Below the pieces are notes generated by a model. That model did no database searches, was not told the DNA's origin, and was given only the letters and a program-made list of their open reading frames with translations. The position numbers and the translations under genes were made by a program. A stretch of 64,000 nt of DNA from Stenocarpella maydis (Eukaryota; Ascomycota; Sordariomycetes; Diaporthales; Diaporthaceae): positions 66,482 to 130,481 of the forward strand of contig NQMI01000132.1 of the NCBI GenBank assembly GCA_002270565.1, read 5' to 3'. Below are positions 1 to 64,000 of the stretch, one piece after another (position 1 is the first letter of the stretch; each line of letters opens with the position of its first letter).

Positions 1-1053
1 AAAGAAACAGTTGCTCAGCCTTCTGCTGTATTTGACCTGCACTTTGCGCCACAGGAAGACCAGGGCGATATTTGTGCAGCAGTATCTAGTACCGGAACCA
101 TATCGCTCTTCAGGCTCACCGAGGTCCAGTCAACAGCTGAGGACACACCCGGTGGCCGCTATCTTCAGCCCCTGAGCGTACTCAGAATCCCGCAGCTGCC
201 TGAGGATGATTCTTTCACCTCCTTTACCTGGCACCCTGGAATACCAGGCCTCATGGCCGTCACCACCTCCACGGGCAAAGTGGTCCTCGCCCGTGTTCAG
301 AACGGCTACAAGGACGTCGAACTGTCCCGCACAGTCCTCAACCACGACGCAGAGGCCTGGTGTGCCGCCTTCTCACCAATCTCACATCGGACCCCTGGCT
401 CGGAGGAGACGCTCTCGACAGTGTTTTCGGGCGGCGACGACTTCAGGCTGCTGGTTGGCACCCATGCCATATCCCCGGACGCGGAGGAAGGCACAAACCC
501 CTCGGAATCAGAACCCGCCGCGGACTCGGGCTCCGAGGACGAACCCGAGCAGGCCTCCGGCAAGAGAGGTATCCAGCACGACGCCGGCGTGACAGCCATC
601 CTCCCGCTGCGGCTTACCACGTCGGAAGGGTACGACCTCGTTATTACAGGTAGCTACAGCGATCACCTGTCTGTGTGGGGCATCATCCCACCGCACAAGA
701 CGGAGGGCCTCCCGACGGTCAGGAGGCTGCTGAGGAGGAGGGACCTCGGCGGCGGCGTGTGGCGGCTCAAGGTCATCGGAGAGCTGAGCGAGTATCCCGG
801 GGACCGCTGGACGGTGACGCTCCTGGTGTCGTGCATGCACGCCGGTGCTAGGATTGTCCGCCTCGAGGGGGACCTCGCCACAGTTCACAATATCGAGGTA
901 CTCTGGCGCTTTGAGGAGCACAAGAGTATGAACTACGGGAGTGATTACAGGTGGGTCGACAGTCGCGGATTCTTCGGCGAGGGAGAGGGAAGGAAGATTG
1001 TGTGCGTTTCGATCAGCTTCTACGACAAGAAGCTATGCTTGTGGACCTTTTGA
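1..1053 (+). CDS. DPH7: Diphthine methyltransferase (DPH7-like WD40 protein), 5' partial
   Basis: The frame is open from base 1 to the TGA at 1051-1053, so the start lies upstream of the window; about 350 residues are visible. The protein is a beta-propeller of degenerate WD repeats (SFTWHPG, WCAAFSP, VITGSYSDHLSVW, and the end FYDKKLCLWTF). The run GSYSDHLSVW and the order of repeats match Dph7/Rrt2 (YBR246W), which demethylates methylated diphthine on elongation factor 2 in the cytosol so that the last amidation step of diphthamide synthesis can occur. An acidic loop of about 30 residues (EEGTNPSESEPAADSGSEDE) lies between two blades and is probably disordered. No introns are seen in the visible part. 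The family call is firm; enzyme activity is inferred from homology. Confidence 0.85.
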   Translation, partial: KETVAQPSAVFDLHFAPQEDQGDICAAVSSTGTISLFRLTEVQSTAEDTPGGRYLQPLSVLRIPQLPEDDSFTSFTWHPGIPGLMAVTTSTGKVVLARVQNGYKDVELSRTVLNHDAEAWCAAFSPISHRTPGSEETLSTVFSGGDDFRLLVGTHAISPDAEEGTNPSESEPAADSGSEDEPEQASGKRGIQHDAGVTAILPLRLTTSEGYDLVITGSYSDHLSVWGIIPPHKTEGLPTVRRLLRRRDLGGGVWRLKVIGELSEYPGDRWTVTLLVSCMHAGARIVRLEGDLATVHNIEVLWRFEEHKSMNYGSDYRWVDSRGFFGEGEGRKIVCVSISFYDKKLCLWTF

Positions 1054-2160
1054 GGCCACGACAAAAGAAAAAGGGGGTGGTAGTTAAAGCGTTTCAACGA
1101 TCTGGATGTACCTGGACTGAGTGTACCAAGTCATGTTTGCGTGCTGGAGTTGAGCACAAGGCCTCGACTTTCGTATCCCGGCATACCGAGAGAGTAAAGG
1201 AAGGGAAATCTACCACACACTCTCACGATACCAACTCCCACCAATAACCAAACCTCAAATGTATCCAGAAAATTAGCCCGGCTGAACCCCTCTACTTGAA
1301 TTTAGCAATGGCATGAATTATATTCCGGTGTGCCCTCCGATTTTACGTGCGAAGATATACCTCAACCATTTCAAATCCTCCCGTATTGCCTGTTAGCCAG
1401 GTAAGCGCGTCAACCTCGACATTTCCATAGGATTACCCAGGTCCAGACCTGAACTTGATATCACAAGACTAAATTTACCCGCGCATTCGTTGCAAAAAGA
1501 GACCAAGCTGACGAGAGCCCTGGGAATCGAACCCAGCCCGTGATATCTCTGTTAGCCACGCCGCCAATCGGAGGCGCCCATGCAAAGTGGTCGGGTCGAC
1601 ATTAAAGCCCACGCAGAAACACCCATGCAGCCACTACACCAGACTCCCGAAGGAATTGTCCGAGGGTGAAGCTATATGGCGAGCGCGATAAACGGCCTCC
1701 TACTCGCCCAGTCGAGTCTAACAGCGCTTGATAGCTTGCTAACAATGCCAAAGACTTGACAGCAAATGTCTGGAGAAAGAGCACGACAAAGAATAAGAAG
1801 GTGGTAAAGGGAGGTTCAGGAATTGAATGTGGACCCAATGTGCTTCCTTCGACATCCGTTGATAGATACAAATGTATAATCAACGTACCGTCCTCTACTA
1901 AGCTAGGAGAGAGATTTCGAGTTGCTCCAAAATCATACTTCTGGGACGAGGGTCAACAGATGCTTTGCCAATGAACGCTACCCCTGAACCGTGCTCTAGG
2001 GGTCATAATTAACGGTACGAGATTGTTAAGTAACACACATATGCCACGTGAAGTGTCATTTAAACACACTCTACTTGAGATCTAAGATGTCTTGGACAAG
2101 GAAATGGAAAAGCCGTCTTCAAACAGCTCCTCGGGCGAGAAAAGCAGCAGGCTCAGTCGC
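1054..2160. other. Intergenic, between DPH7 and GAA1 3' ends
   Basis: Shared 3' flank of two convergent genes. Apart from the tRNA-like element at 1494-1580, no coding region with recognisable composition or homology is seen. Confidence 0.6.
1494..1580 (-). ncRNA. tRNA-like Pol III element or decayed tRNA
   Basis: On the minus strand there is a perfect B-box/T-arm (stem CTGGG, loop TTCGATT, stem CCCAG, at about 1520-1536), an A-box-like block (TTGGCGGCGTGGCTAAC, about 1551-1567) and, downstream, a run of five T at 1494-1498 that could end Pol III transcription. The spacing between the D-like and T-like arms is too short for a normal anticodon arm, and no 5' partner of the 3' acceptor GGCTCTC is found. 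It is therefore not an intact tRNA; it may be a deleted tRNA gene or a tRNA-derived SINE head. Confidence 0.35.
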
Positions 2161-4216
2161 TCACTTCCCAGCTTTCTTGCCCTCTGCTCCGCTCGCGCCT
2201 GGCCTCCCCAGCACGGCAATAGCACCGACAAGCCAGGCGGGCCACCAGACGCCCCAGGCGACGACGCTTGTATACATGCTCCAGACATGCCACCCGAAGG
2301 CCGCCTCGCGCAGCACCTCGCCCAGGCCGGACCACGCCGACCAGTACGCGCTCCACAGGGCCAGCACCGCGGTCGGCGCCAGCAGGTGGAGGAGCAGCGC
2401 CGAGGCCCACCGCGCCGCGGGCAGGGAGGGCCATGGCCGCACGAACGAGAGCGGCGTCGAGAGCAGCCCCACCATGAGCGAGAGGGAGAAGTTGAGCGTC
2501 GCCAGCGTGGAGAGGAACATTCCCAGCAGGAGGAGGGAGAAGGACTGCATCAGGGCGTACTGCTGCGCAGTCGGGCGGAACCTGGTTGTCAGCAGGTGGG
2601 AGGCGACGTGTGGGAGGGCGGCGTTGAGGGCCGTGAAGATGATGAAGACTGGGGTGTGCATCTGCGGGCTGTTAGTTTTTTTTTTTTATTTTTTTTTTTA
2701 AATTTTTTTTTATTTTTTATTTTTTTTTAAAAAAATTTTAAAAAAATTTTTTTTTTTTTTTTACGTCCGGATGTGTCCAGGATGGGGCGAAACTTACGCC
2801 CTCGGGCAGGTTATTGAAAATGTAGAACGGGACGACACCCAGGAACTGACAGCCGGCGACAAGCACCAGAGGGAGCAAGAAGTCCCTCTCGGAGGCCGGT
2901 GTCAGAATGGCGTCGGCCGGGCCCTTGTCGCCCGTCGCCGCCTTCTCCTTGCCGGTGGTCTCTGCCGGCTTTTCGACCTCCCCAGCCTGGCCGCTCCTCA
3001 CCCACAGCGCGATCGATATGATGGTAAAGTTTGCCGCGACCAACATGGCGCTCGGCAGGTAGGTGCCGATGCTGACGAAGCGGTCCTTGTGCATGAGCAG
3101 GTAGAAGAAGAAGCTCTGGTGCAGGTGCTCGAGCAGGTTGTTGAGGGAGCGGAATGTGCCCTCGACGACACGGCCCATGGCCATCTCGTCCTGCCAGCCC
3201 TCGCCGTAGGGGCGGAGGGTGACGGCGTCGACGTGGTAGGGGATGAAGCAGCTGTGCGGGCCGGACGCCATGCCCAGCCCCTGCTTCATCATGCCGCGCA
3301 GCATGGTGCGCAGCCTGTCGTCGTACGAGTCGCCGTGGGACCACATCTCCTGGATGGACACGCCGATGCCCATCTGGCCGCCGGCGATGTTGACGACGCT
3401 GTTGATGAGGTCCAGGTTGGGCAGCTGCCCGTTGATGCCGTCGTACACGACGTGCAGCGAGTGGAAGCGGTGCTCCTGCGCGTAGTCGAGCGCGATGGCG
3501 CCCTGCAGCGCCCCGGACTTCATGGGCAGCGGGTCGATGCGCCGCGTGTCGTGGGCGTCGTGGTACGCGTCCACCCACGCCTGCGGGCCCGCGAGGCTGT
3601 CGGGCGGCACCACGAGGATGATGTCCTTGGACCACAGGGACCACCGCCGGAAGTAGCGCGCCAGCGTCAGCAGCAGCGCCACCCCGCGCCGGTTGAGCTC
3701 GCCGCGGACGTTCTGCCAGGCGGCGACCAGCACGATGGCCTCGGTCGCGTCGCCTCGCGGGGCCTGCAGGATGGCATAGACGTTCTCGCCGGCGTACGTG
3801 TTGCCCGAGCTAGAGTAGGTGAAGTTCTGCCGGCCGGCCTTGAGCCCAACAGCCTTGAAGATGCCCTCGAGCCCGTCGTTGACCTCGGTGTTGGTCCGCC
3901 CAACAAGCGCGTCGACCTCGTGCTTGTACGCCCGGAAGACGTTCTGGTCGCTGCCGCCGAAATACGTGTGCACCTGGCCCGGCAGGAGCGCGTTCTCGGA
4001 AATGTAGGTCCGCCGGGAGTAGTCGTTCTGCGGTAGCATGAGCAGCCACACGACGCCGACGACGATGCACAGCAGGGAGATGTAGGGCGGCAGCTTCAGG
4101 AGGCGGGGGTCGCGGCGGAGGCGCAGGGCGCCGGCTTGAGCAGGGGGTCAGCCATGGGGGATGGAATGGGACCCGGTGGGCGGGACGGTTTGCAACTCAC
4201 ATAGGAGCTGCGACAT
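2161..4216 (-). CDS. GAA1: GPI transamidase subunit Gaa1
   Basis: Three exons fit exactly: 4216-4201 (16 nt), 4134-2798 and 2661-2161, with donors gtgagt and gtaagt and phases 1 and 0, giving 617 residues against 614 in yeast Gaa1. The N-terminus reads MSQLLSGALRLRRDPRLLK, then a transmembrane helix (about residues 23-37). A large ER-lumenal domain follows, with the peptidase-M28-like Gaa1 fold (VLVAAWQNVRGELNRRGVAL, DIILVVPPDSLAGPQAWVDAYH, and LPNLDLINSV). Several C-terminal membrane spans follow. Gaa1 is part of the ER complex that cleaves the C-terminal signal of precursors and transfers preformed GPI. The start was chosen because only this ATG, 16 nt before a consensus donor, joins in frame to the conserved LRLRRDPR block. 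The second intron (2797-2662) contains a long A/T homopolymer tract. Confidence 0.9.
2671..2761. repeat. Long A/T homopolymer tract inside GAA1 intron 2
   Basis: About 90 bases made only of A and T, mostly runs of 7-16 identical bases, lie between the donor (2797) and the branch point/acceptor (CTAAC at about 2670, AG at 2662-2663) of GAA1 intron 2. Length is likely unstable in vivo and in sequencing. Confidence 0.9.
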
Positions 4217-4857
4217 CGTGTTGCTCTCGTGGGCGTGGGCGCTCAGGGGAGCTTGGGGTTCGAGGAAAGGAGAGAGGTGCCGGCAGCACGTGTCCCTTCA
4301 GGCGCCTGCAGGCCAATGAGTTACCCGGCGGAGCACACTTGCAGGCTCAAGGACCCATGGAGTCGAAGCACACACAGCCGTATTCCCCACAACCAGCCTT
4401 GCGACGTGACAGGTTGTTGTCGTATCCTGCTGTTGATGTCCATGACGGAGCCTCCGAGAAGCTTAGCTGGCTTGTAGCCTTCAATTGCATAATAGTCCCC
4501 GCTATTTGAATACTGTGTGGCACACGCTTTGGGCCTCGCCCAAGAGACCCATGTCAAAGTGTCAAAGTGTCTGGTCTTGATCTACTTGATGCTCTTAGAA
4601 TTTGTTGAAAGCCATGCTTGCTGGCCGACTGCAAAGCCCAGTCCTGATTCTAGCCTGCGAGGTGATTAAATGGCTCTGAGAGCGACCGAGTTAAAAGACC
4701 CTGACCAGATCGCAACACCTTCCCGACCAGCAACGCCAGCAAGCGCCCCCCCCCTCCCCCGCTATCCAGATTACCATGTAACAACCGCATATCGTGCATG
4801 ATGAGAACAAGTCTTTTGGTAAACAGAAGAAATCCAAGCGAGTCCACGTTGTGTCGC
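4217..4857. other. Intergenic between GAA1 start and RBD2 end
   Basis: Holds the GAA1 promoter/5' UTR (right after 4216 on the minus strand) and the RBD2 3' end. No gene seen. Confidence 0.6.
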
Positions 4858-5865
4858 CTAAGGGCCCAGCCTCTGTCCAGCACCACCAGTACCAACAACA
4901 CCCAACGGCATACCCTGCGACGGTCCAACGCCACCGGCGGCCGAGGGGAGAACACCGAAGCGCCCGTACGTCTTCTGGTCGACGCTCACGTAGCGCGGCA
5001 GCCTCTGGAGCAGCTTGAGGCGGGCCTCGATCCAGCGCAGCGCCTTCTCGGGCGGCGACAGGAACTTGAGGTAGCCCAGGCCGCATACGTAGCCGATGGC
5101 GAGCCCGGCCGCGTGGCCCAGGAAGCTCGTGTTGGGAACCAGCGCCGCGATGATGACCATCAGTATCAGTGGCGTCGCCCACGTCGGGATGTTGTACGTC
5201 GCGATGGTGAAGTGCGGGTTCGTCCGGTACGTGCGCATCGCCTCCGCGCCCAGCAGCAGGAAGAACCACACGCTCGCGCCCATGACGCCGTTGTTGGAGT
5301 GAAGGATCACTTTTTCCATGAGGATGTAGAGGAACGCTGGGAAGGTCGAGAAGGCTGTGCGTTTGTGGTGTGGTGTGGTTAGCTTGCTGACGGCAAAGTC
5401 TCGGCCCGCGGGGTGGAATGCAGTCTTGCTCACGTCCAAAGAACAGCGCCAAGCTGGTCAATGTCCCGTATTCACTCTCGAATCGCTCCAGAAGAGGCGT
5501 CAAGGCCAGGACGTTCATGATCATGTGCAGGAAGTTGAGGTGTATCAGCGGGTACGTGTTCGTTCGGTACACTGGCCAAGGCTGTCAGTTATCGCGTTAC
5601 ACGCCCACCAGTCTAATCCCCTCCGTGGGTGACCTATCCGTCCATCGCAGGATCCCAGTGGAAGGCAGCACTCACGGCTCGTGATTCCGACCTCGTCCGG
5701 CACCAGCGCGCCCCACGCCTGCATGTCCCATCTCGACCCAGAAACCACGCCCGCGGCCCACGTCGCCACTATTATAGACACGACGAGCCTTGTGAAAAGC
5801 GGCAGTTTGTAGACGTATGACTTCGCGCGCCCAGCGCTGAAGGACTGGAGCGTCGGTGTCGACAT
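4858..5865 (-). CDS. RBD2: Rhomboid family serine protease Rbd2
   Basis: Three exons: 5865-5676, 5571-5434 and 5354-4858, with phases 1 and 1, give 274 residues (yeast Rbd2 has 262). It starts MSTPTLQSFSAGRAKSYVYK. The Leu codon is split at the first junction, giving ITS-L-YRTNTYPLIH. The nucleophile is Ser in the GAS motif (NNGVMGASVWFF, about residue 137) and the general base is His in GHAAG (about residue 190), so both catalytic residues are present. Six membrane spans are visible, followed by a short soluble tail after PRYVSVDQKTYGRFG. Rbd2-type rhomboids act in the Golgi; in fission yeast and Aspergillus they process the SREBP transcription factor. That role here is inferred from the family. 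Confidence 0.9.
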
Positions 5866-7321
5866 TGCAATTGCTTCGCACGGACCCGACTGGAACGATG
5901 TTGCCTGAGGGAGAAAGCAAGGTGGGCTGCGCACGTGTCATGGGTTTGCCGATGCTATACTCCAGTGGGGTCCGAGTCCTCTTTCCTTTTTGAGCTGAGA
6001 TGGCCAATCTGTGATCATCTTGCGAGCGGTGATACCGCCCGAAGTGTCGCAGTGGTGTTGCTGGCCTGTGAATATAAATGACACGACTTGAACATGGGGG
6101 GAATTGAAATCGCAGGCTGCCGGCACTACGTCGCAAATAGAAGCAGGGCTTATCTCTTATCTGGCGGCCCCGCCAAGTGTCTATCGCTATAGTCTCTGTT
6201 GACGCAACATTGCAAGTGACCTGTGCGTCTAGCCGGGAAATACCTTATATCCAGGACACTCAGATATTTGCACCCAGAAAAGCAGAGGACATGCCGACAC
6301 GCCATTCATCCCATGGCGAAACCAGAGACTATCACAAAGCCCAACGCGTACACTCTTACACCTAGGACCAATTTGCTGAGAGTGAGTCTTGGGTTTATGT
6401 GCTGTGAGAGTAAGTATTACAGGAGTAGGTGTGTTGGTAGTGGCTGGTCTGGTGTATGTGTATGTGTATGTGTTCTAGGTGTGGGTGCTCTGGGTGTCTG
6501 GTGGCAGGTGCTCTGAGCATCTGTCTGGGTGCGGGAATTCTAGGTATGGGTCTCTTATACAAAGTAGTATGGGTAGTGGGTGACATGGGTGTAACTTACT
6601 ATAGAATTTGGGGGTAGGTCTTGTCGAGTTCAGAGGTCGGTGTTGTGGGACTGGGAGTCGTGTCTTGTGAGAGTGGGAGTTGTAGGGGTAGGTGTTATAG
6701 ATATAGGTATGATAAGGATAGGGATGTATAGGTGTTATAGGTATAACTGCCACAGGTGTTGTTCAAGTGTGGGAGTAGGTGGAGCAGGTGCAGGTGTACA
6801 TACACTAGTGCAGGCGTTGAGTATTGCCACTTTAAAGGTGGTTGTTTGGGTAGTAGGTATTGAGGGTATGTATGTGTAGATGTTATGAGTGTGGCCCACA
6901 GGTATTATTGGCTTATAAGTTCGAGTGTTGAAAGTCCTGGTGTTGCGGATGTGGGTGTGGGCGATGTACCAGTGTACCCTCCTTTCTTCTGGGCGTGAAT
7001 TTCTAACTCCTCCAGTTTCCTATTCACATGTCACGGCACTCGGGCCATTTCGTAACCTTTAAAATAATTTCATTTGTACAACATCAAAAAAATGCGACGT
7101 TGCCTGTCAGGGTGATGTAAAGTTCCAAACCGATGAGCTCCATACCCGAGAACCCCTCCGCCTAAAACAAGCGAGTATGGTATTTAAAGTATCGTCTTCT
7201 TCGTCTCTGTCCTACCCACAGCCCATCTTGGTCCTGTTCTGGACCGTGGCTGATCGTACTCTTCGCCTTACATTTTGACACGGGCGCGTGTGCGCGCGAT
7301 CACCCTGTGAAGGTGATGAAT
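5866..7321. other. Intergenic, RBD2 promoter to aconitase 3' end
   Basis: Contains the RBD2 upstream region, then the G/T-rich degenerate array listed separately (6395-6965), then the 3' flank of aconitase. No protein gene is supported. Confidence 0.6.
6395..6965 (+). repeat. Degenerate G/T-rich minisatellite (TAGGTGT-like units)
   Basis: Strand-biased tract on the + strand with many variants of TAGGTGT, GTATGTGTATGTGT, GGGTGTCTGG and GGTGTTATAGGTAT. The unit is irregular, so it looks like an old or fast-changing minisatellite and not a clean microsatellite. The open frames crossing it are repeat artefacts. Confidence 0.7.
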
Positions 7322-10300
7322 TTATTTGTTGGCCTTGGCCATGGTGTTCAGAGCGCTGCCGTTCTTGAACCACTCGATCTGGCCGGCGTTGAAGGTGTGG
7401 GACAGCTTGACCTCGAATGGCTTGCCGTCCTTGGGCTTGACAACCATGGTCAGGGGCTTGCCAACTTCGAGCTCGGTGGCCTTGAGGTCAACCTGTGGAA
7501 ATCTTGATTAATATGCGATACTTAGTGTCATTTTTTGAACGTATGAACGTACCTTGGCGTCGGTGGGGATCTTGTCGTAGTCCTCGGGGTTGCTGAAGGT
7601 CAATGGCAGCATGCCTTGCTTCTTCAGGTTGGTCTCGTGGATACGAGCGAACGACCGGGTGATGATGGCAACACCACCAAGGTGACGGGGCTCCAGAGCA
7701 GCGTGCTCACGGGAAGAACCCTCACCGTAGTTCCAGTCACCAATGACGACCCACTTGATGCCCTTGGCCTTGTAGTCACGGGCAACAGCTGGCACGGCAT
7801 CCCACTGGCCGGTGGTGGCGTTCAGAACCTTGTTGGCCTCGCCATTGGCGGCGTTCATGGCACCAATCAGCATGTTGTTGGAGATGTTGTCCAAGTGGCC
7901 ACGGTACTTGAGCCAAGGACCAGCCATAGAGATGTGGTCGGTGGTGGTCTTGCCCTGGGTCTTGATCAGGATAGGGGCATCAATGTAGTCCTTGCCGTCC
8001 CACGCGTTGAAAGGCTGGAGGACCTGGAGACGGTCCGAGGAAGGAGCAACCTGAACGCTGACGGCGGATCGGTCGGCGGGAGGGGCCTGGTATGTGTCCT
8101 GGCCAGGGTCATATCCCCTCGTGGGGAGACCGTCACCAGTAGGGGCCTTCAGGGTGAACTCATTGCCATCCTTGTCCTTGAGCTTGTCGGTCAAGGGGTT
8201 GAAAGACAGGGTACCAGCAATAGTCATGGCAACGACCAGGTCGGGGGAAGTCACGAAGGAGTGAGTGGCAGGGTTGCCATCGTTTCGGCCAGTGAAGTTA
8301 CGGTTGTACGAGGAAATGATCGAGTTCGCCTCGCCCTTCTTGACGTCGCGGCGGTCCCATTGACCAATGCAGGGGCCGCAGGCGTTGGCCAGGACAACAC
8401 CACCGTACTCCTCGAAGGTCTTCAGCTGGCCGTCGCGGGCGATGGTGGCACGGATCTGCTCGGAACCAGGGGTGACGAAGAAGGCAGACTTGGCCTTCAG
8501 ACCATGGGCCATGGCATCCTGGGCGATGGAGGCGGCGCGGGACATGTCCTCGTACGAGGAGTTGGTGCAGGAGCCGATCAGGCCGGCCTTGAGCTCCTCA
8601 GGCCAGTTGTTGGCCTTGACAGCCTCGCTGAACTTGGAGATGGGGGTGGCCAGATCGGGGGTGAAGGGGCCATTGATGTGAGGCTCGAGCTCGGACAGGT
8701 TGATCTCGATCAGCTGGTCGTACTCGGCGCCCTCGTCCTCGCGCAGCTCCTTGGCGTAGACGCGCGAGAAGTCACCGATTTCCTGACGCTTGGTGGCCTT
8801 CAGGTAGTCGTACATGCGGTCGTTGAAGGGGAAAACCGAGGTCGTCGCACCAATTTCCGCACTATGGCATTCAAAATTAGTTATCCGAAAATCTAAAATG
8901 ATGAATAATTCCGGGAAGTATTCACCCCATATTGGCGATTGTGGCCATGCCAGTGGCAGAAACACTATCGAGACCGGGACCTAGATGACGAAGAAGTTGA
9001 CAGATTAGCAAAATGTTGGCGGTTTTGACGGAGAGGCTGACGAAATGCTGGCGGTGAAGGCAGAAGTTGACATAATAGCGAAATATCGGCGAAGAGAACT
9101 GGTAGATTCTCTTTGGACAGGGTCCAAGACGTCAAAAAAGCCAAAAAGATTCGACAACAGGGTGGTTAGTGCTGCTGTTTGGCGCCCGCAACTGGCAGGG
9201 CACCCTCAACAGCAGGCTTGAATGGAGTGAAGAAAGACGCCAGGTGTTGCTGCTTGGCACCGGAAACTGGCACTGGCTTGGAAGATCCAGCAGAGGCATT
9301 GCCGGAAATGGGCTGCAGTCTGGCACGGGCCTGTTGCAAACGAGCGTTGGCAGCGTGTTTAGGCCCTCGGAGATGTTTCGTCAAGGCAGGTTTCTGGCTG
9401 AAAGCGTGGTTGCAGACGTGACAGAAATGCCGTTTCTCCTCGATAGCCTTGATCTTGCACCTCTTGTCCGCAGCCTTGACAGATTCCGGGTTGTTCTGGC
9501 AGTGCTTCTGTGTCCCCTCCCTCTTCTTGGCAAGATGGGCCTCTGGATCGGCAGCTTTGATGCTCTCCCGATATTCCACCATGTAGTCAGACCGGCGATT
9601 GGCGATCTCGGTAGCCATTTCTTCCAGTTCTTGGGCAGTGAGGTTGTGGTCACCTTTGACGGATTCGATGAAGGCATTGTGAGAGCACAGATCCTCGTAC
9701 TCAAGAGACTCGACAGTCCATCGCCAGGTGTGGCCCATCCCGTGAGCATCGTCTGCCGCAGAACGGATGGCCCAGAGGACAAATGTGAACATGGCCTCCA
9801 GTGCGACAACAGAATGCGAATGCCGGGGATCAAACTGGCAGAAGGATTGGGAGTCTGGCAGAGGATTCCCCTGTGGACGAACTTGTACACGTCTTTGACA
9901 GCTTTTTCGACGTAACGTGGCAGGGCCTTGAGTCTGCGGTATTGCTCCAGACGAGCCCAGCAGCCAATCAGACTGTCAGTCCCAGAGCCGACATAGATCA
10001 GAGGCACGCAACCAGCCTTCTCCAAGACCACCAGGTACATAGCCCAGATCTCGTTGTTGCCAGTTGGGAGGCTCTTGAAGTAGTCAATGGTAGGGGGACT
10101 ATCAGATTGGAGGACGTCCAAGAGACCAGGGGCGAATGTGATGGGCACCAGACTGGCAAGTACTGTCAGGGCAGCCATATCTGGCAGGTATCTGAGGAAG
10201 AGAGGGTTGCGAAGTCGGTAGTAAGTGGCCATGAAGGTGGTCCAGGCGAGTCCCAGAACGGTCTGGAGGGCGGTGATTCCGGCACCTGAATCCAGGATTG

Positions 10301-11843
10301 ACTGTGATTCAGGCGTTTCGAGTGACAGTTTTGAGACGGTGCTGGCAGTGAGGCAGGCCAGTGAGAATTTGGCAGTTGAACAGCGTCCAAAGTGGCCAGG
10401 TGGATGATCCAGGAGAGCTGGCAGTGATGGCTGACGGTCTGGCCGAGTTGTGCAGCTGGTTGGCGTCCAATGTGGCCCGGAGGATTATCTACGAAGACAA
10501 AAGAAAAGGGTGAAGGAGATAAAGGCTGAGGGAGTGCAGCAGAAAATTCTGTTGGGGAGTAGGCCAGTCATGGGGGAAGTGTGTAGGTGTTGCTGATTGG
10601 GAATGAAGGAGCCGTCGTGGCCCAAGTAAGGAAACCGCGCCTACCACTGCAGGAGCTGTTAGCAATCTGCTGCAAAACACAGTCATGATCGTGAGAGTCA
10701 CGAAGGAAAAAAATATAAACAGGAAAAATAGGCCAAACCCACAAATACTCAATAATAGCACCCTGTGAAGCGTTAGCAATCAATTCTAGAAGAGAGGGCT
10801 AAGAAACTGGACATACAGTGCCACCCTTGACAGTGAGGATACCAGCAACCTTAAGAATGATGTCTGTAGAGACGTTAGTATGGTACACCACAGAGAGCGA
10901 TGGGGATAGCACTAACCCTTTGGCGAGGTCCAGCCGTTCAACTTGCCGGTCAGCTTGACACCGATAATCTTGGGTGCCTTGAGCTCCCAGGGCAGGTTGG
11001 CCATGACGTCGACGGCATCGGCACCACCAACACCAATAGCGCACATGCCGAGACCACCGGCGTTGGGGGTGTGGGAGTCGGTGCCGATGAGGAGACCACC
11101 GGGAAAGGCGTAGTTCTCGAGCAGGATCTGGTGGATGATACCGGAGCCGGGCTTCCAGAAACCGATGTTGTACTTTGCGCAGGCGGAGGAGAGGAAGTTG
11201 TAGACCTCCTCGTTGATGCTGATGGCGCGGTCCAGATCCTTCTCGCCACCGACCTGGGCCTCGATCAAGTGGTCGCAATGGACGGTGGTGGGGTTTGCCA
11301 CGGAGGGCATGCCGGCGGACATGAACTGGAGGATGGCCATCTGTGCGGTGGCATCCTGGCAGGCGACACGGTCTGGCCTCAGCTTGAGGTAGGAGGTGCC
11401 GCGGGTGATGTCCTGGCCTTCTGGGTCGTCCAGATGCGAGTACAGGATCTTCTCTGCGTATGTGAGGGGGCGGTTGAGCCTGCTGCGGACAATGTTGAGG
11501 TTCTCGGACATCTTCTTGTAGTTGATGAAGTTGCCCTCCTCCCAGTTGTTCTGCTTGACCTGTTCACATGCAAGATTGACGTCAGCGGCAGCTTGTAAAT
11601 AGGATGGTCACCGCGCTCCAGCACAGGCGTGCGGAAGCTCCAGCTCCAGCTCCAGCTCCAGCTCCAGCTCCAGCTCCAGCTCCAGCCCCAGCCCCCCGGG
11701 CCGGCGGGTGGGCGGAGGAGGAAACGCACCTTGCGGTCGAGAGGGGAGTCTGTGACGGTGGCCATGCATCGTCGCAGGCCCAGGGAGCCGACGGCGGCAC
11801 GGCTCCGGGCGACGTGGCCCAAAACCTGACGAGAGGCCAGCAT
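7322..11843 (-). CDS. ACO1: Aconitate hydratase, mitochondrial; interrupted by a 1.76-kb insertion
   Basis: Exons on the minus strand: 11843-11730, 11559-10917, 10863-10817, 10762-10743, [insertion 10742-8981], 8980-8926, 8861-7553 and 7492-7322. The first 38 codons ([16 protein letters not shown]...) are a typical mitochondrial presequence. The iron-sulfur ligands are present: Cys in [11 protein letters not shown] and both Cys in [13 protein letters not shown]. Substrate-binding blocks [14 protein letters not shown] and [15 protein letters not shown] are intact. It converts citrate to isocitrate in the TCA cycle. All junctions agree in phase except the one across the insertion. The exon ending GAIIEY stops in phase 2 at a gtgggt donor, whereas the next exon (GTCCCGG..., reading [14 protein letters not shown]) needs phase 1. 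The expected Phe-Gly codons are two nucleotides short. The gene may need an unannotated micro-exon, or be broken. Intron 1 holds a hexanucleotide repeat. Confidence 0.9.
8981..10742 (-). mobile_element. Insertion in aconitase between the GAIIEY and FGPG codons, carrying a GIY-YIG gene
   Basis: The aconitase coding sequence stops at 10743 and resumes at 8980; 1762 bases lie between, far longer than the other introns of the gene (53-170 nt). The left end starts gtgggt on the minus strand (donor-like). The right end has a branch-like GCTAAT and ends ctag, so the whole piece looks like one spliceosomal intron. It encodes a GIY-YIG/C2H2 protein in the same orientation as aconitase. No terminal inverted repeats or target-site duplication were recognised by eye. 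Whether this is a homing-type intron, a gene inserted in an older intron, or a recent disruption cannot be decided from sequence alone. Confidence 0.65.
9166..10484 (-). CDS. GIY-YIG nuclease-like / C2H2 zinc finger protein, with a frameshift
   Basis: The minus-strand frame is open from just after a TAA at about 10487; its first ATG is at 10232 ([17 protein letters not shown]). A GIY-YIG core follows: [13 protein letters not shown] (about 10045-10010) then LIYVGSG (about 9998) and an Arg-rich ARLEQYRR. Near 9810 the frame shifts by one base, after IRILLS, to [18 protein letters not shown], and runs on to a TAA at 9166-9168. The second part has a C2H2 finger (C-x2-C-x12-H-x5-[10 protein letters not shown]...HLRGPKH, about 9423-9355). 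Its tail holds QQHLASFF, a match to the PCNA-box pattern Q-x2-L-x2-F-F, and the tail words GAKQQH occur twice. Large families of fungal proteins with this GIY-YIG plus C2H2 layout exist, of unknown role. The true 5' end is not settled: an acceptor-like tcttcgtag lies just upstream at about 10491. The frameshift may be real decay or a base error. Confidence 0.65.
11636..11691. repeat. Hexanucleotide repeat (AGCTCC)n in aconitase intron 1
   Basis: About nine perfect to near-perfect copies of AGCTCC (GGAGCT on the coding strand) within intron 1 (11729-11560), between the presequence exon and the body of aconitase. Confidence 0.9.
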
Positions 11844-13789
11844 TGTGATTGTGTAGGATCGACGATCTGAGTGGAGAGCGGAGAGGTCACACGAATGGAG
11901 CTCTCAGGATCGGGAAGAAGGCATTGAACTGCCACCTGTGTGCTGGGGAGGGAGGCAGGATGTGATGGTGTATGTGGAGGAGTGGGAAGGAAAAAAACGT
12001 GAAGGGGAGAGCAGTTGGGTGAAAAGTGCGAGAGGAGCATCGAGGTTTTAGATAGCAACCTTGGAACCTTGGAAAGTCGCGCTCCCGTGGCCCGTGGCTC
12101 TGCCCTCGGCCGCAGAGGCAAGGACTGGAACCCGCACTGCCCGCACCAGAGCTGGCACCCTTGCCAGCTCACCCGCGGCCCCACCGAGGTTCGTCTTCCC
12201 CAGTTATTCCGCCGTGGGCATAGCCGGGCCGGCCAATCACGAGCTTGTGATTTTCAACTGCTCCGAGAGTCAGGGGATCCTGCCACACGAGGTTGTTGTG
12301 TCGCCAAAACGTCACCAGGACGCGGCCGGTCCTCAGCCTGGCTGCCGCTCGGAGTGTATGCGTATTTTCGACCGGCCTCGTGCAACGTCCAGCGCCGCCA
12401 CGGCCCCGTTGAAGACGGATGCACTGTACTGAGTACATGGTAGTATTTCAATCATCTTCTGCCGAGGGCATGGAGGCCAATACACTATTCTCCGGCCTGC
12501 CGGGTCACCAGGGCTGGGGCAACCCTAGCGAGTACACTAGGTGGTTGTCGCATGGTACGTGTGGGGGACTGTGTCATGTCAATCGAGGCATGTGCTTGTC
12601 CTCAGATCCGGATTCCAAGATTCGTCAAAGACGACTCTATGATGGACACTTCCCAATGAGACAACCTCCACTGGGATAGCCAGATACCCAGTCTGCTATG
12701 GGATCACTATCACTAGGACAGCTCGCATCGGGATATCCTGCACTGGGATGACCTCCACGGGGGAGGTGTGTGATGGGATGATCTCCCAGTCGCCATCTTC
12801 CTGAGGCATGTCTGCAATGGTCCATCACCATAGGGTGGTATAGTCTAAGACAGTCACTGACTGGTGTAGTCTAATTTCTGCCGTGGTGGGTTACGCCGAG
12901 GCCCCAGCCGCCAGCTGCTTTACACAGTTCTGTAACGCGGCGGTGCGGCAGAATTAAACCCTACACTATTAAAATTTTCAACGGCCTGCAGACCAGCCTA
13001 GACAATCTGGCATGCTCATTCACAGGGTTGCAGTGGCCCATCCGGCGCCCCAGAACCTGGAGAGCCCATGTGGAGGAGCGCGCTTTTTTGGGAAGCTCTT
13101 GTGGGTCCTGGTGAATGCCACTGGCGCCGCGGCTCCTCGGTCTACGAGAATCCGCGTCGGCTAACAAAGGCGTTACGCCGCGACCTCGACGACAACCTCG
13201 TTCTTTTCGGCCCAAGGCCGACTCGGCTCGTAGCTCCTGCACGCGCGACCGCCGTCGGGCCTCATCTCTGATACATAGCACGAACCCCTTGTTGCAATTG
13301 ACTTGACTGGCTGACTGTCCAACACATTTCATGCGGCATCCTTCATTCACGCGCACGGCGTGGTAAAGTTCTTACCTGCCAGCACACTGCGCTGTTTCCG
13401 ATCCCGTGTCTGGCAAATCGCAATTACTTACGGTACTGGGCGGGGAAATGCTCGTGGCCCTCTAACATTGCTGTTCCCAAGTGATATTTTGGAATTGGAA
13501 TAGGATATCAAGCCAATGAACAACACGCCTGTACTACCTGATGTACGAAACGAAAGTTGTGGTGGCCCGAGTGGTGTGGTTGCGCTTGTCTTCACTACCC
13601 TGTCCCTTTAGGCCTAAAATGAACCATCTCGGGGAATTTTCAATTAACTCTCATCAAAACTTTCTCACACCGTACAACCCATTCCCATGTGAAAACGCCA
13701 CGCCCACAAGCCCGCCACGCACACCCCCTTTCTCGAAGCACATCCAAACCTAAGTTCAAAGCCCACTCCAAGCCCTCTAAACAGTCAAA
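11844..13789. other. Intergenic between ACO1 and BUD20 (divergent promoters)
   Basis: Both neighbours start here and read away from each other, so this holds both promoters. At 12640-12830 there is a degenerate repeat of words like CACTGGGATGAC, TCGGGATATCC and GATGGGATGATC. No further gene is supported; open frames at 12015-12443 lack recognisable features. Confidence 0.55.
12640..12830. repeat. Degenerate GGGATG-type minisatellite
   Basis: The words CACTGGGATAG, TATGGGATCACTATCAC, CATCGGGATATCC, CACTGGGATGACC and TGATGGGATGATC occur at irregular 15-30 base spacing. The repeat is imperfect and noncoding. Confidence 0.5.
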
Positions 13790-14263
13790 ATGGGCGTTCA
13801 AAACAAGCGAACGCTGACAAAGACCCGGCGGTACAGAAGGTAAGTCACCAGGCCCCACAACCGGGAATGAGCCCATCGCTGACGAGCCGAAACCAGGGAC
13901 ATCGACCAGATCAAGGCCGACCTGCTGTCGTCAAAGCACCTCAAGCAGTACAAGGACACCAAGCTCGTCGAGGATCTGCCCGCCCTGGGCAAGTACTACT
14001 GCGTCGAGTGCGCAAAGTGGTACGAGGCCGAGTCGGCCCTGGTCGCCCATCGCCGCGGCAAGCCTCACAAGCGCATGTGAGTTTGCCTCCTGGCTCCATC
14101 GGCACCACCATCACCTGCGCACGTGTACTGACGTGCTGTCTGTAGGGTCAAGCAGCTGAAGGAGGAGCCGTACACGCAGAAGGAGGCCGAGGCCGCCGTC
14201 GGCCTTTGGACCGATAACAAGGGCCCCGGCAAGGCCAAGACTGACGACGTCGACATGTCCTGA
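13790..14263 (+). CDS. BUD20: Bud20/ZNF593-type C2H2 protein, pre-60S export factor
   Basis: Three exons: 13790-13839, 13897-14076 and 14146-14263, phases 2 and 2, give 115 residues. The N-terminus is basic (MGVQNKRTLTKTRRYRR). The hallmark is the block KYYCVECAKWYEAESALVAH, a single C2H2 finger (Cys about 52 and 55, His about 68 and 74) followed by RRGKPHKRMVKQLKEEPYTQ, which is diagnostic for Bud20 of yeast and ZNF593 of animals. Bud20 is a shuttling factor that joins pre-60S ribosomes in the nucleus and helps their export. The acidic end KTDDVDMS is short. Length and intron positions look normal. Confidence 0.9.
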
Positions 14264-16095
14264 GATAAATCTGGGTTGGACGGATCAGTTGCTTATCCAC
14301 ATATCGCTTGGCCCCCTTCCCGGTTCTCTCATCTTCCAGCTCAGCAGACCTCCTACGATACCCGCTTCCTGGAAGCAAAGCACAGAAGGTTTTCCATTCC
14401 GGCAACAGATTGCGGAGTCTCGGCCCTCGACTCATTCGTTTTGACGCATATCCAAGCCAGCGACTCGAGGAATTGAGAAACTTCGGTCGATGATTAAAAA
14501 TGCGAGGTTGGAACTAGCTTCCGGTTCTCCACCTGAGGGCCGGCTTCCGTCCCTGTCGCATATAAAAATCGGTAGTCGGGACTTGGGCTGGCCAGCGCCT
14601 ATCAGCATAACTCTAGAGACTACTAGGCGAAAGGCTTACAGCGATTCGAGGGTGGCTTCAAGGATGGCCACAAGGCAGGACGCTGTGACGATGATGGTGA
14701 GGACGCCGCCCGGGGAGCAGGAACATGCGGTGGCAATTCAAGACCATTTCGAAGACTTGTGCTTTCGTGCAAAGTTTCTAATTCATACGCTCTTGACGAA
14801 AATGCTTGGCATGTGCATGAGTTTGTAGCTGACGGTCTTCACCAGCGCACACCCTCTCGGCCTGGTCCAAAGCGGCCGCCTCCTCTCTAGCTACGGGACC
14901 AAAGTCTACAACCGCTCGTTTCCATGATCTCAAGATCTGATAGGACCAAATCGTAAATTTCCAGTGGCAGTATGTGTGTTTAAGGGCCTCGCTTGCCACA
15001 GATTATCCAGTCGAGTTGTATTGGCGTCTGCTATGTTGAGGTAGCGCCTCCAACATCTCGTGCAACCCTGAACACACATGTTCACCGCCCTTGCCAGCTG
15101 GAAAACTGTTCAATTCTGTGGAGGACAGATATCAGTAGCGGAGTATGATTGGCAAGATTGGCTTCCGATGTAATGCTTGTGTCTCCGCCCTGGCTTCCCC
15201 GTATGGGTTAAGAAAATAAAATTGTTCCTGAAGTTGCGGCTGCCAGTGACGGGCACCTGGGCACGCTCATGTGGTACAGGTGTTGATACTCTACAAGGCC
15301 AGGCTGTGCCCGCGATTTACAAGTCCAGATGGTCTTCCGGGCTGTTCGTTGGCTCGAAGCTGGTTCGTTTCATTGTAGCAGGTGTCCGTTTTATTTCCCT
15401 TGGGCATGAGTGGCCTCATCTCGTCGTCCTCAAAGGTGGCTGGCAAGAGGAATCTCACCCAAGACCTTGCAGAGTTCCCAGGCGGAGGGCTCCACAGGCA
15501 CAGAGGTGAGTTATCAGATACCAGAGCCTTGCACCCCCGGACAAGCAGTTTCGAATTCGACCCCTGAATAGCTCAACGATCAGCGGTGCCGGTTTCGATC
15601 TCCATCTGAGAGATGACGCAGGTGACCGGATGCGTTCTGGAGTATCGAGCTTCAGCCTCCATACCTGTTGTTCATGGCCTGACGGCTCTTCCCTCCCCCC
15701 TTCCCACCCCCTGCCCCAAACTCTCACGGCATCAACAGTCACCTACTTCTTGGGATCCACCATGACTTCCTCGAAACTACTATTGTTTCTTTTTCTCAGC
15801 CTTCAAAAGTTGACATCACGTTCATTTTTTAACATGAGTAATGGGGATCACGCTGACATTACTGCTTGAGTTTGAACCCACAAGCACCGTTCACGCCATC
15901 CTTCTCTCACTGCTTGGAGGCGCCCGCTGCTTACAAACGACTGTGAATTTCAAGGCTAATCAGATGGTACGTACAGGAGACTACTAGTAGCCACAGGACT
16001 TATTTGTGTTCGCAAGGTCCAAACTACGACAGTCGGTATTTTCAGCAATGAATAGACTTGAAGGGCTCATATTTGTTGCCCCTCACTGAAGGCTA
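14264..16095. other. Intergenic with no supported gene
   Basis: Follows the BUD20 3' end. A short stretch at 15520-15620 has T-arm-like words but does not fold as a tRNA. No coding region recognised. Confidence 0.5.
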
Positions 16096-16950
16096 CTAGT
16101 CGATGATCAGCTTGGTCAGAAGCTTGCCCTGGTTTTGGCCGCTGAACAGCCGCATCCAGATCCCAGGCTGCTCCGCGATCCTCGCTTCCACAATGGTCTC
16201 CCCCTGGCCCAACTTGATCCTCCCATCGGCAGCAGCGCTGATGAGGTCTTCGAGAATCTGAGTTGCCTTGTCCATATAGTCCAGCATGATGTAGCCCCTG
16301 ATCGTGGTCCTTTGCGAGACGACCTCAAACTAGTTCTTCAGCTCCATGGGCTTGTCCTGGGAGTTGTACGACGCGACATTCCCACATGCAGCCCACCATA
16401 CGCTGCGAAGCCCGACCCGCCGAAAGCGCCCAGGTACTGCGTCTCTGAGAGTCCATTTGGGAGAGGGGCCAGGGGCTGGCATACATCCGCCTCCAGGATC
16501 ACATACTCGCTCCATGACCCGAGGTGGCTTGTGCGAAATGGGATGTTGGCCCTCTCAGTCCTGGAGTAACACAAGGAAGAGGGATGGAGCTTATGACGAA
16601 CAAGTTTGCCACAAGATCAACCGGCTTGTAGGACGGCGATGCAGACTCTACGATTTCAGCCAAGACATCGCAGCGCATTGGAGAGCCGATGGGCACGGTA
16701 GGCACGTAGTGGCGCGAGGAGGCTACTGTGCTGCCGATGACTTCAAGTTGGCGGTGTCAGCGAGGCGCCAGGTAAGCGGCATAAGCAACAGACAAATCTC
16801 ACAATGCCGCAATCCCGTATCATTGGAGAAATATCGCACTTTGGCCAGAACCTGGCCCTCCTTCAGAGCTGGCAGCTCCGTCGTCTAGAGTTTCCACGTT
16901 GCGTCGGGGCCAGCCAAGATCGGTACTCCTACATAATGACTTACATGCCA
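16096..16950 (-). pseudogene. Relic of a zinc-independent medium-chain reductase (alkenal/leukotriene reductase type)
   Basis: Fragments in all three minus frames line up in order with NADP-dependent alkenal reductases (MDR superfamily). They are GVPILAGPDATWKL, then an in-frame TAG, then TTELPALKEGQVLAKVRYF. Next come MRCDVLAEIVESASPSYKP, SHLGSWSEYVILEADVCQPL and LSETQYLGAFGGSGFAAYGG. Then the central NADP-binding fold is missing and the text jumps to NVASYNSQDKPMELKN, a stop, and YIMLDYMDKATQILEDLI...LGQGETIVEA...GKLLTKLIID. Several frameshifts, two or more stops and a large internal deletion make this a dead gene. The intact gene would have about 340-350 codons. Confidence 0.8.
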
Positions 16951-19041
16951 GAATCCACTGCTTGGTAGAGATCGGCGCCATGTTTCGGTCGAGGTTCGTG
17001 GGATTTGGTCAGAACCGGCTGGGTTCCTCAACGAACAAGTACGGCCAGGGAGAGGGGATATATCCAAAATTTCAATGTATAAATGCGCTACCGGCGCCCA
17101 TCCCCCCCCCCGGGAGTGCTTATTGTGGTACCCATGATGATCAACGGCACTTACCGTGGCTCCAGCACAAGGCACCGCAAAATCAAATGGCAAGGCCTTT
17201 CTTACCCTTGAGTATATAATTCTACTAGCCTATCAGCAAGCGATGTGGCCCAAGTGATTTGTTTGTCCAGCAATTTAGTTCTTACCTTGTGGCGTCTCGT
17301 TTGGAAAAGCTCACCTTGGCATGACCCGCCCGGTTTGGAGATAGAAGCGACCAAGCAAGGCAAATCGCGACCTGTGGCAAGTTAAAGAATTAAAATCAGG
17401 CTAGCAGAGAAGTATAAGATCTCGAGCCTTGCGGTGTACCTAGGTAGGGAAAGCATGATGTGCACCAAGGGGGACATGGCCTGGCTCGCATGAACAAGAG
17501 GACGAAGACGGCTGTCTAATAAGCCGAGGGAAAGAAACCAATGTTAGGAGTATAATGGAAGGTCTTGTTACAATTTTAAACCCCGCGAGATCGCAAAATA
17601 CAATTCAACTTCGCACATATCAAGACCTTCATCGTCGCCCACCAAAGTAACTCCCAAGACCCACCAGTGGACATTCCCTGGTCACCATCAAAAAAGGATG
17701 CAAAAGAAAACATGCAACAGTCGGTATTCGCTGGTCGTCACCGACCCAACTACTAATCAACCTCTCACAAGCTTGATTACAGGAGAGCGAACGGGATCCG
17801 ATATTTTCTTGTGGATATGGTCGCATGTGCTCATCCATGGTGCTGTGGGGGTTAAGAAGATGTTGTGAAACACTAGGATTCCGCTGCGTCACGGATGTCT
17901 TCCACAATAGTGTACATTTAGGAAGCCGTCGGGCGCCTGCGGAGGCAAACCATCCTACATGTCGTCGTAAGCACCGGGCTGTCTACTGCCCGATGTTGTA
18001 CGTTACTTTGCTAAAAATGACATGAAGACACGGATGCAATCTATGGTTTCTGCTGTGGATTCGGAAGACGGAGTCTGGGGATTTGACGTTCCAGGGATGC
18101 CCCCACTAACTTGGCTTCGCTCGAGCAACCCCTGGCTTCAGACAACACACCCTTATTAGCTTTACGGACGTGCACATCTGCCACGGTCTTCAAACCAGCC
18201 GCTCGGTCCCGGCTGACCTAGGCTCTTTAGGTCCCGCTGAAAATCGCGATGGGAGGGGCATTGCGCAGCCGACTATCCGGGGCCACAGACCACTGTGAAG
18301 CTGTCTGAGCTTGGACGTACGGCGTTCTGGCTGTCTTTGCAGTGGCCACGAGGAACCAAATCCGGTCAACAGCCTGGTCAGACAACCAGTCACCGATGCG
18401 GCTTCCCATATCCAGGCCTCTGGTATCCCACCGGGATGTGCCAGGATCGGGGGGCCGACGGCCTCCTCAACTCGGAAAGGTGACAGGGCGAGGGCGCTTA
18501 TTCGTCCGTAATCATCGCAAGATATCAAAGCGTGGACCCGGAGTTCGTCTGCGGTATTCAGTCTGCTTCAAGTATCCGCCCAGAGTCACAGAGACCGGCC
18601 AAAAGCGTGTCGAGTCGGTCTCGCTCCCTGATATGTCGGATTATCGTGTCAAGAATGACAAGGGAAGGGCTCGTCGGCCCGCCGTCGAGATGTCGGTTGA
18701 CCTCACAGACGAACATATGTTGTGTTGGCCAGGCACCATCCTCGAAACTGTCCCTTGAAGCCTACTCCGTGGCAGAGGACGGCGGGAAACAGTTTGCGTT
18801 GTACCTTGATCGCATCTCAGCTTGATGATTTTTGGTGGAAGCACATCGGTTGAATTTTTTAACCCCCAATACCAGTAATTAGCTGATAGTCTCCGACTTT
18901 TCGTCTGCCAAAGTTTCCCACGTCTTCGTTCTTTTTCAGGCAGTCACCACTGGAGAACGCGAAATTTGCATCGAGTGGCACACACAGTGTCTGCATCAGT
19001 GCAGGCAGGCCGTCGCAGGCAGGGCCAAAACTTCGAAGAAG
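16951..19041. other. Intergenic upstream of the MFS gene
   Basis: No gene recognised in 2.1 kb. Short frames on both strands at 17629-17907 and 18190-18760 have no recognisable domain or splice support. Confidence 0.5.
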
Positions 19042-21593
19042 ATGGAAGAATCAGCATGGGACGGCCAGAGGCCAGAATCCATGTTTTCACATGAAACAGA
19101 TATACATGAAGGCCTCAGAATGGCGACGGAAGCCATGCAAGCGGCTGCTGAGGCGATGACCGCAGCAACTGCGTCGTTTCGGAGGCAGACACTGCTGAAT
19201 GAGGAGGCTGCCTCAAGGCGGACAACGTTATTACCTTACGGGAAGGAAGAAGCCGATGAGGGCGAATTTGGAATGCTTCCTCCGAGGAGTTCAAGCCTGG
19301 GTCGAGCTACGTCCGCCCACCAGTTGGTAACAGCAGTCCCCCGAGATGACCTGAGGAAGTTCCCAGCACGGGGGGATCATAACCCAGAAGACGGTATACA
19401 CTCGTCTCGAGTCCCACCTGGTATGGGAACTCCGACCTCGCGAGATGGTCATCTGCCAGCACCATCGTCGCAAAGCACGCCACGCCTTTCCACTCATATG
19501 AATCGTTCATCATCAGCGACCGGCCAGGGGAGCCACCAAAACATGAGAGGATCGTCAAGAAGGACAACCCTGTCCGAAGGCTCTACCTTGATCAACAAGA
19601 GCTCGGGAGTGGGAGCCGGACAACAGTGGCGTGTGCCAGTTGAGCCTTTGCACAAGGTGGACCCGTCATTGCCGATACAGCCTGTATATCAAGGCCAGCA
19701 CCGTCACGCGCCTGACCTTGATGATTCCTACGGGCCACGATCGGCCCTTGTCCAGGAGTCAGAGCGTTACAATCGGCTATCTGCACCACAATGGCCTCTG
19801 GAACGGCCTCTGCCAACATTCGGGCCTGGCGGCCCTCAGGATGCGGAGAAAGCACTCGAGGAGTATCTCACACCTGTCCTCAGGATGGGTAGGTATACTT
19901 ATATCCGAACCGACACGGGGGAATTCGGAGGACCGCTGCGGGATCCGCACTGGCAAGACCAGCAGTCATCGAAACAAAGCAGCAGCGCCAGGCCGCCGGC
20001 GTCGAGCCCGCCCAACACAGCAACCCCAAACAGGCCTTACGGCTTCTCCGCCACCAGGGAGTTCTTCTTTGTGACGATCATCATACTGGCGCAAGTTCTA
20101 ATGCTGGCCGGGCTGTCCCAGGCCCTTGTCACACAGCACATAATCGGAGCCTCGTTCCCGGACACGAACCCGGGGACCCTCGCGTGGTACTCGGCAGCGT
20201 ACGGGCTGACCTCGGGATCCTTTGTCCTCCCGTCCGGCAGGCTGGGGGACATGTTCGGGCACAAGAGGGTGTTCATCATCGGGTTCATCTGGCTCGGGCT
20301 GTGGGAGCTTGCGGGGGGGTTCGGCGAATACGTACAGGAGAGCGCATCCGGCGGCACCGCCTTCTTCATCTCCTGCCGCGCCATGCAGGGTGTCGGCGCG
20401 GCGCTGCTCGTCCCGAACGGCCAGGCCATGATCGGCAGGGGTTATCCGCCAGGCCCAAGGAAGAACATCGTGATGAGTCTGTTCGGCGCCGCCGCGCCGC
20501 TGGGGTTCGTGGCGGGCGCCGCAATGGCCTCTCTGTTCTCGCAGCTCGTGTCCTGGCCCTGGGCGTTCTGGACCACGGCGGCCGTGTGTATGGGATTGGC
20601 GGGCGTATCCGTGCCGGTCCTGCCGCCTGCCGGAGGGAAGACGACGCGGGAGCCCAGAGTCAGCCTGTGGAAGCAAGCCGATGGCGCCGGTGTCTTCCTG
20701 GGCGTGTCCGGCCTAATTCTGTTTAACTTCGCGTTCAACCAGGCGCCCATCGTCTCCTGGAGTACGCCATATGTGTACTTCATCCTCGTCATCGGCGTGC
20801 TGCTCCTCGGGGGATTTGTATACGTCGAGTTGAACGCTTCTCACCCTCTTGTGCCCATCGCGAGCATGACTCCGACAACCAACTTTGTGCTGGGCTGTAC
20901 TGGGGCTGGCTGGGCATGTTTTTCGATCTGGGTGTACTGTGAGTGTTCCCCTCCTGGTTCATCTGGACCACTCCAGACTTTCCCACAGAACGCGCCAACT
21001 CTGAGATCGTTTCATCGCTAATGACATGGCTAGACGCACTCAGTTTCATGGAGGAGCTTCGCGGCTACTCACCCCTACTCGCCTCAGCAGCCCTGTCCCC
21101 AGCCCCGGTAACGGGTCTCGCAGCGTCAATGCTGGCAGGCTTTCTGCTCAGCAAGAAGATCAAGCCGTATATAGTCCTGCTGATAAGCATGTGGGCGTTC
21201 TTCGCAGGTAGCCTTCTATGGGCGCTCGCGCCTGTCGGGCAGACCTACTGGCTGAACACGTTCATCGGGGTCGTGATCATCCCGTTTGGAATGGACATGT
21301 CGAACCCGGCTGCGTCTATCCTGCTCAGCAACAGTATGGCCAAGGAACACCAGGGGACCGCGGCCAGCCTCGTGGTGACGACCGTAAACTACAGCATCTC
21401 GCTGGCCCTGGGCATCGCGGGGTCTGTCGAGGTCGCGGCTAGACGGGGTCGGAATAACGTGCTGGCTGGCTATCGGGGTGCCCAATATATGGGCCTCGGC
21501 TTGGGGGGGTTGAGCTTAGTTTTGGCTGCTGTGTTTGCGTTGCGGTCTAGAAGGACATCACGTAAGGATGAGGCGATGGCCAAGACCGGATAA
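19042..21593 (+). CDS. MFS transporter, DHA2 (14-spanner) type, with ~340-residue cytosolic N-terminus
   Basis: Two exons, 19042-20938 and 21034-21593, join in phase 1 (donor gtgagt; acceptor ggctag), giving 818 residues. Residues 1 to about 338 are hydrophilic, rich in Ser, Thr, Arg and Pro, with no recognised domain. The membrane part begins at FFFVTIIILAQVLML. Motif A is GRLGDMFGHKR (about residue 399) and the antiporter-type region is around GAAAPLGFVAGAA. The sequence is typical of fungal drug:H+ antiporter-2 or related transporters, usually 500-600 residues, so the extra length is all at the N-terminus. An internal start nearer the membrane part is possible, but the open frame, composition and in-frame ATG at 19042 support the long form. 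Substrate unknown. Confidence 0.85.
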
Positions 21594-22566
21594 GAATGGA
21601 CGCCCCTTGCAGGCTGGTCAGTTACAATACACAATTACGCGCAGAGAGCATACGGTATAGAGATGATGAACTGGGTGCACTCAGGAGATGCCGACATTAA
21701 TGTCACGATTAGCTAACGAAGTAGCGAGGGAAAGAGGTTCAAAGTCTGCACAGCTCGCATTGTACAAACTGTGCGGGAGTGCCGCCTGTAGGCAGAGTCA
21801 ACAGCAGCGGGCGTGGGCCGACCAAGACCAAAGTTGAATCCCAATATTTTGCGTTGAGGACCCAACATATAAGCAAGCCAATCTCGTCTGTTTTGACGAC
21901 TAGAACTGAATCAGGAGGAAATGTACCTGGGTATAACAAATGGTGGCTTCGGACCCCCCACCTCAAAGCAAGCGAGTTAGGGATCAGTGAGCAAAGCAGA
22001 CTTGAATGGTCATGTTCAGTTGCTGGACTGCTCTTTTCTTGCGCTTTTCTGGCAAGGGGTACTGGGCCGTCAGTCTTCATCACGATCACTGCTAGCTCTC
22101 CGCCGACCACACAAGGATCCCTCACGATATTCACATGACGGGCTGTCGCGCTGCTTCCACCTTGTCCCAGTGGGCCGAATGCACACAGCTGGTCTCGTCA
22201 CGCAGGTAGGCTTGCCCATTTTTCATTCCGTGAGGATGTCCTTCCAAAGGCATGTCCCTATGCCAAGGGGTGGTTTCCTCCGGGCCGGATACGGGCCATG
22301 TGGTGAGCGCACGGTGATCAGTCGCGGGGTTCGCTTTTGCCGCAGACTGACCAGCCAGGTCCGATGTATTTAGGCGTTCGGAGAGGTTTAAGTCGAATAT
22401 CACCAGGGCATAGGACGACCCGGCTGTTTTGCTTTGAATCTTTCAGATAACACAGAATCCCCTTTCCTTTTCCCGAACGCCGACAATGTGCACAGCCGTG
22501 GGAGATTTGGCAGTCCCACCTGCAAAAATAAAACCGAGAAGTGTGCAACGGGAACGATAACTCCTC
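21594..22566. other. Intergenic, convergent 3' ends of MFS and GAR1
   Basis: No gene recognised. Confidence 0.6.
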
Positions 22567-23307
22567 CTAACCACGTCCCCTGCTGAAGCCACCTCTACCA
22601 CGGCCGCCGCCTCGTGAGAAGCCGCCCGAGCCCGAGTTGCCCCGGCCACCAAACCCGCCGCCGCCACGGCCACCACCACGGCCTCCGAAGCTACCACCCC
22701 TTGACCCTCCACGGCCACCGCGGTCGCCGAAGCCACCGCGACCTCCCCTGCCCCTCGGGGCTCCTCGCCCGCCGCCGCCGCCGCGGCTGGGCTTCTTGAC
22801 CTTGGGGAGACCGGCCAGTGGCTTGGGCTTGGGCAGGAAGCGGTCCATGGCCAGGGTCTTCATGCCGTCGATGTAGAACTTGTCGCCAGGCTTGAAGCTG
22901 GTGGCCTGGATGCCCTCGGAGGGCTTTATCGTGAAGAAGAGCTGGTTGATGGGGCCGAGGACCTCGTCTATCTTGCCGACCGAGGTCTTGTTCTCGAGGT
23001 ACATGACGGCATTGAACTGGGGCACCCTGGGGTTGATGCTCTCGCAGACCATCTCGCCCTCGCATGCGTGGAGGAACTTGCCCATCTCCTGCACCTCGGA
23101 CGGCGGGCCGAAATCGCGTTGTTGGAAACCGCCTCGGCCTGCGACAAAACGGGTGGTTAGCTATACGCGCTCGTGTGCGGATGCGGCCAATCTCTCTCTC
23201 CCTCTCCTCTGTCTCTCTCTCTTTCTTTTTTCTTTGGCTGTTCAGAACGTACCACCACCCCGGCCACCAAAGCCTCCGCGACCGCGCGGAGCTCCTCTGA
23301 ACGACAT
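22567..23307 (-). CDS. GAR1: H/ACA snoRNP subunit Gar1
   Basis: Two exons, 23307-23253 and 23138-22567, join in phase 1 (donor gtacgt), giving 208 residues. Domain order is diagnostic: a short N-terminal GAR stretch ([18 protein letters not shown]), the central Gar1 beta-barrel ([33 protein letters not shown], and [14 protein letters not shown]), and a long C-terminal RGG/GGR tail. Gar1 is one of the four core proteins of box H/ACA particles, which direct pseudouridylation of rRNA in the nucleolus. The intron contains a pyrimidine-rich (on the + strand) stretch at 23190-23230. Length fits the family (about 205 in yeast). Confidence 0.95.
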
Positions 23308-24228
23308 GGCGACGTCTATTTGTGGATTTTGTCTGACGCCACAACGTATTTGGTTGGGTGCTGGCCGTATGTGCGGTGGGCTGTCGTTTGAGCAAGTGGC
23401 AGAATTGAAGCTTTATTCGGCGGTGCTGTGTCTGTAGTAAATTTTGAGAATTTCGTGCAGAAAGTTTGCTCGGCCGGCAAGCGCAATTGATGGCTCGGCC
23501 TTGCTTCATTGGGACTAGCTCACTAAAGCATCGAGCCGGCAGGGATGCCCCACGTCAGGTAACTGCGCGGTGCGGCTCCTTGCCCACCGGGATATCAGAC
23601 TAGATGCTCTTGGCAACTAGAAGGTAGTTAGGGCTATTATATTAAAATATAGATATGTCCGTATTGAAAATATGATAGAGAAATAGCTCTCTACCAGGGC
23701 AGCACAGTATAGAATACATGATATATATCACAGCATATTTGATAAGTAAGGTACCTTTGTACCCCAGATGTGCTGGCAACCAGCGCTGCTGTCTCTACAA
23801 GGTGGGGCTGCAGCGTGTGAGTTGATTGGCCAAAGCCGCCCAAGACCCGTGCAGGGTCCAGAGAGCCTGACGACGAAACTTCAGAGTAGCCGCGTCTGTG
23901 CCCGCATATGGTCGCGGAGCCGCTGCCTGAGCCATCAAAGTAAACAAGCCGCCCATCCGTTTACCTTCACACACGCTCAACACGACGCGACTTGCTTCTG
24001 CACTTCCACTTCCCAAACCAACACGGTCTACAGCCGCAGCACCCTCCTAATAAATAACGCGCTCATCCACATCTAGCTTTCTACTATCCAATTGACCCCG
24101 TATGTCCTTCTGTATCAAACACAACACCACGATCCTAGCAGCTGCAAAGCCACCTCCGACGCGTCTCCCGGCCTTGCTCGTGCCCGGCCTCATCACGAAC
24201 TGACCCCCCTTCACACCCACCCGCCACC
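23308..24228. other. Intergenic between divergent GAR1 and the pericentrin-like gene
   Basis: Two promoters. An A/T-rich stretch lies at 23620-23760. The last 200 bases before 24229 are CT/CA-rich, as in many fungal leaders, and the start is in good context (caccATGG). No gene seen. Confidence 0.55.
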
Positions 24229-27200
24229 ATGGTGCAGCCCGGTATAGGGCTCGACACGCCCAGGACCAATGTCGGTGACGCGACATACCTCAGTCGGGCA
24301 CCAGATTTCGACATCACCCAGGAGCCTTCCTTCCAATCCCCAAGCAAGGAGCCTGATGTCTTCCGCTCGCTGCGCAACGGGACAGCCCGTACAGGCTTGC
24401 GGACACCCCGCGCCACCAAGAACCGCGCCCCCTTCTCCGACAGGATGAACCTCCCCGGCGGCATCGGCGGCGCCGAGTTCACCCCCCTCCTCAAGTCCGC
24501 CACGCGAAACAGTGCCCGCCGGCGCAGTGGCAAGGAAAACGGCCTCACCACGCCCGCGCTGGGTAAGATCAGCGAAGACATGACTCCCATCCAGGTTGGC
24601 GAGAGCAGTATTTATAGGTCCAGAGACCAGTCATACGTAGACCCATCGCCAGTGCCAGACGCCGACAGCGATAGTACCGCCTCGACGCCAATGATCATGC
24701 GGCGCGGCAAGGGCCGGGATGGAGGCCCGCTGCAGGACGGTCAGCAACTCTCGCTTCGCGAGCAGGAGAACGTCATCGACAAGATCGAGAAGGAGAACTT
24801 TGGCCTCAAGCTCAAGATCCATTTCCTTGAAGAGGCACTGCGGAAGGCCGGGCCCGGCTTTGGCGAGGCAGCTCTAAAGGAGAACACAGAGTTGAAGGTG
24901 GACAAGGTCACCATGCAAAGGGAACTGCAGCGCTACAAGAAGCACCTGACATCGGCCGAGAAGGATCTCGAGAACTATCGACAACAGATGGAACGAATGC
25001 AGGAGTTGGCCCGGAACAAACAAGGATCGCACGACCACTCAGCCGAGATCGAAAAGCTCCGCCGGGACCTGGATGAAAAGGATGCAGACCTGGAAGAAAT
25101 GCAACGCCGGATACAGTCAGACATGCAAGATGTCGACAGGGTGGCGAGGTTGCAGGACGAGATTGGCGACCTCGAGGCTGATCTCAGGGAGAAGGAACGA
25201 GCCATCAGCGAGCGTGACGATGAACTGGACGAGCTCAGGTCAAAAGCCAGGCAGACCGACCAGCAAAAGCACGATGAGCTTGGACAGCTCAAGGACGACA
25301 TTGAAGACCTGCAGGCCAACCTCCGTGAGAAGGATCGAGTCATTGGCGAACACCAAGATGAGCTAGGTGACCTCCGCTCCAGGACCCAGCAAGCGGAGGA
25401 GAAGGCAAAGAAGGCGCAAATACGCATGATCGAACTTGAGGAAAAGGCACAGGCCAGCGAAAAACTCAAAGAAGCCAGAGAATCCATCCAGGATCTCGAG
25501 GCAAATGTTCGAGATCTTGAACGACAAGTCGACGAGGCACATGAAAAGCTTGAAGATGCCCTGTCAGAGAAGGAACGTGCGGAGGCTGACCTCGAGGAAC
25601 TCCAAGAAGACATGGCCAACAAGTCGGTAGTCACAAAGGGCCTGCCAAGGCAGCTGGAGGAGAAGATTGCGCGACTGCAGGACGAGGTCGAGGCCGGTCG
25701 TCAGGACTACGAATCACTGGAAAACCAGTTCCATACCAAGCAGGCAGAAATCGACGACTTGAAGGTCAAGCTGAAGGATTCTCGCCAAGAACGCGATGCG
25801 TCTGAACACGAGCGACGGGCGATTGCTACCAGAATGGAGGAGCTTCAGTCAGAGCTGAACTCCAGGACCGACGAGAAGAACCTCCTCCAGACCCGGCACG
25901 ATGCCTTGACTGCCGAGTCCGCTTCCCTGCAGCGAGATGTAGCCCGCTTGCAGAAGTCCATGAAAGATCTCCAAGGCGATCTCGAACAGGAGCGTCAACA
26001 CTCGCTAGGCATTGAGCGGGAGCTACGAGCACAATACAAGGCCGACTTCGACAGATTAAATAACGAGATTTCCGATTTGCAAGCCGAGGTTCGGGAGAAG
26101 GAGAACCTCTACGATAACGACTGCGAGAAATGGGAGACTGAGCGGCACAACCTCGAGTCAGAGCGTGATCGGGCAGAGGAGCGCGTGCTCGGACTGCAAA
26201 AGACGATCGAGAGGCTCAGAGATGCCGAAGGCAGTCTGAACGACAAAGAATCAAAGCTGCAGCGCGCCCTTCAGAGTGAAACGGACCGGCACCACAACGA
26301 AGAGGCAGTTCTCAGCAGACAGATTAACGATCTTCAGCAAGATCTCTCTGACCGACAGCAGATTCTTGAGGACCTGCGGAATGAGCTGTCTGCTGTGCGT
26401 GACGAGCTGCGACAGGCCCAACTGGACAAGCAGGCGGCAGCCGAAAAGGCCGAGGGCTTGGAGGATGAGGTCGAAGTCCTTCAGGCTGCCCTGGACGAGG
26501 AGAGTATGAAGTCCGCCCAGGAGATTGAAACCTTGACCAAGGAGTGCGACGACCTGCGTCTGCAACTCCGAGAGCTGCGCCGAGCTACGGAGGCCGCACA
26601 TGCCTCAACAGACTCTTCCCGCCAGACGGCTGAGTTGAACGCAAAGGCGATGGAACGTCTGGAGAAGCAGCTAGACGAGTACAGGACCAACCTTTCCAAG
26701 GCCACTCAGGAGAAGAGAGTCAGCGAGCGCGAGCGCGAGGAGTTGCGTCAGCAGCTTAAGGAGCTGCGTAGGCTCACCGAATCGGCCAGAGCCTCAACCG
26801 ACGCATCCCAGGAAGAGGCAGAGTACAACGCCAGAGCAGTCCAGCGCTTGGAAACCCAGTTGTCTGAGTTCAAGCGGAACATCGCCCAAGTCACACAGGA
26901 GAAGAAGGACATCCAGAGCCAGCTTAGCAGCATCCGGGGAGAGCTGCATTCTGTTCAAACACGACTGGCTGAGACGCAAGCAGAACGAGATGAGATCGAC
27001 GCCGAACTGCAGCGCTCCAAAGAGCAAGACAATGACACCTTTCAGATCGACCAAGAGAGGATCAACCTCCGGGCGACAAAAGCACGTCTTGAGAATGAGA
27101 TTCGCCGTCTCAAGGAAAACAACAGAGCGTTGGCAGACCAACGGGACTCTCTGGAGAAGACCCTGGAGGATGAGCTTGACAAGGCGGAGGCCGAGGAGGA

Positions 27201-29042
27201 GCGCTTGAACCAGGAGATCCTCTCACTGCAGGCCAAGGTCAGACAAGGTGAGGCCGCGGATACTCAGGACGTGTCCAAAGCACGACGCACCATCCGAGAA
27301 CTGGAGCGCAAGATTGCGAGCTACGAGCATCAGCTTGTCCAGGCCACCATCCCAATCACCTCTCTGGAGGGCAACAGCGAGCTGTCGCTCATCAAACGTG
27401 ACCTTTCCGCGGCGCGCCAGAAGGAGCTCGAGTTTATGCAGAAGGAAGGTGACCACAAAGCCCAGATCCGAGGGTTGAAGCGCCAGATTGGTGACCTCGA
27501 GCGACGAGTGCATGAAGTGGACATGTCACGCATGGTCCAGTCACCCCTGTCAGAGAATGCTTCCGCGCGAAAAGCCGAAGTCTCGGAGCTTCGTCACCAG
27601 CTTTCCAGCGCACACCAGTCGATCAGCGATCTGAAGAAGAAGCTACGTGAGTCAGAACGCCATGCGGCGTCGGTGGAACGCGACCTTCAGCGGCACCTTG
27701 AGAATGTCGAAGATGAAAAGATGGCCTTGGAGCAAGCTCTGGAGGACGCTCAGCTGGCGGCTGAGGAGGCAAGGGCCGACCTCCACGAAGCATCGAACAA
27801 GTACAAGCGCAAGGCTGAGAGGTACAAGAAGGAGCGTGACTCGATAGCCGATACTCTTGCAGCCACCCGCCGCGACATGCGCAACCATATGCACGACTCT
27901 AGCATCACATCCAACATTAGTAGTGTGGGCAACGGCACCGTGACAAGTGAAATGACTCGCGAAGAGCGCCACGACCTCTACACGATCCTCCGCAAAACAC
28001 AAATCGACGCAGAGGCCTTGGAGCGAGAAGTGCGGGAGCACAAGGAAGCCCTCGACGAGCTTGTCACGATCGAAAAGACCCTGCGCGTCAAGCTTGACCG
28101 GGCTAGATCGGAGCGCGCGCAGTACCGCTCTGACGTGGAGAAGCTGCAGCGCGACATGAAGCACCTCAAGAAAGGCAAGGATGAGGCCGAGAAGATAGCC
28201 GAAGCAGCCAAGGCGGCGGCAGCCGTAGCTCGCGCCCGCGCCACCGTTTCCTCGGTGTCTTCCTCGTCCGCGTGGAAGGGCAAGGCAAAAGAGGGCAGTC
28301 AGGCAGTTCCACGGCCAGTCGAGCTGGAAGAGGGAGACGACGGGGACAGCATCGCAGTAGCCGCTAATGACGACAACGCAGCGCGAGTGATCCACTTCCG
28401 GGATGATAACGACACCCAGGTGCACACGGACGCCATCGTGCGGGCGGCCGAGGCGGCGGAGCACCGGCACGTCAAGCAGATGCGCGGCATGACCATGCAG
28501 ATGGAATGGATGCAGGCGCGGTGGGAGAGGGAGCTGCGGATGCGTGACGACGCAGCCTTCGCGAAGAAGTACCTGCAGCTGGAGCTCAGCGCGAGGGATG
28601 CCTGGTACGTATGATCAAGACAGTGATGGCCCCCTATTGTGGTGGTTGTGCCCGTTGTACACGCCGGATGCTAACCACCAGACCTTGAAACAACAGCAAC
28701 CAGGCGGACCTCCTCAAGCTCGAGGGCGTGTTCAAGCAGCTGGGGATGAAGGAGCGGCCGTACTCGCACGTGGCGGCGCACCAGCAGCGGACCAATGCCA
28801 AGCGGCCCTTCACGCTCAAGCGGCTGGCGATCGCGCTCAGGTTCATCGCCAAGCTGCGCATCGCGGCGCGCGAGTGGCAGAAGCACGAGATGACGCGCAA
28901 GGCGCTCGCCGACAAGTGGGAGAGCTACAAGCGCGAGGAGCGCATCAAGGCGTACCAGCTGCGCTTCCGCGAGACGCGCGCCGCCGCGGCGTTCGTGCCC
29001 GCCGGCGTCGACGGGAAGCTCAAGGGCGTTGCGATTCCTTGA
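24229..29042 (+). CDS. Pericentrin-like spindle pole body / MTOC coiled-coil protein (CM1 and PACT-like)
   Basis: Exon 1 is 24229-28604 and exon 2 is 28697-29042 (phase 2, donor gtacgt), giving 1573 residues. After a basic, Ser-rich N-terminus comes a centrosomin motif 1 (LREQENVIDKIEKENFGLKL and following, about residues 174-235), which binds gamma-tubulin complexes. Then about 1100 residues of almost unbroken coiled coil follow (repeated LREKE, RDDELDELR, LQDEIGDLEADL). The end, after the intron, is basic: RPFTLKRLAIALRFIAK and LRIAAREWQKHEM (near residue 1500), resembling the PACT domain that targets pericentrin/Pcp1 to the spindle pole. The closest families are Pcp1/PcpA and, for CM1, Mto1/ApsB. 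The CM1 plus PACT layout favours the pericentrin side. It would anchor microtubule nucleation at spindle pole bodies. Confidence 0.8.
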
Positions 29043-30038
29043 GAGTGTGCGAGATGATGAGAGATCTACCTCGGCGTCCGTGCTTAAGACTGTCTGTGGG
29101 GGCCGTGGAGTCGAGAAGGCCATGGGCGCCGAGGCAAACGGGACGGTCCTGTACCTTGTGCATATACCAAGGAGGGCCGGTGTTTACTCATTTTCCGACC
29201 CAAATACACGGATCAATTGCATAGGGCGAAGTGGAGTTGTGGACTGGCAGGGTTCTGTAGGCATATCTGCATCTGATATGCGTTCATGCATAGATTCTGG
29301 GCGTTTTTGTTTCGTTTTCCGTGGCCAGGTCACGGATTTGCCGGTCGGGACAAAGCAAGCAAGGGTGGGATCGGCCGGGCCGAAGATGATGTCATTATTT
29401 CATGACGAGACGTGATGAGATTGCCGTTGTATATCAACATTTTGCTGTTTCTTTTACGGGCTTCAACAAGGAGAGAGCGACGGGAGCGTTTCCTGGACTC
29501 ATGCCAAATGAAAAACCCCAGCGCTGTTTTGTTCCTTTTTATGCCTTTGGATTGCCCGAGCCTCGTTTTCTCCGTGGTCACACTGGGAAGCGTGCAATAT
29601 GAGTCCAAAACAACGCCTTGGTTATGATGCTGATGATGCTTTGCGATATTCGTAAAATGTTGGATTGACCCTTCCCCAATGCTATACACCCGCTCATATC
29701 CTAGGACACCCATTTCCATGCCATCGCCCAGGAATCGTCGTAACTGGTGACTTCATCCTCGCTAGGCCATTCCCGACGCACTCCCCAAGAAGAGGGATGT
29801 GGATGACCCTTTGCTGACCTGTGGGTGGTGGGTTGACGGATAGTCAAAAAGAACGCCGACTTTTTCTGTCGGCCAGCCACACAGACACACACACACACCA
29901 CTTCCGCATGTTCTTGGCGTGCGAGAGCACAAACGCACATGTGGGTTCTTCATGTACAATTATCCACAAGATATAGTTAGTTTTGTTCCGAAACACCTTT
30001 GGTTCCTTTCAAGGTTATGCCCAAAATAAAGCTCTCTC
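29043..30038. other. Intergenic, convergent 3' ends
   Basis: 3' flanks of the pericentrin-like gene and the metacaspase. A short CA run lies at 29880-29905. No gene recognised. Confidence 0.6.
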
Positions 30039-30987
30039 CTACATGACGAAGAGGAGATTCGTATCTGAGTCAAGAAGTCACAATTAGCACGTCCAATCTT
30101 GACAAAGCCCCCCTATCAATAGGGAGTGGCTGGTTAATAATAGTGTGGCTCACTAAGTGGGTGGCTGCTCGAGAGCTGGGGCCGCTGGCTGTATTTGCTC
30201 GCGAGCTCGTCGCGGATGCTGTTGAGGAGCTGGACGTAGCTCTGCTGCGGGTTCTTCTTGAGGGCGGTGATGAAGGCCCACGACATTGCGCCGGTTGCCT
30301 GGGCGGCGATGGTCGCGTCGGCTCTGGTGGCGAGGTCAGCGTGTGCGAAAGTGATTCTCCTGATGGAAGAATATATGAGGGTGAGAAAGAGGATCTTGTG
30401 CTGCCCTGTATTTCCTATGCAGACATTGGTGCCTGCAAGTCCGATTCCTCGGCGAACTTCAGAGTGTCCTCGCTTATGTGACTGAATGGATACCAGGAAG
30501 AACTAGAAGATTGCGGAGAACAGAAATGACAGAAAAATAGACACGTACGAGGTCTGGTCATCCTTGCTGCCGGACAGCATGATGACATCTGCCGGCGAGG
30601 TCTTTGTGGCAATAGTTCGGTTGTGGGCCTCCTCGCCGCTCGTCGCCTTCTTGAAGAAGCCCACTCCCTTCTTGATCATGCCGCCGATGTCGCCCTGGCT
30701 ATAGGATGCGATGACGCCCAGCAGGCCCTGGCCGGCCTCCTTGGCCAGGTTGGGCTCCTTGAGGATGCCCTGGGTCGAGTAGATGTATGGGAGGTCCAGC
30801 GCGGTGCCCGAGTGGCACGAGTCGAAGATTGCTGTGAGGCGGGTGCCGGGCTGTAATGGCTTGACTAATATCCTGTGCATCTCGTCGTCTGTGATGTGGC
30901 CGACCTGGCGGAAATCGACCGGATATATCACCTCGTCGTAGCCGTCCTCCTCGTCACCGTCCAGGTCCTTTGTCTGCCCACCATGAC
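30039..30987 (-). CDS. MCA1: Metacaspase, 3' exons only (5' side lost at an assembly gap)
   Basis: Exons 30987-30549, 30323-30154 and 30064-30039 join in phases 2 and 1. The first visible exon begins inside the catalytic His motif ([15 protein letters not shown], normally preceded by YSG). It then has the catalytic Cys motif [16 protein letters not shown], and the 3' end reads [16 protein letters not shown], the standard metacaspase C-terminus. The tiny last exon of 26 nt is supported by phase and by this conserved end. Metacaspases are Arg/Lys-specific cysteine proteases linked to fungal stress, ageing and cell death. The upstream p20 start (KRKALLIGINY region) is absent: 50 bases further up comes a run of Ns. 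Likely N-terminal exons lie at 34190-34721. Confidence 0.85.
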
Positions 30988-31039
30988 CTGATTTCCTGTC
31001 AGCAAGTCTTGCCCCGCCGGGGGCGGCAAGGGAAGGGGG

Positions 31040-31053
31040 NNNNNNNNNNNNNN
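31040..31053. other. Assembly gap (14 N)
   Basis: Fourteen Ns between metacaspase intron-like sequence and a T-run. The true gap size is unknown, and the neighbouring gene structures suggest that at least several hundred bases are missing or misplaced here. Confidence 0.95.
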
Positions 31054-31487
31054 TTTTTTGCCGGCTACATGACCCGGGGGAGTAGGAGAGACTCGTTGAG
31101 CTGGGGAGGGATGGCCCTCATTGCAGTCTTATTTCAGGCATCTGGCGTTCTGGGATAACTAAAAGGGTATAAACCGGCTTTGTTGTTGCAGAACTTCGAT
31201 AGTTTACTTGTGAAGGTCTTGTCTACTTATAATGGGTTTCTGTGGCCGTAGATAAAAAACAAATCTCAAGCATGTTCTCGAATCCGTCTGGTAAAGGTGG
31301 CTAGCAGAATCGAAGAATAAATCTACGAGCGCAATTTTTCTGTCCCATGGCTGGGATCCCGGGTGCTTACATAACCCGACACCTCTAATGCAACAACACC
31401 CTTCAACATCGCATCGCTATATTTTTAATGATCGCCAATATCGGACCCCACGACGTTTGTCCCCGCCCGCAGAAGCCATCTCCCAAG

Positions 31488-32088
31488 ATGTCGATGTTCC
31501 GGGCGAAGAAGCTCGACCTGGGCTGCTTCGTCAACATCAAGATCATCCGCGACCACACCAAGCGGAAGGTGTACGAGAAGCACGAGGCCGAGAGGTAACG
31601 TCCGCCCCTCAGCCCGGCTGATCAGACCGTAGCAGACCGCACCTCCCCCCCCCCCCCGCGGCGCTTCCTGGGCCTCGACTGGCCATGGCTTCGGAACAAG
31701 GAGAGAATAGAGGGAAAACGGGAAACAGATCGCTGACTGTTCCCGCCTTCTCTCGCGGACATAGACAGGCCCTCCGCTACATCATTCGCAACACGACCCT
31801 CCCGCCTCGCGTGCGCGCCGAGGCCCAGCTGCAGCTGACGCAGATGCACTGCTACACGAACCCTACGCAGATCCGGAACAGGTGTATACTAGGAGGCAAG
31901 GGTCGGGGTATCTTTAGCGACTTCAAGATGTCGAGGGTAAGCATACAACCAGGGACCCGTCTGGGGCGCAGGCAACCGTCGAGGATGATGGTCTCGTCAT
32001 TTCTGACTGTGTTGTTTGTTTGCAGTATAACTTCCGGCTCCAGGCCATCGCGGGAGCTCTGCCTGGCGTTCAGAAGGCCAGTTGGTAG
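31488..32088 (+). CDS. MRP2: Mitochondrial 37S ribosomal protein Mrp2 (uS14m)
   Basis: Three exons, 31488-31594, 31765-31936 and 32026-32088, phases 2 and 0, give 113 residues (yeast Mrp2 has 115). The sequence shows the uS14 signature: RAEAQLQLTQMHCYTNPTQI, NRCILGGKGRGIFSDFKMSR and NFRLQAIAGALPGVQKASW. The Cys residues of the zinc form are absent, as in other mitochondrial and many bacterial S14 proteins. It is part of the small subunit head of the mitochondrial ribosome. Intron 1 holds a run of C. The two genes on this block (this and the Arb2-domain gene) lie between the two halves of a metacaspase. Confidence 0.92.
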
Positions 32089-32755
32089 ATGTGGGGAGAG
32101 CGAGGCGGCATGACGATGAGGAGGCGCGGAGAGGCGTTGGGAAAGCGATTCAACGGGATTACGAAGCTCTTGACTCTTCGTTCATAGTCGTGCTTGTCTT
32201 TATAACGATGAGCAAGGGACCACGGTTGCAGGTCCCGCAAGGACCCCAATGGCTACTCGAGATGAGCAAACCATGTATATCAACCCTTACAGGCGAAAGA
32301 AAGGCCACGAGGTACAAAATATGAAAAATAAAAACTCGCAATCAAGCAAGCAAGGGTAGTCGCGACTGCCAGGCAAAGCCACAGCGTCAGGATTTGAAGC
32401 CTTTGGGGGAAGGCGTCTTCTCTCAGGCCACCACACAAACTTGATGTTTGCTACGCTTTTAAGCGCAAACGCAAGGGAACAAAACAAACAGGCAGCTATT
32501 CTGGGCCATCTTTCCTATTGCCTGGGACGCCATTGGGGACTTTTCCATCTGAAGTACTCAAGCAGACCTCGCGATCTTGCCCTCCATCTATTTTACCAGC
32601 GCCGTGCACAGCAAGCACAACTTCTTCGCCACAGCCACAGCCACATCACCATTCCTCCCTCCATCAGAACTTCCTTCGTCTGCAGACGGTGCTTCTGGTC
32701 CACTGAATTATCCACACTGGGATCCAAAGTGCTACCGCCCAAGTACCAACCCAAA
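32089..32755. other. Intergenic between MRP2 and the Arb2-domain gene
   Basis: Tandem genes on the + strand; holds the promoter and leader of the second. No other gene seen. Confidence 0.6.
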
Positions 32756-34213
32756 ATGTTTCGACGACGCTGGTCTGGTTTGCCAGAAGACCCTTCCTTC
32801 CCTGCTGATTTGGAGAAGCTCGGGTACGCTGACGATGTCGCCTCCTCCCTGTGCCTCGCTCCCTCAACACCTCTTTCGCAGCCGTTATTATCTCGCTTGA
32901 CGTTCAAAAGACGTCAAACACATCGCAGACGGCCGTGATGGATCAACAACTGACCACAACGACCCAGCTACTTCGTCGAGCCCAACGACGAGATCCGATG
33001 GATCGCCGAGCCGACCTTCTACTTCAACTACTTCCTCTCCAAGAACACGCGCCACAACGACTGCCAGCGCTTCGCCTTCAACACCGCAGTCGTTGCCCAG
33101 CTCATCCACCCGCGCCTCGAGGCCCTCGGCCTGAGCAAGCTCGCCCTGCCCCTCGGCACCCCGCCCACCGAAGCCCACGTCCCCATCTTCGTCTCGCCAG
33201 GCCTGAAGAGCAAGAAGCGCATCGTCCTCATCGTCGGCGAGAGCGAGCAGGAGCTCGGCGTCATCGCGCATAGGATCATTGGAGGGGCCGGGGGAGTGGA
33301 TAAGGGCAGCATGGTACATATCGCTAGGGCGCTTCTTCAGGGCAGCGGCCACAGCGACAGAAACCAGGCGGACGTCAGCACCAGCACCGCCCCCGGCGTC
33401 ATACTCGCAAACACCGGCGAGCTGTTTTGGTATTCTCAGGGAAAACGTGGCCTAACACCCCGTGGTGCACAGGGTGCTCCAATGCGAAGCTCCGTCCACT
33501 GGGGCAGGTTCGGCAGTTCTGACGCCAACACGATCCCGCGCAACGGAACCCCGGCCGCGCACGTCAGGTGCATCTTCGAGCAGGTCCTGTGCAACCCGGA
33601 CCTCGTCACTGCGGGCGCGGTGGTGCAGGTCGTGGGCGTCGGTGATGGCGCCATGGCGGTCCAGCGGGTCCTGGATGCAGAGTGGGCGCGCTGGAGAGAC
33701 AGTGTCGGGTGCCTGGCCATGTGCGGCAGTGGGCTTGATGATTCTTCGGTGTGGGATGCTGGGTTCAAGGCGTTCCTGAGGGAGGTGAGTTTGTATTCCC
33801 TCTTCCGCAAATGGCCTCGTCGTTGCCTTTGTGCCTGCTTGTTATGCACACGCTAAGATGATACTGTCCAACCACAACAGAAAGCCCGCCTCTACATCAC
33901 CAGCCACGAGCCGGCCGGCACCCTCATCTCCGGGCCAGACGGAAACGACAGGACGGTCATCCCCACCGACTACGGCACCCACGTCTTCAGCTCTGGCGAG
34001 CGGTACTACACGGAGATGACGCTCATCAAGGCCAAAGACGTTCTGCTGGCCTGGCTGGCCGAGGTCGACCGTGCCGGCGCCGGCTACGCCAACCCGGATG
34101 TCGAGGTCACATACGCCGACGACCATATGGATATCATGCCGACCTGGGCCGACAACAACTGCAATGGCGGCGGTGACAGTGGTGCGTGGGAGGGGGGCCT
34201 GGTGGCCGTATGA
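32756..34213 (+). CDS. Arb2-domain protein
   Basis: Exons 32756-32823, 32968-33784 and 33881-34213 join in phases 2 and 0, giving 405 residues. The start MFRRRWSGLPEDPSFPADLE is the conserved beginning of fungal Arb2-domain proteins. It continues GYFVEPNDEIRWI, RHNDCQRFAFNTAV, KKRIVLIVGESEQELGV, AHRIIGGAGGVDKGSMVHIA and GVILANTGELFW. The domain is an alpha/beta-hydrolase-like fold named after fission yeast Arb2, part of the Argonaute siRNA chaperone complex. It also occurs at the C-terminus of Clr3/Hda1-type histone deacetylases. A stand-alone function in filamentous fungi is not known to me. The last 20 residues or so (WADNNCNGGGDSGAW...) overlap, on the other strand, the point where the metacaspase N-terminal exons break off, so the true C-terminus may be altered. 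Confidence 0.8.
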
Positions 34214-34721
34214 AGCGGAGTGCTGGGGCGGCAGGTCTGGGTGGCGAGCATCGTGTTAGAAGGGGCCCGCGTATGTCGGTCCCACAAGGAGGGATTCCAG
34301 CATGGCTCGGAGGGAGGACATGTGCTCACTTGGCCGGCCGTAGTGGCCCTGAGGCGGCGAGTTATAGCCGTACTGCTGCGGCGGGGGGGGCTGTGGAACA
34401 CGAGGACGGTCAGGTCAGCTACACCATGGGAGACGGACGAGGTGACGCCATGTCGTACGTACCCCACCGTTGAAACCGTAGGGCTGAGGGGAGGAGTGAT
34501 AGCCATAGCCAGGCTGGGGCGGAGGGGCGTAGCCGTTGTAGTTTGGCTGCGGAGGACTGGAGCACAAGGGGATGCAGCGGTCAGTTGTGGGGGGTCCGTA
34601 TTATACCTAGGTAACAGGCGAATGGGTTCTGAACATACGGGTAGTAGCCCTGGGACGAGAGAAAGGCCCCTGGCGGAGGGGCGCCGCCGTACGAGGTCTG
34701 GTAGCCGGGATAGCCAGACAT
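34190..34721 (-). CDS. Probable metacaspase N-terminal exons (Pro/Gln/Gly/Tyr-rich), broken at the 3' side
   Basis: Four exons with consistent phases: 34721-34639, 34556-34463, 34390-34330 and from 34236 down. They read MSGYPGYQTSYGGAPPPGAF..., QPNYNGYAPPPQPGYGYHSS, PPPPQQYGYNSPPQGHYGRP and NLPPQHSASYGHQAP, then run into the antisense of the Arb2-domain gene without continuing as protein. Such Pro/Tyr/Gln-rich prodomains split by several short introns are typical of fungal type I metacaspases, and the rest of a metacaspase lies on the same strand 3.2 kb away. A penta-EF-hand or annexin N-terminus would look similar, but no such gene follows. The identity is an inference from composition, strand and position. 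Confidence 0.55.
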
Positions 34722-35337
34722 GACGGCGTTGGCTGCGGGGCTGGATGCGGCGCGGAGCGTTTGGGGGAGCCGGGAGTCGAGAGTCGAGGGGCGAGAGACA
34801 GAAGGAGAGGATCCTATGCGCACCCTCTGGCAGAGAGAGCCGACGGGAAAAGGATCAGATCAGATCAGATCAGAGGGCTGGCAGAGGAGGGCGGCGCGGA
34901 GGGCACAAGATGAGGACAGGCGAAGCCGGCGGCGTCGGGCTTTGATGCGATGCGATGCGATACGATAAAAGGGCGGAGTTAGGGTACGACGTCAGAGCCC
35001 CGGCCGGTGCGCGGTCGGTCTTGGGAGACGGGGTGGGTTTCTTTTGGGGCCAGGCTGAGCAGAGCACGGTTGGGTGGGTTGACTGCACAGTACTCCGTAT
35101 TGTGGTCCAGCGGTGGATCACCCGAGGGGGTGGGGGGCGGCGCAGCGAGCGGAGCACGGCCAAAAGCTCTGTCTGGTTTATTAATCCTTGTTGTTTTTGG
35201 ATCCCCGTTGCAGAAACGTGAGGGAGCACTCGGTGGTGTGCGGTGTGTAATGTCCTGTCCTTGTGGTTTCGCTGGTGGTTGCTGGTGGCGGTGGTGACGC
35301 GGCGGTGAGGATGGCCTGGTGAGACACACGCACAACA

Positions 35338-35354
35338 GACGACGACGACGGCGG

Positions 35355-35402
<48 letters not shown>
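35338..35402. repeat. (GAC)n microsatellite with GGC variants
   Basis: About 21 trinucleotide units, the last 13 or so perfect. Frames that cross it give poly-Asp, poly-Arg or poly-Val and are artefacts. Confidence 0.9.
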
Positions 35403-35639
35403 ACACATAGACGTTCGCACGCACACACCCACTTATCAACAAGGTCGGGTCGGGATGGGGGTTTATGGATGGGGATGGGGAAGCCCAAAGGTTAATCAAA
35501 GGTTAATTAGTAGTGCAAAGGTCAGTGTAGTGTAGAAGCAACAGGGGGGGTGGGGGTTGATGGATAATGCATGTCGAGATCGCTGCGGGGCCAAGCCACC
35601 GTCACAGTGTGGGTTCCTTGAATAGAACACTTGGATAGT

Positions 35640-35930
35640 CCATACCTGCACTACACTAGTGTACCTAGGTAGTGTAGGTAGCAAGTGGTTGTCGTGTGCT
35701 CAGACAAGACCACGAGGTCCCCGGGATATCAGGTGGAAGGCGCAGTCGACGTGCTGCCGAGTGTTTGCATCTCCCCCCCCCTGGCCCCATCGGAGAGGCA
35801 GTGTAGTGTAGTGTACGCAGTGGTCTGCCCAGTCGAAGGTGGGGCCACAGGGTACCCCAACCATGTGCCCTTACCCCATACCTAGGTAAGCCATGTACCT
35901 GGTCACTAAGTGTACACTACACTACATGCC
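35640..35930. repeat. Palindromic TACCTAGGTA / TAGTGTAGTGTA repeats
   Basis: The word ACCTAGGT or its half occurs at about 35660, 35880 and 35895, mixed with CTACACTAC and its reverse complement GTAGTGTAG at about 35650, 35800 and 35915. The arrangement could form hairpins. The function is unknown. Confidence 0.5.
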
Positions 35931-37639
35931 ATGTCGTTTCAAACGATGCGATGCGAGACCAAGGGCTCAAGCCAGTCAGTCCAATCACCCTCACGTTGCA
36001 CACTGTGTGTGTGTATGCGTGCAAGTGTGTGTGTGCTGAGCTCGTCTTCAATTGCATTCATCAATGACTTTGTTTTCCTTTTTTGTCTTTACCGCAACCC
36101 TGTCGTTCCTGTTCCGGGGCAATGTCGGTTGTCGATTGCCATGATGCCATCAAAACCCTACATGCCTGTCGGTGTCGGCTTTGGCCGTATGGCGAAGCCC
36201 TCTGGCACTCCGTTAGTCCAGGTCAAGTCCACAGCCGCAGCCACCAGAAAAAATGCAGTGCAACGCAACCTGCAACCTGCAACCTGCGATTCTGCCCTCA
36301 CGGCCCATGGCTATGCGCCGTCCTATCCGGGCGCCGTTCCTGTATCTGCCCGGCCAGATAATCTCAGATAATCTTCCGCCCTGTCGCTGTCCTCCTCTCG
36401 TGCTCCCCTTCAAAGGTCCCTCCCGGCCTCACCGTTCCATCTCAGCTGCCAATACCTCCGTCTCTAATCTCCCAGACTGATCACTTCTAGATGTGGCTCC
36501 CTCACCGAGGCCATGAATGTCATCTCGCCTGCAACCAGAATGCGACAACCGACACACCGCGTCGTCCTTGACGCCGGCCCAACGAGCCGCCCTGTCAGGC
36601 CTGTCTGCGCCTGCTTCCCACGCCCGAGGCACCCACAGCCCTCGGGCCACGGCGCCTAGACCTGCCCTGCTTTCCTGTCAGGCCTGTATGCAATGCCACA
36701 CTCCTGGCTGGTAGGATGGCACGGGGAAGCCGGCCGCCTGCTGACCAAGACAATGTCGCCTCGCTGCGTCAACACACAAGCCAATAAATGTCACACACCA
36801 TCGCGGCCCGCGGCCCGCGCCTCGACAACGAACCACACACACACGCGCCCAGATGCTATAACCACCTGCCACTACACAGGTACTACATGCTTACTAGGTC
36901 CTTGGCTCACTCCCACAGCCGCCTGCCCGCGGCGCCGTGGTTAAGTTTGCCCCCCAAGGCCTGGGCCCCCCGGCTGTCATTGCCGTGGCTGCTGCTTGAT
37001 TCAACCGGGAACGTTGTGGAGGGGTGGGTGCATTTCAAGCTTTCTCCTGCCGGTGGAGCCGAGTGGTCCGCAACCTAGCAACGTAGCCTACCGCGGCACT
37101 GCAAGATTATACAACGTTCACCTACCAGTTGGTCTTGATTCATGACGCCGTCCACCGACACCGATGATGCCAAGTGCGACATTGAGTTGCCAGGCTCACC
37201 TCCACCATCAAACTGACCAATGATATAATCCACCCCTGTCAAAGTATGCGTGTTCTGAGGCTATGCCTGTCTCCGACGCTTTTCTATGGGCTAGCTGACC
37301 GAAAACGCCCATGGCTATGTGCGTTTGGGCAAGGCAATTGACCTTGTCACATCAAGATCAGAATTACATCTACACAGGGCCGTAGTTCTGTTTATTCAGC
37401 GCCCGCGTCCAGCCATGCCCAGGGGGCCCACACAGCTCTAAATGCGGCGTCTTTGCCACACCACCTTACCAATGATTCCCATGCCTGGCTCTCAAAGCGA
37501 TTAAATGGTCATCTCGCTCTCCTTACCTCCTCCAAGTGTACGCAAAAGACGAGGCACTCGACAAGTAAGTTGTGCGTAATTGGCCTGTCTCGAATCGCTG
37601 GGCGATGAAGAAAAGTCTTGTCATGCTCTATCAATTCGC

Positions 37640-38560
37640 TAGGTGCGGTCGGAGTCTCGCATGCCAATACCAGTGGTGTTGTCCCGCAGAATCTCCTCCA
37701 GATCGGCGCCGTATTTCAAGAGGATACTGACACTTGTTTCGAAGGCCGGAAGATCCTCTGGCACAGGCGCCGCAGCGTTGGGCAAATTTGATGCTTGCTC
37801 CCTGGGACTGGTCTCCGGGTCACCACATGTGCTTATTCTCCGTCACAGCAATAGATCCCTGTGGCCGCCACCGACCTCACCTCCAACAAAGACATGTAAA
37901 TGCTGGTTTGGGTCGGAGCAAGCCAGTGATAATAGAGTGTGACCGCTTTTTAAAAGGGTGTCGACACCTACGCCCCTATACAAGATGGCCTCGACGACTT
38001 GAGGATACCGCAGTATGATGGCATTATTGGCAAGAGACGCCCTCCACGTGTCAACGTATGGGTCGATATCCTGAGGGAGCAGTCTCAAAGATAGACTCTC
38101 ATCCTTGGGGACGGAGCGATTGAAGCCATACGGGTCGAGATGTCGGGCATGGGCTTTTCGTTATAGTGGCAAAAGAAATATGCAATTACACAGCGCTTGA
38201 AGATTGTAAAACTGCATCTTGCAAACCTTCCATCATCCTCGACGTAATCAACACCTCAGCTGCGGCCTAGAACAGGATATCCTCCACATATGACCACCTG
38301 TAGTCCATGTGTGTGGGGGCTGTGCAACGATGCAGCGCAGCTTGGAACTGACGTGATCTCCAGAGCGTCAACTTCCGCTGCCGGAGAAGAGTGGCCAACG
38401 AGCCAACGATTCCCTGCAGGCTCATTATATCTGAATTGGTGGCAGCTTGCGGAACGGTCCAGCCCGCGTCTGTCAAAACGCCCCATGGCGGCAGAGGTAG
38501 GATCCCCTGTGCTCTAGGAGGTCGAGGTCTACACACGCCTAATTCTGCATGCCCCAATGG
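37640..38560 (-). pseudogene. Ankyrin-repeat protein remnant
   Basis: Three minus-strand pieces look like parts of a fungal ankyrin protein: SLQGIVGSLATLLRQRKLTL (about 38420), then YPQVVEAILYRGVGVDTLLK followed by SGHTLLSLACSDPNQHLH (about 37890-38010). The last piece is FETSVSILLKYGADLEEILR (about 37690-37740). The first lies in a different frame from the second, with stops between. The second and third could be joined by an intron (donor gtgagg near 37888, acceptor accag near 37815). No start or full repeat array is visible. It lies on the same strand as, and downstream of, the amyloid-motif ORF at 38819-39787, so it may be the decayed sensor part of the same locus. Confidence 0.4.
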
Positions 38561-38818
38561 CTATAGGTCCTAATTATAACAAAAGCTTGACGGTCCTGAC
38601 GGGGAGGTCACTGAACCTGGCAGTGTCTAAGATGAATGCTATTGACGTGTGTCTCTAAATCTACCCAAATTTGACAAGTCCTTCCCGCGCCCCCCTCAAG
38701 TCATGCTTGAGCCGCCCAAAGTCCGCAACTACCCGGATGTTCCCAGACACCACATCCTCCTTGCACAATCCGAACATGCTGGTGGTTGGCATAAGAGTGC
38801 GCCCTCAGGGCGTGCATC

Positions 38819-39787
38819 TCAGGACAGCCGACAATGACAGCCACGTCGCCGGTCATGAGCATGTCCTCGGCCCTGTGCCCCTCGGCGACGGCGGCGTGCG
38901 TTCCGTAGATTCCGGCACTGTCCCTGGGCATGTCGGGGTGGTGGCAGACGGGCAAGAACTCGAGGGACCTGGCATCTTTGGAGGCCGCACCCACGATCAT
39001 CGCCCGCCGGTGAAGATGACAGGCTCCTGCCGACAGCCCGAGGACCCGTCCCAGAGGCTGGCTCTCCGTCCAGTCCAGCTGCGCACATACCTCGGGCTCG
39101 CAGCGGAACGTGCTGGATTTCAAAGTCTTCGCGAGGCGCCTTGTTTATGCACGGCGGATGGGTGACAATGCGGGCAGGGTTGCCTGGGCGAGGCCAGCAC
39201 CCCATGTCTTCAGGATGAAAGCCAACAGTTCTGGACTCGGCCTGTGCTAGTGCAGAAACCGAAGCGCTTTGGGGCATTGTAATTCCGGGGTCCTGTGGAT
39301 AGGAACGGGACAGTGTGCTTTCAGAGCGCCTTCGTGTGGCCCGTGTCTGGCGGGGAGGCCTCAGATTGAATGAACAAGTAGTGTCAGAGGTGCTTGGTGT
39401 GTCGTTGACGAACTGGTCAGGGGATAGCCTTCGTCCCAGTGACATTGAGCGCGCCCATACCTCGCATGCGCTTCTTGTGCCATTGGTCGAGTATTGTCCG
39501 TGAACTGCAATAAAGGACATTTAGGTAAGCGGAACTGCTCGGTTTCAGTCGCTCTGTGGATCCATACTTATGCCTGACAAAGCCGTCGAGTCGTCATGGG
39601 AGTCATTCCCAACATGGTTACTGTTTCCGCCGTCCATAACGTGGATATTGCGAGCATGCGAACCAGTGGCGCTGTTGTTTGTCGTGAGATGACTGCATTT
39701 GTATATGTTGATGATATTCATACCAGTGGCAAAGTTGAGGTCGAAGCCGTCCAGGTCGTAGTCTCTACCAGTGGTTATTGGCTCAGC
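38819..39787 (-). CDS. ORF with N-terminal amyloid (HRAM-like) motif pair; possible decayed NLR-type partner
   Basis: The ATG at 39787 opens MAEPITTGRDYDLDGFDLNF. Residues 34-54 begin HLTTNNSATGSHARNI and residues 57-77 begin SNHVGNDSHDDSTALSG. These match the 21-residue repeats of the HeLo protein next door (H-x4-N-x-A-x-G pattern in the first; N-x-SH-x-DST-x-LSG shared in the second). A two-exon model (39787-39568, 39504 down) joins in phase 1 through gtatgg and tattgcag and runs to about 39100, after which the reading frame is doubtful: a better-looking frame at 39123-38701 is out of phase. No NACHT P-loop or other NLR domain was found. The first exon without splicing would end at 39545 (80 residues). 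Confidence 0.4.
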
Positions 39788-41097
39788 CATGGGTAAATCC
39801 CGGGGAGCACGACAAGGCAAGGAAGTAGGTACACTCTCATACCATACGGAAACAGAACTCCGGCGAAGAATCTGGCGTAAACGAACTTGGTCTGTTTCAC
39901 CGCCGTGCGCCGCCGGGCCACATACCTGAATATAGATCCTGGCATGTAAGCCATCGGGGCCTTGGCATATCTACCTACCACCGGGTGTATTTTTGTGTTC
40001 ACGGCCATGTGTAAATTTTTTTCGGGCTGCCTGGATTCATCGCTGGCGCCTCCTCACCGAGAAATGCGTGTAAACGTCCGGGTTAACTCCGAAGGCTTTG
40101 CTGATAATCTCACTACATGGCTATGTTCCAGCAATGCACGGACCAAAATGGTCCGCCAAAACCATGTTTTTGGCCCGGGGGAGTGCCAACGCAGTGGGCT
40201 CGAGAAAAATGAACAAGGCGAGTGACCGACCAGGGTCTACGGCGAAGGGGATGATCAAAGTTAGCCCCTGCAATGGTGGGGGGCTGTGCATGTCACGGGG
40301 GCATTAGTTATGATGTTCAGGGAAGTCGAATGGCTGAAGAGACAGATGAGTTTGCCTACTTTGACATACTGGTCCCACGCAGGCGAATCTCAGCTCCCCA
40401 TGGTGTTGTGAAATATGGTTGCCAAGATCAAACACTCAAGTGTGACCCTAGCATACACCGGGAATGCTTGGATCGTCCTCATGCGGTGAGACCTGAACCA
40501 AGGGCCGACGCCAGGCAGAAGAGTGTGATGAAGACTTGTGCTCGGTGCCTGGCGGTTACAGAAGCCGGTAATTTGTGGGCACATTTTTTCCTCGGCCAGC
40601 CGATCTGAATGACTGGTCCTTATCGCCTGTGAGCTGTACCATGTGGCCTCACATGAAACCAGGTAGTTAGAAGCTCCCTACCAAACAAGCTGTACCTCTA
40701 GGAGAGCCTTGGAGAACAATAGGGGGGGGGGAGCGCTGTTAAGTAGCGCCACTACCGCTGTATTCTGTGAAGCAGTCCCGTATGCGGAATAGGGTATTTG
40801 CACGAGTGCTTAAATGGGGAGCTTTTTTGCAGCGCTCTCAGAGATCGTGCAGCTAACTGCCATATCAATCAATATGAGAACGAATTCGGCAAAGTGGGGC
40901 GTGCAGTGGTTTCATCAGCCCAAGCAAATAATAAGTAGTTTGCCTAGCCACGTGGTAGAAGGCAAACAACATTTTCTCGGTCCTTCTTGAACTACAATTT
41001 GGAAATTCCTTGCCTCGTTTAACTACTGATGACACCGCATCCTCCACGCCTGAAAGTTTGTTTTGATCACCTTTAGGTCCCGCACTCGCCATACAAC
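39788..41097. other. Intergenic between the divergent amyloid-motif pair
   Basis: Bidirectional upstream region of about 1.3 kb. A frame at 40273-40608 (+) has no recognisable domain and was not called. Confidence 0.5.
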
Positions 41098-42397
41098 ATG
41101 GCTGAAGTCACGGGCTTAATTCTCGGGGGTGTTACCCTTGTAGGCCTCGTGTCGACCTGCGTAGAAATCCTTGAATACCTTGAAAGCGCCAGGAATCGGG
41201 CTGGGGACTTCGGAGTGGCGCTGGTCAAAGTGAACCTGATCAAGCAACGGCTGAGCGACTGGGGCGCGGACGCCAACACATGCTTCCTTCTCACTCTGCA
41301 TACCACCGGTGCTTCCTCCCACTGCAAGGTTCTCATACAAGAGACGTTAGCCCGGATACAGACACTTCTCGACCAGACCAACAGGATGTCACGCAGGCAT
41401 TCGGTCCAGGAACAATATCAAAGGGAAATTAAGTACACCTGCCCCATCCTTGCTGCCTGATCTGTCCAAAAAACCTGACTTTGCCCTGTTGTCCGCACCT
41501 TAGCTCGCCACGGAGGCCCCCCATGAGGTTGCCTTTCCGGTCAAGGCCAGTCGACTCGGATATCAGCGTGCCTGTCGACAGGGGCAAATCTTTCAAAAGC
41601 CCCCCCCCGCGCCGTTCACAACCGCTGGTTTCTTTCTCGCGCAAAGTGCTTTGGGTGTTGCTTGACAAGAAGAGACTCGACAACGTCATCGAACAGCTGG
41701 ACTTCTTGCTAAGCAACCTCGAGAAGATAACGGAGACATTGCACGGCAGAGCTGAAATGGCTCAGCACAGCAGCTCCGGAAAACTCCCTGCATACTCCAA
41801 CTGGAAGAATGAGACAGTGGAAGATTCTGGTCATCAATGTAAGGAACGATCCCATGATACAGTCGATGATATCGTCGTGGCCGTCATTCCGGTTTGTTAT
41901 GGATATATCCTCGACTCAGTGCTGATTCGCCACATCTTTGTACTCTAGTAACAGACGAGTTCGACATGGTCATCGACAGTGATGGCGAAAACAAAGCCAT
42001 GGCGGTTGAGGGATGTCTAGATACATCGCTCTGTCAGCCCTCGCGTGCGCCCCTTCAATGTCATCAGAGTTTCAACAACCACTTGCAGCCTGGCTCCTAC
42101 GAAGCGCCCCGATCCTCCCGACTAGCCCAGGGGAAATCCAGTGTCCACCGCTTCGAACACAACAAAGCATATGGCTACTCAACCCATGCCCTTGGGGACA
42201 TCGGCATGCAACCGGACAGCAGCCACAAGGGCCATGACTTTCTTTACAACGAGTCTCATAAAGACAGCACCATGCTATCAGGCTCTGTCAATATGACTGA
42301 ACTTAGAAAGCTCCTCAAGGAGAAGAGGCATGACAGGATAAGGGAAAGGGCAGCTAAGAGAAAGGCAGGCGTCACCAAGAGAGCACGTCGCAAATAA
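41098..42397 (+). CDS. HeLo-domain protein with two C-terminal amyloid-type repeats (HET-S-like)
   Basis: Exons 41098-41432, 41504-41838 and 41949-42397 join in phases 2 and 1, giving 372 residues. The N-terminus MAEVTGLILGGVTLVGLVST, then CVEILEYLESARNRAGDFGV and VNLIKQRLSDWGADANTC, is the HeLo (prion-inhibition and propagation) domain of HET-S. Its second half has VLWVLLDKKRLDNVIEQLDF. A hydrophobic first helix is the part that enters membranes in HET-S. After a linker, two 21-residue repeats begin at residues 290 (HRFEHNKAYGYSTHALGDI) and 319 (HDFLYNESHKDSTMLSGSV), spaced like the paired repeats of the HET-s prion domain. A very basic tail follows (RIRERAAKRKAGVTKRARRK). HET-S-type proteins are switched on by amyloid templating and permeabilise membranes. 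That activity is inferred here. The second acceptor may be at 41948 or 41954, a two-residue difference. Confidence 0.8.
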
Positions 42398-43363
42398 GGT
42401 TGCAGCGTTAAGTTCAGGATTTTACAGATATATATAACAGCCTTAACGTAATTCGTTCATTTTTGATCATGTTGTGCATTGAATTCCAAACATAGTATCC
42501 CACCAATTCCCGAGTTGGTCTGTTTTCCAGAGATATGGAGACGGAACGCACATTGCCTGACAACGTTGACGTACTCCCATAATACCTACCATTGACAGTT
42601 GTCTCGACAACACCTAGTCCTACAATATAATAGATACTCACAACACTAATCTTTAATACATATCCCTAGTAAGTTAGCTTTAGATTTGTAGGTGTGGGAT
42701 ATGTGGATATGTGTTGAGTCCACTGTTACTTGCTATAGCACAAATGAAACACTGGTGTGCCTTCTGTCTTATCCCGGTGCGCATCTCTACGACCTTTTCA
42801 CCGTCGCCTGAAGGTCTGGGGCTGGAAGGTCTATGAGCAGGAATCGGGTGATTGGGGGTCATGATCACAGTACCATGGGTCGGATGTTGTCATAATGCTA
42901 TACAACTCAAGCTGAAATACCGAAGCAAGCCGGCAGACGACTCGAGGCTGGCCGCGTTTTAGAAACGAACAACGCCCGTTTTGAAACGCGCACTAGCATG
43001 GTGCAGAGCCTTTCGGATGCGCACGGTTTCGGTCCAGTTAGCGAATCAAAATCCATATCACGCGTGAAAGAGAGAGACGAAAAATCCTCTGAATGGCCAA
43101 TATAATTGCCGTCCTGTATCCAGTCTCCCTATCCGCCTTCCGGCAAGTCTATATGCCATGAAATGTCACTATCTCCGAAACCACCGCCGAGTTTTATCAA
43201 CCTTGTAGTCACGACGCAGGCCACGCCAGTAATACAGCCAAGCCCGTGACATGATGCTAAGTAGTCGTGACGGATAACTGCCGAAGCTGGACCTCGTCCC
43301 GGAAGGGTGAGTCGAGACTACCAGGTACCGGCACCTCAATGTACGTCGCAAATGACTGCAACT
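42398..43363. other. Intergenic, convergent 3' ends
   Basis: A/T-richer than its surroundings at 42400-42680. No gene recognised. Confidence 0.6.
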
Positions 43364-45638
43364 CTACGCCCCCGGCTGGTCCACGTCCATCACGCCGGCG
43401 GCAGCGTCCGCACCCCCTTCCCCATCCACAGCCCTCGTGGCATAGGCAGCGACGGCCCACACGGCCTTCATGGCCTCGACCCTGTCCTCGGGGACGAAGA
43501 AGTCGAACCACCGCGTCCGCAACACCGCGAGCTCGCCCCAGTCCCTGCCTCGCGGGGTCGGCGCGCCGTCCAGCACCTGCAGCAGGCGGTCGGGCACCCT
43601 GACGCGCAGGAGCGAGATGTGGTGGAACAGCGACGAGACGACAAAGACATCGTCATAGTCGCCCGCCCCGCGCCGCCGCCCCACAGGCGTGTACCGCGTC
43701 TTGGGGTCCCAGTGCAATGCGGGCGGCCGCACCATCCTGTAGGCGTCGTACACCGCGAGGCCCTTCCTGGGGCGCTTGGGCTGCGGCTGCTGCGGCTGCT
43801 GGCCCGGGGCGGTCCTCGACGACGACTTCCTCGGGGGTGGCAGCATGTACTGCCGCGGATTTACGACGGGGCCATGGGGCGCGGACGGCACGGCGCCGGG
43901 GTCGCCCTCGGCCGCCACAGACCGCCACGGGTCAACAGGCCGTTCGTCCTTGTCGCCCAGCAGCACGGCCGACGCGTCCTTGGCCTCGAGGGCCTCGGCC
44001 TCCTTGCCGATGGGCCCGCCCGGCCCGCCTCCCCAGCGCGGCCTCGTCGTCCACCACGCGTCCTTGCCGGGGCGCACCTCGGTGCGGCCCTCGCGCGCCC
44101 TGTGCTGGGCCGTGATCAGGGCCGCGATGACCTCCCTCGCGAGGTCGATGACGGACTCGCGCTCGCGCCCGTGCGGCGGGAAGACGGTGGTGTGCCGCGG
44201 GCTGACCGCCGCTATGGGGCCCTCGATGATGCCGCGCTTGGCGGACTCGCGATCCGTGGGCAGGCGGAAGATGAAGTTGCAGCCAGACGAGAAGTACGTG
44301 TGACGTCGGGGCTGTGCCGGGGCGGATTTGATGAACAGGCGTGGCTCCTGCCGCGATATGACATTACAAGAGAAATCGTAGATGATCAGCTTGAGGAAGG
44401 ACGCAAGTAGCTGGGTGCGATACTGGGCCGGCATGACACTGCCGGTACTCGTCCGATACCAGCCGCGATTATCCTCGCCGCCCTCCTCAGGAGGCTTGTG
44501 CCTCGTTGGCTCCGCGGGCTTCGGTTTCGACGTATCATCCCAAAAACCAGTCAGGGACTCGAGGTGACGGAAGAACTCGTGGCAGTAACCAAGCTTGACA
44601 TTCTGCTCCCCGGGCTTGGGGGCGACCCTCCTCACGGGGCGGAAGGCCCTCTCGTTGTCGGTGCAGAGGCCCTGCCGGAGATCGACGTACTTGGACGGCC
44701 CGGGCGCGAGCCTACCATCTTCCAATTTTGGACGGTACTCGGAGTCACAATTGTGTGCCTCGTCACGAGACAGAGTGTCCCACCTATCAAAGTCTGGAAG
44801 GCACGAATGCTCTGGCACGAGGTCGGTGAGTGGGACGTCTGCGGTCACATGCACACCGAGGGCCTCGAGATGGGCGACGTCGACCTGGTCGGGCGGGCGT
44901 ACCAGGGTCTGCAGGATGGACGTCAGATGGGGTGCCGGCGCATCTGCCGAGTCACTGGGCGCACCTGATCGGCCCTCGGAAGCCCTTGGCCGGCATTGCG
45001 GAAGGGCGACGGGCGTGGGATCTGGAACATGCTTGGGCGGGCCCTCGGGCGGCGGAGGCACCGGGCCAACTTTGAGGTCACTCAGTCAGCCGGAAGAGCA
45101 AAATTGCGGCATGGCAGCAAGAAGGGGGGGGGGGAAGTGAGGTGGCAAGCAGACGTGAGCGAGGCGGACGAGTGACGCACACAAGAAACGGGCATCCTAG
45201 GGCTCCCGAGGCTGGAGTGTGGCATGGTGCAGGGTCGATCATACAGTGTCAAGCAGTACAAGAGGTTGAAACTCCCGAGCCGCTACACTACCGCCGCGGC
45301 TTGACGAGATGCTTGACTTTTCGGATGTAGCTGTGACCACAAGATGCCGGTGCGATGTGCGGAGTGCCTGGCGCTTGGTACTTGCATCCTCGACATGGAG
45401 TTCGTCTGAAGACGAGCAGGGCAGGGACGACAGCGGGGCGACAGACTGTGATGTCTTGGCCGGTGAACTATACCATGCAGCTGCCACACCATATCAAGGC
45501 ATACGACATGTATGCCCAGATACAAGGTAGTCCAGGTAGAGAAGGAAGGGAAAGAGGTGGGACAACCGACAACTGACAAGTGACGACTAAGCCCCGAAGG
45601 CTATAAAACTTACTGATGTGTGAGAGACTGCCAAACAT
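43364..45638 (-). CDS. Hypothetical protein, ~570 residues
   Basis: One long exon, open from about 45084 to 43364 (TGA), has no ATG near its start. The upstream edge looks like an intron end (CTGAC ... tcaaag). A candidate first exon is 45638-45614 (MFGSLSHI, donor gtaagt). Its phase fits the acceptor at about 45085 and gives MFGSLSHI-I-GPVPPPPEGP. The intron would be about 530 nt, so this is tentative. Recognisable features are absent: there are Pro-rich ends, HEFFRHLESLTGFWDDTSKP, a central LASFLKLIIYDFSCN, and a conserved-looking C-terminal part (DDVFVVSSLFHHISLLRVRV, RTRWFDFFVPEDRVEAMKAV). No signal peptide or membrane span. The codon choice and length argue for a real gene. The function is unknown. 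Confidence 0.65.
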
Positions 45639-47099
45639 GATGTTCTGTTTGGCCTTCCCCAGAGGAGTACGGGGTCGGGGGTGACAGGCGGTTGGGGGAG
45701 GGACAAGAGGCAATTCGGGGCCAGAGCTAGCTTAGACCCGGTGCCAGATGGGGCGCGGCCTCATAGGGCGGCGCGATGACGGGCGCAGAGGTCCGGAGGA
45801 TGTGATCGACACGATCAGCCCGACTCAAACACGGTGCTGGCCTTCCGATGGTAGACGAGGTGGTCAGCTGCCAGTCTCGTCGCCAACGCGCTGATCAGAC
45901 CAAGCAGGGTCCAACGGTGGGCGGAAGAGAGATGTTGGATGATGGTGGTGATGATTGACGGAAGCCAGATGTCGAGCGAGGCCGTCAGGAGCTGGGCAGG
46001 ACCTCTCGAGTTGTCGGCTTGTTCTCGAGGCGCCTCAGAGGCAGGCAGGCTCGCAGGGTGGAGGTCCCTCTGTCTGCAGGGCGTGGCCGTGGTCAAGCCA
46101 TCACTCAGCTCAACTGGCAAGGAGGTGCCACGGCAAACACGGGGGTGCGCCAAGCCAAGGCGAGGCGAGGCAGGCAGTGAGCGGGTGATTGAATGCCACA
46201 CGCGACACATTGCACCCGCACCTGCACGAACAGGGAGCCCAAGCTCAGTACGCGCGGGAAGTCGACCCCCCCTGCCATCCATGGAACGTGGCTGCGCGGC
46301 TGGCTTGGTGTAGATAGAGCTCGTTCACAGTCACCAGCCAGCAGCACTTGGTGGATAGAAGGTTTTGGCCCGGTGCTTGTCCATCATCAGTCAACAGGGC
46401 AGGCCCTGAAAAGAACCCTGAGGGTAACGTCAGGGGGAGGGTGCCTTGCAGTTCATCACGATTATGCGGTTCGTCCTGGTCGCAGGATTCGTGACCCCGG
46501 GTCCGTGTCCGATTCCGAACCCGAACCCTCAGGTGTTGGTCACATATGCAAGCCGCTGCAAGCACCGTGTAGTCCATCACACAAGGAGGCAGGGATACAA
46601 CACACCACCCTCTGGTGCTTCTTCCAATGGGAGAGCACGCATTGAACCAGGCAGCTCCCTTCTTGTCAGCCGCGCCCATGTGGCACTCGAAATCTGAGTG
46701 CCGATAAGGTTGTACGTTGTATGTGTCCATGCGGCATTACAAGTTTACCAGCGGCACGGGACCTGCACCGCACGGCAGCAAATGCGACAGCCGACCCGGC
46801 CATTTAAGCCCGGGCGTCGAGGCGGGGGAGTAGGAAACGAACAAACTAAACCTTGACGCGTACTTTTGCCAGGTTGACAGGCTTGCAGGTGAGACTCGGA
46901 AGGTCCTGGCATCTGCTCCGTTCAGTGTGATGTGCGGTGGATCCTGGGGGCCGGAAGCCGGTTGATCTCTTTGGTTCTACTACACAGCCAGACAACGGCC
47001 TGGCTGCGAACCGTGGTGATGGTCTCACCCCAACACGGCGCATCACCACCTGCAGGCAGTCCGTGGCTGGCGCGGGGTGACGACCGTTGACTGCTCACT

Positions 47100-47100
<1 letters not shown>

Positions 47101-47130
<30 letters not shown>
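47101..47130. repeat. (CAGC)n microsatellite
   Basis: Seven perfect tetranucleotide copies. Confidence 0.9.
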
Positions 47131-48530
47131 ATCGGTCTGCTCGCCCGGCCACATTTCCGTCTTATCATCATCATCAGTCTCAGTCAGTCGGGTCTGGCCA
47201 AGTGGTCGAGTCGTACTCAGACGCCATTGATTCAACGGCGACGGCGACCAGACGCCAGTGGTCTGCGTGGCAAGTCCGGATGACTGACGGGTGAGTAATA
47301 GGGCTGGCCAGTAGGGCCATTCTCTGCCATGATCTGCGGCGAGAACGGACACTTGGGCGAGTGAGAGGCACCCAGCCGTCTGATTTCGGGCCTGCCTTCT
47401 GGAAATCCTCTCATCTTTTTGAGGCTGTGGCCCTGAGGGTCATAGGGAGCCAAGAGGAAAGGGGGCGTTGGCATTGGGCGGGAGAAGGCGAGCTGCATCT
47501 AGTGCGTAACACGTATCGTGTCAAGCCAAGTCTGTGTTGGCGAGCAGAGGATCGGATGGGGGTTACCGCGTGATGACCCCGGGGCTGATCTGTCCGCTCT
47601 CAGACTGGAAATCTGCCAAGTGGCTGTGTTTATGTGCCGGCTGAGACGCCGACTTGTAAGCCAACATCAGAGTCCGCGGCGTTTTGTTTGTCGCACCTCC
47701 AAGTCCAGGACGAGGCAGCACGCACGGTCCATCCGATATGAACAGCAACGGGCGGCCCGGAGTAGATGAGCAGGCGGATTGTAGACGAGGCGGACCTCAT
47801 GGCAGCGGCCTTTCGGTGCCTTTGTGAGTGATGGCAGAGGTGTGTGGCTTGGGTGTAGACGAGGCCGTGGCCGTTGCCGATGCCGACGGCGCACTTGCTA
47901 TAGAGTACACCGTGTACATACATAGTAGTGCATAGATGAGTCGGCATATTCGGGCCAAGTGGGAGGGGTGGCACGGTGCTAGCCCAGAAGAGGCGGCTGA
48001 AACCTAAAACATCATCCACCTCTTGCCCGACTGTTTCATGGGCACGCGCCGCTCCCTGCACTCTGCTCGCTCCCAGCCGTGGTCTGCAATAACAAGGACG
48101 CAGGATGCAGTGCGACATGGCATTTTTGTGCAAAAAGGAGGCATGTTGGCATTGGACGAGTTGGGCGTGGACACGGTGTGTGCTGCGGTATTGAGCCCTT
48201 GCAAGTGTTGTATCACGAGGGCGACCTTGCCGTTTTGACGAGACGGGATGGGAGAGACGCCGCAGTGGCTAGAAAGCCACATGCATGGCAGAAGGACCAA
48301 AACGGCTTTCGTCCAAACCATGGCGTTGAGTACTAACTACTCCTGTATGTACGTAGCATGTACACCAAGGTGCTCAGCATGGCGGCAGGGAGATTGCATC
48401 AACGAACCAAGCACTCAGCAGCAGACAAACCTGAGGCCCTGGCACACCCTGTCCCTGGGGAATCCATCCGTGCAGTGGCGTATGGGATGTAGGTACATAT
48501 AAGCATAATTGAACAGTATACATTGTAAGG

Positions 48531-48582
48531 TATAGCATAGCATGGCATAGCATGGCATAGCATAGCATAGCATAGCATAGCA
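48531..48582. repeat. (CATAG/CATGG)n pentanucleotide microsatellite
   Basis: About ten five-base units: CATAG, with CATGG variants in its first half. Confidence 0.9.
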
Positions 48583-49365
48583 GGCCAGGCAGGCAATGGT
48601 GAACACTAGTTGGTGGACGAGAGGGCGGCAGCGAGATCGACAAAGATGTATACTCCACCCCCCTGCTAAGATGGTGCAAAACGTGTCGCAGGACAAGCAT
48701 CAAAGCGCCACACTCTACTACGGTACGTACCCCCCGCCAAGCAACCACGCGAGGAGCGACACCTGCACAGAAGACTGACGCATCGGGAAGGACGACTAGA
48801 CTCGGCCAATCCCCGCCTCGTCCGCTTCTACCTCAAACACCACCGTCGCTAGCCCTCGCTCAGCCGGGTCCAGGCCGCCGCCCAGCACCAGAGCCCACCA
48901 TCAGAGGGCCTCAACGGCCTGCACACACGAACGACATCGTGCCGCCTGCTGCCCCCCACCCATGCCTGAATACCACGACCCCGAACCGGCGGACCCACCT
49001 CTCTTGTTTCGACGATGCCCATGCCGCGCTTCTGCCATGCTCCTCTTTGCTCGGCACCGGATCCTCAACCCCAGAGGAAACCCAGGGGACCCTCCACCTG
49101 TTGCCGTGTGACACCTCACTCTCCTGTTTTCTTCCTCTCTTCCGTCGTGCTCCTTGTCTGCCATGCCAGCCCTGCCTCTCCCGGCCCTGTCGCAGGTTTC
49201 CCTCCACGGTTTGGTTTGATCTGAATCTGCTCCTTCTCAAACATCTGGCGCCCAAATTCGCCTCTGCCCGTCCAACAAAACCACTCGACACCCTCGCCCG
49301 TCTCGGCCGCACGCCTGTCTGCCTGTCTCGTCAGCCTCTCCCGCCCACGTTGCACACCCACGGCG

Positions 49366-49421
49366 TCGACGACGACGACGACGACGACGACACCGACGAC
49401 ACCGACGACACCGACGACGAC
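49366..49421. repeat. (GAC)n / GACACC microsatellite
   Basis: A pure GAC run, then three GACACC-type units, in the leader region of the mucin-like gene. Confidence 0.85.
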
Positions 49422-49647
49422 AATCAAGGACGCTCGCACTCCTCGAACAGCCCGCGCCATCTCCTGAATGAATCTGAACCGACTTTGATGGCCCGAGAGG
49501 CCTGCGTCTTCACTTCTTCCACCCCCCTTTGAGAGGGGGTTTTCTCCTGTTGTACAGTGAGAAGTTTACTTTCGACCCCATTTTTTTGCGACTGGAATCG
49601 CCCATCATAGACGCCTACAAACGGGGCCTTCGGATATCATCATCACC

Positions 49648-51894
49648 ATGTCGACGAGTCCTAACTTCCCCACCCAGGGGACATTCGTCACCACCCTCAA
49701 CGGGAAGAGGTGTACGGCTGTGCCGAGATCTATCAGCAGCAGCACCCAGACGAGCACCACAACAAGTACGAGTTCTTCATCGTCTTCGTCAGGGTCCTCG
49801 TCTTCGTCCTCCTCTTCTTCGTCGAGTTCGCCGCCGCCGCCGCCGCCGCCGCCTGTAGTATCTACACCGGCTCCGGCCTCGCAGCCGCAAGTGCTGGTGC
49901 CGCCACCTCAGGTGGTGGCGACGACCTCCGCCGCGCCGGTCGTCGTTGCGCCGCCGCCTGCCGTTGTGACACCCTCAACGTCAATACCACAGCCCCCTCC
50001 CCCTGTCAGCTCTAGCTCGGTCTCTAGCTCCGACACGATAGAATCAATACCTTCGGTAGCGGTTGCGCCACTACCACAGGCGAGTGTAGCTGACACCAGC
50101 GTCCCAGCGGTCCCGGCCCCTGAGTCGACCTCAGTCGCGGCGGTGCCTACCACGCCGGCAGCAGTGCCCACCACGCTGTCAGCGGTACCCACCACGCCGT
50201 CATCGGTACCCACCACGCCGGCAGCCGCGCCGACTACGCCGGCAGCCGCGCCCACGCCTTCAGCGGTAGACACGTCTGCCGCCGTGGCAGCACCACCACC
50301 GCAGAGCGAGTTTGTTCCATCCGATATCACGTCCTCTGCGGCGCCTTTGACGACGATAGGTGCTGGATCTGGGACGGCAGCAAACAACCCACAGGCACCA
50401 GATGCTGCTGAAAGCACGGCTAGCGTGAGCGTCGTCCCGGTCGGTGCAAACGTCGGCGGACCGGGCCGCAGTGGCTCTGGCTCAACTATCGCCGTGGCAG
50501 GCGGCGTGGTCGGTGGCGTGGCAATCATCAGTCTAGTCGCCTTTTTGATATGGTTCTGGAGGAGACGAATGCTAAGAAAGCGGCGGAGCACGCTACTCAC
50601 ACCACTGTCCGTCGATCCACGATTTGGGAGGGACCAGCAAGGAGGATATCTCATCGAGAATGGCAGCATCGGGCCTACCCCCCGGTCCACCAAGGTCAAG
50701 GTCGCCCTGAGGGCACAGTACAGCCGTGTGCGCGGCCGCATCGCGCGGAGCGGCAGCATTCGCAGCATCTCGAGCACAAATAGCGGGCGCAGTGTTGATA
50801 TGAACAGGGGAAACTCTCAGTTCATGGACGCCTCACCCGGTGGCGACAGGGGCCGGAAGAATTCGTCGGTCCTGCCACCAAATGACGGGGACAAGTTGTC
50901 TTTCAAGGACCGGGTCACGGCCATCTGGTCCAAGCTCAGGGGGCCCAAGATGCGTGACCCCGGTTGGAACGAGAACAAGAATGACATATTTGCTGCCCGC
51001 GGACTGGGTGGCAGTATGAAGGAGAAGGAGAACCCGAGGACAAGGCCCGTGACAAATAAGCCCGATTTCCTCACCCTGCTCAACATGGACGACAAAGAAT
51101 TGGACCGCGAGGCCCAGAGACGCCGGATGTCACGGACACGCGGTGGCAGCGACTCGTCGCTGCAGGGTGGCCTGAACCTGAACTTCGGCCAGGACCCTTT
51201 CAGCGACGTGAACGCCATCACTAGCAACACTGCCAAACCGGCTCCGTTCCTCGTCTCAGGCGCCAACAACCCCTTCTCTGATGCAAACGCGATACCAGGA
51301 CCCACATATGCCCCTCAATCGTCCTCTTATATTGCCGACATCCGACGCTCAAGGGGCCAATCGGTGGGCACAACCATCGATTTGAACCAGGTCATGGATC
51401 TAAGAGTTGTCAACGGGGTCTCCCGGCCGCCCAGTGGAGCAACCACACGGCCGGGTGGCTACGAATCGACCATGTACATGCGCGAGAGCGCTGCGAGCTT
51501 CGAAAGCTTCAACACCAGGCGCAACAAGTTTCGGTCCGACCCCTTCGACCTGGAGCCGCTGTCACAGGGCGGCTCGAGCACCTTTGACCGGTCTGCGGTG
51601 CCGTCGAGCACCTTCTCCACCGTCGGCAGCGGCACTATCCCGATCGGACACCACAAGTCAGGCGTCAGCCTAGGCGGTAGATCCGCCGCCGGGGACGACG
51701 TCATCCGGAAGCCATTGCGCGCCGCGCACGTCAGGGAGAACAGCCTGGGCAGTTCCAAGTACACCAGCGGCGTAAGCGAGGGCAGCATGGACGACTGGAG
51801 TGATCCAGGCCCCGATGTCGGCTCGCGGGCCGTCTACACCGGGAACAGCCGCAGGACTAGCCAGAGCAGTGTGAGGATGGGTTATGCTTTATGA
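49648..51894 (+). CDS. Mucin-like single-pass membrane protein, 748 residues
   Basis: A single exon. Residues 1-270 are Ser/Thr/Pro/Ala/Val-rich with a poly-Ser block, a run of eight Pro, and tandem short units of the type AVPTTPAAVPTTLS, which look heavily O-glycosylated. One membrane span lies near residues 280-305 (IAVAGGVVGGVAIISLVAFL), followed at once by basic residues (WRRRMLRKRR). The remaining 440 residues are polar, Ser/Arg-rich and probably cytosolic, with repeated Asn-Pro-Phe words (FGQDPFSD, GANNPFSDAN). This layout is that of Wsc/Mid2-like wall sensors or related fungal surface proteins. There is, however, no cleavable signal peptide and almost no cysteine in the outer part, so it would have to insert by its internal span. 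Confidence 0.75.
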   Translation: MSTSPNFPTQGTFVTTLNGKRCTAVPRSISSSTQTSTTTSTSSSSSSSGSSSSSSSSSSSSPPPPPPPPVVSTPAPASQPQVLVPPPQVVATTSAAPVVVAPPPAVVTPSTSIPQPPPPVSSSSVSSSDTIESIPSVAVAPLPQASVADTSVPAVPAPESTSVAAVPTTPAAVPTTLSAVPTTPSSVPTTPAAAPTTPAAAPTPSAVDTSAAVAAPPPQSEFVPSDITSSAAPLTTIGAGSGTAANNPQAPDAAESTASVSVVPVGANVGGPGRSGSGSTIAVAGGVVGGVAIISLVAFLIWFWRRRMLRKRRSTLLTPLSVDPRFGRDQQGGYLIENGSIGPTPRSTKVKVALRAQYSRVRGRIARSGSIRSISSTNSGRSVDMNRGNSQFMDASPGGDRGRKNSSVLPPNDGDKLSFKDRVTAIWSKLRGPKMRDPGWNENKNDIFAARGLGGSMKEKENPRTRPVTNKPDFLTLLNMDDKELDREAQRRRMSRTRGGSDSSLQGGLNLNFGQDPFSDVNAITSNTAKPAPFLVSGANNPFSDANAIPGPTYAPQSSSYIADIRRSRGQSVGTTIDLNQVMDLRVVNGVSRPPSGATTRPGGYESTMYMRESAASFESFNTRRNKFRSDPFDLEPLSQGGSSTFDRSAVPSSTFSTVGSGTIPIGHHKSGVSLGGRSAAGDDVIRKPLRAAHVRENSLGSSKYTSGVSEGSMDDWSDPGPDVGSRAVYTGNSRRTSQSSVRMGYAL

Positions 51895-53227
51895 TGATTT
51901 TCCTTGCCTACCGCCACCACCTACCATTATACCATTAGTGTACTTTTCCTCTCTTGTCTTTTGATATCCAACTACCCTATCCACATGCATCCTACGAGAC
52001 ACATGACCACGCAACCAGCAAACCAAAATTACTGTACATATCACACATCTCGCCACCGCCGGAGGTGGCTGGGCGACCACCGGGGGGTCAGCGGTTGCAC
52101 GGAAGGAAAGGAAAAGTGACGATCCGCGCAGGCCGGCGTTCGGATCATCTGAGGCAATCCTTGAGGGTCGGGCGGGAGACACGCGAGAAAAGGGAGGGGG
52201 AGGGGTTGTCTGGGGAGCTCGCCGAGAAAAGAGAGAGCCCAAGCCATGACAAAGTGCGGGAGCGCGCCATCTAATTAGATCGAGTCCCCGAGTACATGTA
52301 TCGATAAGTGACAGCTGGTATATACATGGCACACCTACTCCAACAAGCGCGTAAATACAACCAAGAAAAAGGGATTCGTACGAGAGCTCGTCGGGAGTGG
52401 CGAGGACGGGGGGGTGCTCGCCCTGCCCCCCCTCGAGACTGGCGTGGGATTGAATTCAATAATGTTAGTGCCCTAAACGAGAAAAATGTGTGCCTCCTCG
52501 GAGTTGTTCGTGACAAAATTCGCCGGCTCAATCTTGGATTCTAGTGTTATTCTGGGCACTGGCCACATCCATTCTCTTGTGCACGACCAGGATGCTGATT
52601 CGTAGTGCAATATAGCCGGCCAAACCGAACTTCTCGAACCACCAAAACAACCGTGTCAGTAGACGTACTATTTATCCTCCTCGCACAACGTGTGGGTGGC
52701 GAGACTCATAGCAAATGGCGTCATTTCAGATCACTTGCCATTACAGACCACCCGATGAAGGATTCGTAAGTCCGGCTAGGCGGGAGAGCCCATTACGTTC
52801 ATCCGTCTATGTCTCGCTAATGCTCAACATTACCCTGCGTGTCTACAAAAAAGACACCCCTCTACCCAAAATCCTACTGGCTCTCACAGCCATCAGATCT
52901 AACGAACGCGTCTCATATCCAAGAGGGGTATCATGCCGGCCCCAACACTCGTGTATAATACACCCCGGGCCATCATTTGCTGACCCTAGGTCCCCTGTCA
53001 AATCATCCCTTGTAAATGCTGGCAACAGTCGGCTTTGGGGGTATAAATTGGGTATCATGGGCGATAAGACTCCAAAGATTAATGAAAGGAGAAGAAAAGA
53101 AATGGAAGATCCAAAAACTCTGCGCATTGGGATGGTGGAGGCTGAATCCGGCGCAGTAGTCCTCCCGGTCCGCGCCGTCCACTACATCACCACCGCGTAG
53201 CGGTTATATCATGCTGCTAGTGGCATT
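51895..53227. other. Intergenic, convergent 3' ends
   Basis: The frame at 52715-53200 (+) has no recognisable domain and lies in the 3' flank of the next gene. No gene called. Confidence 0.55.
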
Positions 53228-55276
53228 TCACGCCGAGTAGTATTTCCGAACTGTCGTCGGCTTGCCAAGTTCCTTGCGTACGGCCCAGCCCTTGATGGCG
53301 ATTAGGATTATCTCCCACGCCATGAAGACGCCGATCAGGCCCATGGTCACGGTATACATAAACATGGCATCCAGGTTCTGGTTAATCATGCCCCGGACGG
53401 TGTCGCCGCTCGAGGCCATGAAGATGATGCCACCCGCCATCAGCCCGAAGCTGGTGAGGAGCTCCGTCGGCGGGCGCGAGGGCAGGACCGACGTAGGCGG
53501 CTTGAGGTACGTGAGCACGTACGAGAAGCCGCGGGCGAAGGAGGCGCCCGTCAGGAGGTTTCCCCACTGCTTGTGCACCATGGAGCTGATCATGGTCTGC
53601 TGCGTGTGGCTGGACATCATGATGCCCAGCAGGAGGATCACGAGGGCTGGGATGGGGTTCATGGAAAAATTATAAGTGCGTGGCTCCTCGAGGACCGTCT
53701 CGCGCTCCTCGTCCAAGGAATCATGAGTAGCCTCGAAGACGGTGGTGTTCAGCAGGTCGCGAATGCTTGTGGATTCGATCAACATTCCACACTGGAGTAC
53801 AAGCGGTTAGCGGCCTCCGGGTTGGTGCAGTAGCGCGTGGCGGTTAGGGTGATGAGGCTCCGGGGAGGGATGACTACTTACCAGACCACCTCCGATGAAA
53901 AGCACCGTGATCGAGATATGTTCGAGGTCTTCAAAGGTCCACTCGCCTCCCCATCCGCCAAGATGTTCAAGGAAGATGTTGGTTGACCCATAAGTGAAGA
54001 TGAGAGCGCTCTCGACGAACTCGGCGGATGGCGTCCATCGGCCGCTGGCGGACTTTGGTTTCACATTCCATGCCTGTGCCACGTCCCGCAACGTCAGTAT
54101 TCAGCTGCAACACAAAGAATTGAACGCAGCCTGCCGGTTGCAGCAACAGGGATGCAAACTTACCCATCCAAGCTCACCGAAGCTACCACACCACCTTCCG
54201 AGAGTGAAGATGCCCAGCCAGAAGAAGATTCCGCCCTTGATCCAATGCGCGAGGCCCGTGAAGATCTGGCTCCCTTCGAAGAATCGGCCGTAGGTAATTA
54301 CACCAGTGCACAGCGCTACAAAGCCCAAGATCATGCTTGTGCGATCCACGACATTGTAAGCAAGAAGCAGGACCTTCCACGCGCGCGACGAGATCTTGCT
54401 ACCGGCCTTGGTCGCAAATTTTCGGATCGCGCCGCCTTGCTGCACGGCGGGCAGATCAGCATCGGCTTCGAGGCTGTCGTCTTCGTCCTGGAACGTCTTG
54501 TGCGCCGTTTGAGCGCCGGGGCTCGCTAGCGCGTCCGCAGTGAACGAGGAGGACGAGCTCCTCAGAGACTGAGGCCGGGACGCTGTGCCGTGGCCGCTAT
54601 CGTCTGAGTGGCGGTGCACGGCGCTGTAGAGCGAGCTGTGCAGGAGGTGGTGCTCGTCCATTGCACTCCGCGAAATAGGCAGGAAGCCCTGGCGCTCCGC
54701 GGTGTTGAGCGCACTGTCACTCTTGTTACTGAAGGCGCCAGCCAGGCGGCCGAACAGGCTGACCAAGACGTGGACGGAGAGAATCCAGGTCAGGACCCAG
54801 CCCAGCTTGTGGTGCGCATTATGGGGGTATAGGTCGGGGGTTTTGGCATTGTAGATGGTGCTGAAGAGGACCCCGAGGGCGTTGACGGCGAGGAAGGCGA
54901 ACTGCGTCGGAAGGGTGTATCGTGATCGAGCGAGAGAGAACATGGTCGCTGTTGTACGTAGCGTCAGTATGGAACAAGCTTGTACGTAATGCGCGTCGCG
55001 GCGAGGCTCACCCAAAGGCAGCACGAAGACCCAGCCCAAGACCATCAGCGCAATGTGGGAAAGCAGAACTCCCCTGTGCTCCGGGTGGCCGTAGTAGTTG
55101 GGCGGGTACTCCGGAGCAGGGCTCTCCGCCTCGTGAGCGCTCATGTCCAGGGCTCCGTCCATGTCGCCCTCCATGTTCATGCCCTCATCTCCATGCGCCA
55201 GCACGGCAGGGAGCAAAGCTCCCAGAACCGCAGCTGTAGCAAGCAGGCGGAGGGCTGGTCTCGCGGCCGGCCGCAT
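53228..55276 (-). CDS. YTP1-like integral membrane protein
   Basis: Four exons, 55276-55012, 54948-54164, 54073-53882 and 53791-53228, phases 1, 0 and 0, give 601 residues. The start at 55276 gives a clear signal peptide (MRPAARPALRLLATAAVLGA...AVLA/HGD). A His/Met/Asp-rich stretch follows (HGDEGMNMEGDMDGALDMSA), of the kind seen near metal sites. The N-terminal DUF2427-like membrane part has PEHRGVLLSHIALMVLGWVF and LYPHNAHHKLGWVLTWILSV. A polar loop of about 120 residues separates it from the Ytp1 domain (WKVLLLAYNVVDRTSMILGF, EDLEHISITVLFIGGGL, MNPIPALVILLLGIMMSSHT). The protein would have about 12 spans. Function of the family is unknown; yeast YTP1 was described only as similar to electron-transport membrane proteins. 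An ATG at 55300 is also in frame. Confidence 0.88.
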
Positions 55277-55300
55277 TCGGTCTGGTCCTGGGAGTGGCAC

Positions 55301-58300
55301 TCGGACGAGCAGTGAGGCTGTTAAATAATACTGGTGGGCTCTACAGCCACGACGGTATGCGCAGGGAGAGCAGCAGGAGATGCAAAATTATCAATGCTGT
55401 CGAAACAATGTCGGTGTGCCCAACCGGGTCTCGGCTCGACAGCAGCAGGAGATATGGTGTGGACGCGCAGTATAAGTATCTTGAGAAGGGGGGAGGGGAG
55501 GGGGGTGGGAGTGTTTTGGCGAGACGAGGGAGGTAAAAGACGCAAGGTCTCAAGGCTGAGGCAGGTATGATGACATGGGACGAACAGACGAGACAAGGCG
55601 AGATGAGGCCAGGCCATGCCATGCCAGGCAGGCGGGCGGGCGCGTGCTATACATACCCAATCCCAATGTATTGCCCGGACTGGACCCGATGTTGGTGGTG
55701 GTCATGGTGGATGGGGATGGGGCGTGCTGGTGGGACCTACACTACTCGGTATCTACGCTACCGAGAACAGCCCAGGTCGAGCCGAGTACTACACCGCATA
55801 GATACTAGGCATGTACGTAGGTACCTATTTCTTTCACGAGCGGGCGCCAGCCGGATTAGTAATTGCGAGTTGGCGAAAACAGAATCGAATCGGTCGGAAT
55901 CTGCCAGCTCATGATATACCACCATGGACTGCAGCCTCCCCATGCCTCCGGCTTGTTTCTTCAGTACCCGCAAGTACATTCATTGCATTGCATTGCATGC
56001 CTAGTTCAGCCGGATGGGCCACGTCTCACGGAATGCTGGCGCCTGCCTCGGTCTGCCTCCTTCTCTTGGGTTCATCTGGCTTTTTTCATTCCTGGGCAGG
56101 GTCGAGATCCGAGGCTGCCGAGGAGGAGGAGGAGGCGGCGTGGCTGGGCAATGAGCCCTGCTGGGTGAGAGAAACGGCCGCCCAGCCAAGGAGCTGTAGT
56201 GTAAGCTCCAGATGTCCCTGGACCCTCCAGGGCTGGGCAAGGCTCGGGAGTCGCACACTGTGGGCCGACTGTGCGGGGTTGCCAGTGCACCACCTAGTTA
56301 ATCTGTAGGTAATGTGATTGAGCACCCATGTGTCCGTCCCTTATATCCCTGCAACCAAGCTGCCGCAAGACTTCTTCTCTCGACAACATCGTCTTCGTCT
56401 TGGCGTTCTCTGTCCCTCCTCTTCCGCCTCCTCCGGTCCATCCGCAGACTCCGGTCCAGTCACGCCAATCTTCCATCGCATGACGGGGGCCTTGGCCGCA
56501 CTATTGCGCAAAAGGTCGATAAGCCAGCCTAATAAGCAGTCTCAAGTGCTGACTCTCGCTCCTCCCACCATAATGGCCGGTTGCACAATAGTCAGGCGCG
56601 ACTACAAGCATAAGAGCGAGATGATCAGCCCATGAGTCACTGTGAGTAGTTGTTGTCGGTCTACGCCGCTGACATACGCAGATAACGCCAATGAGCCGGG
56701 CCGCAAGCAGTTCGGAGGCTTTTTGTTCTTGTCATTGTTGTTGTTTCCGCTGGGCGTCGCGCAAGCAGACCCCAAGCGACGAACTGGTATGCTTCCATAT
56801 TTGTCTAGTCAGCTGAACTTGCTGCGGCCAGGAGAGCGTCCTCACCATCCTACGGATTCCTGTGCGGCGCCGCGCGGGCGCAATCCCGCAATCCAACGCG
56901 GACGGGACATCGGGTTTCAGCTTCGACCTCCGCCAAGTTCCAACTGCTCACGCTGCCCCTGGACAGCGGCCCCGTTTCGTTTCGCCTCAAGCTTTACATC
57001 GAGACGCGACATAGGTGGCCGCATGTTTGACCAAATACCGAGCTGTCTCGTACGATATCCCTACCCAACCCAGCGCAATCTGGCGACTAGCCACTTCTGC
57101 CACTATTGGCATCGGCCTTGACCTGCTGCGATCGTCGATTTCGCCGGTGCCGTGCAGTTTATTGTCCACGGGGCCACGCCTAGTGTCACGACGTCAATCT
57201 GGAGCTCCCTCCCCTGTCACAGTGTCAGGATCTGCCGGCATCTACGGAGCCTCAAGATTGCGATAAGGACCCGTGAGCTTTTCACCCACGCCTTTGCGCC
57301 CGGGCCGCAAAAAAATAATAGACTACACGTCAGCTACGTTCATCCTGCACCAGAGCGTTGGATCGTTGGTCTTACACTACGTGCCACCATAATGCAGCAT
57401 GGGGTCCAATTCCAGCGCCACGGGATTTGAGTAAATCTGGCAAGCTGTGCTACATCCAGAATCCCCGGATTCTAAGACCGACGTCGCACAGAATCTGTCA
57501 GATTCTGCCTTGCTGGCCATGATCCTTGCAAGACTGCAAAGCGTTGCATGCAGGCCCTAACCGAACCCACGAAGCCTTTCACGCCTGGCTCGGACCTATC
57601 GGGACGCACACTACACACCACAATGTAGCCTGGCCGCTGCCAGCCTTTGGTCAGCCCGTTACCGTTAACGACCTAGTATGGCACACACCGTAGCAGATGT
57701 GCTCGCTATGTATCAACTCAACAGTAGCGCAAAAAGCCACAAAGTCTGCCGCCCGGCTTTTGCTGTGGGGCTGTCTACACTAAGACTCGGGCTTCGGGCG
57801 CGAGAGGAAGACAGACGCTCATCTTGTCTATTTCCATGATTAAGCCGGCGCGAGGGCTCCCTTTCCCTGTCCGTCTGACCTGACATCTGCAGGGTGATCA
57901 TGCAACAATTTGCCCATCTTGATGCAGGGTGGGAATTGCAAAGAATTTCTTGTCCGAAGGTGCCGTAAAGCATCCCTCCTTTATCCAACCACCCATACTT
58001 CGGGCTCGGTGGTTTCCACAATGCCGTCGCCAGACAGCTGCTAACACCGGTATCGCCATTAACCGAAGACGCTGGCCTCGATCTACACTCTTGCAGCCGA
58101 TCAGTCACACTCACTCTCGGATGAGATGGATGGTCGACTCCCCAACCTTGTTCGGCCGCAGCGGAATTTCCAAACCCACACAATCCCGCTGAGCTCCGAC
58201 TCCAGGCGAGAGACACTCCTCGTCCGGACTGGGGCATTGCGACAGGTCTTTGGCCTGGTCTCTTCTGCTCCTAGGAGTGCTTGCTCTCAAGAAAAGCAGA

Positions 58301-60887
58301 CGGCCACTTGCGCCGGACTTGGAGTGTCTGACGTCCGGGTCATGACTAATCCTCCAGATGTGCTCTTACAAAGTTGGACATGGCACCCCAGGCCGGACAA
58401 TCGCCGCTCGCTGCCGAATGCACGGCGGTCGATTGGTACCCACTTTTCCCGTGAAACCCCTGATTCCTGTGTTGATGACGAAGGAGCTTGGTATTTACAT
58501 GATCCTTGATCATGGCTCTGGTATTCTTCGTCAACTATTCTAGATCGACTCACAACTTGCGGCGGGATTAAAGTGTGGTAATTTAGATGGCCAGACTAGG
58601 TACCATGGGTATCACGCAATGCGCTGCTGGCACTCATGTGACTGTTGCGTGCGGAGGTCCAGTCGCTGAAAGCGTGTTATTTCTGCCAACGACTGTGTCG
58701 AGGCTGAACCCAACATTTACACTACAGCCCGCAGAAGTCCGCAGGATATTGCAGAGGATCGGACCAAGGCTGGTACATTCAATGTTCGCTCCCTTGATAC
58801 CGTAAAACTCTGTGCAGGTCGCACTGCGGCCGACGTACTACTGACCCGTCATTGCCGTTCGCAGAAGCTCTTTCAGTCGAGGTACTGACCAATCAAGTTT
58901 TCCCCCATAGAAGTTCATGTAGTGGTTTCCCAATATCTCGTGTGCACCAGGCACTCATTCTCCCGGCGTGCACGTACTACTTAGTTGAATCTCTCCGGCA
59001 ACCATCGAAAAGTGACCGAGTCCTTCACGTGACGCCAACAAAAATGAGTGAGGCGGCGAGGCCATGCATCTCCGCACGGCAACGTCCTCCTTGAGTGACG
59101 AGAATTGACCTCGTAAGAGGCCTGCTACCAAGAAGGGCTCAGATTTTCGTCTGAATTTCGGGCCCAGGCATTAAAATTGGAATTGGGCTCGTCCAATAGA
59201 CTGAGGGCAAGTCCCCAGGCTACAACCAACATTTGGGCTTGACTCTTGGAAGCCGGCTTCCGTAAAAGCGCGAGGAAGGTCATACCATGTTAATGCTGGG
59301 CAATGGAGCCGTGGAAGGGTTTCTTGGTAGGTTGGTCTAGCTTGTGGCAGGTTACCAATATGTTTTCGGGTTCTTTCCGCGGGTCTCGGCGCTTGCCATT
59401 GATGGCGAGGAGCCATTGTCCAAATGGCCTCAACCACGAAGTCCTCTGAGCTCTCGAGGTGGATTGGACCGTGAGGATGTCTGGGCCCTGTCCCATACTC
59501 AGCCGATGGCTGGGACCATGTGCCATCGTGCAGGACATCTGCTGGCACACTCGCGCAACAGGCTGGCAGGCTGGGTTTCCAAAGCAGATTCCATTGTTTG
59601 CTGCGGCCCTCCTTTCTAACACATTCCACCGAAGCGGAGCGGACATATCCCTTCGGCTATTTTTCACGTCGAATGTGGATCATGTTCCATGTGGACCAAG
59701 TTGGGAAAGGAAAGTTCGGTGGCAGCTATTTCTCCGCATAGGAAGGAGGGTTCTCTCCTTCAGAACATTTGAAGTCAGTGGATTGACACGACCCAGAACC
59801 TGAGACGCCCGAATACTTGGGGATTGCAGGGTTCAGGCAAGCACATACGAGTCTGACTTACATCTCGGGTCCAACAAACTCCAGACACTCGCTCGAGACT
59901 CGCCTCGGAAGATTTGGTAGTTTTGTGAGACCAGATTAGCAAAGTTTGTATCATGGACCACCATGATTCAAAGAACCGCCGCAGCGCTTGTCCCGTGGCA
60001 GTCGCTTCGATTCCGGGCACGTCAGCTTCAGCGTGAATAGAGAAGCACTTGAATAATGAACGAGGATTGAATTAGCACAAGTCCGGCTGGCTTGCCCTAT
60101 CATACAAGCGAGGTTTCCTTCAACCACAAGTGGCCCTCTCCTAGCCTCCTCTCAACCTTTCTGCCCATGAGTCCATGAATATAGCAGTCGCCGATAAAGG
60201 AATACTGCCTTTTTTTTTTTTTTGGATCCACGTATAGGAACCTGACCCTCAGCCAGCGCCCACAGACTATAACCTCTTCGAACCAATGTCGGGAGCGACC
60301 ATTCAATGTTAATAGATACTTGTCAGTGATACCCCGCCCCACTCATATATCTCGCGTTTTCCCAAACTAAGAGCAGCGGCTCTCGCCCTGGCTACGAATA
60401 TTCATCAGGAGCAACAGCCGTGTCTGCCCTTTGGTTCGAATGGGCGGCGAACTTCAAAGGCCTCTGTACCGGATTAAGGCACGGTTGATGGACCCCGAGA
60501 ATTAAAGAGAGAGAAGAGAAAAGGACTTGGATTGGCAAATGCTCTGCTATCGTGTCCGGTATGCACATAATGAAAGTTTTATCTGACACTTTGGGCTCAG
60601 ACTTCCAGCTCGTGTCCGGGATTCCTCGCTTGAAAGCCCTGGTAAGTAACCAACTCCGATTTTTTTAAAATATTTTTTCCCCATGGCTACTGTTGTTATT
60701 GTTGTTGAATCTCAAAGTGTTGATCAGGGCGAGTGTGTCATGCGGCCCCAGCGTATTCTAGGTGACGTCATCCCCAGCCTTGTAATGGCATTCAAGCAGA
60801 GCAGGTTAATGACAGACGCTTCGACGAACCCAAAGCGAGCCTTGAGCAGCCACCCGTCGATGCCAGCATGCGGCGTCCATGGGCGTG
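55301..60887. other. 5.6-kb gene-poor intergenic region
   Basis: The longest gene-free stretch in the window. Short frames (for example 56642-57121, 57713-58237, 59171-59629) have no recognisable domains and no splice support. A T16 run lies at about 60211-60226. It may contain relics too old to recognise by eye. Confidence 0.5.
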
Positions 60888-61775
60888 TTATAGGGCTGAC
60901 CGGTCAGTCAGAGTCCACCTGCCGCCTTGCTTGCCAACCCTGCCCTCCTTCTCCAGCTTCTGCAGGACCTGTATGACCCCGCCCTGGGCCGGAAGGTGCA
61001 GCGCCTCGGGCACGTCGTGGTAGATGACCTTGACCAGCTCCATGGGCTCCCAGGATGCCGACCCCGTCGCGCCGTTGACCGACCGCAAGGTCTGGGTGAT
61101 CTGGTCCTCGCGCCGCTGGCGGTGGGATATGTACTCCCGTATCGTGGCGGGCCCGTCGTCGATGACCGGCCCATGGCCCGGGTACGCCCTGCCGGCAAAG
61201 AGCCCCTTCATCTTGTCCAGGCTGGCGAGATAGGAGGCCAGGTCCTCGAACACGGCCGTGCCTTGGCCCAGCACGTTGTCAGCCGTGAAGAGGGCGTCCT
61301 CCTCCTCGAACACAAACACCATGTGGTCCACCGTGTGACCCGGGGTGTGGACGGCAGTGAGGGTGGCCCCGTCGACGCTGAACCTCTGGCCGTCGGCTAT
61401 GTCCAGCTGGCCGTCCTCGGGCTGGTTCTTGAACACCCTTGTGTCGGCCGAGAGCGCCAGCAGGTCCCTGATGCCGCCCTGGTGGTCGCCGTGCCAGTGT
61501 GATATCAGGGCGTGCGATATGACGGCATTCTCCTCGGCAAGAGTGCGCCTGAGTGCGGCGACCCACGAGGGCTTGCCCTCGCCTGTGTCGATGAGCAGGC
61601 GGCGGGAGCCGGAGCCCACGAGATAGGTGTTTGTGCCCTGCAGCGTGAACTTGCCGGGGTTGCCGCCGAGGATGCGGATGCAGGCCGGGCTGAGCCGCTG
61701 CACCTCGGGGAGATGGGCGAGTTGGGTGGGCATTCTGGACTTTGCTGCTGCGACAGGGGCGAGTGTTGGGCGCAT
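60888..61775 (-). CDS. LACTB2-like metallo-beta-lactamase fold hydrolase
   Basis: A single exon of 295 residues. The metal-binding signature is HWHGDHQGG (His 93, His 95, Asp 97, His 98), followed by PGHTVDHM and TADNVLGQGT and then AYPGHGPV, so all metal ligands are present. The C-terminal part (HRQRREDQITQTLRSVNG, VIYHDVPEALHLPAQGGV, QVLQKLEKEGRV) is the winged-helix end typical of LACTB2. The opening VQRLSPACIRILGGNPGKFT is shared with fungal LACTB2 and with the atrochrysone-type carboxyl thioesterases that release anthraquinone polyketides. No polyketide synthase is in this window, so a housekeeping or orphan role is as likely as a biosynthetic one. The start could also be Met15 (61733). 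Confidence 0.88.
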   Translation of the reverse strand: MRPTLAPVAAAKSRMPTQLAHLPEVQRLSPACIRILGGNPGKFTLQGTNTYLVGSGSRRLLIDTGEGKPSWVAALRRTLAEENAVISHALISHWHGDHQGGIRDLLALSADTRVFKNQPEDGQLDIADGQRFSVDGATLTAVHTPGHTVDHMVFVFEEEDALFTADNVLGQGTAVFEDLASYLASLDKMKGLFAGRAYPGHGPVIDDGPATIREYISHRQRREDQITQTLRSVNGATGSASWEPMELVKVIYHDVPEALHLPAQGGVIQVLQKLEKEGRVGKQGGRWTLTDRSAL

Positions 61776-63095
61776 TCAGGCCGGTGCCACTGCTGCGGTC
61801 CGCGGGTGCATAAGCAAGCTGGTCTGCTGTAGATAATGTAAGCCGGTTCTGACCAGGAGCCGAGGCATCGCCATGTCTAGGCGGGATGAGGTGCAAACGC
61901 CCTCAGCCCAAGGTTCGCCGAGCCGGTGCCGGGACTGGCCGTCGGTAGAGGATCATTCCATGCGTGAGATGCTTGCCTGCGTGCTGCCTAATCATTTTAC
62001 GTGGGGTCTCGGGGAAATGACAAATGTCTGTCTGCTCGTGTTCAATATACAGCAAGCGATGAGCTGGAGGGGCGTATGGAATCATGAGCCAGCCAGCCGC
62101 TGGGATATATCTACCACGTAGACTATACGGAGTATATATGTTACCTGTCTCTCAGCCCCATGCCTCGTACCCATATTCTCGGATGACGCGAAGTGCATGT
62201 CTGGAAGGTCCAGTACAGAAATACATAGTACGCTGCTGGTATCTAAAATGACAACTGCAGTCATGCTAGATGATTATTAGTTTTATTACCAGCATGCACA
62301 CTACCAAGCAGACTGCTTGACTACAGTGGGTGAGAATGTCAGGGGCCAGCCGCTATAGATCCCTGCGCCTACCAGTGCGATAAGCTTTTGCCCCCGGCTC
62401 CTGGGCCGCTGCAGGGTGGCCGATAAGAATTTACAGCACAGGGCGTCCCCTCCCTTAGCTACTTGCTACCTAAGGTACTTACTAGTGGACAGAAGAAAGC
62501 CGGACGCCCTCGAAATAAATGACATGTGCTAGTTGCACAACTTTCCGAAGGTGCTCCCACTCGCATGTGGTCGGTGGTCTGGCCGAATCGCTCCTATACT
62601 GAACAGTCAGTCCCGGTGAGTACGATTGACCAAGCTGTCTGTCTGCCAGTCACTCGCTCCGCGACCGAGCCGTGAGGCCACACACAGGCTGACTTACTTA
62701 CTCCTCGTGTGCATGCAGGTCGTTGTCTCTTGCGCCCTCGCATCCACGTCGCAGCCTCACCCGGATCGCCATCCTCGTTCGACAGTCCCGCCCTCCGCAC
62801 CACCCCTCCGCTGAGCAGCGCTTCCTGGGGCATTGCGGACGGCCAGACAAGCTACAGGACGAGGTCTCGCCATTACAAGGTCGCTTGTCCCGGGCCTTGG
62901 ATCCGACCGGCCTCACCACCAGGACTTATTCCTCCCGGCTGGGCCCTCGTCACGAACCTCTGCACCCGAAGTCGAGCTCGACACTGCACAGCACGCGCCT
63001 TCACCCACAATAGTGTGTTGTCTAGCGACAGACTCCCTGCGGTGGCCGCAATAATTGGTTGGATCTTGTAAGAGCAGGGAAAGAAAATACTCAAA
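61776..63095. other. Intergenic between divergent LACTB2-like gene and UBP8
   Basis: Promoters of both genes. No other gene recognised. Confidence 0.6.
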
Positions 63096-64000
63096 ATGTC
63101 TACTCGCCCGCAAACGCCGGCGTCTCCCAAGAACGTGAAGATCAACGACCCTGTGCAGGGCGTTCCCGTCTTTGGCTGCGGTACGGCTCTGCCACACCCC
63201 TTTTCAAATGCGCATTTGCCATCACACCAGGAAGCTGACAAGAGGCGTAGAGCACGCACAACGCCTCCTGACTCAGAGCCAAGACACTACAAACACATGC
63301 ATACAGCACTACAAGGCCATCCTGCGCTCCATATTCGACAATGTCCCCATCATCCCCCAGATGCGCAAGGACTCGGACGGCAAGGTCATTAGTACCCTTA
63401 CCAGCAACTACCTGTGCCTGCAGTGCCCGGCCATTGAGAAGGAGGAGACTATGGCAAAGCACGGCACTAAGAAAGGCCATCGCTTCTGTATGTTGTCATG
63501 ATATGACTGTGCTGCAGTTTTCTGTTCCGAGCTGACACGCGGCGGCCCAAAGTTATCGACTCCAGGAGTGGCTCACTGTTCTGCCACATGTGCGATGACT
63601 TTGTCTGGGATCCGACACTGGAGGACCTCCGGAATCGCAAGATTGATACCGGCACGTTTTCAAGTGAGACTGATACCCCCTGCCCCTTTCCAGCTGGCAG
63701 CATCCATGCCCGGGCTTTCGAGCTGCTGCACATTCACAACTTGTCCTTTTTGCCGTGCGCACCAGCTGACAACAACCTTCAGGTCGCAAGAGGAAGTACG
63801 ATGAGCTTCTGGCCGAGGCCATCAAAGAGGACCCCAAGATCATCACCGCAAATACCATAATGCCATCTTGTCGCGCTGATGGTCTGCGTGGTATATACAA
63901 CGCTGGCGCAACCTGCTACCAGAACGTCATCCTTCAGAGTTTCCTGCACAACCCTATCCTGCGGAACTTTTACCTGAGTGACGGCCACTCGAGCAGTGCT
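63096..64000 (+). CDS. UBP8: Ubiquitin hydrolase Ubp8 (SAGA deubiquitinase), 3' partial
   Basis: Exons 63096-63180, 63284-63487, 63553-63663 and 63783 onward join in phases 1, 1 and 1; the gene runs off the window. The ZnF-UBP domain is spread over the first exons: FGC...NTCIQHYKAILRSIFDN, NYLCLQCPAI, KHGTKKGHRF, and SLFCHMCDDFVWDPTLEDL. The catalytic domain begins in the last exon with GLRGIYNAGATCYQNVILQS, where the Cys of ATCY is the nucleophile. Ubp8 with Sgf11, Sus1 and Sgf73 forms the module of SAGA that removes ubiquitin from histone H2B. The Cys box has Ala before Thr-Cys, where most family members have Asn or Ser. The first junction (acceptor agccaag at 63283) was chosen because it keeps frame and restores the NTC-x-QHYK block. 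Confidence 0.9.

Follow-up and report, generated by a model that had tools for sequence, protein, structure and literature searches.

The aconitase locus and its predicted splicing

The window analysed here is a stretch of 64,000 nt of the Stenocarpella maydis genome (53.5 Mb in 312 contigs). On its minus strand lies a gene for a mitochondrial-type aconitase, interrupted by an insert with a nuclease-like coding region (Table 1). The two large exons of the host gene match mitochondrial aconitase (TIGR01340, NCBIfam, E = 8e-111 and 7.2e-235). The aconitase frame is open to GAIIEY, which ends at 10743, and picks up again at 8980 with GPGLDSVS. An earlier reading made without database searches, hereafter the sequence-only reading, had placed a same-strand segment of 1.76 kb after GAIIEY, and this was confirmed: the insert measures 1762 nt (10742-8981). 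A DNA search of the genome returned no second copy of it. An aconitase paralog on contig C177, 53-62% identical to the window aconitase, reads through TATTTTGGACCT / GAGTATTTTGGACCTGGT with no interruption.

Table 1. Positions of the host gene, the predicted introns and the features of the insert in the window.
Feature	Position	Strand	Basis or remark
Host gene, mitochondrial-type aconitase	7553..11843	-	Open spliced translation of 730 aa; TIGR01340 matches
Aconitase exons	11843-11730, 11559-10917, 10863-10817, 10762-10743, micro-exon 10646-10645, 8980-8926, 8861-7553	-	Read from sequence
Last aconitase exon	below 7508	-	Tail exon read
Predicted short intron a, GTGGGT ... TTGCTAACAGCTCCTGCAG	10647..10742	-	Splice signals and branch-site match; sole solution under the criteria
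Predicted 2-nt micro-exon TG	10645..10646	-	Restores EYFGPG
Predicted long intron b with nuclease gene, GTAGGC ... TTTTGCTAATC...CATCTAG	8981..10644	-	Splice signals
Nuclease, N-terminal part (AMY and YVG motifs, conserved Arg)	9801..10268	-	35-49% identity to the relatives compared (BLASTP)
Nuclease, C-terminal part, other frame	9166..9792	-	<=48% identity to relatives; ORF
C2H2 zinc finger (23 residues)	9355..9423	-	Pfam zf-C2H2, E 0.0025, under the curated cut-off
PCNA-box-like QQHLASFF	9229..9252	-	Rare in family
Palindrome TTGGACNNNGTCCAA, downstream of ORF	9113..9127	.	12 exact genome sites; reversed control 0
Imperfect palindrome copy, upstream of ORF, one mismatch	10376..10390	.	Weak

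The sequence-only reading also had the segment spliced as one intron, and this did not hold. When 10743 is joined to 8980, the product runs EYLSRSR into a stop and aconitase is out of frame. Fifteen single-intron choices, with GT or GC donors and AG acceptors near the insert ends, stay open, but each loses conserved residues around GPGLDS, gains foreign ones, or both. Two introns around a 2-nt exon are needed. Predicted removal of the short and the long intron, with TG kept between them, gives a 15-residue junction stretch within the open 730-aa translation, and the resulting EYFGPG equals the unbroken sequence of the paralog in the same genome. The predicted mRNA junction under the twin-intron model is TATTTTGGTCCCGG. 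Because the C177 paralog reads GAGTATTTTGGACCTGGT unbroken, the predicted junction TATTTTGGTCCCGGT has the look of an empty site. The signals of a spliceosomal intron (GT, branch site, AG and a restored frame) are all present in the twin-intron model and failed in the single-intron one.

In these predictions a CTRAY branch site had to lie 8-45 nt before the AG. The first aconitase intron has one solution, and 3.2% of 4000 dinucleotide shuffles yield one; the HSP70 locus described below likewise has one solution, with 2.6% of shuffles yielding one. The product of the two fractions is 8e-4, for criteria that were fixed after the loci had been seen. Both inserts end with a GCTAAY branch-site match and CATCTAG. 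Judged by these signals, the aconitase insert is probably spliced out of the RNA in the ordinary way. Two other kinds of intervening sequence were considered and rejected. Neither the aconitase nor the HSP70 insert had an Rfam match to a group I or group II intron up to E 1. An intein would have to keep the host frame, which the insert breaks, and Hint had no match in the 10 insert ORFs scanned.

The nuclease gene and its relatives

The insert codes for a GIY-YIG-type domain and one C2H2 finger, split over two frames. Both domains had been recognised in the sequence-only reading; what it had not seen is that a frameshift near 9805 splits the gene. The best BLASTP relative of the N-terminal part is P0106 (49% over 154 aa). 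The conserved Glu (VALEAM) sits just upstream of the C-terminal part and in the same frame as that part, so that the window copy retains all catalytic residues but has them spread over two frames. The upstream stop lies at 10487, and no in-frame ATG occurs from there to 10232. From the frame change and the missing ATG we conclude that this copy of the nuclease is broken. In Pfam searches of the window pieces the zinc finger alone was matched, weakly, and the GIY-YIG profile had no match in the nuclease pieces. The insert is assigned to the GIY-YIG type from its relatives, the catalytic residues and the predicted fold of the nuclease, which resembles I-TevI. PADLOC gave no match for the two proteins submitted.

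With the C-terminal piece as query, a first homolog search found no relatives. The first successful homolog search gave 11 matches at E <=10, and a profile search gave 201 relatives at E <=1e-3. The best 120 of these 201 were aligned together with P0003 and P0004, the fragments P0009 and P0010 being excluded (n = 122). The catalytic Tyr, Tyr, Gly, Arg and Glu are present in 122, 122, 121, 119 and 122 of the 122 aligned relatives, respectively. Pfam found C2H2 fingers, with zf-C2H2_jaz in 71/122; the curated GIY-YIG profile had no match for the 122 among the families listed (best 25 of 30). No relatives were confirmed in viral contigs or prokaryote genomes. The PCNA-box-like tail pointed out in the sequence-only reading is there, but its sporadic occurrence in 2 of 118 tails (0.26 expected from shuffles) makes it no family trait; a looser form of the motif was found in 3 of 118 tails vs. 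0.32 expected from shuffles.

Some relatives are joined to pieces of host genes in database gene models: aconitase in 3 and clathrin in 2 of the 122 (Pfam, best 25 of 30 families). In P0110 from Zymoseptoria tritici the aconitase sequence continues as far as GGTGSIIEYH, where the nuclease takes over, and the window site lies within about a codon of this point. In P0082 (Vermiconidia calcicola) and P0086 (Meristemomyces frigidus) the nuclease is followed by aconitase at a second site, a stretch of 12 residues. P0025 (M. frigidus) and P0089 (Aureobasidium pullulans) have the nuclease and then clathrin heavy chain at YDEFDNAAL or FDEWDNAAL. Relatives from Elasticomyces, Neophaeococcomyces and Recurvomyces are named carbamoyl-phosphate synthase cpa2, with the nuclease alone in the sequence, and the name suggests CPA2 as their host. 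Host evidence is absent for 114/122.

Protein searches of the source genome found two further relatives, on contigs C241 and C24, counts that are lower bounds. The C241 copy sits within an HSP70 gene (presumably SSB), on the same strand, between PSLKK and RTFTTV. A single-intron model was rejected at this locus as being out of frame. The model adopted has two introns, at 5289-5227 and 5225-3376 (L015 coordinates), with the single nucleotide G at 5226 as the exon between them, and under it the HSP70 protein, KKRTFTTVVDSQ, is open to its end. The C241 copy has an in-frame TAG, with its zinc fingers in a different frame; the C24 copy, 63% identical to the C241 copy over the matched protein stretch, has a TGA. 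All three copies found in this genome (aconitase, C241 and C24) thus carry lesions. Copies in conserved genes were seen in aconitase and HSP70 here and in aconitase and clathrin models of other fungi.

Short repeats were observed around these loci. The palindrome TTGGACNNNGTCCAA lies on both sides of the ORF at the aconitase and HSP70 loci, some of the copies being imperfect, and the form TTGGACGNCGTCCAA has 7 exact places in the genome. When one mismatch was allowed, the total was 28 vs. 16 in the control, so imperfect copies mean little; the one upstream of the aconitase-insert ORF is weak since the window has other imperfect copies too. Exact sites also occur within the loci of the PRP8 and GLT1 inteins, as well as next to the degenerate insert of a coronin-like gene; the labels PRP8, coronin and LAGLIDADG at the palindrome loci are in part our assumption. 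The HSP70 element further contains a 48-nt stretch that is 92% identical to the intron preceding the PRP8 intein. The 27-nt core of this stretch has three occurrences in the genome, all in the HSP70-element and PRP8 loci (control 0).

Occupied and empty sites and the rival explanations

The clathrin gene of the source genome reads LVFCYYHYDEYDNAALAVMERP in one long unbroken frame, and the second aconitase site is intact in the window gene. Sites that are filled in some fungi are therefore empty here. Residence at conserved host sites thus goes together with uninterrupted counterparts, namely the paralog, clathrin and the second aconitase site. That relatives occupy further housekeeping genes, both here and in several other fungi, argues for a selfish element that likely homes. 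We consider it probable that the insert belongs, in decayed form, to a family of predicted GIY-YIG/C2H2 nucleases of fungi, likely homing and likely sheltered by spliceosomal introns. The sequence-only reading had already suggested a homing-type element in a spliceosomal intron. That suggestion gained from the HSP70 relative, the aconitase and clathrin fusions and the uninterrupted counterparts; its one-intron model fell, and the copy turned out to be broken.

An ordinary nested gene, with a host function, residing in long introns and inherited vertically, is an unlikely explanation. Vertical descent would agree with the nuclease being on the host strand in both loci and with an aconitase site common to the source genome and Z. 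tritici. In a quick tree of 125 rows the copies do not cluster by host gene (50/122 inner branches have support <80). A set of 11 (SH-aLRT 94) includes the window copy, the two copies from the second aconitase site and one of those named cpa2. The quick tree suggested that the same-site aconitase copies of the window and Z. tritici were independent arrivals, but the AU test did not bear this out: the tree that holds the two together scores better and was not rejected (p-AU 0.66). A single origin, as a nested gene would have, is compatible with this result; we claim neither independent arrival nor a single origin. The P0110 cluster consists of one sequence only, a hint of polymorphism. Vertical inheritance of a useful gene fits poorly with the different host genes and two aconitase sites across fungi, with sites filled elsewhere but empty in the source genome, and with the decay of 3/3 copies found there.

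Slightly less probable still is a conventional DNA transposon or retroelement whose chance insertion was tolerated as an intron. A Penelope-like element would be an example, GIY-YIG domains being reported from such elements (PMC4522978), and the imperfect palindromes on both sides of the ORF would agree with this reading. The ends of the insert are instead splice-type boundaries in conserved codons in both loci, and the DNA search had left the insert without a second copy. Pfam searches of 10 insert ORFs gave the weak zinc finger and chance-level matches and nothing else: no reverse transcriptase, Hint, LAGLIDADG or other mobile-element family was found in them. A Penelope-like element was rejected on the reverse transcriptase result.

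An assembly error or a pseudogene copy of aconitase, which the broken nuclease and the paralog on C177 might bring to mind, is very improbable given that identity to the paralog is no more than 53-62%, that the spliced aconitase reads through 730 aa without a stop, that the HSP70 locus has a like build and that the Z. tritici gene model is occupied at the matching site.

Proposed mechanism and comparison with known systems

On the best reading of the data, this would be a family of nuclear homing endonuclease genes whose shelter is the spliceosomal intron, not the self-splicing intron or the intein. The zinc fingers together with the nuclease would recognise and cut the uninterrupted allele, and repair with the occupied allele as template would then bring in the insert. 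The host would tolerate the insert because the GT, branch-site and AG signals should allow spliceosomal removal, and on paper the predicted removal restores host frame and protein. The family likely escapes selection because each copy would be housed in a conserved gene's spliceosomal intron. Any potential recipient would have much the same sequence at the conserved codons of aconitase, HSP70 and clathrin, which would favour such codons as sites. Once the insert is fixed, the nuclease gene would decay and the intron remain, as the lesions in all three copies suggest. The twin introns at the two loci are an oddity, and the short intron that lies 1-2 nt from each insert may have been gained at a DNA break, by analogy with the yeast FBA1 case described below. 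More tentatively, and with rather more doubt than conviction, we propose that spliceosomal homing introns form a distinct selfish class in fungal nuclei, which carries a GIY-YIG/zinc-finger nuclease gene, invades invariant codons of housekeeping genes, is removed by the spliceosome and makes breaks that seed introns at 1-2 nt from the cut; homing nucleases would then be one origin of new spliceosomal introns.

Known residences of homing endonuclease genes are self-splicing introns, inteins and positions next to genes. If our interpretation is right, a family that borrows the host splicing machinery would represent a further way of hiding for homing nucleases, and natural nuclear homing in filamentous fungi would become directly testable. 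It would also tie nuclease-made breaks to spliceosomal intron gain, a long-standing open question. Among the titles and abstract openings listed in searches of a PMC collection with few subscription papers and without bioRxiv, none describes such elements.

Homing endonucleases of the I-TevI type, in mitochondrial and phage self-splicing introns, share with the insert the catalytic residues, the predicted fold and an intron of a conserved gene; they differ in that the present host gene is nuclear, the tail has C2H2 fingers and the intron has no ribozyme match. Nuclear inteins such as those of PRP8 and GLT1 likewise place homing nuclease genes at invariant sites of nuclear genes, but an intein stays in the host frame through translation and is excised at the protein level, whereas the frame is broken by the insert and the ORFs scanned have no Hint match. 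Fungal stwintrons also consist of adjacent spliceosomal introns that behave as a single interruption; here, unlike in stwintrons, an exon of 1-2 nt stands between the introns and one of them carries a gene. Nuclear group I introns with homing endonuclease genes resemble the insert as nuclear introns that hold a homing nuclease gene, and are described as interrupting ribosomal DNA and self-splicing (PMC3679873). The WHO elements and HO of yeasts (PMC7282813) combine a nuclease with a zinc-finger domain at the nuclear housekeeping gene FBA1, with intact and broken copies mixed. They are like the present family in the zinc-finger nuclease, the nuclear housekeeping host and the broken copies. WHO is intein-derived, lies downstream of FBA1 and replaces the FBA1 3' end at each integration (PMC7282813); here a predicted spliceosomal intron within the host gene contains a GIY-YIG core. 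With its core within aconitase and no Hint or LAGLIDADG family match in the ORFs scanned, the insert was rejected as a WHO element. According to the same study, an intron of FBA1 coincides exactly with the inferred cut site of WHO in some yeasts that carry these elements, and intron gain at DNA breaks is invoked by its authors (PMC7282813).

The palindrome and its neighbours

The palindrome TTGGACNNNGTCCAA occupies 12 exact places in the 53.5-Mb genome, against none for its reversed control. Two of these are held by the nuclease inserts and two by the PRP8 intein locus, one falls within a GLT1 (glutamate synthase) intein, and a further two lie between genes that we read as H2A and H2B. When one mismatch was allowed, a longer form of the palindrome gave 28 genome matches, compared with 16 for its control. 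One-mismatch copies were also seen at G000:C111:579556-589062, where their spacing, mostly 1189 bases, points to a tandem array.

Inteins and a possible former intein

The genome contains a PRP8 intein with Hom_end_hint and Hom_end domains, and its glutamate synthase gene holds one or two inteins. Pfam confirmed Hom_end in the first GLT1 intein; the second is a candidate assigned by reading. The PRP8 intein and the first GLT1 intein each seem to have a short intron adjoining its start.

At L028, a gene that we take to be coronin-like is interrupted for about 2 kb between NLLK and VNPEYLSVNW. By eye, the insert resembles decayed intein/LAGLIDADG sequence. Two pieces of it scanned with Pfam gave no match, and visual inspection of the junction found no canonical GT donor. 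The insert may be a dead intein that has since become an intron.

Coordinates of elements, motifs and repeats (L015, HSP70 locus; L016, locus of the third nuclease relative; L024, PRP8 locus; L029, GLT1 locus)
Feature	Locus	Position
Palindrome TTGGACNNNGTCCAA	window	9113-9127; 10376-10390 (one mismatch)
Palindrome TTGGACNNNGTCCAA	L015	3464-3478; 3514-3528; 4946-4960
Palindrome TTGGACNNNGTCCAA, single sites	L024-L031	
CTTCCCCCATGA	window	10579-10568
CTTCCCCCATGA	L015	5174-5163
GGAGCT tandem repeat, first aconitase intron	window	11683-11636
48-nt motif	L015	4933-4886
48-nt motif	L024	5135-5088; 5272-5235
Third nuclease relative	L016	about 4680-4090
PRP8 intein	L024	1946-5164
GLT1 intein, first	L029	619-2661
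GLT1 intein, second (candidate)	L029	4115-6180
Coronin-like gene insert	L028	about 3910-6019

Sequences shared among the elements

The third nuclease relative is badly broken, and its nearest match is the HSP70 copy (63% identity). The leaders of the aconitase and HSP70 inserts share CTTCCCCCATGA and are otherwise unalignable; this is their longest common word, and its length of 12 was reached in 1% of 500 single-base shuffles. The HSP70 element carries a 48-nt motif that matches, at 92% identity, part of the intron directly before the PRP8 intein; in that intron the motif occurs twice. Its 27-nt core has three occurrences genome-wide and the control none. The motif links two unrelated kinds of homing element, the HSP70 nuclease element and the PRP8 intein.
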